Below are positions 1 through 64,000 of a stretch of DNA of 64,000 nt, piece after piece (the stretch's first letter is position 1; each line of letters begins with the position of its first letter). This stretch comes from Asterias amurensis. Lineage: Eukaryota > Echinodermata > Asteroidea > Forcipulatida > Asteriidae. Location: positions 4,032,501-4,096,500 of the forward strand of contig NC_092661.1 in the NCBI RefSeq assembly GCF_032118995.1. Reading direction: 5' to 3'. The position numbers and the translations under genes are program-made. The notes beneath the pieces are model-generated. The model was not told the origin of the DNA. It saw only the letters and a program-made list of their open reading frames with translations, and did not search any database.

Positions 1-353
1 AATGGTACATTTGACATGGTAGTTTGAATTGTAACTTACTCATGTATTGAGCCAAATTTGGTTGTGCTTAGCATCTTTTTCTGCTTAAAGGAACACGTTG
101 CCTTGGATCGGTCGGGTTGGTCTTTGAAAAGCGTCCTGTAACCGTTTGTTATAAAATGCATATGGTTGGAAAGATATTGTAAAAGTAGAATACAATGATT
201 CACACAAAAATGCCTCGAAATTGCGTGGTTTTCTTTTAATCTCGTCGACTAACACGGTCGGCCATTTATGGGAGTCAATTTTTTATTTTTTACGCTTTTT
301 ATAGACCAACTCGTCCGATCCAAGGCAACGTGTTCCTTTAAAGCTTAATTATT
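1..353. mobile_element. Fragment of AAGC-rich MITE (family B) split by family C
   Basis: Bases 1-88 repeat almost exactly the stretch at 463-552, the right half of a family B element. The match resumes after the family C element at 85-341, with TTAA on both sides of the insert. This shows that C inserted at a TTAA inside B. The left part lies outside the window. Confidence 0.6.
85..341. mobile_element. TTAA-flanked MITE, family C
   Basis: The element begins AGGAACACGTTGCCTTGGAT after a TTAA and ends with the inverted copy of that sequence followed by TTAA. Arms of about 45 bp can pair. The centre holds a second imperfect palindrome (CCTCGAAATTGCGTGGT and related). There is no coding capacity. 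A second copy lies at 3,350-3,702. TTAA target duplication is typical of piggyBac-type transposition, so a non-autonomous piggyBac-like element is the likeliest origin (inference). Confidence 0.7.
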
Positions 354-374
354 TATAATGTGGATTGCATGTTC

Positions 375-574
375 TGGGCCAAATTTCATAGAGCTGCTTT
401 AAAGGCAGAAACATTGCTTAACAACATTCTTCTAAGCAGAAATGAGCAGAATACAAGCCCCAAATGGTACATTTGACATGGTAGTTTGAAGTGTAACTTA
501 CTCATGTATTGAGCAAAATTTGGTTGTGCTTAGCATCTTTTTCTGCTTAAGCTTCTCTATAAAATTGAGCCCTG
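375..574. mobile_element. MITE family B (GGGCCAAATTTCATAGAGCTGC ends, split form)
   Basis: Ends read as inverted copies: GGGCCAAATTTCATAGAGCT on the left and the complement near 574. The interior repeats GCTTAGCA and TGCTTAAC motifs on both arms. Other copies lie at 3,765, 28,162, 30,824, 32,377, 38,397 and 50,180. Confidence 0.6.
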
Positions 575-1026
575 GTGTTTACGAACTTTGTAAACGAATA
601 AAGGTGACACGTCAAAAAACTTGTCCAGCTGTTAATTTTATAATTAACGCGATTGAAAACATGCTGTATTTGTTATTAGAAATTACCTTTTTTTCACACT
701 TATTCAGATATTGATGGGTACGAAACCCTCCAAAGCAATTGCAATATAAGTAACTCATCATATTTTCAAGCAAATTCAATTTGACAATTAAATTTGTCTA
801 AAGAAAATAGTTTATTATCAATTTCAACATTTTACAGTTTTGTTGACAAAGTGCTACTTTGCACACAGATACAATTTATTTGCTGTTGAATTTGTATGAA
901 AATTACACCGAACAGTGTAAACTTCCCCTTAGACGAGACAGCAGGATTTTGCCACCCAGAAGGGCCATGGAGTGTACAAGGTCACTCATTTTGTATAATG
1001 AAGATAACATAAGTTTACTCAATAAC

Positions 1027-1413
1027 TTAAAGGCAGTGGACACTATTGGTAATTACTCAAAATAATTATTGGCATAAAAACGTTCTTCGTGACGAGTAAT
1101 GGGGAGAGGTTGGTAGTATAAAACATTGTGAGAAACGGCTCCCTCTGAAGTGCCATAGTTTTCGAGAAAGAAGTAATTTTCCACGAATTTGATTTCGAGA
1201 CCTCAAGTTTAGAATTTGAGGTCTCGAAATCAACTATCTAAACGCACACAACTTCGTGTGACAAGGGTGTTTTTTTCTTTCATTATTATCTTGCAAGTTC
1301 GATGACCGATTGAGCTCAAATTTGTACAGGTTTGTTATTTTATGCATATGTTGAGATACACCAACTGTTAAGGCTAGTTTTTGCCAATTACCAATAGTGT
1401 CCAATGTCTTTAA
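1027..1413 (+). mobile_element. MITE family A copy 1
   Basis: Reference-quality copy of the dominant repeat. It has TTAA, then AGGCAGTGGACACTATTGG, a 3' inverted copy, then TTAA. A central hairpin with arms TTCGAGACCTCAAGTTTAGA lies near 1,193-1,232. About 385 bp, non-coding. Orientation is defined by the order GTAATTACTCAAAATAATTA first, AGCTCAAATTT later. Confidence 0.85.
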
Positions 1414-2858
1414 TGTGACTTGCTTAGAGTTGATTTGTTTGATTAATAAGATAACTAAAGGTATAAAGGGACGAGTTGTTCAACGGCCGTTTAACGCCGG
1501 AAACTGTCTGGGGTATTCAAGGCACCGTCTGATTTTTAGAGACAATGGTTTAAATTGATCTCGTAAACCGTAAAGTCCGTAAATTTTCTTTAAAAAAAAA
1601 AATGAAGATTTTTTTGTCTGACTATTTCCTCCGTGAAATTGTGAAAAACATACCACAACTTTTTTGAATTAATTTCATCCTAAATTTGTCAAGAAGACTT
1701 ACTACCTTTTAGACTATCTAGACACAATCTATCCCTCCTCTTTTCAGCTGGGTTTGATGAACGGAAATTTGTTTTCTGTCCTCCTCTTTTTGTCTGGTTT
1801 TGAACAACAAAATAATTGTTTTCCCTGATTTTTATGGAGGAAGTATTTTAGTACATAATTTGTTTTGCTAAACAAAAGTGTATTACTAAAAGTTTGTTCT
1901 ATGTATAAAGGTGTTTCATTTCTTACTTTGTTCTTGCAGCAATATTTTATGGAGAAAAACAGCATGATTTTAAAATTTTGAAAACAACTTTAATAAAAGT
2001 ATCTACGAACTGTAACTTGAGACAGAGTAAATATTTATTGATCTGTGAAAAGTGGCAGCATTGTTTGATTTGTTTGCTAAAGCTCTTACGTTTTGCTTTA
2101 TACGGACGTCTCGTGAGCTCTTAGGAAGACCAGTGTTTGAAGTATGAGACACAACTGCTTTGTTTAGGGTTACGCCTGGAACATCAGGAGTTGACACCCT
2201 AAGCAAACTTCAGCCTTTTAATATGAAAACCACAAGCAATAAAAACGTCGCATTCTGTTTGTGTTAAGCAACATTTGCACGGCTCACGCAAAAGTGTGCA
2301 TATTGGAATTTTGGGGCCATGTAAAGTCGTATGAAATTATAGAGTTAGAAAGATGGTTTAAAAATCACAATTAAATTGTTCAATCCCTTTAAACTGTGTA
2401 GCTTTCACTTTTCTTCGTGAAATGACACGGTTCACCATTATTGGCAAAACCAAATTTTGGAATCAAACTCAGTTTTTCTGTTTTTACTGTTTTATTTTTT
2501 TACTGTTTGTAAATTAGACCCCTAAGGGATAGCAAATGGTTTTATAATAAAGGTTACCCTGTCTAAATAAGTCAATAAAGAAATACTTCAAAGATTACAC
2601 ATTCTGCAGACTAGTACATCTGAGCACGACAGTGAACAGGGTGTTGCACTTTCTATACAATTCGTAATACTACTATAGAGAACTATCAAAAGACCCAAAC
2701 GGATGTTCCCTATTGGATTATCCGAGTTTTACATTAATCCCCTAATATACTTTGCGGTTTAGGATTAGGGATAGAGGGAGGGGCATGGATCATCCCTCCA
2801 TTGAAATGCCCTGGGTCGGGATACTTTTTAAAAACAAGCTAAACAAAAACAGCATCGT

Positions 2859-3003
2859 ATCGATGTAAGATATAGTCAATACTTCTCGGTTTTCCTATTT
2901 TGGTTATGCAAGAAGAACATGCCTAAAATCGCATCGATGTAAGATATAGTCAATACTTCTCGGTTTTCCTATTTTGGTTATGCTAGAAGAACATGCCTAA
3001 AAC
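2859..3003 (+). repeat. 74-bp direct tandem duplication
   Basis: The block starting ATCGATGTAAGATATAGTCA occurs at 2,859 and again at 2,933, with only one or two differences over the whole unit. This looks like a recent local duplication. No open frame spans it. Confidence 0.85.
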
Positions 3004-3349
3004 CCTATTCACACTGCAGCGATTCAACAGGGGGACCCTTGCTTAATTTGAGCATGGTTGTAAAATAAAAGCAATTTTTGACAATAATTTTCAAGGGTCC
3101 TCCAACAGAACAAAAATACGTCCTTTCACACGATATGAATTTTTTACATCCATGCTACATTTTAGCAAGGGACCCTTGCTTAATTGCTCTCGTGTGAAAG
3201 GGGCTTTTGGACATGAAAACAAAAAGTGCCAACACAGTTGTATTACTTAGGTAGACCATGGATACTATATTCCACACGTCCACACGACGTTTTTAGGAAT
3301 TAGCAAACTACATTTTTGTCTTGAAATATTCGCACGGATGTGCCCAATC

Positions 3350-3702
3350 TTAAAGGGACACGTTGCCTTGGGTCGGCCGAGTTGGTCCATTTGAAAGATG
3401 TTTTAAAAGTAGAATATAATGATCCTCACAAACATGCCTCGAAATTGCGTGGTCTTCCTTTTAATTTGCGAACTAACACGGTTGGCCAATGGAGTCAAAA
3501 ACTTGACTCCACAAAATAGCCGACCGTGTTAGTTCGCAAATTAAAACGAAAACAGTGCAATTTCGAGGCATGTTTGTGTGGATCATTAAATTTTACTTTT
3601 AAAATTAGCTATTTTATCTAACAATATGCATTTCATAACAAATGGTTTCCAAACGCTTTTCAAAGACCAACTCGTCCGATCCAAGGCAACGTGTTCCTTT
3701 AC
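3350..3702. mobile_element. TTAA-flanked MITE, family C, second copy
   Basis: Left end TTAAAGGGACACGTTGCCTT, right end AAGGCAACGTGTTCCTTT. The interior contains a long palindrome around AACACGGTTGGCCAATGGAG and its complement, so the whole element could fold into nested hairpins. It has the same ends as 85-341 but an expanded centre. Confidence 0.75.
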
Positions 3703-3764
3703 ATATCTCTTATGAGTAGTAGCGTTGATTCTGTACAATCAACGCTTCGATCGCAGTATGCTCT

Positions 3765-3905
3765 GGATTTCAATGAGCTGCTTATTAGCAGAAAATGTTG
3801 CTTAATAATTGTCTGCTTATCAGAAGTGAGCAAGATGCCAGTCGCAAATTGTACATTGTTCTGGTAAGCATAATGTTATGCTTAGCTACTTTTCTAAAAC
3901 TACAA
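3765..3905. mobile_element. MITE family B, degraded copy
   Basis: Contains the family B signatures ATTTCAATGAGCTGCTTATTAG and TTATGCTTAGCT in diverged form. Ends are ragged and no target duplication is visible. Confidence 0.4.
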
Positions 3906-4159
3906 CCATTATCTTGATAAAAATATAATAATATTACATGTATATAATAGTGAACATGCCTCTGAAGAAGGTCCGGTTTGGATCGAAAGCTAAGGCCATC
4001 TACCCTATTTATTATATATAATAGTGAACATTTATATCGCGCCATGTTAGTCAGCCTCGACACTGCCGTAACGACTTTCTCATAATAAAGTACATTTTGG
4101 TGAGTATTAAAAATGAATTAATAATGGAAATTTACATCAGGGATAAGGCAAATTAAATT

Positions 4160-4312
4160 TGGTTTGCTCATATACAACGATGTGTGCTAGCACTGTATAC
4201 TCAGTACTTTCCCAAGCTGTGTGAAAAGGAAAATCACAGGCATATTACTTGGGTGGGATTCAAACCCGCGACCTTTGCAATTTTAGAGCAGTGTCATACC
4301 AACAATATTAAA
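4160..4312 (-). mobile_element. tRNA-derived SINE-like repeat (family K)
   Basis: Read on the minus strand, a Pol III B-box-like GGGTTTGAATCCCACC follows a degraded A-box region (GTTGGTATGACACTGCTCT). The tail reads GTAATATGCCTGTGATTTTC. Two relatives lie at 28,800 and 60,320. It is not a functional tRNA: the arms do not close. Family assignment is by mutual similarity within the window only. Confidence 0.5.
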
Positions 4313-4430
4313 ATGCATGTATAAAAAGGATTTTTATAAAGTACGCGCCATGTCAATCAGCTTTTAAAAACACTCCGCTAAAAACTTTCTTACATAAAAA
4401 AGTAAATTTTGGTGAACATCAAAAATTATT

Positions 4431-5807
4431 TTAAATACAATTGAGCCCATCTGGGTCCGAGCTGTTAGGGTTCACGCCCTTCGCTTGTGCCCACAGTCTA
4501 CACATAGAACTGTCTTTCAATGGCTGACTATCGGAGCATTTGAAGCCGGGGTGTAGACGGTTATCCCCCCGGTAGTGAACCATCCTCATCTCGGTCCGTG
4601 GGCAGAGAGTGATGGTGTCGCCTCCGAGTTTAACTCCGTGGATCTTAAAGAAATGCACGTTGGTGGGTCGCACCACCGCCTTGTCCCGGCCCATGTTGAC
4701 CGGCGTGGGTTTCCGGCTACTGTACTGATTCCGCTCAAAGACGCTCTCGTGTTGGTTCATATTGCGTTTCTTTGGCTGTTTGCGCCCGTGGCAGAAAAAC
4801 CAGTTCTGGATTCGCAGAGACCCGATTCTCGCCCCAACCGGGCTGTACCTACGAATCACATCGGATATTAAATTCATAGAAGGATCCATTGGTTGTAAGA
4901 ATTCATCCACGTCTATCTTTATCATCCATTCACTGCGATGGCGATTCCTCCATAGACAATCGTTCTCATGGGCTATCTGGACCTCCAAGTAGGTCTTGCG
5001 GGGCGAGTGGTCGTGCCCCCACGGGATGATCGTCAAAAATCCACCCTCGACGAATCTCCGCAAGCTCTGGCGGAGAGTGCTAGTAGCGGGGTTGGCGTTA
5101 TCGTAGATATACACATGTTCTACTCCGTACTTACGGTGGTACTCAAGCCACGGTGGTACTGCAGCATCCATGTTTTTCACCATAGTACACATGGATAAAT
5201 AGTTTGGTTTACTCTCACGCTGTCCGGTCTGGCAAACTGTGATGTTCTCGTAGGATAGAGTTGTGGTTGAGTTTAAGATACGTCTTAAAGTCATGTTGAA
5301 CTTCGGTACTCCGTAAAGAGCTTTCGGTAACGGGCATGTCATGATGATGATATACTGTGGGGTAGCACCGAACCTCTGAAAGTCCTCTAGCATTGGGTCA
5401 GTGAGGCTCATGAAAACCTCATCTCGTGTGCCTCTGAACTCACAGAGGAAAGCCTCCGTGAGCCACCTCTCAAACCAGAGGCGAACTCCAACCACAACAA
5501 CCTCGTTGGTGAACGGGTCTGCGAAGATTGAGTGTACAGTGGGCAGCTGAGGTGTCTCGAGTTTATCCTTGAGGTAGCAACTCGGATCGTCAAGAGGCGA
5601 TACCTCCTCGTGCTTCCCAACTCTGGTGACCCTCCCGGGAGGTTTCGTACCCGTGTAAAATATATACAAGGACACGGTGGTTATTTGGAAGACGATGATG
5701 ATAGAGCATGCTATCTCAAGTTTCTTGGATGAAAAGGTTGACTTCGATGGGGTGGTCTTACTACCCCTTGACGCTTTGAAGCTCACAGATCTCAAATGGT
5801 CATCCAT
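4431..5807 (-). CDS. GT92 family (DUF23) glycosyltransferase, type II membrane protein
   Basis: A single open frame of 458 codons with no visible intron. A short basic cytoplasmic tail (residues 1-30) is followed by one membrane anchor at about 31-53, then a luminal domain, the topology of Golgi glycosyltransferases. The GT92 hallmark region is at about 204-240: LSMCTMVKN, then a WLEYHRKYGV segment and HVYIYDNAN. A DVDEF motif at 299-303 is the likely metal/nucleotide-sugar site, and MVHYRG at 409-414 matches the family's conserved C-terminal motif. N-glycosylation sequons lie at 171, 179 and 188. In animals such as C. elegans, GT92 enzymes add galactose to core fucose of N-glycans; the acceptor of this member cannot be read from sequence. 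The start at 5,807 is chosen because it opens the cytoplasmic tail. An upstream pyrimidine tract leaves room for a 5' non-coding exon. Length fits the family and nothing appears truncated. Confidence 0.88.
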   Translation of the reverse strand: MDDHLRSVSFKASRGSKTTPSKSTFSSKKLEIACSIIIVFQITTVSLYIFYTGTKPPGRVTRVGKHEEVSPLDDPSCYLKDKLETPQLPTVHSIFADPFTNEVVVVGVRLWFERWLTEAFLCEFRGTRDEVFMSLTDPMLEDFQRFGATPQYIIIMTCPLPKALYGVPKFNMTLRRILNSTTTLSYENITVCQTGQRESKPNYLSMCTMVKNMDAAVPPWLEYHRKYGVEHVYIYDNANPATSTLRQSLRRFVEGGFLTIIPWGHDHSPRKTYLEVQIAHENDCLWRNRHRSEWMIKIDVDEFLQPMDPSMNLISDVIRRYSPVGARIGSLRIQNWFFCHGRKQPKKRNMNQHESVFERNQYSSRKPTPVNMGRDKAVVRPTNVHFFKIHGVKLGGDTITLCPRTEMRMVHYRGDNRLHPGFKCSDSQPLKDSSMCRLWAQAKGVNPNSSDPDGLNCI

Positions 5808-6660
5808 GGCAAAAAAAAAAAGAAATCAGCTAACAATAATTCTGAGTGTGTTTGTATCGATGCATCATAAGACCCAAAACTGGTTTGTTTACATGTATAG
5901 AGAACCTTCAAGATGACATTACATAGAAATCAATTATCTCATTGCTAGGAATTCAGAGTTTCACTTCATCGATTATTCAAGCATGGTGGCGTGGGAATAA
6001 TCGATTGTTCTTTTCTTGTTGTGGGTCGACTTGTCTCGAAATAGTGGTCCAGTTCATAGGTCTTAAGTTGGACTGTCCTGCTGTTGTTCAGTTGGTTTAT
6101 TTTCCCCACAACCGATGCAATTTATTACGTTTTATAACAACCACCAGAGTTCTGCAGTCAAAATTGTGTGACATAGATATCTTCCATACCTTATGCTTAT
6201 TCGGGTTCGTGTGATTGCTCCCTCCTGCAAATTTAAAGATCAGAAACCAAACATGTCCCAATTGTCCGTGCCGTAAATGACACTGCGCCATAACACCCAA
6301 TGGTCCAAAGATCAACCGTAAACACACATGTGCTTCGGCCCTGCTCAAAACGCACAAAATCAACAGTTACGTCCATTATTACAAAATCCAAGCACATGGT
6401 TATCACTAGTTACAATAATCACTAATCACGTTAAGATTTCGTCACCATTGGTAAATTATGGTATCATTATCCGTGCACTGTACACAGCGAAACACTCCAC
6501 ATGTATGCACCGAAGGCAGTCGCCCGCTCAGAAAAACTGTCTCTCTTCAGCGTTCATGCCCTGTATGTAAAATCCTAGCTGCATTGAAGGGGGCACTTCA
6601 AGTTCATTTTACGAGAACTGCGTCACTAGTAGATAATCCCAATTGCAAATGAAGAAGTAG
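5808..6660. other. Intergenic, no gene seen
   Basis: This is the upstream flank of the GT92 gene. It may hold that gene's promoter, but no clear TATA or other core element stands out next to the start codon. Open frames of 60-90 codons on both strands lack domain features and splice context. Confidence 0.5.
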
Positions 6661-6689
6661 CTGGAGCATCAGTTGTTATTCATCACTTG

Positions 6690-7345
6690 ATTTTGTTTAC
6701 CACCATCAAGCTCAAACATGTCTCCGAGTGTTCTCTTGTTGGGCATTGCCACTTTGGTGGAGCTGGGAATGGCGTTCCAATTCAAAGTTCCAATAAAAAA
6801 AGTCAGAAATGGAGTGAACGTCGACGAGTAGATCCATGCGTTGTTTTCAACGGTGTATTAACTTTCCTCCGTTCTTTCCCTCTGAATCTTAAATGCAGAG
6901 TATGCAGTCCTCACCGTCTTCTGTGCACACCAAGTTCAAACATGTCTTCAAAATGCTCTCTTCTTATCGATGACCACTTTAAGGAACAGCAGGGAATGAC
7001 CATCCAAACATAAGTTCTAATAAAATCAAGTCAGAAATGGAGTGAAAGAGTAGATGCATGCGTTGTTCTCAATGATGTACCAATTTCCCTATGTCCTTAT
7101 CCTCTAAAATTTAAATGCAGAGTATGCAGTAGGTGTAGCATTTATTCCTTACCTTTATTTTGTTCACCAGCATCAAGTTCAAACCTGTCTTCATAAGCTC
7201 TCTTCTTTAGAAGTTCCCGTAAAACCATGAAGTTATTCCTACATCCATGGTAAAATCAAGTCAGAAATTCAGTGTGATCGGGTAGTTGTTCCACGGTGTA
7301 TCAACTTTCCTCTGTTCTTTTCCTCTGTGCAACCTTTTGAACCGC
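6690..7345 (+). repeat. Three diverged tandem units of about 220 bp
   Basis: Units begin near 6,700, 6,927 and 7,169. Each contains, in order, ACCA..ATCAAGCTCAAACATGTCT, AAGTCAGAAATGGAGTGAA, GCATGCGTTGTT..AACGGTGTA and CTTTCCTC.GTTCTTT. TTAAATGCAGAGTATGCAGT closes units 1 and 2. Divergence of 15-25 percent between units points to an old tandem amplification. Confidence 0.65.
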
Positions 7346-8533
7346 TTGGATTGAACCATTACCAGCGGAACATGTCCATTGTTATTCAAGTGCCAGCTTG
7401 AACTGTGTTGACTTTCTCTGTAACGTTAAGACATAAGGCAACCAGCGACTGTTCCCATCTAGGACCATGGGGTATGGTGTGTGACTGCGAAGGGTGTGGT
7501 ATGTTTATCACTGTATTTGCAATAGGGTTTATTAGCAGTCTTCATGTGTTTGCATAACGATTTATGGATTGCTCGTGTATAGCGGCTTTTGTATATCTTA
7601 TTAATAATGCATAGACTATGTCTAACGTGTTATAGAGCGCCTTGGGTGCAAGATTATAAATTCGTGCTGAAGTGAATGCCTACACGGCCCAAAGTTCATG
7701 GAGCTGCTAGAGCACAACATAAGGCAGAGAAAAAAATCAACATATTTTGCGTCTGGGTTTCTCAAAAAAATGAAGGAGGAGGGGCTTTTTATTTTTTGTT
7801 TCAAGATGGCCGCCATTCTTTTTAAAATGTCAAATATCCAGTGTTTTTTTTACTGCTCAAACACACAATACATAAATGAAACATTTTGGTCAAGACATTC
7901 AGACAAGACATTAGTGATTGTTTTAGCTGAGATCGTTTATTAAACCCTTTTTTCAAACACACAAAAAATTAAATAAAAAATAAAATAAAAAAGAAGGCGG
8001 CCTCTAAAAAGGAAGCGGGCGGGGACGCTAAACATGTTTATTTTTTTACTCGACCCAATTCCTTGAAAAAGTGCTTGTGAGAATTTCTCGTTCCAATGTT
8101 AGATATAACTCAAGTTCATGAACCTTGTGCCACCGGCGCTCCATAATCTTTTATGCAAACCCTCAGACTGTACCCCTGTTTGTATACAACCAGCGATATT
8201 AGTGGATACAACGCACATTATGTACACAAATACATGGAGGTAGAAACCTCCATGAATAATGATGTTTTAGTTAAGTAGGAAGTAGAATTTGACCGCGAAA
8301 TGAATGCAAGATCAAGTAAGCAGATTTAAATGTTTGAAATTAAAAAGTTGCAACCCCGTAGAGCCAAGGTGGCCCCTAGCTTACACTCTCCTACAGCTTC
8401 CCGATCAAAGCTAGTAGGCATTTTTCTTTCAAACCTGTACAAAACCAATTTGTGTTGAGTTGCTACTCAAATTGATCTGAGATCTAAGGTATAGATAAGG
8501 AAAAGGAAAGGTCACTGAACACTAATGATACTT
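7346..8533. other. Unique AT-rich spacer
   Basis: No convincing exon or known repeat is seen. A small perfect hairpin, ATGGAGGTAGAAACCTCCAT, lies at about 8,235-8,254. A run of A/T-rich simple sequence is at 7,958-7,995. Confidence 0.5.
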
Positions 8534-8776
8534 ATGACTGAAAATAATTGTAAGCATAAAAACCTATTGGTAGCGAGCAATGGAGAGCAGTTGGTAGTAA
8601 ACAAATCTGAAGAAACGTATTTTTTTGAGAAAGAGGTAATTTCTCACTCAAATATTAAAATACTTCAGGCCTGAAGCCCTTCATTAGGCATCTGAAAGCA
8701 CACAGATTTGTGCAACTTCCAGTATATTCTCTTACAACTGCTCTTGATGACCAATTGAGTCCAAAGTTTTGCCTAA
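8534..8776 (+). mobile_element. MITE family A, degraded copy
   Basis: Retains the internal blocks AAATAATTGTAAGCATAAAAA, GCAATGGAGAGCAGTTGGTA and GCATCTGAAAGCACAC in family A order. Terminal inverted repeats are eroded, so this is an old insertion. Confidence 0.5.
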
Positions 8777-8968
8777 GAGCAGTATACAAATATTGCGTGC
8801 AAATAATAAGACATTGTCGCAGAATAAGAACCACAAGGTGAAATGTGGACTATACCATTTCACGAGCGGGGCGATAATTTCACCACGAGAGATTTAAGTT
8901 TTCCCAAAGTGCACTAATGATATGCACTCATTTGGTTTATTTATTCAAACATTGTAACTTTATTTCTG

Positions 8969-8981
8969 TGTTGTTGTTGTT

Positions 8982-9023
<42 letters not shown>

Positions 9024-9024
9024 A

Positions 9025-9101
<77 letters not shown>

Positions 9102-9169
9102 ATCAACGTCGTCGTCGTCGTCGTCGTCGCCGCCGTCGTCGTCGCCGCCGTCGTCGTCGTCGTCGTCGT
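8969..9169 (+). repeat. (GTTGTC)n hexanucleotide microsatellite grading into (GTC)n
   Basis: About 20 tandem GTTGTC units are followed by GTC/GCC triplets, with a few interruptions. An open frame crossing it reads as alternating Leu-Ser and then poly-Ser, which is a by-product of the repeat and not a gene. The CpG-rich triplet end is unusual in this AT-rich setting. Confidence 0.95.
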
Positions 9170-9800
9170 TTTTGCAGGGGGTTATTGTTGGTTTTCATAA
9201 CAAACACAAAATAGCTGTAACCACCCATCAAAGTTTTGATATTGGAGTCGTCGATATCACGATACAAAATTAATTACTGGCAAGCCAGTCTATCGTGCGC
9301 CCTCTATTGGCCAGCTAATACAAGAACTACCGCCGATCAAGGTACAGACTGGTGAAGATTCAGAACAAGTTTAATAGGGTGTTAATTTGTTTAAATTGAT
9401 CTTTAAACCATGGCCCAATAACTAAGCATGCATGGTCAGTTATTGTTTTATTTGAAGAGAGCGTCACGTGCGGTGTTAAAACGGTTGATAATGACCAGCT
9501 GGAGCTGTTTATAGACGGTCTTTTGGGTAGCAATTTGTGCGGGTTAGCCCACAAGCTCGATTCCAGAGAGGGGTGATCGATCTCGCAGCTTATTTTTTTT
9601 ACACAAGACTACGAGGATGCATATACGGTCACAAATGCATATCCGCAAACTGTCTCATAAAAATGCACCACACGTGCAGAGCTCAAGGACGTCGGAAACC
9701 AGTCAGAAGTTTTATCCGAGTTTTCTCACTTGTTTTATACGCCTTTTTAACCAAAGTGGCATTTCTGAATGGGAATGGAAGAGAGATGACTCCTTCTTAA
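9170..9800. other. Spacer without gene
   Basis: Short frames on both strands show no family features. The sequence around 9,287-9,340 (GGCAAGCCAGTCTATCGTGC) occurs once and is unexplained. Confidence 0.45.
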
Positions 9801-9914
9801 ACAGCCGTATAAAACATTGCAGGGTCGATCGTGGCCGTGCGATAAAGGCCTGACCAGAAGGTAAGTGCCTTTATCGCACGCACGGCCACGACCTTGCCTG
9901 TTTTAAACGGCTTA
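9801..9914. repeat. Inverted repeat, arms about 48 bp
   Basis: The left arm, 9,801-9,850 (ACAGCCGTATAAAACATTGC through GATAAAGGCC), pairs with 9,867-9,914 (GCCTTTATCGCACGCACGGC through AAACGGCT). The loop is about 16 bases. Probably the core of a small non-autonomous DNA element; no clear target duplication. Confidence 0.7.
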
Positions 9915-9978
9915 TAGGAATGTATCGCTACCCTTTCATTCCCGTATTGGTGCCTCAGCATGCAATGCTTCAAATCCA

Positions 9979-10414
9979 CTAGACTATAGGCCCACCGTGA
10001 AGTCTGTTCTCAGCATACCCTGGTCATCATACCACCGCAAGGATAGTCAAGCGTTAAAAGGGGCATTCAGAAAAAAAAGTAATTAATATAACACAGTACC
10101 AGCAACATTTTCTGGTAAAAATTCCATATTGTCATGCCACAACTTTTCCATACGTTTTTAAATAAATTAGTACCCAATTTATTCAAATTAGATACAATTG
10201 TTTTCCTTTTGTACCTCACAAATCCAACGCTACGGGGATCACCGCGGAGTCGTAGTTTTAACCATCACTCGAAGCAGTCGATATTTGTTATATCATCACT
10301 CTACTTTCGCGATCCCCCGCTCGCTTCCTCCCTGTCCTCGCCGTGCACATCAGCGTCTTGCAACAAGTCTAGACTTTTTCAGAATGTAGTGAGAACGAGT
10401 TGGGTGTTCTAAAA
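9979..10414. other. Spacer without gene
   Basis: Nothing recognisable. GTTCTAAAACTACGTTCT at about 10,407-10,424 is a short imperfect palindrome at the border of the following tandem repeat. Confidence 0.4.
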
Positions 10415-11520
10415 CTACGTTCTAAAAATAGCACAAGGGTGAAATTTATAGGAATGATTTTTTGTCTCAAGTAAATCCAAGGATGATACTTTGTAGTGAT
10501 GTAAAAGGTTTATGATTTTTTTTTTTTTTTGGGTGGGGTGGAGTTGTAAATATTAACTAAAAACAGTTTTGCAGACCCCCAAATCGGCCTAAAGTGGCCT
10601 AAACACAAATGAACTGTTACCATGGCAACGTATTATATAATGATTTGAAATGTTTTTTTTTTGGACCCCAAGTCCCTACCATCCACAAAGTATAAGAACA
10701 ATATTCCCTTTTTTCACCGTGGCCACGTATGTCAATATTATTTGAAAAGACCCTTAAAAAGCATTTTTTTCACGTTTTGGGGAAAAAGTCTAGTTTTGAG
10801 GCAGAACTGTCACAACAGGATACAATTGCCCAGATATGACAAGACCAATGTTGGCCCTAATCACAGCCGAAAGGAAAATTTTCTGAGACCCCTGGCAAAT
10901 TGACATTTTTGGGTCCAAAAATAGGGTAAAAATGGCGATTTTGCAAGTTCTAAAAACATACTGTAATGCTCGATGCAAAAATAGCACAAGGGTGATATTT
11001 AAAGCAATAATTTTTTTTTCTCAAGGAAGGCCAAGGATGATACTTTGTAGTGATATACAAAGTTTTTTTAAATTATTTTGCATTTCGGTGGGGTGGAGTT
11101 GTAAATATGAGCTAAAAACCAGTTTTTTAAACCCCCAAATCGGCCTTAAATGGCAAATAAATTAAAAAAATAAGCCGTAACCATGGCAACGGGCTATATA
11201 TGGAATTGAAAATGCAATTTTGTTTACTTGCACCCCAAGGCCTTGCCACCCACAAAGTATAAACAAATTCATTTTTTGACCGTGAGCAAATAATATGTCA
11301 ACTAATTACCTGAAATGACTCTTAAACGTTTTGTGAAAAAGCAGGAAAGCACAGAAACAGAAAAATTGCGTTTTCCCCGAAACGTAAAACCTGCTTTAAT
11401 AATATTCTGAGAGCACAATAGAAAATGGCCAGTTTTCATGCTACTTCGCTACGCTCATACGCATGAAAAACAGTTTAGTGTTAATGGACACGCCATAATA
11501 AAGGAAAAAGAGGGCAATAG
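10415..11520 (+). repeat. Two tandem copies of a unit of about 555 bp
   Basis: The block AAAAATAGCACAAGGGTGA starts near 10,424 and again near 10,978. It is followed in both copies by CCAAGGATGATACTTTGTAG, GTGGGGTGGAGTTGTAAATA, CCCCCAAATCGGCCT, AACCATGGCAACG and ACCCACAAAGTATAA. Similarity is high but with many indels. Short frames inside are not conserved between the copies, so this is not coding. Confidence 0.8.
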
Positions 11521-11569
11521 GATTTGATTCAAATTATTTGTTTACAGCATGGGATAATGGTGGTATCAC

Positions 11570-11575
11570 AAACGG

Positions 11576-11610
<35 letters not shown>

Positions 11611-14400
11611 CTTAGTGGTCTTCCAGCGACCTTGTTGCATAACCAAAGCTTCGGGAACATGTTTGTTAGCTAGGTGTAAAGCCCCGCCTGATCTTAGGCT
11701 ATGAAGGCCGTATACCTTTGGATCGGTTACGCCTATGCGCTTAAGGGCCTCAAAAAACAACTCTCTGCACCTAGTGTAACTTAAGGGTCTATCGGCGCCA
11801 ATTTTGTACGCTTTTGTTCTGGACAAAAATTTAACAGGGGTGAACAGATATTTGTCTTGACCCAGATTGATTCCGGCAGCCTGTAAAAATCGGCGTAAAA
11901 TCGCAACTGGTGAGTAGGTGTCCAGTGAAAGAAAAGCAGTAAAACCATCCCTGAAAATGTCAGTTGTTGATTTTGGGATAAAGATTGAAATACCCTTAAT
12001 GTTTGGCAATTCAGAAAAGTGGGTAGCCTTCATACCTGCCATCTCATTGTGTCGAAAAAGGAGAGCATATTTGAGGGAGACATAACAAGCAGATCTAAGA
12101 TCTAAAAGCGAGGCATCAGGACCCGCGAACAATGGCTTTGACTTGGCTAAGGGAAATTGGCTGTTTTTGTGCGGGCGGATGATGGAGTTCCCGCCTACCG
12201 CTGACTATCACATGTTGAATGATGGGTGCATCAAGCGGGTTACTTTTGACATTAACCAATGAATGTAACCATCTCAATGAAGCAGCAGTAGAAATCAAAG
12301 GACTTTCAGAGTTTGAATGTGATTTTATATGTGACAAGTAAATTGCTAATACTTGTTCAGAAAAGGGGAGCACCAGAGGAATACCTTTCGATTCTAACCA
12401 GGATAAAAATTGACGACATTTATAGAAATAAGCCATAACCGTACCCTCGGATTTAGCAAACATTACATCTAGCAGCATTATTTCTTTCTGGGCTTGGAAT
12501 TGGAGGGGAAAATCGAGCCAAAATGGGTGGTTGTGGACTATCTGTATGCACAAAAAAAGAGAGGAAGAATTAAGAATGAAAATATGTGATACTCATCACT
12601 GTAAAAGAGTGAGAAGGGATTAAATTTGAACGAAATCTAGATATGTGGCTGCAACGCAGCCCTCGAAATCATTTGAACCAAGTAGGGAGTTGTGATTTTT
12701 GCCATGTTTAAGCGCGAGATAACCAACTTCAGTAATAAGGTCCTTGACCCAGGTACGGTATTGGGACCATAGTAAAGGCCAGAAGGGTTGCGAAGGCCAC
12801 CAGGGGAAAATTATTACGCCTTTACATTTGCAAAGATGCATGTGTTTAAGTGTTGATGCCACTAAGGCTACAGGAGGAACCAACAATGCACTCTCACCGT
12901 GCCAGTTCTGGGCAAAGGCGTTTACACCCGAAGAACCTGGGTTCCAAAAACAAGAATAAAATCGGGGCAGTTTAGTATTATAAAAAGTAGCGAAGCAGTC
13001 AATTGTGAATGGACCCCAGCGAGCATTGATAACAGAGAAAAACTTTTCTGAAAGGGACCAATCGTCCGTGTCGAGAATCCTACTGACAAAATCAGCTTGG
13101 TCATTTTTAGCCCTGGGTATCCACTCAACATCAATGCGAATAGAGTTGTTCAGACAAATATTGAAAATGTCAACAGCCAGATTGTTCAGGTTTGGTTTCA
13201 TACTTCCGGACTCGATAATTTTTGCTGCACACTGACTATCGGTAAGCAACTTCAACTCAGAGGCATGAATCAAAGGTAGGAAAGACAAGAGCGCAAAGCG
13301 AATCGCCTCGAGCTCGCGCCAAGTGGAACTTTGGACTGATTCTGTGTTAGTCCACAATTTGTGGGCTGTGTGAACCTCGTTACAGATTATAGCACCCGCA
13401 CCGGTGGAGCTGGCGTCTGAGCAAATTATCTTGTTAACAACTCGGTGAGCGAAAACAAAACGAACATTCAAAATTTTGGCATTAGCTCTCCAAAACTTAA
13501 CTTCAGAAAGACAGAAATCTGAACGACTGGAACGTTTTCATCAAAGGCTGCTGCGATTGTCATTTGACAGTGACGAGTCATTAATCTAGAAATACTACCA
13601 ACAACGGGGGACAACGAAATTTGGCCTACGAATGAATGCAAATCTCTTATTGTGAAAGACGTATGTTGCTGTAGAAGAAAATCAATAGATTTATTAATCT
13701 TAACGATCCTACGATCAAGAATCTTAAGTGTACCCTGTGCAGTGTCCCATCTCATACCCAACCAATCGATAGAATATACAGGGCTCCAAATACTCTTAGA
13801 AATGTTGTATACAAAACCTGCTTCTAAAAGATCAGAACGAATGTGGTTAGAGATGTTTAAGGCAATCTGGTTGTGTTTTGATGCTTCCTTAGGTCTAGGG
13901 ATGACAATGAAACCATCATCCAAGTAGAGAGCTATTAAAACTCCACATGACCTCCAGTGGGTGACCAAAGGTTTCAGAGCTTTGGTAAATATGTAAGGAG
14001 CGGATTTGAGCCCGAAAGGCAAAACCGTAAATTCGAAATGTCTGCGACTACCCCGTTAATAGACCAAGAAAACCCCAGGTAACATTGGGAGGCAGGGGCA
14101 ATGTCAAAATGATGGTAGCCCGATTTTAAATCGAATGTAACCATGAGAGCATTTTGTGACAGAAATTGAATACCCGATTTCCAGTCGTCCAATTTAAAGC
14201 GCGTTTTTGGTATGAATTTGTTGAGGACGCTGAGATCAAGAATAAGCCTATTTTTCTTGGAAGCTGAGCATGAGACAGATAAAGGGCTGTTCACGTAAGA
14301 AGGATGAGATTTTTCTATATTTTTTATATATTGGTACGCTTGAATGAATTAGACTATCAAACACAATGGTATGGGTGCATCTCTGACGCAAGGAAAGCAT
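11570..14400 (-). mobile_element. DIRS-like tyrosine-recombinase retroelement, broken fossil
   Basis: Read on the minus strand, the parts lie in DIRS order. A reverse transcriptase region (about 14,300-13,500) has a YLDD catalytic box. An RNase H-like region with a following DIRS-type extension spans about 13,450-12,650. A tyrosine recombinase spans about 12,550-11,610 and carries the family's H-x-LR-SGG signature. The combination of RT/RNase H with a tyrosine recombinase, and no integrase or protease, separates DIRS/Ngaro-type elements from LTR retrotransposons. It is broken, with roughly three or four breaks visible, and no terminal repeats are recognised. A long T-run abuts its downstream end. 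Coding parts remain easy to read, so the copy is probably not very old. Confidence 0.82.
11577..11608 (+). repeat. 32-base T run
   Basis: An uninterrupted oligo(T) that would be oligo(A) in the sense of the adjoining DIRS-like element. It could be a remnant of a polyadenylated RNA that was copied, or a simple slippage tract. Confidence 0.9.
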
Positions 14401-14734
14401 AAAATGCACATTAGAATGAAGGCCTATGGCGCGCCAAACAGACAAAACTAAATGTTTGTGCTCCATTTCGGCTCCAGACTCGGCTCAGGCTACCTTTGAC
14501 CTGCGCGTCGGGCTCAGGGCTTCTCTGACGAGAGAATGGAGCCTGAAGTAGCCTTGATTCAAGGCTGTTGGCGTAGTGTGCCCCGGCCCGGTGCGCGGCG
14601 ATTCGGCATAAAAACTGCACGCAGTGTATACGCGAACAACATATACATGTACATTGTCTATGCTGTACATTGTACAGCGAGAACAGTATAGCGTAGTCAT
14701 GAGTACGGTCGTGTCTTCAACCTCGTGCTACTTA

Positions 14735-15112
14735 GAAAGTACTTATGTACCGAACGTGTGCATACGCTGTACACGTTTATATGCACTGTATTATGTATGG
14801 GGGTGCGCTGGCGGAATTCCGTGATGGAGGCTAGGATTTTGCAGTTCGCGGCTGGAGCGCCTTGATCAAGGCTAAGCCTGAAGCGGAATCCAAAATCTAC
14901 CCGTCGCTAGCCTTGATCAAGGCGCTACAGCCAGCCGCGATCTGCAAAATCGCAGTCCCCATCACTGAATTCCGCCAGCGCACCCCCATACATTAATTAA
15001 CACAGTGCATATGATATGTGTACAGCGTATGTACACATACGTACTGTACATGTACATGTACCATCTGTATACGGTACACTTACGGTACATGGGTACTTCC
15101 TAAGTAGCGCCT
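14735..15112. repeat. Large inverted repeat, GATCAAGGC family (H)
   Basis: The left arm (about 14,735-14,876) and right arm (about 14,908-15,112) are imperfect reverse complements. Each carries GCCTTGATCAAGGC, CAGCCAGCCGCG, GAATTCCGCCAGCGCACCCC and a TGTACA-rich outer part. Two family H elements lie head to head around a 30-bp centre. Single or related copies occur at 16,205, 18,864 and 26,784. Confidence 0.75.
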
Positions 15113-15300
15113 TGATGGTTTTGTAACTGCCAAAATTTAGGGCGGAGCTCATTATGCTAATGTATACTAACAACCCGTTCTCATTGGTTGTTGGTGACCT
15201 ATAAACTCTCGCTGCGATGTCAATCACAACGTTCTGCAAGCACTCGCACACATGTGCTCGTGGCTGTAGTTGCAATGGCGGCGGGCGAGGGAGAAATCCC
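15113..15300 (+). promoter_or_regulatory. Possible core promoter, weak
   Basis: CATTATGCTAAT, an inverted CCAAT (ATTGGTTG) near 15,182 and CCTATAAACTC near 15,199 are spaced as in a metazoan Pol II promoter. GCAATGGCGGCGGGCG near 15,271 gives a good start context but a frame of only about 25 codons. No downstream exon with protein similarity was found, so this may be a relic, a non-coding RNA promoter, or chance. Confidence 0.22.
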
Positions 15301-16180
15301 TACTATACTAGTAAAACAAAACTGGAAGTCGCTGGAAATCAGTGGTGTATAATTTGCAAAACCACTAAAGAAACTTTCAACAAAATATAACAACCGCGGT
15401 TAATGCATCAATCATGGGTTGAGAAATAGAAGGAAGACAATTAGACCATGTCAAATGTGTTTGAGAAAGGTTAAAAAAGTATCCAGGTGTCATGGGTTTC
15501 CGGCAAGATGGCTACTTGGTAACAATTCTTAGGTGCTGGGCATATGACAGTACAACACACCCCATCCCCTTGAAGCACAAACACAGACCAGATGAGATAA
15601 GAAACCCAGCTGTTTATTTTGTCTTACTGTATACATATATATTATTTATTACGTTTCTCGCGGTAAATCAAAGTTGGGGATCGGAAATATGTGTTGTCGA
15701 ACATACCAGACGGTAGCAGATGGCGTGTGGCTGAACAACAACTACAAGTAAAGTTCAATTTCATAAACTAAGTCTTGCCATACTAGTACTACACTACAAC
15801 GTTACACTTATAGTACAGCAGCTTTCAACTCAGGGACAAATCTACCAGCTACGTTGTAATATAATTATGATGCTAGTCCTCGTGTTATAATGAAACGCAA
15901 GACAACGGAAGTTGTTCGAAGTTGTTCAACACCATTACCGACCGGGCGAGTCTTGTCCGGCTCACCCGTCCGGCAGCGCATTCAGACCCCTTTACAATCA
16001 TAGCTAATAATACACCACGCTCACGACGCTATGCTATAAAAGCACGTAGTATGTCCATACAGCTAGCGTACGCACACACACATGGACGTGGCATGATTGC
16101 TAGCAGTAATACGTCATTCTCAATCGCGCCTGTGATTGGCCAATGTTTAGAATGACACGCCCACATCATGAATACCCTTT
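15301..16180. other. Spacer without recognisable gene
   Basis: No exon, repeat family or RNA fold is recognised. Several frames of 70-80 codons lack domain features. Confidence 0.4.
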
Positions 16181-16199
16181 TATCGGAATTCCGATAAAG
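16178..16199. repeat. Perfect 20-bp palindrome
   Basis: TTTATCGGAATTCCGATAAA is perfectly self-complementary. It sits just outside a family H element and could be a joint between two inserted elements or a protein-binding dyad. Confidence 0.6.
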
Positions 16200-16204
16200 C
16201 TTTA

Positions 16205-16388
16205 CAAACCCATCAAGGCTGTTGTTTGAGCCACGTGTGCGAGGTTGAACGTAGAAAGACACGACCGTACTCACGACTATGCTATACTGTTCTCGCTGTA
16301 CAATGTATGTACATTTGTGTATGCACTGCATGCGTGTGCAGCGAACCGGGCCACACACAGTACGTCAACAGCCTTGATCAAGGCTAAC
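16205..16388 (-). mobile_element. Family H element, short form
   Basis: It begins near ATCAAGGCTGTTG and ends CAACAGCCTTGATCAAGGCT, giving inverted ends. The interior carries GAGGTTGA, GACACGACCGTACTC, CTATACTGTTCTCGC and TGCATGCGTGTG, also seen in the 88-bp minisatellite at 19,082. Confidence 0.6.
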
Positions 16389-16651
16389 CTGTCGCGGGTG
16401 GGTAAATGACAATAGACAATACCAGGCTAGACAACATACGGAGTTTCATGGGGATAGATAGAGCGCCGAACCACCATACACACAGCTGTGAATTCGAAAA
16501 CAAGCAACGCCCCCTGTGCCAACCGGGTGAATTCTCACTTTTGCTGGCTCAATAATAGAGCGTTCAAGCTGAACAGTCAGCAAATTCAGTCTTCAAAGAA
16601 GCAGTTCATATAATTCTCTGCCAGTATTTTGTGTTATTTGTCGCGGAAACT

Positions 16652-19600
16652 ATGTTCAGGCTCATCGCGAGAGGACTTGCCCGTTTGGTGGTCGCACCAG
16701 CCCGGGGTGCTTCACGAAGGAGCGGCGGCGGGCTAGCTGTTACCACCTACAGCAGGCCGATTTTGTGTGCTGACATTAATACTTCAAAGCACTCCAGTAG
16801 ATTGCACTCCAGCACCGCTGCTGATCCAAACCTACCAAGTCTATTGACAATAACGAACGGCGAAAAGGTAGTGTATGTTTATGAGATTTGAGGCATTAGC
16901 CATGTTTGAGATAATAAGTGGACACATTATTACACTATAAGGTTCGGGGTGGTTGATTGATTGATTGACTTTATTTGGATAACAACACAGGAAGAACATG
17001 GCAAAAGTACGTACCAAACAACAGGAGAAAGGAACTATGAAATATAAGATAAACCAAACTATCGCTCAAGATAGAAATACTGCACTAAATTATCCAAGGA
17101 GAACCGTCAATTCTGTTGTATATTCAGCAAAACCAAATAGTGCACTCCATATGGTGTCCATATCTCAAAAAGGTTATTTGCATGGTGAGGTATCAATATT
17201 TGGTTTGTGGTAACACCATAGAGCATGGAGGAATAAATCTAATTTATTCCTCCATGCATAGAGTAAGGACATTGTGGGTGTCTACTTGCCAGGTAGAGCT
17301 TGTTTTCTTAGAGAACTGTCTGCCATTATGTTTTACTATCGCGGGGTAGATTTTCTGGTTTCGGGAGACTTCTCATTTCTGAAAAGAAAAGTTGGCAGGA
17401 TACGGAAAATTTTCCCCAAATGGATATACAAATTATTGTATACTGTCAACAGCGGCAGGGCTTAACTTACCATGTAATTTGTTATGGTAATTGCTTTTTT
17501 CTATTGGTATTTACCCATGTGTGATCAAACCTTTGAAGCATGACAGACAATGCCTACTTGGTACCGTGCCAGTTAATCCACAAAGGGGCGTTCCATGAGT
17601 GTTCACCGCTAACTTTGCTCCATGATTGATAGCCAACGCCCAGGCTAGGCTATTGAATTGAATTGTTAGATTATTGTAAACCCAAACAGTCATTATAATG
17701 AGAGGTCAGTGGACAGATGTTTACACAAAGCAGGGTCCATGTTTTGCTAATAAAAACCTTTTTCATCCAACATACGCAAGCCTTGGTCATACAAATGCCT
17801 CAATTTATTGGTTATGCAAGAAAATAACGAAAGACTTTTAATAGCGAAACATGGATTTAACCCTGCTTTGTGTAAAAGTCCTTGCCCTATGGTGTAAACT
17901 TGTCTGTTTACTAAACAATGTGGCTTTGTCCTTGCTAGTTCTAACAAGTGCTGTTGACTTTAAAAAGATAGTGTGCACCATGGGGTGATGTTAATAGACT
18001 TCCCCCAGTCTCCATATTATAGAGTACAGTGTAAATATCTGAAATTAAAATGTGTGATATTGTTAGTGGGTTTGTGTATGTTTTGGTTAAATCTGTGAAC
18101 AGAAAACCTGATGCACTCAGTGACTGTTAGCACTTAATTTATTTTGTTGTTGAAGACACTATTGGTAATTTTTATTTTAATTTTATTTTTATTAGCTTAA
18201 CAACTTATTTCACCAGCAATAGAGAGCTGTTGATAGTATAAAACATTGCGAGAAAAGGCTCCCTCTGAAGTAACGTAGTTTTGAGAAAATAATTTCTCAC
18301 TAAGATATTTGATTTGATTCCGAGACCTCACCTCAGCTAAGGTCTCAAAATCAAGCATCTGAAAGCACACAACGTCGTGCGACAAGGGTGTTTTTTCTTC
18401 GATGACCAGCTTAGTCAAATTTTTCACAGATTTGTTATGTTATGCATATGCTGGGATACTTCAAGTGACAATTACCAAAGGTGCCGTGTGTCTTCAAGAT
18501 CTGGCAACACTCTAGAGATAAGATGGCGTTGTTAAATGGTAATGTGGCCTCGTTAAAGGGTTGGTTTTACTGCGGTATTCTAAAACATAATAATAACTTT
18601 AAAAACATGGCAAAACCACCCAAAATGGCCGCTCGATTGTTGCCATGTTAACGTCATTTGTTGCCATGAAGACGTCATTTTTGTTGACCGTGACCAACAT
18701 TTAAAACAAAACTTTGATACAGCCCCTTGTTCGTAAATACTGGACAAATGACGCCATCTATTGGTAAGTTCTGATAAGTGTCATGTTTTTATAATATAAA
18801 CCATACTATATAAACCGTCAAACAAAAGAATGAACAAAAAAGAGGTAGACCGCCAACATAAGGCTAGCCTTGATCAAGGCGCTACAGCCAGCCGCGACCT
18901 GCAAAATCCCAGACCCCATCACTGAATTCCGCCAGCGCACCCCATACATAACACAGTGCAATATTATACGTGTACAGCAGATGTACACACACATACCTAT
19001 TGTGTACATTACCAATTGTATGGTACACGTACGGTACATGAGTACTTTTTCTTCCTCCATGGTTCTAAGTGTTGTTAGAGCCACACGTACGAGGTTGAGA
19101 CACGACTGTACTCATGACTACGCTATACTGTTCTCGCAGTACAATGTACATGTATATACTGTTCTCGCAGTACAATGTACATGTATGGTCGTGTACATTC
19201 CACACGTACGAGGTTGAGACACGACTGTACTCATGACTACGCTATACTGTTCTCGCAGTACAATGTACATTATGTTCGTGTACATTCCACACGTACGAGG
19301 TTGAGACACGACTGTACTCATGACTACGCTATACTGTTCTCGCAGTACAATGTACATGTATGTTCGTGTACATTCCACACGTACGAGGTTGAGACACGAC
19401 TGTACTCATGACTACGCTATACTGTTCTCGCAGTACAATGTACATGTATGTTCGTGTACATTCCACACGTACGAGGTTGAGACACGACTGTACTCATGAC
19501 TACGCTATACTGTTCTCGCAGTACAATGTACATGTATGTTCGTGTACATTCCACACGTACGAGGTTGAGACACGACTGTACTCATGACTACGCTATACTG

Positions 19601-22600
19601 TTCTCGCAGTACAATGTACATGTATGGTCGTGTACATTCGTGTATGCACCGTGCACTGCATGCGTGTGACGCGAACCGGGCCGGGGAATGGTAATGTACA
19701 TTCGTGTATGCACTGCATGCGTGTGCCGCGAAACGGGCCGGGGAAACAGTATGTCAACAGTCTTGATCAAGGCTAACATAGGGCAAGTTAGCTCACAGTT
19801 GGTAGAGCGTTGGCATGTTGATCTGGAGGTCAATGGTTCGAGTCCCACTCTAGTCAATTTGTCTTTGTTCAACCCCAATTAATTACCCTAATTTCGATTA
19901 TGGTTCAATTGTTCTCCCCAGGTGAAGCCAACGTTCTCCAAGGCCGAACTAGAAAGCCGATTGTCCAAGCTCCGAACCTACATGGAGAATAACTCAATAG
20001 GTGGCGCCCTCTTCACATCCTATCACTCTATCAATTACTATTCTGATTTTCTGTACCTTGCGTTTGGACGTCCGTATGGTCTCGTCGTCACCCCTGAGAA
20101 GGTTGTTATCATTGCAGCGCTAATTGACTATGGACAGCCTACCAGGTACGTCTCATTCACATTGAGTGTAGAGCCCCTGTGAGAGCTGCGAGATCAACCC
20201 CGGGACTTACACGGTGCAGAAGAAACTACAGTAACACCCCGTTTCAGACAGGTGCTCCAGAGTCGCACCGAACTAAATTCTGATTTAAGTACATGCAAGG
20301 TTCCAATGGAAATCGAAAGCTCTAATGTTGCAGTCGTTCGGACTGACTTTGGCGTCTTGGTTTCAGACGTCGATCTTGTCATGAGATGAACCTACAGTAA
20401 ATGTTATGTTAAGTTCGCCCATCTGAAACCAAAACTTATTTTGGTCGACCTAGAGTCGCTCTTAATCTATTTGGTGCGCCTGTCTGAAACGGGTGTTACG
20501 CTTCTCAAAGTTATAAAACAAAGATATTATACAAAAATAACATGGTTTGAGGGTGACAGTCGATATTATCTCCGCGAGGAAGTTGACAAACTAGTTCCCG
20601 AGGCGAAGCCGAGGGAACTAGTTTGTCAACTTCCAATACCGAGGGGAGCTACAATACTCGACTATTTTAGTCACACGAAAGAAACCATGTTATATTTGTT
20701 TTACTATACTTCATACATATTCAGTTACGGTTGCAAATAGGAGCAAGAGGAAATGACGACTGCAATAAAATGCATTCTGGATAATTTTGTTGATGAACCC
20801 TTTTTAAATTTTAATTTCTGCACATTATGAACACAAAAAAAATTACTCTGAAACTGACGGTCATGAAAATTATGCTTAAATATTTATAAGAAGCATTCAT
20901 TTGGTAACGTTATTACCGGACGTCGTTTTCACCAACCTCTTCTTAACTTAGGATTAATCTTAGGATATGACTTAGGACTTAGGACGAGTCCCAACCTTGC
21001 TCTGTAAGATGAATCCTGATTGACTAATTGACTAGTTACTCGTCCTCACTCGAGATAGAATTAATCCTAGCGTTGCGTGAAATCGGCTGCGGTAAATGCT
21101 TCTCAGACTGTATATTCATGTACGGATAATATTCATCAATGTATTCGCTCCGGAGTTTCGGCGAAATCTCGTATACGCGACCAACTTTTGAAATGAAATT
21201 TTCGCAGGATAATTTTATTGAGTATGTACAACACTTCATGTGTGTATGATTAAAACACTTGAACGTTCCCAAAGACCAATGGTACACATTTCCTTTAAAC
21301 CATCATTGCCAGTTGATATCTTTTTCATGGTTCAAATTTTCCAGGAGGAATCAATGTGGAGATACAGTCATCTACACCGACTGGCAAAGCGGGAATTATT
21401 GGAGAGCTGTTGAACAGGAACTCGGGCACGTCAAAGGGAAGGTATGTTCAAACAAAACAGAATATCAGTTTCAATAGCAAACTGTGCGCAGGCGCCATGT
21501 TGAAAACATAATGTCAACGCATTATTTTAAGGAAACCGAATAAAAGTTTTAAAATGAGTTAAGTTCCAACGCAGACGCCATAGTCTCATGCATGCAGATG
21601 CATGCCTATAATAGAATGCATTTATATAACGCTATACAAAACAGAGCGCCTATACAAACAAAGGGAGGGCAACACAAGAACAAAAGCAATACAAAAACGG
21701 ACAAGCGACAAGCCAGGAAGATAAACAAAGAGGGGAGCAACTTAGGAAAGGTCTGGGAACAATGTGCCTGGAAGAAAGGTTTAAACACAGCCAATGACGT
21801 AAAGACTTGTTCCATAAGCGCGGTGCAGCAATTGCGAAGTCTGTGTCCCCGACTTTCATTTTTGGATCTAGGAATGCATGTTGACTATTAACATTACGGC
21901 CTTGTCAAACGGGGAATTTCCACAGGCAACTTGACTGCAGTTCATGTATACATGACTACTTTGGTGCCTCGATCAGATTTATTTTGTAAACAATGTGTTA
22001 CGATACCCAAGAAAATAATGTAAGAACATTCAAATGTGAATGCCCTTTCTTCTTGGAGATTGCCTTGGGGAACTGGTTGCCTGTAAGATGTCTCGTGTGA
22101 CATGGGCCAACTTTCACTATTTTCTCTCGACTATAGGTAGGATGTGAGTTCGACCATATTCCTCTACAAGACTTCAAGAACTTCCAAAATGCCGTCCCGG
22201 GCGCTCAGGTGATCGACATTGCTGAACCCAGCATGTTTATGCGAATGATCAAATCACCAGAGGAGATCGCACTGATCAGAGAGGGCGCTCGGGTCGGTGA
22301 CATCGGCGGGGACGTTGGGCGCGCGGTGTTGGCTGCAGGTGTTCCCGAGTACGAGGTTGCAATGGCGGCACAGGGGGCGATGGTTAGGGAGATTGCGAAG
22401 ACGTATCCACATACGGAACTGAGAGACAGTGAGTAATAAAGACAAGTTTGATCTGAAGTGTGCAATGAGTCCAATGAGAGACCTTTAAGACGCTTGGTGG
22501 CAGCAGACTTACCAGGTAAAATCCATTGTTCTCAGCAATATACGCATGCTCAAAACTACACCTACAATGGAAGTTTAGTTTAGCTTCAAAGTCTCCCATT

Positions 22601-24256
22601 GGAATAAAGACTGCCATTTGATAGCTGTCGGTGAATATTTTGGCATTGGTGGGGTAAGATCTATAAAACAACATGGCAGACTGGGGCTAAGTTTTGTACG
22701 AGTCGTTGACTCAATATCGGGTTCATTATAGTATTTAATAACTTAGACCATCATCCGGTTGGTTTTACCGCCACTAACGAAGATTCCCGTTTTTGTCTGT
22801 TACGCTAGCATGGTCTTGGGTTCAAGGTGGTATAAACACCGACGGTGCTCATAACTCTGTCACAACCAGACCTTTTGTGAGTGGAGACATTGTGAGCCTC
22901 AACATGTTTCCAATGATCAGTGGGTGAGTTGCAATCTCTAGACCCCTAGTCTTGGTCCAAGACGTCACTATCTCATACTCGTAACGTAATGTAAACTAGA
23001 CAGAGATAGCTCGACAGAGGGCGCGCTTTTTGGCAGCCAGCATACACTTTTTTTGTTGCACGCAGTGGTTTGAAGATCAGCAGAAGGAGCCTGAAGCCGG
23101 AGCCGGAGACCGTGCCGGGCTAGACTTGACTCAAGTTCCGATCCCGTGCCATCGCCAGAAAATTGTTGTTTTGTGGTGCACTGCACTGCCAAACCTGTTC
23201 CGCACGCGGGGCCACATTTTGACGGCGAGGGCGCACTGTTATATGCGGCTTGTCTGCTTGTTAGCGCGATATGCTAAATAGGGACCTCTCACATGATAAC
23301 GGTATTTTAAATCAAGTCTTAAGCCGAGGTTTTAGTAAAGTCAGCCAACCTCACTGTTTGAATTTGTAAAATGGTTTGATGAATTACCACTAATCCCCTT
23401 TTTTGTTTTCAAAGTGGCTACATATTAATTTGTTTATCCCAGTTACTATACAGCATTGGAGCGTACCATGTTCATCGACCATGCCACAGACGAGCAACTC
23501 CGTCTCTGGGAGGTCAACTGCGAGGTGCACCGACGGGGCATGGAGCTCATCAAACCCGGTGTAAAATGCAAGGACGTCGCGCTGGAGCTCAATGAGATCT
23601 ACCGGAAGTACGATCTGTTGAAGTATCGTACTTTCGGCTATGGACATTCCTTCGGGATAATGTGCCATTATTACGGACGGGAGGCAGGTAAAGAAATGAT
23701 CTAATTATTAAAACAAAAACAAAGATAGTTTTACACATCTGTTTGTGTTGAAAGGATGCCGCATATTAGTGAGCTTAATCGTTGTAGGTCGCAAGCCCAG
23801 GGAAAGAGGTCTATAAGCAAAGGTGCTTCCGTGATAGTGTTCCGTGTTCTTTTACTTTTTCTATTTCCAATCCTAGTACACGGTATCGACCGCTTATTGT
23901 CACATCCGGAGGACAATGCGCTTAGGGTTTTAGTAGGACATCAGTGCCTTGACTGGGACTTGAATTCACATTCTGCCGACCAGAAACACCATAGTTTGTT
24001 TTGCTTTGTCAAGAAACGTCACAAATGTTGAGTGTATTTTTTTTTTATCATTGTAGGTTTGGAGTTTCGTGAGGATATTGAAACGGTCCTTGAGCCCAAC
24101 ATGGTTGTCTCGATGGAACCGATGATAACCATTCCAGAGGGACAGCCTGGAGCGGGAGGCTACAGGGAACACAACATCCTAGTCGTAAACGAGACTGGAG
24201 CGGAGAATATCACACACTTCCCGTTCGGTCCTGAGCACAACATTGTGAAGAATTAG
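16652..24256 (+). CDS. Creatinase (creatine amidinohydrolase), seven exons, predicted mitochondrial
   Basis: Exons: 16,652-16,867; 19,922-20,145; 21,345-21,441; 22,137-22,428; 22,809-22,923; 23,443-23,687; 24,057-24,256. All have GT/AG borders and joined phases, giving 462 residues. From about residue 69 the protein tracks bacterial creatinase (Pseudomonas, about 404 residues) with only one inferred single-residue shift, to a near-identical C-terminus. The substrate contacts of that enzyme (Phe62, Arg64, His232, Glu262, Arg335, Glu358) correspond to Phe120, Arg122, His291, Glu321, Arg394 and Glu417, all conserved. The expected reaction is creatine + water to sarcosine + urea. The fold is the pita-bread fold shared with M24 aminopeptidases, but the creatinase-specific residues argue against a peptidase. 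The first 65 or so residues are Arg-rich with no acidic residue in the first 39, typical of a mitochondrial presequence. The start at 16,652 is the first ATG of that segment. The gene is fully spliced, so any bacterial origin is old. Confidence 0.93.
17224..17257. repeat. Perfect hairpin, 15-bp arms
   Basis: CATGGAGGAATAAAT and its complement are separated by three bases. Possibly the fused ends of a tiny MITE. Confidence 0.7.
18150..18498 (+). mobile_element. MITE family A copy 2, diverged
   Basis: The ends read GACACTATTGGTAATT and ATTACCAAAGGTGCC. The interior keeps GGCTCCCTCTGAAGTAACGTA and GCATCTGAAAGCACAC. Flanking TTAA has decayed to TTGA/TCAA. Confidence 0.7.
18864..19776 (+). mobile_element. 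Family H element with internal minisatellite expansion
   Basis: It starts CTAGCCTTGATCAAGGCGC and ends GTCTTGATCAAGGCTA, so the termini are inverted. Compared with the copy at 26,784 (about 340 bp), the middle has been expanded by tandem duplication of an 88-bp segment. Non-coding. Confidence 0.7.
19082..19640 (+). repeat. 88-bp minisatellite, about six units
   Basis: CACACGTACGAGGTTGAGAC recurs at 19,082, 19,201, 19,288, 19,376, 19,464 and 19,552, at 87-88 bp spacing after a longer first unit. Units are almost identical, so the expansion or homogenisation is recent. Each unit contains CTATACTGTTCTCGCAGTAC and ATGTACATGTATG. Confidence 0.93.
19781..19882 (+). mobile_element. tRNA-like SINE (family E)
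   Basis: An A-box-like TTAGCTCACAGTTGGTAGAG and B-box GGTTCGAGTCCC are followed by CACTCTAGTCAA and the shared tail TTTGTTCAACCCC. The cloverleaf is imperfect, with an extra base in the D arm. Relatives lie at 56,099 and 56,401. Its tail ends just upstream of the creatinase exon 2 acceptor, so it may supply part of the polypyrimidine and branch-point region. Confidence 0.6.
20229..20511. mobile_element. MITE with GTTTCAGACAGG ends (family J)
   Basis: TAACACCCCGTTTCAGACAG at the left and CTGTCTGAAACGGGTGTTA at the right form inverted ends about 20-25 bp long. A second inner pair (TGGTTTCAGACGTCGA and ATCTGAAACCAAAA) is visible. It lies in creatinase intron 2 and is non-coding. Confidence 0.65.
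20579..20634. repeat. Perfect hairpin with 22-bp arms
   Basis: GGAAGTTGACAAACTAGTTC at 20,579 pairs without mismatch with the segment ending near 20,634. The loop CGAGGCGAAGCCG is itself partly self-complementary. It lies in creatinase intron 2. Exact arms suggest recent origin or active maintenance. Confidence 0.85.
20921..21068. mobile_element. MITE family D (CTAACTTAGGAC repeats), degraded copy
   Basis: CTTAACTTAGGATTAATCTTAGG and GGACGAGTCCCAACCTTGC match other copies at 34,108, 44,467, 45,158, 55,006 and 57,140. The ends here are worn. Confidence 0.55.
22466..22645. mobile_element. MITE family I, partial copy
   Basis: GGTGGCAGCAGACTTACCAG followed by CCATTGTTCTCAG matches the arms of the elements at 37,206 and 45,614. 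The right arm is not recognisable. It lies in creatinase intron 4. Confidence 0.5.
23925..24000 (-). mobile_element. Fragment of SINE-like family L
   Basis: On the minus strand GGTGTTTCTGGTCGGCAGAA and the following TTCAAGTCCCAGTCAAGGC resemble the head of the repeat at 55,322. Short and diverged. Confidence 0.35.
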
Positions 24257-24350
24257 GAAAACTGCCCAAGTGTGGATGAGACTGGAGCGGAGAAAACCAC
24301 ACGCTGCCCATTCGCTCCTGAGCACAACATCGTGAAGAATTAGGAATTCT
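24190..24350 (+). repeat. Tandem duplication of the creatinase gene tail
   Basis: The last 22 or so codons plus the stop of exon 7 (24,190-24,268) are repeated immediately downstream (24,270-24,350). Both start GAGACTGGAGCGGAGAA and contain CACAACAT.GTGAAGAATTAG followed by a GGAA..CTGCCCA motif. The second copy lies after the stop codon and is therefore 3' UTR or non-coding. Confidence 0.9.
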
Positions 24351-24559
24351 GCCCATCTTGTGGATTTGATAAATTATGACGAACTTTATAATTAATTTAA
24401 TCACAGCATACAAAAGAAGATTATTCACGGAGGCAACTAATGCGATTGCCTCGATGCCCCTGTCCATAGCCTTGGTGCCATTGAAATGCCCAGTGGAAAT
24501 TTACAATCTCCTTATATAGGGTGCCTCAGCAGAACATGCCTCGGTGCCCTTGCCCTTTA

Positions 24560-24960
24560 AAAAAACGAAGCATACAGGCCTGTGATCAAATTTTCCTTTG
24601 TTTCGGTAACCCATCGAGTTGTACAAAGTCCCGTTTCAGTCAGAGGCCTTCGTATGAGCATTGCTGTTCACAGAACCGCCGTGGCCGCCTTCTGGTGAAC
24701 GTATCTTTCTTCACATTAGTTCCTATTTCGTCTAGAAATGTCCCCCAGTGCTTTCGGAAAGGTGCCGAGCGCTCCAACCACCACGGGTACTATTTTCACT
24801 TTTACCTGCCAAATCTTAAGAATTTCCCTGGACATGCCAGGTCTTGGTACTTTTGAATCTCGTTCCATCTCCTTCGAAGCAAACCTTTTATCTCCCGGCA
24901 CAGTTGTGTCAATGAGATGACACATCTTCTTTGCCTTTTCAAACATTCTCCGATTGGGCA
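24560..24960 (-). pseudogene. LINE reverse-transcriptase 3' remnant
   Basis: The minus-strand frame from about 24,956 to 24,716 contains CHLIDTTVPGDKR, then KIWQVKVKIVPVVVGALGT. This pattern is familiar from the C-terminal region of non-LTR retrotransposon polyproteins (a VPGD box, later a VVGALG box). Upstream and downstream frames are broken. The clade is uncertain. Confidence 0.6.
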
Positions 24961-25088
24961 GTTGTGAAAGCTTATGTCCTACTTTTCAAATCAACTAAAA
25001 ATTTAAATGCTGCAATCAAACCCTTATGCTTACCATTAATTGTTTAACCTAATTAATTGATTCATTTAATTGCGTAATTTTTATTGTT

Positions 25089-25137
25089 TTTATTAATGTA
25101 GGCCTACTTTATTTATTAATGTAGGCCTACTTTATTT
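25089..25137 (+). repeat. 23-bp tandem duplication
   Basis: ATTAATGTAGGCCTACTTTA occurs twice back to back just before the LINE fragment. Each unit includes the palindrome TAGGCCTA. Confidence 0.85.
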
Positions 25138-25145
25138 TGTGATTA

Positions 25146-25724
25146 CTTCAAATACCTTGGATCCTGGATCAACTCCAGTGAAAAAGACCTGAAGATACGA
25201 AAAGGACAGGCGTGGTCCGTGCTTCACAGCATGAAAAAGGTATGGTCATCAACGCTGAGTGCCCGGCTGAAAAGATCACTATTTGTCGCAACAGTGGAGT
25301 CAGTGCTACAATATGGAGCTGAGACCTGGACCCTCACCACCAGTATGGAGAAGTCTCTGGATGGTTGCTACACCAGGATGCTGCGTATGGCCCTAAACAT
25401 CCCCTGGCAGGACCACATGAGAAACTCCAACCTGTGTGCTGGTTGGCCAAAGGCCACAGAGAAGATCCGTGAACGCCGACTCAAGCTCGCTGGGCACTGT
25501 GTCCGCCACTCGGAGCTTGCCGCTTGCCCAACCATCCTGTGGGAGCCCACCCAAGGCAAGGCCTCGCGTGGGAGAAGATGTCTCTCCTTTGTAGACACAC
25601 TAAAACGAGACACCGGCTTGACCATTGCTGAGGAACTTCGCTCCTGCATGCTGGACCGGAACATCTGGAGAAAAATCACTGGGCAGGCTCGAGCTTCTAG
25701 ATGGCGCTCGACATGATGATGATG
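25146..25724 (+). mobile_element. 5'-truncated LINE with 12-bp target-site duplication
   Basis: The fragment encodes the C-terminal end of a non-LTR reverse transcriptase as one clean frame to a stop at 25,714-25,716. Motifs include FKYLGSWI, SVLQYGAETWTL, RMLRMALNIPW and RRLKLAGHCVRH. It ends in a short ATGATGATGATGATT run, a 3' microsatellite tail as in RTE-like and related LINEs. ATTTTGTGATTA occurs exactly at 25,134-25,145 and 25,725-25,736, a 12-bp target-site duplication. The intact remaining frame and exact duplication mean a recent insertion. It cannot move on its own. Confidence 0.88.
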
Positions 25725-25947
25725 ATTTTGTGATTAATTGTTTTGTATGGAGGAAGATTATTTGATATTTTTTAACGTAATGTCCAATTTCATAATTATA
25801 TTTCTAGAAAGTTTTCTACCATCTGCATAATTTAGTCTTTTTTTATTTTTTGTCCTTGAAATTGTTGTTTTCATTTATTCGTATGCGTAACCTTAACTAG
25901 TTGTTTCTTAAAAGTTTCTCGTTTTTATCACATTACGTATGTATGAT

Positions 25948-26333
25948 TTAAAAGTAGTGGACACTATTGGTAATTACTCAAAATAATTATTTGCATAAAA
26001 CCTTTCTTGGTGACGAGTAATGGGGAGAGGTTGATGGTATAAAACATTGTGAGAAACGGCTCCCTCTGAAGTGCCATAGTTTTCGAGAAAGAAGTAATTT
26101 TCCACGAATTTGATTTCGAGACCTCAAGTTTAGAACTTGAGGTCTCGAAATCAACCATCTAAACGCACACATCTTCGTGTTGCAAGGGTTATTTTTCTTT
26201 CAAAGTTATCTCGCAACTTCGATGACCGATTGAGCTCAAATTTTCACAGGTTTGTTATTTTATGCATATGTTGAGATACACCAACTGTGAAGGCTAGTCT
26301 TTGATAATTACCAATAGTGTCCACTGCCTTTAA
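25948..26333 (+). mobile_element. MITE family A copy 3, near-complete
   Basis: TTAA, then AAGTAGTGGACACTATTGG at the left; TGTCCACTGCCT and TTAA at the right. The central hairpin at about 26,113-26,155 is perfect over 20 bp per arm. Very close in sequence to the copy at 35,284. Confidence 0.88.
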
Positions 26334-26783
26334 GGTTTAAAACATTGATTTGTTGAAATATTCATTTGTGGGCTGACTGTTTGATTTGAGATTAATAAAA
26401 CAATATATTTTAAATAATTTATTTGTCACCATGAGTTTTGCACCTGTTATTAACTTTAAATTTATTACTCAAAAGTTGTATTAATCATTTCGATATCGCT
26501 TGGTGGCGCGCTTTCGTGACGTGGAACGAAGTACATTGTTCTACCGAATGACAATGTACATGTACACGCAGTGACTGTAAAGGTTTTCTTGATAAATCTT
26601 TACAAAACTATCCCCTTACCAAGGACAGCTTGCACCGTGTTTTCATTTTATACCCGTAACTTAATTACTCTACATCACATCACCACCCGATTCTACGTAC
26701 ACAATAAGTTTGAACCTATTAATGCTCAGACTGTTCTGTCAAAAAGGGTCACAATACTCATCCAGCTTTCTCTCCAATCTGAA

Positions 26784-27128
26784 GCTAGCCTTGATCAAGG
26801 CGCTCCAGCCAGCCGCCGCGACCGGCATAATCCGAGTCCCCACTGAATTCCGCCAGCGCACCCCAATCTTAACACAAAGCGTGCATCTTGTAACCGCGAA
26901 TGTACACGTATGTACATGTACCATCTGTACGGTGAACATTACATTGTACATGTACGTGAGACGCGTACGAGGTTGAAAGACACGACCGTACTCACGACTT
27001 CTCTCTACTGTTCTCGCTGTACAATGTACTGTACATAATACAGTATACGTTGTTCGTGTATAGCACTGCACAGTGCCGATTCGTGCCACACCGGCCGGGG
27101 CACACTCCACCAACAGCCTTGAATCAAC
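26784..27128 (+). mobile_element. Family H element, unexpanded form
   Basis: CTAGCCTTGATCAAGGCGCT at the left end, CAACAGCCTTGAATCAACGCTA at the right. It contains single copies of the CGTACGAGGTTGA and CTACTGTTCTCGCTGTAC motifs that are tandemly repeated at 19,082. Confidence 0.65.
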
Positions 27129-27640
27129 GCTAATCTGAAGCTGAGTGTTCCCGGGCCCATTACTTTGGTCTTTCCATTCTCCTGATATTAAGCACCTTGC
27201 ATCATTGGCTCTATATAAATCTAATAACTTTAAGTTATTTTGATATTGGACAAACCTTTCACAAAACTTACCTCACGTAATAATGAGTTCACAAGTGAAC
27301 TTTTCCCGATGAGTATTAAAAGCAAAGCAACAAAAATATTTGAGATGTTTAAGCTACACATTTCCCAAATGTTATGTTGCGGCCGTGAGATTTTACGTGG
27401 AGACCGCGCCGGATAAAAGATACACAAAAAATACATTCGGCTTGCATAGAAACCTTTGTGCGACACGTGATCAACGAGTCAATATTTTCTGATGTATGAT
27501 TTTAAAGACAGATAAAAACTATAACATAACTGTCATTGATGGGCCTACCACTAAAAAGCTACTGGGTCACGTAAAGTTGACGGGTTTGATGCAAAACCTG
27601 CACGGTACGCTGTTGCTGGTTAATCTGATAATTTGCAACC

Positions 27641-30600
27641 ATGCAATTTGATGAAGCTCTGAAGTACTTGGGCGATTTTGGTAGATACCAGAAGGTGATT
27701 TATTTCACTCTATGCCTCCTGGCCATCCCATGTGCCTGGCATAGCCTCGGTAATACCTTCCTCAGTGCCTCACCGGACCATCATTGTAGCCTCTACGATG
27801 GGTACACCTACAATACCTCCCAGGAGGCTTTGATGTCGTGCGCAGTGCCGAGGAAAGATGACGGGAGCTGGGACAGCTGTAGACGGTACAACATTTCCAT
27901 CGGCCCCGGTGGTGTGGAGTGTAGTCCGGACGAACCACGGGAGACTATTCCATGTGATATGGGATGGGTGTTCGACTCGACCTTTTACGATAAGACTGCG
28001 GTAACAGAGGTAATAAGCTAGTAAACAACAAACTCGATCATGTTAAACATGAAATATTGCCCTCATTTCCTCCTGCTAATTTTTTTTTCAATATTAATTT
28101 TCTTTTGACGTGTTCCTTCTCAGTTGGACCTATAAATCGGTGACTGTTGTATGTTTATATGAGGCTGATTTCATAAAGCTGAAAATATTACTTAGCAAAT
28201 TCCATTAAGCAAACGAATGAGTGGGGTACCAGTTGCAACTATGTAAACTTTATGGAATTCTGGCTGGAAGTTAGTTTCTGTTAAGCAAGATTTGTCTGTG
28301 CTTAGCAAGTGTTTATGCTTACAGGCTTTATGGAATTTGGCCCTGATAACGCATCGTGATCTACACGCTAGAAGGGTTAGAGTTAGGGTTGGGGCAACCG
28401 TTACGTTGTAACATTGAGACGATAGAATTGGGAACATGTATTTCTGTAGGGTATCGGAACAATGTCGGAACATGTGTTCTGTTACCTTAATGCCGGCATT
28501 GTCGGGAGAAATTTTTCTTTGGAGTATGCGCTGGCTGGAAACCCTTTAACCATCGGATATCCCAGACCCATTTAATTGTGTCTAATCATTCCAAAATATC
28601 AAAAAGTAAATAAAACCATACTTTGAAGCCATTGATCTACCCCTAGCAGATGTATTTATAGAACAAATCATGTTTTATCGCATGGTTTACATTGTGACGC
28701 GGTTTATGGTTTCGCAGTATCTATGCTTTCTTTATCTTCGATGCAAATTTACCATAAAATCGTTGCAGTTCCCGTTGCTCATAGGATTCGAACGGCCTCA
28801 AGCTACCAGCACTCTCAGTGGTCTATAGTTGGTATGACACTGCTCTAGAATTGCAAGGGTCCTAAGTTCAAATCACATCAAAGTGAAATGCCTGTGATAT
28901 GTTTTCACAGGACTCGGGAAAGTACCGAGTGTATAAAGTGCTAACACACATCGGTCTAGGGGTTAAACTCAACAAATCAATATCTATCATGTTGTTCAAT
29001 TCGTGGGCCGTGAAATACGTCAGAGATCTGCCGTGAACCCACATATAACCACCTTTGACATCGCCTTCATGGTTTTGGATATTCTCTGTTAAACCCGTCG
29101 TATAAGGTGTATACATAAGCCAGTACCTCGGGGCCAGTTTATGTTTACGTGACCTGTGACCTGTCAGTAAAATTTTCCAACCACCTTTCTTTCTTGGACT
29201 TTGGACATAATTATAGTTTGATTGTCAAACTGTGTCTAATCGAATAATGTTTGTACAGAGCGGTGATAAATAGTAATAATCAAACAATGATAACTTCATT
29301 GTAATGATTGTTTGCGTGTTTATGTCCCTGTACTCGCGTCACATGATGCTGCTCTCTCAACGCAACCTCGTTCCCAATGGTGCGATCTCGCTGAGCCATC
29401 CTCCAATAACGCCGTGATCGATCGCGACCACTGGAATGCGTTTTGCGAAGTTTGCCTTAAAAGAAAATATATATATATGCCTATTTGATATTATTCATAG
29501 GTGTAATTCCTTCTACGCACGTGCCCAACTTGTGACTAATGTTATGAACAATGAGAAAAATAAGACGAAATATTGTTTAGAAATAATAAGTATGTCATAA
29601 CTGGTCCTTCAAAAGAATCAATGAACTGAGATTTTACTTTTTTACACAATTTGACAAAAGCAGGTCGTAAAGGGCAGATTTTACGGAACCGCTGAAACTA
29701 TTCCAATATCACATTGGACAAGACTTTTTCTAAATCAAAGATGTTCTGTTGAAACGGACATAGTGATATTTCATACGGGAATTTTAACATTATGATATTA
29801 CATTTAGTGCCTATAATAATATATTATAATAGGTATTGTTATTGTCTTTGTATATTCTGTTGTGTTTTTCTCAAGAGTGCTTATATGGACATGTTTTATT
29901 ACTATGTGTTATGCACTATACAGGAATGGTTAATTATTATTAATTAATTATTATTATAATTACTATTACTATGAGGCAATAAAGTGTTACCTATTATAAC
30001 ATTATATTATTTTCATGTTGACAGTTCAACCTTGTTTGTGAGAATGATGCCCAACGGCAGCTTTCGAAGAGCCTGGTTCTAGCTGGGAAGATGGTAGGCT
30101 CTATGGTATGCGGTCAACTTGCTGACTTCGCCGGCAGGAAGAAAGCGTTCACACTCCCTTTACTCATTATGGTAAGTGTTAATCAAATATATTGGAGGTT
30201 TTTGACGAATGTTGGCATTATGATCGTGAAATATACAATTAAAGTTCATATATCGAAATTTCAGCCCAATACAGTGTCTATGTCGAAAAAAACGCGCTAG
30301 TATTAAAGACAGTGGACACTATTGGTAATTGTCAAAGACCAGTCTTCTCAGTTGGTGTATCTCAACGTATGCATAAAAAATAACAAACCTGTAAAAATTT
30401 GAGCTCGATTGGTCGCCGGAATTGCGAGATAACTTTGAAAGACAAAACACCCTTGTCACACGGAGTTGTGCGCTTTCAGATGCTTGATTTCTAAAAAAGT
30501 TCTAAACTTGAGGTCTCGAAATCAAATTCGTGGAAAATTACTTCTTTCTCGAAAACTATGTTACTTCAGAGGGAGCCATTTCTCACAATGTTTTATACCA

Positions 30601-33600
30601 TCATGTTTTATACCATCATCTCCCCATTACTTTTTACCAAGTGAGGTTTTGTGCTAATAATTATTTTGAGTTATTACCAATAGTGTACACTGCCTTTAAA
30701 CTGATGTATACCCATACACAACTTCCCAGTAGTTATAAGCATCATATTGTAAGCTTTATTTGAATAATTAATTGACTTTTTTTTTTTTTTTTTTTTAATT
30801 ATTAGGCCTGTGCCGATTCCACCAGGGCTCAATTTCATACAGCTGCTAAGCACAACAATTTGCTTAGCATGAATTTTCTGCCTTGATAAAAACAGGAATC
30901 ACAACAATATTTCCACATGATTCTTAAGAGGAGCAAACAACAGCTGAATACCAGTAACAAGCAATGTGCAACAAAAGGAAATTTGGTTGGTAATCCTGTT
31001 TTTATCAAGGAAGAAATGTCGTGTTAAGCAAATTTGTGTGCTTAGCAGCTCTATGAAATTAAGCCTAGGAGGTAACAAGTGACCTTATTATAAGAACAGT
31101 ATTACAGTGTATTGTAAAATTGGCTCCTGGAATGTTTTCCCTCCTTTCTTTATATAAAGTTTTGTTTTAATTTCCACTAGGTTGGCGTTGGCACCGGGGC
31201 ATCTTTTGTACACACCTTTACACTCTTTTGTGTTATGCAATTTCTCCTCGGCGTTTCTGCTTCTGGAACATTTGTGGTTGCCATAGTAATAGGTGATATA
31301 TTTTGTCATTTATACACAAATAAAGTTAGTAGATTTTATCTTGGAAAAGTTTTTTTCATAAAGGCTGGGGCATTATGGTTCTTTCGCTGTCCATGAAACA
31401 ATGTATTCGGTTAAATTCAGGACATTCAAATTTACTAGTTTGGCGACCCAGAAACTAGTTTTAAAGGCAGTGGACACTATTGGTAATTGTCAAAGACTAG
31501 CCTTCACAGTTGGTGTATCTCAACATATGCATAAAATAACAAACCTGTGAAAATTTGAGCTCAATCGGTCATTGAACTTGCGAGATAATAATGAAAGAAA
31601 AAACACCCTTGTCACACGAAGTTCTGTGCGTTTAGATGGTTGATTTCGAGACCTCAAGTTCTAAACTTGAGGTCTTGAAATCAAATTCGTGGAAAATTAC
31701 TTCTTTCTCGAAAAATATGGCACTTCAGAGGGAGCTGTTTCTCACAATGTTTTATACCATCAACCTCTCCCCATTACTCGTCACCAAGAAAGGTTTTATG
31801 CTAATAATTATTTTGAGTAATTACCAATAGTGTCCACTGCCTTTAAAAGGGCTGTTGACTCAAATTTTACGTAAATTTAGAGGTTGTGTATACGTTTGGT
31901 AATAACTCTGCAAATTATTCGCAATCAACAAATTACTTGGTAAGAAGTGAAACATCTTTGAAAAGTAAAATTTATTGGTTTTAAGAAACTTCTGTTCAAA
32001 GTACTGCGATAATGGAAAAAAATATATAACTTTTTATCCCCACAAAGTTTGAATTTGAGAAGCATTAATGATAATTATTCGTTTCTCTGATTGTATACAC
32101 CAAATTGCAGGATCATTCTTACTGAGTAAACATAACCGCTCCAGATTCTCGGCAATATCTAAAAAACGGAACTACTTTTTGAAATTAGCTGTGCACACGT
32201 TAGTTTCATGGTATCTGCAACTCTATAGGCCTGAAACAAATAGTGAACTCCAATTACTAAACGTGCACCATCCCTTTAACAAACTTTCTTGTCAGCTTTG
32301 ACACAGACTTCATGTCACAGCCCCCCCCCCCCCTCCCCTTCAACATGGAATCAGAGAATCAGGGTCATTCAGACCCGGGCCAAATAGAGCTGCTTAAGCT
32401 GAAATTACTGCTTAACATTATCTGTTTAGCCATTATAATCACGGTACCACAGTTAAAGCTATTTTGGCTGGTAACCTTTTGCTGGTAAGCACAATGTTGT
32501 TGTGCTTAGCATATTTCCGTGCTTAAGCATGCAGCCCTATGAAAATGGGCCCAGAAGTTTCATAGTGTCTTTAACCCCATCTAATGCCAAGCTAGTCTCT
32601 TTTCCAGCCACTGAGATGGTAGGCAAGAGCCAGCGAGCCACAGCCGGTATAGTCATCGAGTACTTCTACAGCATTGGGTACATGTCTATGGCGTTGATAG
32701 CGTGGAGACTACGGGATTGGCACACCATTGAGCTAGCGATATCAATCCCACCAGTTATATTCCTGGCCTACTATTTGTAAGTTGTGTTGATTTAAACTCT
32801 ACCTTCAATGTTACTTATTATAATAACATAATATGCTCTCAATTAACCTTCGACGAGGGCCAATTTTCATAGAGATGCTTTAAAGGCAGTGGACACTATT
32901 GGTAATTGTCAAAGACTAGCCTTCACAGTTTGTGTATCTCAAAATATGCATCAAATAACAAACCTGTGAAAATTTGAGCTCAATCGGTCATCGAAGTTGA
33001 GAAAGAAAAAACACTCTTGTCACACGAAGTTGTGTGCTTTCGGATGGTTGATTTTGAGACCTCATCTAAACATGAGGTCTCGAAATAAAATTCGTGGAAA
33101 ATTACTTCTTTCTCGAAAACTACGTTACTTCAGAGGGAGCCACTTCACACAATGTTTTATACCATCAATCTCTCCCCATTACTCGTTACCAAGTAAGGTT
33201 TTATGCTTATAATTATTTTGAGGAATTACCAATAGTGTCCACTGCCGTTAAGCTATATTTTCTACTTGAGAAGCTCTATTAAATTGGGCCGGTTCATACT
33301 TCCTGCGAATTGGAATGCCGATGTAAGAATGTTGACGTCACTGATTCGCAACGAACAAAATTTTTCGAAAGAGATGTTGGGGCAACTCCTGCAAACAGCC
33401 ATGTGACGTCAAAATTCGCATTCGCATTCATCCACAGGCAGCATGAACCGTGTTTTTGTTTTTATCCTAAAACTAAAAATGTCAGAGTTAGAACTAACCC
33501 ATAGATTCGGGTCCAAGGGGTCTGACCGGAAAGTTTTTTTTCCCGTTAAAACAAAGGGATTTTCACCTCGGATTCTGCGTAACTTTGACATCTTCCGGGT

Positions 33601-36600
33601 AACTTTGACCTCTTCCGGGTCATGTTGACAGAGCTTCCAGGTTATTAAACCCAGGTAAAGGTCAAGCTCCAAGGACCTGAAACTGGTTTTATTTTTACTA
33701 TGAGTTTTTTTAGAGTGTAAAACAGGCTTAAATCTGAGAAACCTGTCTAGTACCCAGACTTCATGAATATGAGATAAATCCGTCTTTCTGTTTATAGTAT
33801 CGTACCAGAGTCTCCAAGATGGTTGCTATCTAAAGGCAAGACGGCAGAGGCCGAGAAGATCGTCAGAAAGGCGGCAAAAATAAACAAAGTGAAGATACCA
33901 GAAAGTGTCTTCCAAGATGAACCTCTTGAAACCAAGGATGAAGAACAGGTCAGTGTTATTAACAGGTTGTCTACTTATTTGAAATTTTTTTCTTTTTTCT
34001 TTTTGATTCTTTCTTTGTTCACCAACGTCACATCATCTTGGAATCTAGAAGCTTGTTTGAACTCTAAAAACACCAGGTTCCCCGGGCTCCGGTCCTCATG
34101 GGCCTGGCCGTCGATTTCACCAATTCCTTAACTTAGGATTAATCATAGGACTTAGGAGGAGTTAAGTTCCGTATCCGAAGACGATAGAACAGGTTTACCC
34201 GTCCTAACTAAAAACCTTTCTCGATTACGAGTAATGGGGAGAGGTTGATAGTATAAAACCTAGTGAGAAACAACTCCCTCTAAAGTGACGTAGTTTTCGA
34301 GAAAGAAGTAATTTGCCACGAATTAGATTTCGAGACTTCAGATTTAGAATTTGCGGTCTCGAAGTCAAGCATCTGAAAGCACACAACTTCGTGTGACCAT
34401 GGTGCGAAAACGGTGTTTTTTTCCCCTTTTATTATTATATCTCGCAACTTCGACGACCAATTGAGCTCAAATTTGCACAGGTTTGTTGTTTCATGCGTAC
34501 GTTGAGATACACCAACTGTGAAGACTGGTCTTTGACAATTACCAATAGTGTCCAGTGTCTTTAAGTGTATTCAGGCAATTCTGAGAGTCCGCATTTTTGT
34601 TTTTCTATCCAGGTGAAGGCGTCCGTGGGTCGGACATACACGTTCTTCGATTTGTTACGGTATCCCAATATGAGGAAAAAAGCAATTCTAATATACTTCA
34701 TTTGGTGAGCATTTTCTTACTATGCCTAAGACCATATAAAGTGCAAACTATAATATATCGACCCACAATAGTTTGCAGTATATTAGCTAACAGTTATTCT
34801 TTTTATATATGTTATTATATATTCTTGTTGTAGGATCAATACAAGTTTTGCTTTCACGTGTACAATTAGTGATTGATTTCGTCCTTATTATTCTTAATAG
34901 TATATTTTTAAAGGGCTAAAATTGGGCCATGAAATACACGTCTGTGAAATGGGGCCATGCATGCATGGTTACGAAATAGGCCCTAGAAATGAAATCAGGG
35001 ATACCTCATAAGTAAATCACTGTAGCTCGCAAGCCATGGAAAACTGTAAGCAACACCGACCCCTGCATATATTTCTTGAAGTGTTCGGGGTCAGTTTATA
35101 TACATGCACTACCAATCATATTAAACGTATTATGTAACTACCCTATCCTAAGGACAAAGCAATAATAGTTTAGTGTTTTGCTGAATAAGAAAACTTTGTT
35201 TTCGGTTATTCAAATTTGAACAGTTATCGTTGTGGTAAGTTTCTTACAGATTATACAGAACGAGGAAGCTTATAATCATGCTTTTAAAGGCAGTGGACAC
35301 TATTGGTAATTACTCAAAATAATTATTAGCATAAAACCTTTCTTGGTGATGAGCAATGGGGAGAGGTTGATGGTATAAAACATTGTGAGAAACGGCTCCC
35401 TCTGAAGTGCCATCGTTTCCGAGAAAGAAGTAATTTTCCACGAATTTGATTTCGAGACCTCAGATTTAGAAGTTGAGGTCTCGAAATCAACCTTCTAAAC
35501 GCACACAACTTCGTGTGACAAGGGCGTTCTTTTCTTACATTATTATCTCGCAACTTCGATGACCGATTGAGCTCAAATTTGCACAGGTTTATGCATATGT
35601 TGAGATATACCAACTGTGAAGGCTAGTCTTCGACAATTACCAATAGTGTCCACTGCCTTTAACAAATGAATAATTGCGGATGAGCAACAGTCTATAAGTT
35701 AATATTATCCATGGGTTCAAATCCTGGTCTTTGACACTTGTGTCCTTAAATTAAACCACCAGGTTGAGCAACAATCTAGTTTACTACGGTCTGTCCTTTT
35801 TCTCGGAGGATCTCGGGAACGATCCGTACTTCTCGTTCTTTCTCGCCGGTGCTGTTGAAGTTCCCGCCTACATCGTATGCCAGCTTCTATTGGGTAGAAT
35901 CGGAAGGAAGTGGCTGATTTGCATATTCATGACCATTGGGGGCGTGTCGTTACTTTGCGCCATGGCCATACCAACAGGTATGTTAACCGTATCGTATGCC
36001 AGCTGCTATTGGGTAGAGTCAACCGTAAGTGGCTGATTTGCATAATTCATGACCATTGGGGGTGTGTCATTGCTCTGCGCCATGTCTATACCACTGTATC
36101 GTATGCCAGCTGCCATTGGGCAGAAGCTGATTTGCATATTCATGACTATTGGGGCGTGTCGTTGTAATGCGACATGGCCATGCCGACAGGTATGTTAAAC
36201 ATGTATGTTAAATATGCAAATTAAAAGAAGAATCTGTTTTTAGTGTATATGAGTGTTCGGCCAAAAATAAGTAAGGCACCTGAAACAGTCGTTCCAAAAG
36301 AGACATTCCAATTACAGTTCTATTCCCGTACTGCATCTCTTTGGAACTCCTTACCTATCACAATGTTTCCCTACATCCTACAACCTAGACTGTTTTAGGA
36401 GCAATATCAATTCCTAAACCTTCAGCTCCCCATAGCTATTTTCATCTGAAATTATTGGTAATTGTCAAAGACTAGCCTTCACAGTTGGTGTATCACAACA
36501 TGTGAATAAAATAACTAACCTGTGAAAATTTGAGCTCAATCAGTCATCAAAGTTGCGAGATAATAATGAAAGAAGAAAACACCCTTGTCACACGAAGTTG

Positions 36601-38375
36601 TGTGCGTTTAGATGGTTGATTTCGAGACCTCAAGTTCTTAACTTGAGGTCTCGAAATCAAATTCGTGGAAAATTACTTCTTTCTCGAAAACTATGGCACT
36701 TTGTTTTATACCATCAACCTCTCCCCATTACTCTTCACCAAGTGAGGTTTTATGCTAACAATTATTTTGAGTAATTACCAAAAGTGTCCACTGCCTTTAA
36801 ATGTTTTCTTCTCGTAGCCCCTTATACAGAAGTGGTCTTCACCCATGTTTGGTGCATACTCACAATGAAAAGTAACCACAAAAACTTGCTGTTGTGTTTT
36901 TTGTTTAGATATGGCCACGGTGACTTTAGTCATTGCAATGATCGGCAAGTTGTGTATTTCAGGATCCTATGCAATTGTATACCTGTATGCAATCGAGTTG
37001 TTTCCGACACCTGTAAGGTAAGAAGAAGAAAATAAATGCACATCTTTTTCTCCTTTTGTCATGACAAATCACGATCCCCAGAAAATATCTATCAAATTGT
37101 CGCGGTGCACGTTGCTACAAGCTTCTAAAACCACAAGTTTGTACTGCCAATTTTTTTAAGAGTGATTACCATAAATATCCATGTCATTTTCTGGTCTATA
37201 ATGCAATGGGAGACTTTGGAACGCTAGGTGGCAGCAGACTGTCCAGGTAAATTGCCTTGTTTACGTAGTTGTGAGCTTCCGCACATTACCAAGAACAATG
37301 GATTTTATTATTAACCCGGTTAAGTCTTCTGCCACCAAGCGTCCCAGAAAGTCCCCTATTCAGGATAAAGTCGACCCAAAACAATCTAACCTACCTTTAG
37401 AACAATGTTTACCTCTCTCTCTCTAAATCTACCAGGAATGTTGGTGTGGGAATGGGCTCCTTCGTGTCCCGTATAGGCTCCATTGCTTCCCCGTATGTCC
37501 TCTATCTTGGTGACGTCACTTTCTTCCAGTTTCCGTTTCTTGTATTTGGAAGTTTTGCTCTGCTGGCTGGCGTCTCCACTCTTCTACTGCCCGATACACT
37601 GGGAGCAAAGCTACCTCAAACCATGGAGGAGGGGGAAGCATTTGGCAAGTAAGTTGGGGAAGAAGTAGTCATGGTGCGAGAAGCTCTAAGCGCTTTTTTT
37701 CTTCAGACTGTTCACAAATTTGCCTTTTTCATCACCGTTCACCAAGAGAGGGCGCTCTATGTATATCATTGAATTAGTGTACATGGCCATAGACCTTATC
37801 GCAAATACCAATGCGCAAGCGCAGACTGTTGAATGAGGTGCATTGTGGGATAGATATGGATCAAATTTGGATACCAGCAAGACCATAATGCACCTAATTC
37901 CAAGCTTTACGCGCGCGCCCCGGTATTTGCGAAAAGGTCTATGTGTATGTACATATCCGTCACTGAGTGACGGATATTCGCGCTATAAAAAACCCCACTA
38001 TTATTATAATCTTTCTTCGTTTTTGTGGCTCTTGGAATTTCCATAAGTTTGCTTCCTGTTTGTGAAGACAAAAATAAAATTTGACAAGGGCGGTGATGAA
38101 GGCTTTTTAGTGTTGTTGGCGTTGCATAATGTGTGAGTCCGAGCAGATGCAGTTAGTATTTTGGCACTAAAATGTACCTCACATAGCTATTATTAGTTTG
38201 GACTTCTGTTTATTATTTTTCTTGTGCCAGGAACATGACTTTCCGCGAAATGTTCAAACTTCCGAACTGTCGTCGGGTTCCCGACCACGAGGATGACGAG
38301 AACCAGGAAGAGAAATTCCATGCCTTGGAAATGAGTGCAGCGTATTGCAACGTCGGTGTCCAGACTGAAGATTGA
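27641..38375 (+). CDS. SLC22 family transporter, OCTN-like, copy 1 (complete, 10 exons)
   Basis: Exons: 27,641-28,009; 30,025-30,171; 31,181-31,292; 32,608-32,776; 33,798-33,948; 34,613-34,704; 35,763-35,977; 36,909-37,017; 37,436-37,648; 38,231-38,375, giving 573 residues. Exon 1 carries TM1 and the large first extracellular loop with five conserved Cys and two N-glycosylation sequons. Exon 2 continues that loop with FNLVC and enters TM2, with the MFS signature [11 protein letters not shown] (about 153-163). Exon 5 holds PESPRWL (269-275), the SLC22 intracellular motif. Exon 9 has [10 protein letters not shown] with Arg467 where OCTN transporters also have Arg and OCTs have Asp. Length and 12-helix layout fit SLC22. 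The expected role is plasma-membrane transport of carnitine-like zwitterions or organic cations; the substrate is unproven. It differs from copies 2 and 3 by one extra codon in exon 1, two in exon 5, FN for WD at exon 2, and its own C-terminal tail. Confidence 0.93.
28162..28345. mobile_element. MITE family B
   Basis: GGCTGATTTCATAAAGCTG at the left and CTTTATGGAATTTGGCCC at the right are inverted. The interior has CTTAGCAA and GCTTAGCAAG on opposite arms. Confidence 0.6.
28800..28965 (+). mobile_element. tRNA-derived SINE-like repeat (family K)
   Basis: TCTATAGTTGGTATGACACT, CTAGAATTGCAAGGGTCC and GTTCAAATC correspond to degraded A- and B-box regions. A tail reads GAAATGCCTGTGATATGTTT and GTACCGAGTGTATAAAGTGC. 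Opposite orientation to the copies at 4,160 and 60,320. Confidence 0.5.
30303..30699 (-). mobile_element. MITE family A copy 4
   Basis: TTAA-flanked in transporter 1 intron 2. It carries a small tandem duplication of ATGTTTTATACCATCAT near the right side, making it slightly longer than its relatives. Confidence 0.82.
30824..31067. mobile_element. MITE family B, full-length
   Basis: Both ends present (GGGCTCAATTTCATACAGCT and AGCAGCTCTATGAAATTAAGCC). Inner inverted pair CTTGATAAAAACAGGA and TCCTGTTTTTATCAAG. It ends about 110 bases before the exon 3 acceptor region. Confidence 0.75.
31461..31846 (-). mobile_element. MITE family A copy 5
   Basis: Complete, with TTAA on both sides, in transporter 1 intron 3. 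Ends match 19 of 19 bases to the family AGGCAGTGGACACTATTGG. Confidence 0.88.
32377..32552. mobile_element. MITE family B, short copy
   Basis: GGGCCAAATAGAGCTGCTTA at the left and TGAAAATGGGCCC at the right. It lies immediately upstream of transporter 1 exon 4. Confidence 0.55.
32858..33292. mobile_element. MITE family B interrupted by family A
   Basis: GGGCCAATTTTCATAGAGAT leads into TTAA and the family A element. After the second TTAA the sequence resumes as GCTATATTTTCTACTTGAGA and closes AGCTCTATTAAATTGGGCC. This is a clear nested insertion. Confidence 0.7.
32880..33251 (-). mobile_element. MITE family A copy 6, nested in family B
   Basis: TTAA target duplication on both sides within a family B copy. 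A short deletion lies in the GCGAGATAATAATG block. Confidence 0.85.
34108..34210. mobile_element. MITE family D, partial
   Basis: GCCGTCGATTTCACCAATTC then CCTTAACTTAGGATTAATCA. The right inverted end is missing where family A sequence begins. It lies in transporter 1 intron 5. Confidence 0.5.
34206..34564 (+). mobile_element. MITE family A copy 7, left end lost
   Basis: The terminal 35 or so bases on the left are replaced by family D sequence. The right end TCCAGTGTCTTTAA is present. It lies in transporter 1 intron 5, the same intron that carries family A copies in paralogues 2 and 3. Confidence 0.75.
35284..35662 (+). mobile_element. MITE family A copy 8
   Basis: Complete, TTAA-flanked, in transporter 1 intron 6, about 100 bases upstream of the exon 7 acceptor. 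Confidence 0.88.
35873..36200 (+). repeat. Exon 7 tail with splice donor, tandemly triplicated
   Basis: The last ~105 bases of exon 7 (from TATGCCAGCTTCTATTGGG to the CCAACAGGTATGTTAA donor) are followed by two further diverged copies at about 35,987 and 36,092, both beginning CGTATGCCAGCTGC. The third ends GCCGACAGGTATGTTAAAC, which preserves a second usable-looking donor. Reading through from exon 7 meets an in-frame stop in the second copy, so only the first donor gives the full protein. Confidence 0.88.
36450..36800 (-). mobile_element. MITE family A copy 9, left end truncated
   Basis: Starts at ATTATTGGTAATTGTC without the AGGCAGTGG cap. Right TTAA intact. The GAGGGAGCC segment is deleted internally. 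It lies in transporter 1 intron 7. Confidence 0.78.
37206..37364. mobile_element. MITE family I
   Basis: ATGGGAGACTTTGGAACGCT at the left pairs with AGCGTCCCAGAAAGTCCCC at the right. The arms include GGTGGCAGCAGACT and AGTCTTCTGCCACC. About 160 bp, in transporter 1 intron 8. Confidence 0.75.
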
Positions 38376-38396
38376 ACGCAACAATATTGAACACCA

Positions 38397-38641
38397 GGGC
38401 CCAATTTCATAGAGCTGCTAAGCACAAAAATTTGCTTAGCATGAAATTTCTTTCTTGATAAAAACAGGATTACCAACAAAATTTCTGTTTGTTGCATATT
38501 GCTTGTTACTATAGTAATCAGCTGTTGTTTGCTTATCCTGAAAATCACATGGAAATTTGGTTGGTAATCCTGTTGTTATCGAGGAAGAAATTTCATGCTA
38601 AGCAAATTTTCGTGCTTAGCAGCTCTATGAAATTTGGCCCA
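38397..38641. mobile_element. MITE family B, full-length
   Basis: Begins 22 bases after the transporter 1 stop codon, so it probably forms part of the 3' UTR. Ends GGGCCCAATTTCATAGAGCT and AGCTCTATGAAATTTGGCCC. Long arms (CTTGATAAAAACAGGATTAC and its complement) would fold into a stable hairpin in the transcript. Confidence 0.8.
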
Positions 38642-38993
38642 GATGTGTCATGATATACTTACAAATATATAGGGGGTTGGATTGAGTTGTTTAGGGGTTT
38701 AAATGTTGATTACTTTGTATGGCCACTGCATCGTTTACGAACGGTCGCGACGCCATTTTGTTTCTTAACCGTTAGCTCGTCAGTGGAGGTATGAAAAAAA
38801 AAACGAACAAATACATTCAGCATACTTTGCTTATGCACACGCAACGTGAGTGAAACGGCCGTGGGCTTTCTATTAGCTCTCCGCAGGTCGATCCCCGGTG
38901 CGTTCGAATAGCTTTGACGTCATTCGCGGGGCTTCCCCGTGTAGCAATTTTTCTTCTTTAGAAATGCCACCCCCCAAAAAAATCATTTTTGTG

Positions 38994-39297
38994 TTAAAGG
39001 CAGTGGACACTATTGGTATAAATTACTCAAAAAAGTTATTAGCATTAAACCTCACTTGGTAAAGAGTAATGGGGAGAGGTTGGCAGTATAAAACATTGTG
39101 AGAAACTGCTCCCTCTGCATGATGTTTCTCGAGATAGAATTAATTTTCCACGAATTTGATTTCGAGACCTCAAGTTTAGAACTTGAGGTCTCGAAATCAA
39201 CCATCTAAACGCAAACAACTTCGTGTGACTAGGGTGTTTTCTTCTTTCATTGTTATCTCGCAACTTTGATGACCGATTGAGCTCATATTTTTACATT
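38994..39297 (+). mobile_element. MITE family A copy 10, right end lost
   Basis: Left TTAA and cap intact. The element stops after GAGCTCATATTTTTACATTT without the closing inverted repeat. Confidence 0.78.
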
Positions 39298-39719
39298 TTT
39301 AAACTGATTTAGAACAAAAAATCTCCCGCATTGAAAAGCCCGACGCCAGTGGCAATTTCTTAGTGCATTAACAAGAGGCAAAGCAGCTCCAAGTGCCCTG
39401 CTTGTAGAATGGGGGTCACTTGGGGCTGACCGAGGTGCATGACGTCACGACGAAAAATTTTAAAAATGGCAGACATTTAGTTTGAACTTCGGCGGGACTT
39501 TTCGGTTGGTTTGACACACAATTTCACCCAACAACGAGTTTGAACACACCCTTAATATTGGCATGGTACTAATGGGACTCAATGGTAACTCAATCTGTCC
39601 GGTGGGCCTACAGGTAAATTTGAAATGAGAGTGCATTGACCCCGGAGAAAAACTCCGTTTAGTTTTTGAGATTTGAGAGTTTATTTTTTATTTTTAACAG
39701 GATGTAATAACGTAATGCA

Positions 39720-39822
39720 AATCCGTAATAACGGATTGTTAATCCGTAAAAACGGATTGCAAATCCGTTATAACGGATTACTAATCCGTAATAACGGATT
39801 GCGAATCCGTTATAACGGATTT
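39720..39822 (+). repeat. 21-bp minisatellite of palindromic units, five copies
   Basis: Units start at 39,720, 39,741, 39,762, 39,783 and 39,804. Each contains AATCCGTWATAACGGATT, an 18-bp near-perfect palindrome, plus a 3-base spacer. Because 21 is a multiple of three, one frame reads as a seven-residue repeat of the type LLIRNNG, but start and end context give no support for a protein. Confidence 0.93.
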
Positions 39823-40492
39823 GAATTTTATTTTTTTGCTGGCACTAATGGGCCTTCGTAGAATTGTATCGGGGCTTATTTTTTGTATTATGGTTTGGCC
39901 ACTCAATATGTCACACCACTTGTCTCACGTATGTGACCAGGGTTATAGGTAATGGCAAGGGAAACTTATACTTTATGATTTTGCGTGCAATTTCTTTTTC
40001 TTGTTAAGTGCCATTCATAAATGAACCATGGAGAGAAATAAACGACAATTTCTTTTTGAGAAAAACTCTGTGAATGTATGGTAATTTCAATAGATACTTT
40101 TTAAAGCAAAGAAGCACGCACGTTGCTTCGGCCTCGGACTATTTTGACAATAAAACGCAATTCTACTGGCATAATGGTATAATAGTTGATCACTGTGGCG
40201 TAAACCGTGGTAGTATAACAGAACTTCTAATTTTACGGCTGGGAAAAGGCTGTAAAATAAGGTTTTCCACAAGGGGTGCAAAATCTAGTGTGTACAACAA
40301 AAAGCTCAGGGTGACATTTGGTGCTACACAATGGGGCGTGGTGTTGCCCTCTCCTCCTATTGTGAAAGTCTTCTAAACAAACTAAATTACGTTTTATCCC
40401 CGATGCAGTTACACACAATGCAGTTTGAAATAAACGTGGGCTGTTCGTTATGAAATTAAAACAAGGTTATAAAGATAAAACAAAAGTATAGT

Positions 40493-40872
40493 TTAAAGGC
40501 AGTGGACACTATTGTTAATTACTCAAAATAATTATCAGCATCAAACCCCACTTGGTAACGAGTAATGGGGAGCTGTTGATAGTATAAAACATTGTGAGAA
40601 ACGGCTCCCTCTGAAGTGACGTAGTTTTCGAGAAAGACGTAATTTTCCACGAATTTGATTTTGAGACCTCAAGTTTAGAATTAAGGTCTCGAAATCAGGC
40701 ATCTGAAAGCCGTAACTTCATGTAACGAGGGTGTGTTTTTCTTTCATAGTTATCTCGCAACTCCGACGACCAATCGAGCTCAAATTTTCTCAGGTTTGTT
40801 ATTAATTTGTATGCATATGTTGAGATATACACATGAGAAGACTGGTCTTTGACAGTTACCAATAGTGTCCAC
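40493..40872 (+). mobile_element. MITE family A copy 11
   Basis: Left TTAA intact. The right inverted repeat stops at CCAATAGTGTCCAC without the final CTGCCTTTAA. Confidence 0.8.
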
Positions 40873-40982
40873 ACAATATGCCTAGAAATAATTGTGTGGT
40901 TTTCCTCTTACCTCGTTAACTTAATACACAGGCCGCCATTTTGTAAAACCAAATTGTTGACCCAACAAAATTGCGGACCCTT

Positions 40983-41368
40983 TTAAAGGCAGTGGACACT
41001 ATTGGTATTTGTCAAAGACTAGCCTTCACAGTATGTGTATCTCAATATATACATAAAATAACAAACCTGTGAAAATTTGAGCTCAATCGGTCATCGAACT
41101 TGCGAGATAATAATGAAAGAAAAAACACCCTTGTCACACGAAGTTGTGTGCGTTTAGATGGTTGATTTCGAGACCTCAAGTTCTAAATCTGAGGTCTCGA
41201 AATCAAATTCATGGAAAATTACTTCTTTCTCGAAAACTATGGCACTTCAGATGTAGCCGTTTCCCACAATGTTTTATTCTACCAACCTCTCCCCATTACT
41301 CGTTACCAAGTAAGGTTTTATGCTAATAAATATTTTGAGTAATTACCAATAGTGTCCACTGCCTTTAA
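40983..41368 (-). mobile_element. MITE family A copy 12
   Basis: Complete and TTAA-flanked, about 110 bases after copy 11 in the opposite orientation, so the pair could form a long intermolecular or intramolecular hairpin. Confidence 0.88.
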
Positions 41369-42056
41369 GCACATCAAACAAATCTAAAAACCGCGTCCTA
41401 TAAACATCTTTGAATTGTCCATTTGTCTGCCCGGGTGTTCCTGCTTATGTTATGCTTTTTTCTGTCCTCAGGCATCTCACCAGAAGCCTGTACTATTTCC
41501 ATGAAGTTTGAAAATAAACTGGGTGAGTCTGAATTCAAAAATTTACTTTCAGCCAGAGCCCAGAGATTCTGTCAACCAACGAAATTGTACAGAAATTTCT
41601 TCTGATAGCGCCCTCTGTTGAGTCAACCTTTTTCAGCCCATCCTACTACTTGCATTCAGGGATAAAGACCATTAGTTTAATAGTATAGAGGACCGTCACA
41701 ATAGGAGATGGGGGCAGTACCACGCCACATTGAGCACCACCGCATGCCACCCTGAGCTTGTTGTTAAAGGTTTCGAACTCTCTTTTTAAAACCTTATTTA
41801 AAGCCTTTTCTCAGCCGTAGAATCACAAAGTTCTCAAACAAAGGTTATACGCCACAGTGATTTGAAATTACGTCAGTAGACCGGAACACATTTATTCTGT
41901 GTAGCAGGGACATTATTTGTTGATAGAATTAATCATGGTTCTTAGTTTCTGTATGCCACATAAATCCCCATTTCGCAGTTGTGTGTTCATGGATCGCAGT
42001 GTGCACTCAGTTGGTCATAGATTCCTGTACAGCTCGTAGCTAACTTAGAAGTCACC

Positions 42057-45000
42057 ATGCAATTTGATGAAGCTCTGAAGTACTTGGGCGATTTTGGTAG
42101 ATACCAGAAGGTGGTTTATTTCACTCTATGCCTCCTGGCCATCCCATGTGCCTGGCATAGCCTCGGGAATACCTTCCTCAGTGCCTCACCGGACCATCAT
42201 TGTAACCTCTACGAAGGGTACACCTACAATACCTCCCAGGAGGCTTTGATGTCGTGCGCGGTGCCGAGGAAAGATGACGGGAGCTGGGACAGCTGTAGAC
42301 GGTACAACATTTCCATCAGTAACGGTGGTGTGGAGTGTAGTCCGGACGAACCACGGGAGACTATTCCTTGCGATGAATGGGTGTACGATTCGACTTCGTA
42401 CACTAAAACTGCTGTTTCTGAGGTGAGATTCCCGGAATGAGGTTTAAGCATGATAGAACAAGCAAGGGGTCTGCTCAAGTTTCCACATTTATTTCAATCT
42501 ATTTTGATTCTTTGAATCGTTATTTATGTATAATTTTTATATTTGTATACCAGTGTAAAGCGTAATAAAACTAAACTAAAACATGTGTTGATTTAATCTT
42601 CAAATCAAATTTCCCACACTACCCCAGCCACCACCATGCAGACGATGTTTTATTCAAGACGAACAATTTTCTTACAGCTAAACTTCTCATTTTATTCTGC
42701 ATCATGGAGTGGGCGGCTACCAAAAGCATCCTTAAAAAAATATCATTCATCTCGTTCTCTACCGACCCTGGAAAAATGTCCGTATCCTGCCACCACTTTT
42801 TCACTCACTTTTCATTATTATTGATTAGAATATTGTGTCTGTTTGTATGCAAGTCGCCAGTCACACAAAGCCTGAAGGCCACTTCAAGGTGTGTGCTACA
42901 ATCTATGTTGTCTTCTTCAATGGGCCGTTGCCACCTACTCCTGTGTCTGAAAACAGGGTTACACCCTTTACAGTCCACGGATGTTGGCTTGGGTATCATC
43001 CATCAAAAACCTGGCTGGTGGTAGATCAGAAAACAATACCTCCCCAATTTTACGAAGCACCATGGTTGTGCGACACTATTGGTAATTGTCTAAGACCGGT
43101 CTTCTCACTGGGTGTATCTCAACATATGCATTAAATAACAAACTTGTGAATATTTGAGCTCAATTGGTCGTCGAAGTTGCGAGATAATATTAATAAACAA
43201 ACACTACTGTCACACAAAGTTGTGTGCTTCCAGATGGTTGATTTCGAGACCTCAAAATCTTATTCTAAGGTCTCGAGATCAAATTCGTGGAAAATTACTT
43301 CTTTCTCAAAAACTACGTCACTTCAGAGGGAGTTGTTTCTCCTAATGTTTTATACTGTCAACCTCTCCCCATTACTTGTTACCAAGTACGGTTTTATGCT
43401 TATATTTATTTTGAGTTATGACCAATAGTGTCCACTGCCTTTTAACAACAGCATAGTTGTAATTACAGGGTATTTGTTTTTTAATATGGTCCGTGTTTGC
43501 GGCCAAAATGCAAATTTTTTTTGTACTCAACACTTCGGGTAATGTTGCCCAACTACTGAGTAATAAGGTAGCTATTTGATGAGTATAGTTTGACACTAGG
43601 GTTTGGTAAGAAAGTTGACGCATAGATCGACAACTTGTTGCGTAGCGTTTTACCCTTCAAACCACCACATTCCCTTTTGAACATCACATCACAAAGAGTA
43701 CAATTTTACGCAACACTGGGTACTTTTTTTTTCGAGTGTGACACGACAAATTGTTTTTATTTCATCAGGTATTTTTTTAAAGTGCAGGAACCTGGGGAGC
43801 CAAAGTCTTTGAGATCAACGACTATGGGTGCGTTCGTTTAGCTTCCCTGGGTCGACCCCGGTGTGTGGCGGGTTTTTTTCCAGGACGAACGTGGGTAATT
43901 ATCTGCACACGTTCGTCCTGGAAAAAGAAAACGCCACACACCGGGGTCGACCCGGGGCAGCTAATCGAACGCACCCTGTATCATACCACAAATCTACGGG
44001 GCGTTGGTGTAATGCTATTATCTATTTTATTATTTTTGTTTGTTTCAACATTTCACAATTTTTTTTAAAGTGCAGTAACCTGCTGAGATCATAGACTGTA
44101 TCATTCCATATATCTACGGGGGCGTTGGTTTATTGTTATTATTTTGTTGTTTGTTTGGGCAGATTTTTTGTAAACGTCATATTTATAAAAACAGACCCAC
44201 CCATATTATCCCTCTGATATTAAACAAAGCAAAATAGTGCACGACTCTTTTAAACGCTGGCTCACATAGTAGCGGCAAATACCCAACGGAATGTGACGAA
44301 CGTGAGAATTTAAAAACGTTGGCGACAAAGCGAAAGGGGCAAAATCAAAATTCGCTGACGGGTGGGAACGCTATTTGGCGGATTGGCTTGCGGCAGGGAA
44401 CGGCAGCTGACGGTGTGTTGCGGCAACGGTGACGTGACTCAACGGCCAAAGTCTGTATGTGTGCTGCCGTCGATTTCACAAAACGATTTTACAAAACTCT
44501 TCCTAACTTAAGATTAGTCTTAGGACTTAGGACGAGTCCCAACCCTGCACTGTAGCTTGCATACATTAAAATTAATCCTGAAATAGGACGAGTTCGAGAT
44601 AAGACGAGTCTTAACTCTTTGTGAAATCGACGGCGGGTCGTATAAATAGTCGAGTTTGTCGTTCCCACTCCCACGTGATGTCCTGATCGTCCACTCAGGC
44701 AACGACTATCAACAAAGTGTATAGGCCATTTCAGAACGTGGAAATTTAAGCTTTTGCAGCAGCAGAATTTTGGTTTTAGTCTTCCGGACAACATTAAACA
44801 AGCTCAAACATTAAATTTATTTAAGACAAAGTTAAAAGCACCTTTTTTTTGCAATAGCCTTCAGTACTTTTCCGAGTGTTTATTGTTATTCGTAGGTTTT
44901 TCCGTTTATGTTGTAGTGGGATTTGGTGTGTGGGAACAAGGTAAAGAGGCAGTTATCTAAGACGCTTGTCCTCATCGGTAAGATGACGGGGTCCTTAATC

Positions 45001-47130
45001 TTTGGTCAATTCGCTGACTTTGCTGGACGGAAGAAGTCGTTCACACTGGCGATCCTTCTTATGGTAAGTGTGAAATATTCGGGTGAATAAATCTTGGTCA
45101 GTTCTGTATTTGTTCAAATTTTTCAGTTGAATTATGGAGGTCAAAGGCACTATCAGGGGTCTAGGACTAGTCCTATGAGATATACAAATTGCATGGATAG
45201 TCCTAAGTTAGGACGAGTAACTGGTCCTAACTCGAGATAAGACTAGTCCTAACTCTTTGTGAAATCCACCCCTGGACACCTTTATTAGTAGTTAAAGACA
45301 AGTCTTCTCACCTGGTGTATATCAACATAATGCATAAAATAACAAACCTGTGAAAATGTTTAGTTCTAATTGGTCGTCGATGTTGTGAGACAGCAACGGA
45401 AGATAACACACTCTTGTCGCACAAGTTGTGTGGTTTCATGAAATGCTTGCATTCGTTACCTCAGCTGAGGTTTCGAAGTCAATTCAAATAGTGCGAAATT
45501 ACTTCTTTCTAAAAAAAAAAAAATACGTTACTTCATCAGAGGGAGCCGTTTCTCACTTTGATTTATCTTACCAATGATCTTCATATGCCAACAGTTATTT
45601 TGAGCAGTAACCAATGGGAGACTTTGGGGCGCTAGATGGCAGCAGACTTACCGGGTAAATTTCTATTGTTTACGTAGTTCTGAGCGTGCGCACATGACCG
45701 AGAACAATGGAGTTTACTTGGTCAGTCTGCTGCCACCAAGTGTCCCAAAAGTTTCTCATGGCGTCCAGTGCCTCTAAGTGAAATGATGCAGTTACGATGT
45801 ACATCTTTAAAGGTGTTTTTGTGTTTTTGTGTTATCCCCCAGGTTGCTGCCGGAACTGGGGCGTCGTTCGTCACACACTTTGCCCTTTTCTGTTTCATGC
45901 AATTCCTACTCGGTGTCTCTGCATCTGGAACATTTGTTGTTGCCATAGTAATAGGTGAATGATTGGTAAAGCCCGGTTAGCATATTTTACGCGAATTGCG
46001 AAAGTGAAGCAAGTTTTTTTTACACCACCCCCCCCCCTTTATTTAGCCTGCATATAAGGGTCAATTAAGAACTAAAAAATCATTACAAAAAGGTATGCAG
46101 ACGTAATCACATTGTAAAACTAAATTTTATTCCATGACTGCACCACTTTGTAACGCTTTGCATGATTTCATCCTAAATACAGTCTAAACTTGTTAAAAAG
46201 GAAGATAAATTCCTAAATCCCCACTGTTTCAAATGTTTTCTTAGAGTAGATTTTTACCTAGTCTAAGAATTGTTTTTTTTTTCAGGCCGTTCGGGGCAAA
46301 CTGGCATCAAACACAAGTCAAACAAATTAAAAGACCAAGTGTCTGAAGAGACTTGTCCCGAGACTACGTCTACGTTTATTCTCCTCTCTGCTCTGCTTAA
46401 TGCTTGGTGTGCTATTCTCTTTTCCAGCCACTGAGATGGTTGGCAAGAGCCAGCGTGCAAATGCAGGATTGATCATCGAGTACTTTTACACCATTGGGTA
46501 CATGTCTATGGCGTTGATAGCGTGGAGACTGCGGGACTGGCACACCATTGAGCTGGCGATCTCCATCCCACCAGTTATATTCCTGGCATACTATTTGTAA
46601 GTTTTGATGGCATGATAATAAACGATTATAAACCACCGAAGGAAACTGTCCATTGCTATAATGACTAGCCTCACCTGTATGTGACACGCCACGTTAAAAA
46701 CGTGGAGGGTGATATTACATAATACGGTAAAATATTACAGGCTTGCTTGAGACAAGACTGCTACCCTCAACAGCCTCTGGACACTCTTGGTAATTACTCA
46801 AAATAATTGTTAGCATAAAAACTTGCTTGGTAATAGAAACGGATCCCTCTGAAGTAACGTAGTTTTTGAGAAAGAAGTAATTTCTCACTGAACATTTGAA
46901 TTGAATTCTCGAACTCAGGAATCTGAAAGCACACATACATTGTAGCTTGTTTGACATGGATTTTTTCTCTTCCATTATTCTCTCACAAATTCGACGACAA
47001 AGTGAGCTCAAATATTCACTTTGTTATATGATACACCAAGTTAGAAGACCACTGGCCTTTGACAATTTAATACCAAAGGTGCCCAGTGCTTTTAACGGGG
47101 TAGGTAGTCGGACTGGGTGCACCGTGTTGG

Positions 47131-47167
<37 letters not shown>

Positions 47168-50100
47168 GACGTTTGTGGTGTGTGTTTTTTAGTTTCTTTT
47201 TTTTTCTTCTTGTATTTTACTTCAGTATCGTACCAGAGTCTCCGAGATGGTTGTTATCTAAAGGCAAGACGGCAGAAGTAGAGAAAATTGTCAGAAAGGC
47301 GGCAAAAATAAACAACGTGAAGATACCAGAAAGTGTGTTTCGCGATTACTCTTCACAAACTGGGGAAAAGGTAAACACTCCCAATTCCGTATACTATTCA
47401 AACTCAGCAAATATCAGCCCTATTTAATTTTTTTCGGTATTTTTAGACAAAGCCTACCACCCTTGACTGTACCCAGCTTACCTAACTGTACCCGGCTTAC
47501 CTAAACGGTTGTGTATACTTTTAATTATTGTAAAAGACCAGTATTAACTCACTTGGTGTTTCCCAACATACATAAAATAACAAACCTGTATACAAAATAT
47601 TGGGCTCACTTGGTCATCGAAGTTGCAAGAAAACAGTGAAAGAAAAAACACCCTTGCTTCATACAAGTTAATCCGTAGTTAGAATACATAATCTAAGAAA
47701 CGTTTGATGCATAAGTATTTCAGGTTAAAGACACTAGACACTATTGATAATTGTCAAAGACCAGTCTTCTCACTTTGTATATCTCCACATATGCATAAAA
47801 TAACAAAGCTGTGAAAATTTGAGCTCAGTCGGTCGTCGAAGTTGCGAGGTAATAATGAAAGAAAAAACACCCTTGCCAAACGAAGTTGTGTGCTTTCAGA
47901 TGCTTGATTTCGAGACCGCAAGTTCTAAATCTGAGGTCTCGAAATCAAATTCGTGGAAAATTGCTTCTTTCTCGAAAACTACGTTACTTCAGAGGGAGCC
48001 GTTTCTCACAATGTTTTATATTATCAACAGCTCCCCATTACTCGTAATCAAGAAAGTTTTATGCTAACAATTATTTTGAGTAATTACCAATAGTGTCCAC
48101 TGCCTTTAACTCGTAATTAGAATACACAATCTAAGAAACGTTTGATGCATTTAAACATTATGTCAGGTTAAAATGTTTTTGAATTAATTTCAGATCATTG
48201 GAAAGGAAACCAAAACGGTGAAGACGTATACTTTCTTTGATCTGATGCGATATCCCAACATGAGGAAGAAAACTCTCGTCATTTATTTCATTTGGTGAGC
48301 TCTTAAAACACAGACAATAAATGTGAACCATTATATTGTACTCTTTGAGCTTTTAAAAACTTCTCTTAATTCATTTCATGGCAAATTATTTTGATTGCAC
48401 AAAGCGCCCAATATGATGTATTGCACATGACGTCATCTTTGATGTAGACCAATGAAAAGTGCACACATTACGCACTGCTTACAGCTATTAGCCAATGATA
48501 ACCTTTTACGTCTGCACGTTGCATCAAAGTTGGCGGCAAATGCAAGGGATCTATACGAAGGTATTTTGCTCCTTGTTAAAGGCAGTGGCTACTATTGGTA
48601 ATTAATCAAAATAATATAAGCATAAACAGTTTTTTTGGTAACTTGTATTGGGGAGCTGTTGATAGCATAAAACATTGTGAGAAACGGCTCCCTCTGAACT
48701 AACGTCGTTTTCGAGAGAGAAGTCATTTTCCTCGAATTTGATTTCGAGACCTCTGAATTAGATTTTGAAGTCTCGAAATCAAGCATCTGAAAGCACACAA
48801 ATTCGTGTGACAAGGGTGTTTGTTTATTATTATTATCTCGCAACTTCTAGGACCAATTGAGCTAAATTTTTCACAGGTTTGTTATTTTATGCATATGCTG
48901 AGATACAGCAAGTGAGAAGACTGGTCTTTGACAATTACCAAAAGTGTCCACTGCCTTTAAATTTACTACAATCTTCTCCTTTTACATGTAGGTTAAGCAA
49001 CAATCTAGTTTACTACGGTCTTTCCTTTTTCTCGGAGGATCTCGGCAAAGATCCGTACTTGGCGTTCTTTCTCGCCGGTGCCGTCGAAATTCCCGCCTAT
49101 ATTGTATGCCAGCTGCTATTGGATAGAACCGGACGGAAGTGGCTGATTTGCATATTCATGACGACAGGGGGCGTGTCATTGCTCTTCGCGATGGCCATTC
49201 CAACTGGTAAGTATTTAGGTAGGGCGCCCTTGGCTGGAGGGCAGTAGACTCACTGGTACCCTGTCTTTAATGTTGGTGCAGCTGACAAAAATCACATCCG
49301 ACCAATTAAAACACTGATATGTAAAGTTCACTTTCGGTTGTCTGCATACAGTGTCTTGTGTATTGTATACAGTTCTTGTACGTGTATGTAAATGTTGGTA
49401 TGTTTGATTCAACTGTGTTTGAAATGAATGTAGTTGAAAGGTGATTATGGGCGGAACGTGGGCAATTAACATAAAATAGGCGTGTTTTTGCCCCAAAAAA
49501 CACTCTCGCGCATGCACGAGCTTTAGTGATGACCGCAAGGGACTTTTGGCCACTGGTGGTGGTATGTGGAATGAAAATAGTTGTGGTAAATAAATGGGGA
49601 CCACACAACCTGCCTTTCTTCTTATACAGGTTGTGATGAACCAGTCTGGCTCCTATTTCTTCCTCCATGGTCCAACCATGGAGATATACCATCCATGGTC
49701 TATTTTCATAATGTCCCTCCCTCCCCCTCCCAACCATATCCAAACATATTTTATCGGGCAATCAAGACTTGGCAATGAGAGCAAGCGCGACGCATTTTAT
49801 GGACAAAAGGTAGAGTTACAAATACGCAGTTTTACACGGTGAATGGTACTAAATATACATGTACATTGTACATGTAACATGTGTACATGTAACATGTGTA
49901 CGTGTATGCGTGTATGTGTACATGTTTAACATGCGTGAGTGTATTTCCACAATTATTATTACGTCGAAGTACGCATGTGCATGGGAAAATGTATAGTTAA
50001 CTACGCCCATTTATGTAAATTGCCCACGTTCGTCATAGGAAAACAAAATACGCGGACGGGAATATGACCTAGGCTAGAGGCCACTCTCTGACATTATTCA

Positions 50101-51712
50101 CAAGTCTCCAGTGTGACGTCAGATGTTCAGGCTAAAAAAGGTGTTGCTCATTGGCCCATCATTGTTTTCCCCAACACCTGGGCCCAATTTCATAGAGCTG
50201 CTAAGCACGAAAATGTGCTTAGCCTGAAATTTCTTCCTTGATAAAAACAGGATTACCAATCAAACTTTCATTTGTTGCATATTGCTTGTTATTGGTATTC
50301 AGCTGTTGTTTGCTAATCCTGAAAATCACGTGGAAATTTGGTTGGTATTCCTGTTTTATCAATGAAGAAATTTCATGCTAAGCAAATTTTTGTGTTTAGC
50401 AGCTCTATGGAATTTGGCCCTGATCATTAAATTATTTTTTTTTTTCTCCGTAGATTCGACCACTTTAATATTAGTTATCGCAATGATCGGCAAGTTGTGC
50501 ATCTCAGGGTCGTATGCGATTGTCTACCTCTTCACGATAGAACTCTTCCCGACGCCCGTCAGGTAAAATGAAATCGTCTATAAGTTTAAAGACACTTAAC
50601 ACTATTGGTAATTGTCAAAGACCAGTCTTTTCACCTGCTGTATCTCAACATATGCATAAAATAACAAACCTTTTGAAAATTTGAGCTCAATCGGTCATCG
50701 AAGTTGTGAGATAATAATGAAAGAAAAAAACATCCTTGTCACACGAAGTTTTGTGGTTTCAGATGCTTGATTTCGAGACCTCAAAATCTAATTCTAAGGT
50801 ATCGAAGTAAAGTTCGTGGACAATTACTTCTTTCTTGAAAACTACGTTACTACGGGAGCCGTTTCTCACAATGTTTTATCAACAGCTCCTCATTATTTGT
50901 TACCAAGTAAGGTTTTATGCTAATAATTATTTTTAGAAAATGATACATCAGTACTTAATGTTCCATGTTCTCGTGAATCAGTATGTTCCCATGTTCTCTG
51001 TTTCCTTTACCACCAGGAATGTAGGTGTGGGAATGGGCTCCTTCGTGTCCCGTATAGGCTCCATTGCTTCCCCGTATGTCCTCTATCTGGGTGACGTCAC
51101 TTTCTTCCAGCTTCCGTTTCTTGTATTTGGAAGTTTTGCTCTGCTGGCTGGTGTCTCCACGCTTCTACTGCCCGATACACTGGGAACAAAGCTACCTCAA
51201 ACCATGGAGGAGGGGGAAGCGTTTGGCAAGTGAGTAACAGTAAAAGTCGCTTCTTATAAAGCGCACATACCGTGTTTTCCTGCAAGGTATGTGTGGCTAC
51301 ATTTTCAATTATGAGATCTATTAACATAGCACCATGGAATTGGTTACAAGGTGCAGCGGCGCAATATGCTGCCAAACTTCGGAGCGAACCCCTAAATAAA
51401 ATAGTTGGTAGATAAGATGTCAACCCGGTTATGGGTTCCGTGGGGTCTGACCCGTTTCCGTAAACAGGTAAACATATATAATCATAAACCATGAATTTAA
51501 TGTATAAAACCGCAATTATGGTGATTATGAAATGCGCTATACAAAAACTATAGTTATTGTTATTTTTTTATTTTTTTTATAGGAATATGACTTTTCGCCA
51601 AATGGTCGCGTTTCCAGGATGTGGAAAGAAGTTTGAGCAAATCGAAGATAATCACGATCGGGATGAGAAAGAAGATCCAGCAGGCTCCGAGATGAAGATG
51701 CTCAACGTGTAG
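42057..51712 (+). CDS. SLC22 family transporter, OCTN-like, copy 2 (complete, 10 exons)
   Basis: Exons: 42,057-42,422; 44,917-45,063; 45,843-45,954; 46,428-46,596; 47,226-47,370; 48,194-48,294; 48,992-49,206; 50,454-50,562; 51,017-51,229; 51,583-51,712, giving 568 residues. Intron positions and phases are identical to copy 1. Exon 2 opens WDLVC, the commoner SLC22 form, and has [40 protein letters not shown] follows in exon 5. Exon 9 has [10 protein letters not shown] with the OCTN-type Arg. The first extracellular loop differs from copies 1 and 3 at [11 protein letters not shown] and ISISNGG, so ligand access may differ. The C-terminal tail is acidic, rich in E, D and K, and ends EMKMLNV. 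A candidate AATAAA lies near 52,222. Expected location plasma membrane; substrate not determined. Confidence 0.93.
43070..43445 (-). mobile_element. MITE family A copy 13, left cap lost
   Basis: Begins GCGACACTATTGGTAATTGT. Right side TGTCCACTGCC then TTAA. It lies in transporter 2 intron 1. Confidence 0.8.
43826..43977. mobile_element. Palindromic MITE, GTGCGTTCGTTTAGCT ends (family G)
   Basis: Nearly the whole 152 bp is one inverted repeat: GGGTGCGTTCGTTTAGCTTC through TCCAGGACGAACGTG on the left, the complement on the right, with a short loop of about 15 bases. The only mismatches are a few bases. Related partial copies lie near 38,870 and 61,767. Confidence 0.85.
44467..44635. mobile_element. 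MITE family D, full-length
   Basis: CCGTCGATTTCACAAA at the left and TTTGTGAAATCGACGG at the right form perfect 16-bp ends. The interior has CTTAGGACTTAGGACGAGTC and its complement in diverged form. Confidence 0.85.
45158..45276. mobile_element. MITE family D, partial
   Basis: GGGGTCTAGGACTAGTCCTA at the left; CTAACTCTTTGTGAAATCCACCCC at the right. It lies in transporter 2 intron 2 directly before a family A copy. Confidence 0.65.
45292..45777 (-). mobile_element. MITE family A copy 14 with family I nested inside
   Basis: The family A body runs from TTAAAGAC to GAGCAGTAACCAAT, is interrupted at 45,614 by a family I element, and resumes as GCGTCCAGTGCCTCTAAG. The left inverted repeat is internally deleted. 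Confidence 0.7.
45614..45760. mobile_element. MITE family I, nested in family A
   Basis: ATGGGAGACTTTGGGGCGCT at the left; CCAAGTGTCCCAAAAGTTTCTCAT at the right. The arms carry GGCAGCAGACTTACC and the complement GTCTGCTGCCACC. Same family as 37,206. Confidence 0.78.
46772..47095 (+). mobile_element. MITE family A copy 15, diverged
   Basis: CTGGACACTCTTGGTAATTA at the left and GGTGCCCAGTGCTTTTAA at the right. It has the same diverged subtype features as the copy at 59,182 in the matching intron 4 of transporter 3, so this insertion predates that duplication. Confidence 0.72.
47131..47169 (+). repeat. (TTG)n microsatellite
   Basis: About 13 TTG units upstream of transporter 2 exon 5. The matching position in transporter 3 has TGATGTTCTTGGC instead, so the array arose or was lost after duplication. 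Confidence 0.9.
47676..48171 (+). repeat. Direct repeat of about 50 bp flanking a family A MITE
   Basis: TTAGAATACA.AATCTAAGAA followed by ACGTTTGATGCAT and TCAGGTTAAA occurs at about 47,678-47,730 and 48,117-48,171 on the two sides of the MITE at 47,725. This is far longer than a TTAA target duplication, so the MITE plus flank was itself tandemly duplicated and one MITE copy lost, or the flank was copied during repair. Confidence 0.75.
47725..48109 (-). mobile_element. MITE family A copy 16
   Basis: Complete with TTAA both sides, in transporter 2 intron 5. The left cap reads AGACACTAGACACTATTGA, slightly diverged. Confidence 0.85.
48576..48960 (+). mobile_element. MITE family A copy 17, with empty site in paralogue
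   Basis: In transporter 2 intron 6 the sequence CTCCTTG-TTAA-element-TTAA-ATTTACTACAATCTTCTCC matches transporter 3 at 61,274-61,305, which reads CCCTTGTTGAGTTTACTACA with no element. The insertion therefore followed the duplication of genes 2 and 3, and TTAA is the duplicated target. Confidence 0.93.
49207..50453 (+). other. Transporter 2 intron 7
   Basis: A 1.25-kb intron. It contains a TGTACATG-rich simple region (49,855-49,935) and a family B element at 50,180. An inverse-strand frame of 151 codons at 49,306-49,761 has no family features and no counterpart in transporters 1 or 3. Confidence 0.55.
50180..50421. mobile_element. MITE family B, full-length
   Basis: GGGCCCAATTTCATAGAGCT and AGCTCTATGGAATTTGGCCC ends; inner arms CTTGATAAAAACAGGATTAC and its diverged complement. 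It ends 33 bases before the transporter 2 exon 8 acceptor and therefore lies across the branch-point neighbourhood. Confidence 0.8.
50586..50935 (-). mobile_element. MITE family A copy 18, right end lost
   Basis: Starts at TTAAAGACACTTAACACTAT, 24 bases after exon 8. Transporter 3 has a related element at the same distance from its exon 8, so this insertion is older than the duplication. Confidence 0.78.
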
Positions 51713-51815
51713 TCTTAATTCAATTCGGAAACGGCGTGCCGTTGTTTTACACTGACGTTTATGGAATGTGGTACTGGTTTCAATTGTTTAAGAAATGCAA
51801 CTTTATAGACGCATC

Positions 51816-52205
51816 TTAAAGGCACTATTGGTAATTACTCAAAATAATTATTAGCATAAAACTTTTCTTGGTAACGAGTAATGGGGAGAGGTTCATAGTA
51901 TAACACATTGTGAGAAACGGCTCCCTCTGAAGTAATGTAGTTTTCGTGAAAGAAGAATTTTTCCACGAGTTTGATTTCGAGACCTCAGATTAAGACTTTG
52001 AGGTCTGAAAATCAAGCATCTGAAAGCACACAACTTCGTGTGACAAGGGTGTTTTTTTTCTTTCTTTTCTTTGATTATTATCTCGCAACTTTGATGACTG
52101 ATTGAGCTCAAAGTTTCAAAGGTTTGTGATTTCATGCATATGTTGAGATACACCAACTGTGAAGGCTAGTCTTTAACAATTACCAATAGTGTCCTGTGTC
52201 TTTAA
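51816..52205 (+). mobile_element. MITE family A copy 19
   Basis: TTAA-flanked and nearly complete, with a shortened left cap (GGCACTATTGG). It lies about 100 bases after the transporter 2 stop codon and may be transcribed in its 3' UTR. Confidence 0.85.
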
Positions 52206-54065
52206 AAGATGTTTTTAGATTGAATAAATTTAAAGGCTTGTATTTAAGGTTGTGCATGGAAAACAATCCGCAATTGATAAAGTGTATACCTTCTGACGTC
52301 ATGTGCTATTTAATTCATTGCTTTTCCCTGTTGATGTCCAGCGTGAGTTGAACGTCAATGACAACCTTTAATTTTTATTAATCCTTTTATCTTCCCAATT
52401 TTTTTTAGGTTTTGATGAAATAAATAAACAATGGACCATTCCACAATATCAAAAGAGTGAGAGTTCCCATGTTAGCATCCAATGACGTCACCACGCTCTG
52501 AAAGAGCCCTAAGTGATGACATAATACAACTTCTGCCGCCAAATTGGGATAACAATGTCATTTTATGGGGGCTCTTTCAAACCGATTGTTTTTATTTCGT
52601 CTAGAGCGGAATTGTGAACCCCAAAATCTACGTAAAGTATTTGGGCATTGACAAATTCCGGAGAATTCTAAGCCAATGGATGGAGATGGTACAAAAAGAT
52701 TTCCCGATTCTCGAAGCTCCACTTTTAAATTTTCTTGTTTTGGAATTTTAATATTTTATAAATGTTTCTACGTTTTGGTCGGTAATGAAGGGTTTTTTTC
52801 TTTTTAAAATGTGTAATTTTATTTATCTTTAAATTAAATTTCAGAAGAGACTCTTAAAGGGAAGGTACACGTTTGGTTATGTTTATATTTATCAATAGGT
52901 ATTTATTTCCTCTATTTTAAATGAAATTGGTTTGAATGAAATTACATTTGTATTTATAAACGAACTTATTCAAGAGCCTCTTAAATACTCCTTTCTTTAT
53001 TCTAATTTTTGTTTAAAATTTATTTAGTTCATTTTTTTTCTCAAGTAATTACTTTCTATTGTTTATTTCTTAAAGTACTATTTTTAAAACGTAATGTTTG
53101 TTTGACTTATCGGGTATCTATGTTCACCTATCTATTTATGTGGTTATTTATTACATTATTATTATTATTTTTTTCTCTTGATGTGGAGTTATATTACTCC
53201 GTTTATTCAACATTCATCAGCAAAGGCATACATCAAATAAACACACTATCAAAAGACACTCCAGTAAATACTTCTAATATATAACAGGCACAGTAAGTAA
53301 CAGAAGCTCAGAAAATAACAATAATAATAACAATAAACAAAATAATTAAATAGTTAAATGAATACCTCTATTATATATACAAATATCTACAATTTAGCGT
53401 GACTCGGGAATCACGTGGTTCGGGAAAAAACAATACTGTCAACAACAAAAGCAAAAATTAGAAAAACATGATACATATGGGACAAATTAGTATTATTTAC
53501 TTACATATCTGTTATTTTCTTCAAATACTATTTTTCAGTAGGTAATCGTTTTGGTGACGGTCTGAGAATTGAAAGTATTTTGTAATAAAACTAAGAGGCC
53601 ACTACGACTGGGAAGCGCTTTGAAATCAGTTTTTTTTTTCGAAAAGGAATGCAAAATCCAGTGTGTACAACAAAAAGCCCCGGGCGTCATTATAGTGCTG
53701 CTCATTGGGCGTTGTGTTGCCCTTTGTCCTATTGTGAAAGTCTTCTAAACAAACTATTTCTGTTTGCACTTCTTTTTTGGTAAAACCTTACTTTAAAGTC
53801 TTTGTAAGCCGTATGCCGCTTTAATAAAAAGTTCTGTTCATCTTCAAAGGTTTATACGCAACAGTGGATTGCTACAGTGCGTTCAGTCGACATGATCACA
53901 TTCATTCCGACAATTTGTCGTAGAATAAACTATGGTTCTTAGTTTCTGTACGCCACAATACAAGCCCCATTTCGCAGTTGTGTGTTCATGGTGAGATCTT
54001 CCTGTCTGCACTCAGCTCATTCATACATAGGCTATATACAGCTCGTAACTAACTTAGAAGTCACC
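52206..54065. other. Spacer between transporters 2 and 3
   Basis: AT-rich, no gene seen. From about 53,650 it matches 40,283 onward (the 5' flank of transporter 2). The last 100 bases before 54,066 share ATTTCGCAGTTGTGTGTTCA and ACAGCTCGTA.CTAACTTAGA with the transporter 2 upstream region, the likely duplicated promoter and 5' UTR. A frame at 53,009-53,284 is low-complexity hydrophobic and unsupported. Confidence 0.65.
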
Positions 54066-57000
54066 ATGCATTTCGACGAAGCTCTGAAATACTTAGGGGA
54101 TTTTGGTAGATACCAAAAGGTGGTTTATTTCACTCTATGCCTCCTGGCTATCCCATGTGCCTGGCATAGCCTCGGCAATACCTTCCTCAGTGCCTCACCG
54201 GACCATCATTGTAGCCTCTACGATGGGTACACCTACAATACCTCCGAGGAGGCTTTGATGTCGTGCGCAGTGCCGAGGAAAGATGACGGGAGCTGGGACA
54301 GCTGTAGACGGTACAACATTTCCATCGGCCCCGGTGGTTTGGAGTGTAGTCCGGACGAACCACGGGAGACTATTCCATGCGATGAATGGGTGTATGATTC
54401 GACTTCGTACACTAAAACTGCCGTTTCTGAGGTGAGCTTCCTTAATTGGGTCAAGCATGATTAAAACAAGGGGTCTTTCCATGTGTTTACATTTATTCTA
54501 TTCATTTATTATAACTTTTTGTTATGCAAGTTCGCCCAAAACGAGGCCACTCTTAGTATGGGGCTATACAAGATGAACAATTATTATTGATTATGAAAAT
54601 ATCAGGGGAGCTGAAGGTAGCAATGGTATTCCTCTTAAAGGCACTGTACACTATTGGTCATTACTCAAAATAACATTTACCATAAAAAATTACTTGGTAA
54701 CGAGCAATGGAGAGCTGTTGATAGTATAAAACATTGGGAGAAATGGCTCCCTCTGAAGTACGTAGTTTTTGAGAAAGAAGTAACTTCTCACTCATTTTGA
54801 ATTTACCTCAGCGGAGTGGTCTAATTCAAGGCATCTGAAATCTCACAACTTGTGCGATATGAGTGTTTTTCTGACATTATTCTTATTACTGTCATTATTC
54901 TACGACCGATTGAGCTCAAACTTTCACAGGTTTGTCACTTCATGCACTATGATGAGAAACATCAAGTGAGACTATTGGTATTTGGCAATTACCAAAAGTG
55001 TCCAGAGGTGGATTTCACAAAGGTAGTCCTAACTTAGGACTAGTCCTAGGCAATGCTAAGAGATAGGACCAGTCCTAAGTCCTAACTTAGGCAATGCTAA
55101 GAGATAGGACCAGTCCTATCTCTTAGCATTGCCTAGGACTAGTCCTAAGTTAGGACTACCTTTGTGAAATCCACCCCTTTAAATCAGTCTTAATTGTAGG
55201 ATGGATGGAAACATGCACCAGGCAAGGAGTTCCAAAGAGATGCAGTATGTATACAAAACAAATCATGTTAGGAATGGCTCCTTGTTCTTCTTCAATTTGA
55301 CCTGGAAATATGACATGTTAAGAGCACCGAACTCAAACTCTGGTGTTTCTGATCAGCAGCGTGTGGGTTCGAATCATCAGCCGTGTCACTTGTGTCCTTA
55401 AGCAAGACACCATTGCTTCGTCCTTCGGATGGGGCGTAAAGCCGTTGGTCCCATGTGTTATGTAACGCATGTAAAAGAACCCAATGCACTTGTCGAAAAG
55501 TGTAGGGGTTCGCACTGGTGTTCATGACTGTGGCTGTGGCTACTGTATGCACCATAGCACTCTGCTGATCAAACACCAGAGCTTAAATCCGGTGCTCTTA
55601 ACCGCTAGGCCATGTCACGCCTTGTTATTATTAAACTTGTTGAAAAACATATTTCGCAGACCCTAATCTAGATATGCTATCAATAGGTTACTAATTGTTG
55701 TTATAAAGTTCGATTAACCTCTGAAAATGTTTTTAATCATACTAATGTCAATATCTGTCTCTGTGTGTACGCTTTACCGCGTACAGAAATTGATAACCCA
55801 TTAAAATGTTTTGGGTAAAATTAATCTGTCTAAACCATACTACTTCGAAAACAATCCCTTTTCAAAGTAGGTCATACAATCAGCAACTGCAGTCCTTTTT
55901 TACATATTTTTTGTTTTTAGATTTTTTAAGTATTATACCAATGATCTGCATTGTCCTAACTTTGCAAATACAACTATCATAAGCCTGTACATATGTGCCA
56001 ATGTATGTGTGCAAACAAGACACAGAAAAAAACATATGACAAAATGGTGTTCAATTTCTTTAGTTCATATTATCATAGATTATTTCTTCAGTTCACATTA
56101 TCTCAGTTGGTGAAGCAACGGCACGTTAATCCGGAGGTCGTTGGTTCGAATTCCACTCTAGTCAGTTCTGTGTTCAACCCCCAAATCATTTACAAATTTA
56201 CCCAGTCAGTTTCCCTTGTGGTTTATATTGATATCTGAAACAAAAAGTCGCATCCCCTTAAGGTGATCCCCTCGCTGCCGCTTCCCAGGTTGTATCGTAA
56301 TTGGGTGTGATCCGTGGCTACACGGCAGTTAACGGTTGTATGGCTTCTGACTGGCACCCCGAACAAAGATATTGACAAAAATAGGAACACCGCCAGTATA
56401 GGGCTAGATAGCTCAGTTGGTAGAGCGCCGGCACGTTAATCCGGAGGTCGTTGGTTCGAATCCCACTCTAGTCAATTCTTTGTTCAACCCCAAATATCAT
56501 ATTTTCTTTTACATTTTCTTTTTCAATATAAACCACAAAGCTTCTGACTTCTGATTCTCAAGCGTTTCTTCGAATCCCCAGCCGTTACACCTGTGTCCAT
56601 AAGCGAGACACTTGACCATTGCTTCGTCCTTCAGATGGGACGTAAATCTGTTGGTCCGATGTGATGTGTAAACTCCATGTAAAGGAACCCAGTGCACTTA
56701 TCGAAAAGAGAAGGGGTTCACCCCGGTGTTCCTGGCTGAATTGGCAGCATATTGCACCACAGCACCTTGCAAACCATTATAAGATGCTAAGCATTAAGTC
56801 TTTTATCTAAAACTTTGCCCCACTCCTTGCAATAATAACCTGGCGCTTTGTATCCTTTGGCAAAAAAAGGCGTTATAATTACGGTTATTATTGGTAGTAG
56901 TACAAATTATTTCCCTTTTCTATTGTAGTGGGACTTGGTGTGTAAAAACAAGGTTAAGAGGCAGTTATCTAAGACGCTTGTCCTCATCGGTAAGATGACG

Positions 57001-60000
57001 GGGTCCTTAATCTTTGGCCAATTCGCTGACTTTGCTGGACGGAAGAAGTCGTTCACACTGGCAATCCTTCTCCAGGTAAGTGTGAGACTCTCTGTGGAGT
57101 GCAGGGTGGATCAATGTTGGTAGTTTCTTAAAGACCCGGCCGTCGATTTCACAAAACTCTTCCTAACTTAGGACTTATTTTAGGACTTAGGACGAGTCCC
57201 AACCCTGCACTGTAGCCTGCATACATTAAAATTAATCCTAAGTTAGGACGAGTTACTCGTTTTAACTCGAGATAAGACGAGTCCTTACTCTTTGTGAAAT
57301 CGACTTACATGGTTTTAAAATAATGATGGAAAGCTTCCCTTAAAGACACTGGACACTATTGGTAATTGCCAAAGACCAGTCTTCTCACTTGGTGTATCTC
57401 AACATGCATAAAATAACAAACATGTGAAAATTGAGCTCAACTGGTCGTCTAAGTTGCGAGATAATAATGACAGAAAAAAAAAATTGCTGATTACCCAGTA
57501 AGTTTTTATTCGAACAACTCTTTTGAGTAGCTACCAGTAGTGTCCAGTGCGTTTTTGGTGAAATTTTGCAGCTTGCGATGTACCTCAAAGTATCATTTTG
57601 TGTTATTGTTATTCCCCAGGTTGCTGCCGGAATTGGGGCGTCGTTCGTCCCCAACTTCGCCCTTTTCTGTTTCATGCAATTCCTGCTCGGTGTCTCTGCA
57701 TCTGGAACATTTGTTGTTGCCATAGTGATAGGTGAATGTTTTTTTAAGCCCGGTTAGCATACTTCACGCGAATTGCGAAAGGGAGCGAATTGCCTTAATT
57801 GTCATTATTTGAAAACTTAATTTCACCCACTGCGTCTCTTTGAACTCCGTACCTGTTGCATAATTTCCTCCACCCTACAATCTAAACTGTTTGAAGAGTA
57901 AAATAAATTCCCACCTTAAAGGCAGTGGACACAATTGGTAATTACTCAAAATAATTATTAGAATAGAAAAATACTTGGTCATTAATGGGGCGCTGTTAAA
58001 AGTATAAAACATTGCGAGAAACGGCTACCTCTGAAGTAACGTTAGTTTTCGAGAAAGATAATTTTCCCCGAATTTGATTTTGAGACATATTAGATTTTGA
58101 GGTCTTGAAATCAAGCATCTGAAAGCACACAAGGTCGTGTGACATGGGTGTTTTTTCTTCTTTCATTATCATCCCGCAACTTCGACAATCAATTTGAGAT
58201 CAAATTTTCACAGGTTTTTTATGCTTATGTTGAGACACAACAAGTGAGAAGACTGGTCTTTGACAATCACCAATAGCGTCCAGTGTCTTTAAGCCCCTTG
58301 AGTTATTTTCACTTAACATAATGTTTTATTCTTGTAGCTCCTTAATACACAGTGAATTTTAGCCTCGTTTGGGAATAAACTTGCATCGAACGAAGTTTAA
58401 AATAAAAAAAAGGGCCAAGTGGTTTGGAGCTAGCAAGAGCATAACAAAGTGACTGGAGAGACTTGGCTAGAGACTACGTCTCTGTGTATTCTCCTCTCTG
58501 CTGCGCTTAATGCTTGGTGTGCTATTCTCTTTTCCAGCCACTGAGATGGTAGGCAAGAGCCAGCGGGCCACTGCAGGAATAATCATCGATTACTTCTACA
58601 CCATTGGGTACATGTCTATGGCGTTGATAGCGTGGAGACTGCGGGACTGGCACACTATCGAGTTGGCGATATCCATCCCACCGATTATATTCCTGGCTTA
58701 TTATTTGTAAGTTTGCCGGTATGATTATGAACTGCAGAGAGAACGTATAGAAGCGATGTGATCTATGATGACAGGTTTACAACAGAGCCACCAAGCCTGG
58801 ACTTCCTGCAGGCACGATTTGTACACAGCCTAATGGAAGAAATCATAAAATCGTATATTTTATGGAGATTGCACTGTCTAATTCTGATATGATGAAAGGG
58901 GGCACATCTCAGAACTTGTCCAGCTTTCACTTATAACTCTTGGATTTATCTGGAAAATATGACACAAAGTATCAACTTTCCCATATGGCCAGTGCAGTAT
59001 CTTGCCTGCCAGACTAGCCAAAGAATGTACAGGGTCACAGCACTTGTTGTAAACAAAGTTCACATGGTCTATACATTGCAGTGATCACATGCCTCGCAAC
59101 AAGGTAAAATAGTACAAGATTCCTTGAGACGTGACTACCAACCCCCCCCCCCCCCCCCGTAAAAAAGGCCTCACTTATTTTGAGGCACTGTAAATTATAG
59201 GTAAAAACTCAAAATAATCCTTAGCATAAAAACTTACTAGGTATAAAGATCCGGCTCCCTCTAAAGTTACGTAGTGTTTGTTGAAGTAATTCTCACTCAA
59301 ATGAGATGCCTTAGCTGACGTTTTCAATTAAAAAAACTGAAAGTACACAACATGTGCGACAAGGGTGTTTTTCTTCCATTGTTTTCTCGGAACTCCGACG
59401 ACCAATTCAGCTCATATTGTCACAGGTTTGGTTACGCATTTATGTTAAGATACGCCAAGTGAAAAGACTGTTCTTTGACAATTACTAAAAATGTCCAGAG
59501 CCTTTAACAGCGGTGGGTAGTCGAATACACCACTTTAATGTTGATGTTCTTGGCGTGTGTTTTTTTAGTTTGTTTATTCTTGTATTGCACTTCAGTATCG
59601 TACCAGAGTCTCCAAGATGGTTGTTATCTAAAAGCAAGACGGCAGAAGTAGAGAAGATCGTCAGAAAGGCGGCAAAAATAAACAAAGTGAAGATACCAGA
59701 AAGTGTGTTCCGTGATCATTCTTCACAAACTGGAGAAAAGGTAAACACTCCCATATCATTATCTTGTCAAGTAATTTTTCTGTTTGACGATGCCGAGAAT
59801 CTTAAAATATAACTTACTTATAATGGTAAGATCATACTTTGATATGCGTTAATTAAAGGAACGTTACAGAATTGGTAAGACACAAGAAGATTGGTGAAGA
59901 TCACAGATTTATTTCAAACTTACGCGGTCTAATGATGATGAAATCAGAAAACATCCCTTGAAATATTTCTGTCTGAAATTTCATTTTGATGAGAAATAAA

Positions 60001-63000
60001 TAATCTAATAATCTAATTTCGCGTTTGGGGTTTATCGCTCAGTGAGCGTTTTATTCATTTTTATTTTGGCATCGACGTAATGCAAAATTAATTTGGAATC
60101 GGTTTTTCGCTATTCTCTCGTGACCAGATGGCCGATCGATCGCAAACTTATACAGGTCTGTCAGTTTATGTATGGTGAATTAAATAAAGTGCTTACACTG
60201 CCACCGACTGTTTTGTTGACAAAAACCAATTCTGCATTGTTCCTTTAAAGGGTATTTTGTTAAATTCCTATATTGTTGGTATACTGCTGTTTTGTTTTAA
60301 AAGATGTTAGTTTTGCATAACATGAGGTGTATCGAGCACTGCATACTCAGTACTTTCTTGGATTTTGTAAAATAAAACGCAGCAGGCAATTCACTCGGGT
60401 TGGAGTCGAACCAACAACCTCGTGCATTGCTAGAGCATACAGAATTATAATGTGTGTTTGGGGACTTCCATGAGAACTGGCCGAATATATACTATTTATA
60501 ATAAATTCAAGATTCTTAAAGGCAATTAGTTATTGGTAATTACTCAAAATAGTTATTAGCATGAAACCTTTCTTGAATATGAGTAATGGGGAGCTGTTGA
60601 TAGTATAAAACATTGTGTGAAACAACTCCCTCTGAAGTTTTCGAGAAAGAAGTAATTTGCCACGAATTTGATATCGAGACCTTAGATTTAGAACTTATGG
60701 TCACGAAATCAAGCATCTGCAGCACGCAACTTCGTGTGAGAAGGTGTTTTTTTCTCGCAGCTTTGATGACCAAACGGGCTCAAATTTTCACAGGTTTGTT
60801 ATTTTATGCATATGTTGAGATACACCAAGTGAGAAGACTGGTCTTTAACAATTACCAATAGTGTCTAGTGTTAAATCTACTATTAATTTCAGATCATTGG
60901 AAAAAAAACCAAGACGGTGAAGACGTACACCATCTTTGATCTGATGAGATATCCTAACATGAGGAAGAAAACTCTCATCATTTATTTCATTTGGTGAGCT
61001 CTTAAAACACACACACAATTTATGTAGACCATTATATAATACTCTTTGAGCTTTCAAAAACTTCTCTTAATTTACTTCATGGCAAATTCTTTTGATTGCA
61101 CAAAGCGCCCAATTATGATGTAGTGCACATGACGTCATCTTTGATGTTAACCAATGAAAAGTGCACACATTACACACTGCGAACAGCTATCGGCCAATGA
61201 TAACCTTTTACGTTTGCACATTTCATCAATATGGCGGCCAAGTGCAAGGTGACTATCTGAAGGTATGTTTTTCCCCTTGTTGAGTTTACTACAATCTTCT
61301 CCCTTTTACATATAGGTTGAGCAACAATCTAGTTTACTACGGTCTGTCCTTTTTCTCGGAGGATCTCGGCAAAGATCCGTACTTGGCGTTCTTTCTCGCC
61401 GGTGCCGTTGAAATTCCCGCCTATATTGTATGCCAGCTGCTATTGGATAGAACCGGACGGAAGTGGCTGATTTGCACATTCATGACCATTGGGGGCGTGT
61501 CGTTACTTTGCGCCATGGCCATACCAACAGGTATGTTAACCGTATCGTATGCCAGCTGCTATTGGGTAGAGTCAACCGTAAGTGGCTGATTTGCATAATT
61601 CATGGGGGCGTGTCATTGCTCTGCGCGATGGCCATTCCAACCGGTGAGTGTTGTAAACTTCCATATGTCGACCTACATTACATACATGGAGGGCCTACAC
61701 TATAGGCATGTAAAAACCTAAATAAAGGATGGGGGCTGACCCGAGTGGCACTGGGGGTTGTCCCGGGTGAGCCCCGTCAAAGCAATTCGAACGTACCGGG
61801 AAAGACCGGTGTGACCCAGGGAAGCTAAACGAACGCTCATAATATAGAATGTTTGCAAATAATACGCCATTGATCTCAGTAGGGTGCCCTCGGCTGCACC
61901 TTTACTGACTTTCCAAGCATTGTGTTCCCAACATCACCCGATCTTTAAATTATTTGTGTTTTTCTCCGTAGATTCGACCACTTTAATATTAGTTATCGCA
62001 ATGATCGGCAAGTTGTGCATCTCAGGGTCGTATGCGATTGTCTACCTCTTCACGATAGAACTCTTCCCGACGCCCGTCAGGTAAAATGAAAGCGTCTATA
62101 AGGGTACACGTTTGGTAATTTTCAAAGACCAGTCTTCTCACTTGGTGTATCCCATCATAACAATAAAATAACAAGCCTGTGAAATTTTGGGCTCAATCGA
62201 TCATCGAAGTTGCGAGAAAATGATGAAAAAAAAACACCCTTGTTGAGCGAATTTGTGTGCTTTCAGATAAGAAAAATATATTTTTTATTATTTTAGTGAG
62301 AAATTACCTCTTTTTCAAAAACTACGTTACTTCGTTATATTATCAACATCTCTCTAATGCTCGTTACGAAGTCAGTTTTTAAGTTAATAAAGGCAGTGGG
62401 CACTATTAGTAATTACTAAAAAATAATTATTAGCATAAAACCTTTCTTGGTAACGAGTAATGGGCAGAGGTGGATAGCATATAAAACATTGTGAGAAAAC
62501 AGCTCCCGAAGTGACGTGAGTTTTCGAGAAAGGAGTCATTTTCCACGAATTTGATTTCGAGACCTCAGAATTAGATTTTGAGGATACCGAAATCAAGCAT
62601 CTGAAAGCACACACCTTCGTGTGACAAGGGTGTTTTTTTTTCTTTCATTATTATCTCGCAACTTCGACTACCGATTGAGCTCAATTGTCCATAGGTTTGT
62701 TATTTTAATGCATATGTTCAAAACACCAAGTGAGAAGACTGGTCTTTGAGCATTACCAATAGCGTCTTGTGCCTTTACGTCTTGATATGGTCAAACTGAT
62801 GCATCTGTAGTCCATGTTCTCTGTTTTGTCGTACCACCAGGAATGTAGGTGTGGGAATGGGCTCCTTCGTGTCCCGTATAGGCTCCATTGCTTCCCCGTA
62901 TGTCCTCTATCTTGGTGACGTCACTTTCTTCCAGTTTCCGTTCCTTGTTTTTGGAAGTTTTGCTCTGCTGGCTGGTGTCTCCACGCTTCTACTGCCCGAT

Positions 63001-63053
63001 ACACTGGGAACAAAGCTACCTCAAACCATGGAGGAGGGGGAAGCGTTTGGCAA
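54066..63053 (+). CDS. SLC22 family transporter, OCTN-like, copy 3 (exons 1-9; last exon beyond window)
   Basis: Exons: 54,066-54,431; 56,929-57,075; 57,620-57,731; 58,538-58,706; 59,596-59,740; 60,893-60,993; 61,316-61,530; 61,972-62,080; 62,841-63,053, giving 525 residues plus a split codon. The final exon, a short C-terminal tail in copies 1 and 2, is expected to the right of 64,000. The sequence from 63,486 to about 63,640 still matches transporter 2 intron 9, so the gene probably continues rather than ends. Intron phases match the other copies. It has [35 protein letters not shown] and [10 protein letters not shown]. The protein is a mosaic: the first loop matches copy 1 at [11 protein letters not shown] and GPGG, while most later exons match copy 2. 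Exon 2 ends LLQ instead of LLM. An internal duplicate of the exon 7 tail sits in intron 7. Confidence 0.9.
54635..55182 (+). mobile_element. MITE family A copy 20 with family D nested near its end
   Basis: TTAA and GGCACTGTACACTATTGGTC at the left. The right inverted repeat runs to AAAAGTGTCCAG, is split by the family D element, and resumes with the terminal TTTAA at 55,178-55,182. Confidence 0.75.
55006..55177. mobile_element. Near-perfect palindromic MITE family D
   Basis: GGTGGATTTCACAAAGGTAG at the left and its complement ending CCACC at the right. Arms of about 80 bp include CTAACTTAGGACTAGTCCTA and GGCAATGCTAAGAGATAGGA. An extra internal duplicate of the GGCAATGCTAAGAG block lies near the centre. 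Very few mismatches make this the youngest-looking family D copy here. Confidence 0.88.
55322..55612 (+). mobile_element. SINE-like repeat family L
   Basis: GTGTGGGTTCGAATCATCAG (B-box-like) is followed by CATTGCTTCGTCCTTCGGAT, CATGTAAAAGAACCCAATGC and CGAAAAGTGTAGGGGTTCGC. The outer 25-30 bases are inverted (GAGCACCG..AACTCTGGTGTTT and AAACACCAGAGCTTAAATCC). A second copy is at 56,540. Confidence 0.55.
56099..56190 (+). mobile_element. tRNA-like SINE (family E), diverged
   Basis: TATCTCAGTTGGTGAAGCAA, GGTTCGAATTCCACTCTAGT and the tail TGTGTTCAACCCCC. Its D arm is broken relative to the copy 300 bases downstream. Confidence 0.6.
56401..56496 (+). mobile_element. tRNA-like SINE (family E), best-preserved copy
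   Basis: GGCTAGATAGCTCAGTTGGT gives an acceptor strand and a canonical A-box; GGTTCGAATCCC is a canonical B-box. The segment 56,402-56,474 folds as a cloverleaf with a seven-pair acceptor stem including one G-T, a four-pair D stem, four good pairs in the anticodon stem (mismatch next to the loop) and one mismatch in the T stem. The loop would present GTT (Asn) but has C, not T, at position 33. The shared downstream tail TTTGTTCAACCCC and two relatives mark it as a SINE rather than a working tRNA gene. Confidence 0.65.
56540..56800 (+). mobile_element. SINE-like repeat family L, partial
   Basis: CATTGCTTCGTCCTTCAGAT, CATGTAAAGGAACCCAGTGC and CGAAAAGAGAAGGGGTTCAC align with 55,322. The right inverted end is absent. 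Confidence 0.55.
57140..57303. mobile_element. MITE family D, full-length
   Basis: CCGTCGATTTCACAAAACTC at the left and CTTTGTGAAATCGA at the right. The interior shares ACGAGTCCCAACCCTGCACT and GCATACATTAAAATTAATCC with 44,467. Confidence 0.82.
57340..57554 (-). mobile_element. MITE family A copy 21, internally deleted
   Basis: Both ends recognisable (TTAAAGACACTGGACACTAT and GTAGTGTCCAGTGC) but the central hairpin region of about 170 bp is missing. It lies in transporter 3 intron 2. Confidence 0.75.
57916..58292 (+). mobile_element. MITE family A copy 22
   Basis: TTAA-flanked in transporter 3 intron 3. Transporter 2 intron 3 lacks it although nearby flanks (TACAGTCTAAACTTG and TACAATCTAAACTG) align, so it is another post-duplication insertion. 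Confidence 0.82.
59141..59158 (+). repeat. C homopolymer
   Basis: A run of about 18 C. Similar C runs occur at 32,319-32,333 and 46,027-46,037. Unusual in this AT-rich context and prone to sequencing error. Confidence 0.9.
59182..59507 (+). mobile_element. MITE family A copy 23, diverged
   Basis: GAGGCACTGTAAATTATAGG at the left, ATGTCCAGAGCCTTTAA at the right. It corresponds in position to copy 15 in transporter 2 intron 4. Confidence 0.7.
59815..60250. repeat. Old inverted-end element in transporter 3 intron 5
   Basis: AAAGGAACGTTACAGAATTGG at about 59,857 and ACCAATTCTGCATTGTTCCTTT at about 60,228 are inverted and mark a roughly 390-bp non-coding element that is seen only once in the window. 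Confidence 0.55.
60320..60445 (-). mobile_element. tRNA-derived SINE-like repeat (family K)
   Basis: On the minus strand CTAGCAATGCACGAGGTTGT, GGTTCGACTCCAACC and GAGTGAATTGCCTGC, then AGTACTGAGTATGCAGTGCT. The B-box is well kept here. Confidence 0.55.
60516..60874 (+). mobile_element. MITE family A copy 24
   Basis: In transporter 3 intron 5. It ends GTGTCTAGTGTTAA about 18 bases before the exon 6 acceptor, so it may contribute the branch-point region of that intron. Confidence 0.8.
61535..61655 (+). repeat. Duplicated exon 7 tail in transporter 3 intron 7
   Basis: Directly after the exon 7 donor, CGTATCGTATGCCAGCTGCT starts a second, partial copy of the exon 7 tail that ends CCATTCCAACCGGTGAGTG, another donor-like site. 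The junction sequence is base-for-base the same as in transporter 1 at 35,977-36,045, while the final part resembles transporter 2. Confidence 0.88.
61767..61843. mobile_element. MITE family G, half element
   Basis: GACCGGTGTGACCCAGGGAA and GCTAAACGAACGCTCA match the right arm of the palindrome at 43,826. The left arm is diverged (CCCGGGTGAGCCCCGTCAAA). Confidence 0.5.
62101..62383 (-). mobile_element. MITE family A copy 25, degraded
   Basis: Begins GTACACGTTTGGTAATTTTC, 20 bases after transporter 3 exon 8. It corresponds to copy 18 in transporter 2. The right end runs into the next element. Confidence 0.68.
62388..62777 (+). mobile_element. MITE family A copy 26
   Basis: TAAAGGCAGTGGGCACTATT at the left, ending AGCGTCTTGTGCCTTTA. 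It lies head-to-tail against copy 25 in the opposite orientation, and is absent from transporter 2. Confidence 0.82.
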
Positions 63054-63099
63054 GTGAGTAACAGTAAAAGTCGCTTCTTATAAAGCGGGCATTTCCGCG

Positions 63100-63485
63100 T
63101 TAAAGGCAGTGGACAGTATTGGTAATTACTCAAAATAATTATTGCCATAAAACCCTTCTTGGTAACGAGGAATGGGCGAGGTTGATAGTATAAAACATTG
63201 TGAGAAACGGCTCCCTCTTAAGTGCCATAGGTTTGGAGAAAGAAGTAAATTCCACGAATTTGATTTCAAGACCTCAGATTTGGAACTTGAGGTCTCGAAA
63301 TCAACCATCTAAACGCACACAACTTCGTGTGACAGGGTGTTTTTTTCTTTCATTATTATCTCGCAAGTTCGATGACCAATTGAGCTCAAACTTTCTCAGG
63401 TTTGTTATTTTATGCATTATGTTGAAGTACACCAACTGTGAAGGCTATTGTTTTGACAATTACCAAACGTGTCCACTGCCTTTAA
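63100..63485 (+). mobile_element. MITE family A copy 27
   Basis: TTAA-flanked in the intron after transporter 3 exon 9. Transporter 2 at 51,262-51,285 has the flanks (AAGCGCACATACCGTG and TTTTCCTGCAAGGTATGTG) without the element, giving a second empty site. Confidence 0.9.
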
Positions 63486-64000
63486 CATACAGTATTTCCC
63501 GCAAGGTATGTGGTACTATACATTTTAAATTATGAGATCTACTCCTTTAACATAGCACCATTGAATGTGTTACAAGGTCCTGCAGCGCAATATGCTGACA
63601 AACAAATAAGGAACTTCCGATGCCAACCCGGTTATGGATTCCATGTGGCCTGATCCGTCTTTGGGCAGTGTGAGTTCGAGGTACTGTAAAATAAATTTTG
63701 GAGTTCCCTGGGTTCTGCCTGATCCCAAAAATGAGTCAAGCTTCATGTGATCCGAAATCCGGGTCATTTCTGGTCCTGCCTGTCGATCATCTTGAATTCT
63801 CCCATTGATATCAATGTTACCAAACCGAGGCTGGAAGAACAGAACAGCCTGGTTCCTGTTTGCAAAAATATTTTTAGCATTCATTATTGTTATTCGATAC
63901 GAGGAACAAGACCAGGATGGAGGCAGTATGATAAAATAATGTCTTTACTCCCAAAGAAGCTGAGAAAGATTAAAGGGATGTTATTGGTCCAATAAATAAT
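63486..64000. other. Transporter 3 intron 9, continuing past the window
   Basis: To about 63,640 this matches transporter 2 intron 9 (ACATAGCACCATTGAA.GTG and GCGCAATATGCTG). No exon 10 is found by 64,000; in transporter 2 the exon starts 354 bases after exon 9, here displaced by the MITE and further unique sequence. Confidence 0.65.

Follow-up and report, generated by a model that had tools for sequence, protein, structure and literature searches.

A nuclear gene of the starfish Asterias amurensis probably encodes a working creatinase (EC 3.5.3.3) of bacterial ancestry, which most likely acts in the mitochondrion. The gene lies at positions 16652-24256 (forward strand) of the window, by which we mean the whole 64,000-nucleotide stretch of DNA analysed here (C14:4032501-4096500), and by the sequence tests described below it is a genuine creatinase gene of an animal chromosome, and it adds an unexpected host to an enzyme family already known. 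Bacterial creatinase converts creatine into sarcosine and urea; animals, as far as we are aware, are taught to lose creatine only through its spontaneous conversion to creatinine. A full-text search of open-licence PMC papers returned no paper on a creatinase from a starfish or any other echinoderm, and among the papers of that collection that pair creatinase with metazoa or invertebrates no report of an animal creatinase was found in the passages available; the mentions of creatinase in those passages concerned symbionts in two sponge papers and, in the beetle work, a yeast for which no creatinase was found, and in two further papers the word stands only in the title of a reference and only as an example of an EC number, respectively. 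Genome annotation pipelines may already label such genes creatinase-like.

Gene structure and chromosomal setting

Joining of the seven exons by script gave a coding sequence of 1389 nucleotides and a product of 462 residues with no internal stop codon, and all six introns run from GT to AG. The start, end, exons, introns and protein length proposed in an earlier sequence-only reading of this DNA are confirmed by the joined exons, the open frame and the intron borders. Exon 1 (16652-16867) opens with an ATG at 16652, ahead of which the open stretch has no other ATG in frame, and encodes a presequence-like leader of 60 codons (16652-16831; residues 1 to about 60) and the first residues of the creatinase body (61-72), the frame leading up to a GT donor. 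After an intron of 3054 bp (16868-19921), exon 2 (19922-20145) encodes part of the Creatinase_N domain, including F120 and R122; exon 3 (21345-21441) follows, and within exon 4 (22137-22428) the Creatinase_N domain ends and the M24 fold begins. Exon 5 (22809-22923) carries the catalytic histidine, H291, and N308, which replaces a metal-ligand aspartate; exon 6 (23443-23687) carries A319, E321, H383 and R394, and exon 7 (24057-24256) carries E417, H435 and the stop codon. All seven exons are on the forward strand. An 87-bp unit made up of the last coding bases, the stop codon and the start of the 3' flank is duplicated in tandem on the same strand (24191-24355; 1.9 copies, 88% matches), the repeat falling in the 3' flank.

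Because homology with the solved bacterial creatinases begins within exon 1, at residue 61 for 1chm, 67 for 7yto and 68 for 1kp0, and because N69, G70 and K72 of this exon are invariant across seven aligned rows (the starfish protein and six bacterial ones), exon 1 belongs to the gene. The sequence-only reading had the protein follow the bacterial enzyme from near residue 69; the match does run to near full length, and its start moves to one of the three residues just given.

The assembly comprises 491,506,623 bases in 23 contigs, of which 22 are large and one is mitochondrial, and the creatinase gene lies 4.05 Mb into the 20.3 Mb of C14. The published description of the A. amurensis assembly gives 491.53 Mb in 22 chromosomes of 13.43 to 38.00 Mb (PMC10625585). 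The contig C1 has 38,009,675 bases. The mitochondrial contig, C23 (16,427 bases), carries COX1, in which translation table 9 (echinoderm and flatworm mitochondria) reads nine AAA codons as Asn, eight AGA codons as Ser and 18 ATA codons as Ile; this reading presumably restores the known COX1 motifs, and tables 2 and 5 appear to fit less well. Two COX1-like nuclear stretches on C5 (C5:658874-660214 and 675294-676634), 16,420 bases apart, nearly match the score of the copy on C23; they are either mitochondrial DNA that was inserted in tandem or an error of the assembly.

A search of the genome with the whole protein found no second copy: its matches, at least seven from eight candidates, are all exons of the present gene on C14. 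For a repeat lying 250-420 bases 5' of the ATG, 399 candidates yielded 40 scored matches spread over 17 contigs, the query itself being one of the 40, and several partial copies of this genome-wide repeat, 77-96% alike, lie in intron 1. The same intron holds an 88-bp tandem array (19155-19639; 5.5 copies, 98% alike), the unit of which overlaps the genome-wide repeat.

The survey of neighbouring genes covered 47 open stretches out of the 499 in the 64-kb window that have 50 codons or more. On the reverse strand at 11569-14055, some 2.6 kb before the creatinase gene begins, separate frames match RVT_1, then RVT_3 together with a below-cut-off Dam methyltransferase, and a below-cut-off Phage_integrase; the order of these frames resembles that of a DIRS-type retroelement. 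Further off on that strand, a 464-codon frame at 4434-5825 has a glycosyltransferase family 92 domain. Two of the 47 frames match Sugar_tr, one of them, at 59489-59809 (forward strand), being borderline. Just 3' of the creatinase gene, a 198-codon frame (25120-25713, forward strand) looks by eye like the tail of a LINE reverse transcriptase and has no Pfam match.

Family assignment and active site

When the product was searched against PDB chains, the three solved bacterial creatinases scored 554, 553 and 508 bits (E values of 1.6e-165 for 7yto and 4.2e-165 for 1chm), and the next match, a proline dipeptidase, scored 76 bits. Pfam recognized the Creatinase_N (59.8 bits) and Peptidase_M24 (103.8 bits) domains; among the NCBIfam models 11 matched and none reached its cut-off; the best, an archaeal PepQ model, gave 77.3 bits where 630 are required. 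Over the body of the protein, identity to bacterial creatinases is 59-68% (87 rows from 84 loci). Among the best 80 of 581 stretches, the closest by identity are creatinases of Halomonas and Marinobacterium (68% for L049 and 66% each for L045 and L047), with matches spanning residues 60-461, yet these are not the sister group of the starfish protein in the trees described below. In plasmid records the product has 949 matches, 124 of them at 60-80% identity. Across 60 rows spread down the plasmid ranking, the places covering at least 80% of the query are either 58-65% or less than 28% identical, with none between, a gap that leaves aside a few short partial places at 54-70%. By genus, 311 of the 949 matching plasmid records are from Klebsiella and 103 from Acinetobacter, counts that include the weaker M24 matches.

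In a tree of 94 rows (the starfish protein, 87 bacterial creatinases and six other M24 proteins, several of whose branches are saturated, with lengths up to 10), the starfish protein falls on the creatinase side with a support of 91/95. The description of the product as a true creatinase in the sequence-only reading is upheld by the scores of 508-554 bits, against 76 for the next match, and by the 59-68% body identity to the 87 rows; the outcome that the same reading had named as counting against it, a place among Xaa-Pro dipeptidases, is not the one that the tree gives.

The residues F120, R122, H291, E321, R394 and E417 are invariant in an alignment with six bacterial rows and, counted along the alignment with 1chm, correspond to F62, R64, H232, E262, R335 and E358 of Pseudomonas putida creatinase; the roles of Phe62, Arg64, His232, Glu262, Arg335 and Glu358 in contacting the substrate were reportedly described by Coll et al. 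in 1990. These six contacts, as already proposed from the sequence, are kept, each being found in 87 of 87 bacterial rows, and the same holds for four further positions, N308, A319, H383 and H435, giving identity at all 10 positions tested. The metal ligands of Xaa-Pro dipeptidases (M24B) are Asp, Asp, His, Glu and Glu, and in these columns the starfish protein has N308, A319, H383, E417 and H435. Of the outgroup, the prolidase-like row L125 reads Asp, Asp, His, Glu and a gap, and the other five rows are without the full set. We take the presence of Asn and Ala in place of the aspartates of the metallopeptidases to be the pattern of the metal-free creatinases.

It is very improbable that the product is an ordinary Xaa-Pro peptidase, or an ectoine hydrolase of the same fold, that has been mistaken for a creatinase. 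Pfam gives Creatinase_N and Peptidase_M24 alone, domains which, from general knowledge, are common to Xaa-Pro dipeptidase, aminopeptidase P and their relatives, and would therefore suit a peptidase equally well, but the proline dipeptidase (76 bits) and the ectoine hydrolase DoeA (39 bits) are far from the 554 bits of the best creatinase in the PDB search, Asn and Ala occupy two of the metal-ligand positions, and the tree is also against it. DoeA and the DMSP lyase DddP are likewise understood to belong to the same fold family, but their NCBIfam models match the product weakly, far under the cut-offs (TIGR02993, 53.5 bits against 613; NF043017, 26.6 bits against 600). We therefore rejected the Xaa-Pro peptidase, DoeA and DddP identities on both scores and site residues. 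Bacterial contamination, or a chimera of the assembly, is less credible still: high similarity to bacteria is all that speaks for it, and the gene has six GT-AG introns, lies 4.05 Mb inside a 20.3-Mb chromosome contig and has a genome-wide host repeat both just 5' of it and within intron 1. Contamination, which the sequence-only reading had also discounted, is excluded for practical purposes.

The creatinase identity leaves room for differences from the bacterial enzymes. The starfish protein matches the solved creatinases (1chm, 7yto and 1kp0) over almost the full bacterial length and at every site position tested, but its predicted activity belongs to a protein with a 60-residue leader, encoded by a gene with six introns on an animal chromosome, and 11 of its positions depart from the state (a letter or, in one case, a gap) that 95% or more of the 87 bacterial rows share. 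Among these departures are V281 in place of Phe and G283 in place of Ser, shortly before the segment of the catalytic H291. Judged from the alignment, the 11 departures could tune or alter the activity.

Predicted mitochondrial import

Mitochondrial presequences are N-termini that are rich in arginine, free of acidic residues and amphipathic, and the starfish leader has all of these features. Seven Arg occur among its residues 1-40, where Lys, Asp and Glu are absent, and the best 18-residue hydrophobic moment of the leader, 0.71, was equalled in only eight of 2000 sequences made by shuffling its 60 residues. These values bear out the Arg-rich leader of the sequence-only reading. Ahead of the shared body, none of the six aligned bacterial rows has more than about 15 residues, compared with 60 in the starfish protein. 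The composition of the leader suggests that the presequence encoded by exon 1 most likely directs the protein to mitochondria.

Creatine metabolism genes

Exons of guanidino kinases (PF00217) gave 12 matches in the genome. Three guanidino-kinase domains lie in a single frame of 1113 codons on C2 (L020-L022; C2:15880659-15883529), a build that we take to be that of the flagellar creatine kinase of sea urchins. When one of these domains was compared with single-domain PDB chains, creatine kinases were closest, at 347 bits, against 268 for the arginine kinase 3ju5, which we take to be that of a sea cucumber; two-domain chains scored 398 and 357 bits with the same domain, values that sum over domains. 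The creatinase contig, C14, also has a creatine-kinase-like gene some 211 kb further downstream; one exon of this kinase gene scored 81 bits with creatine kinase and 53.5 with 3ju5. On C1 there is an arginine-kinase-like gene, and here part of one exon scored 85 bits with 3ju5 and 60 with the best creatine kinase. Another locus on C2 (L023; C2:14662116-14662766) has a single-domain guanidino kinase in an open frame of 481 codons, the N-terminus of which is hydrophobic and contains Cys, so that the protein might be secreted or membrane-anchored.

For the fate of the products, we note that FAO_M is a domain of sarcosine and dimethylglycine dehydrogenases; FAO_M exons occur at four places in the genome, and one of them, searched against the PDB, gave no match. 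Creatininase (PF02633) and the urease alpha subunit (PF00449) had no match in the genome in an exon-by-exon search of a kind that can miss genes, controls for the two models being positive in six and four of 14 genomes, respectively. No gene of creatine synthesis was found either: the model PF02274 (now named ADI) had no genome match, in a search that is weak when made exon by exon and with a model that may not cover glycine amidinotransferase.

The surroundings of the bacterial homologues were read from five plasmid loci, and in four of these the creatinase homologue lies near creatininase, sarcosine oxidase or urease genes. In one locus, genes for serine hydroxymethyltransferase, serine ammonia-lyase and sarcosine oxidase lie downstream of the homologue; two of the five loci have a creatininase gene beside or near it, and in the Acinetobacter johnsonii locus a urease gene is near it. 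One locus has no creatininase, sarcosine oxidase, serine hydroxymethyltransferase or urease neighbour. The creatininase, sarcosine oxidase and urease neighbours support creatine as the substrate of the family.

Discussion

For the tree rows we took the five plasmid loci and, out of 581 confirmed stretches, the 80 that ranked best (79 loci), a sample that leans towards close relatives. In the 94-row tree the starfish protein joins one Rhodospirillaceae MAG (81/78) inside a weakly supported set (83/40); in the tree of 88 rows built without the outgroup it joins a different alphaproteobacterial MAG (72/84), and the least inclusive set with good support around it takes in 39 of the 88 rows (95/86). 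Because these weak placements lie beside different MAGs in the two trees, we name no donor. A creatinase-bearing MAG of the Chloroflexi was also followed up, and among 201 genomes from its phylum one was positive, namely that same genome. Viral and phage origins were considered and rejected: 62 peptide-pattern matches in viral_contigs include none that encodes a relative, and among the 20 matching records of a phage collection the best, a 53.5% match, lies at the end of an unannotated 8.3-kb record from human faeces named 'Bacteriophage sp.', with the next four of the best five at 23-25%.

On this sequence comparison a bacterial ancestry of the starfish creatinase is likely, and gene transfer from bacteria is the likeliest origin. 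An origin that is compatible with a working creatinase too, as an old animal or eukaryotic gene retained in few lineages with no transfer into the echinoderm line, is a serious though less favoured possibility; the sequence-only reading had likewise allowed for both origins. The six introns, together with a coding-sequence GC3 (0.579) like that of two guanidino-kinase genes of the same genome (0.526-0.626), point to long residence in the genome, which would suit such an old gene, as would the lack of firm nesting in the tree: holding all 87 bacterial rows together cost 1.29 log units (AU p = 0.031, for a group chosen after seeing the tree). However, the unconstrained tree sets the starfish protein among the bacterial rows, and the 39-row set holds it there in the tree without the outgroup. 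A further question is that of the substrate. The protein might be an enzyme of the creatinase fold acting on another guanidino or N-methyl compound, creatine not being the main one; we consider this unlikely. In both trees no creatinase row has a longer end branch than the starfish protein (0.83 and 0.92), which would fit a changed substrate, as would the 11 departures from near-invariant bacterial positions, and the presence of an arginine-kinase-like gene means that several guanidino compounds may occur in the animal. Nevertheless, the six substrate contacts and four other site positions are fully kept, the body is 59-68% identical to the bacterial rows, and the creatine-kinase-like genes suggest that creatine is present.

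For the favoured reading, a creatinase that acts on creatine, we propose the following scheme. The presequence from exon 1 would send the enzyme to the mitochondria, where it would hydrolyse creatine, giving sarcosine and urea. No metal ion would take part, and the mechanism would be the histidine-based one of bacterial creatinase. The sarcosine could be oxidized by a mitochondrial flavin dehydrogenase and, because no urease was found, the urea would leave and be excreted. Whether all of these steps operate together as a mitochondrial pathway of creatine degradation, in which a creatinase of bacterial origin, redirected through a newly gained first exon, supplies sarcosine for oxidation in the mitochondrion and so disposes of phosphagen in an animal cell, we would put at about even chances from the sequences.

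The starfish may thus possess an enzymatic means of breaking down creatine, one that would probably operate in the mitochondria, a prediction that can be tested directly by a simple assay. If true, it would mean an enzymatic control of creatine content, with carbon recovered as sarcosine and urea made outside the usual routes, and would clearly exemplify how a catabolic enzyme of bacteria has joined the mitochondrial metabolism of an animal. A creatine-removing enzyme might also bear on the choice between creatine and arginine as phosphagen in different echinoderm tissues, given that a sea urchin is reported to make both phosphocreatine and phosphoarginine (PMC6429109).
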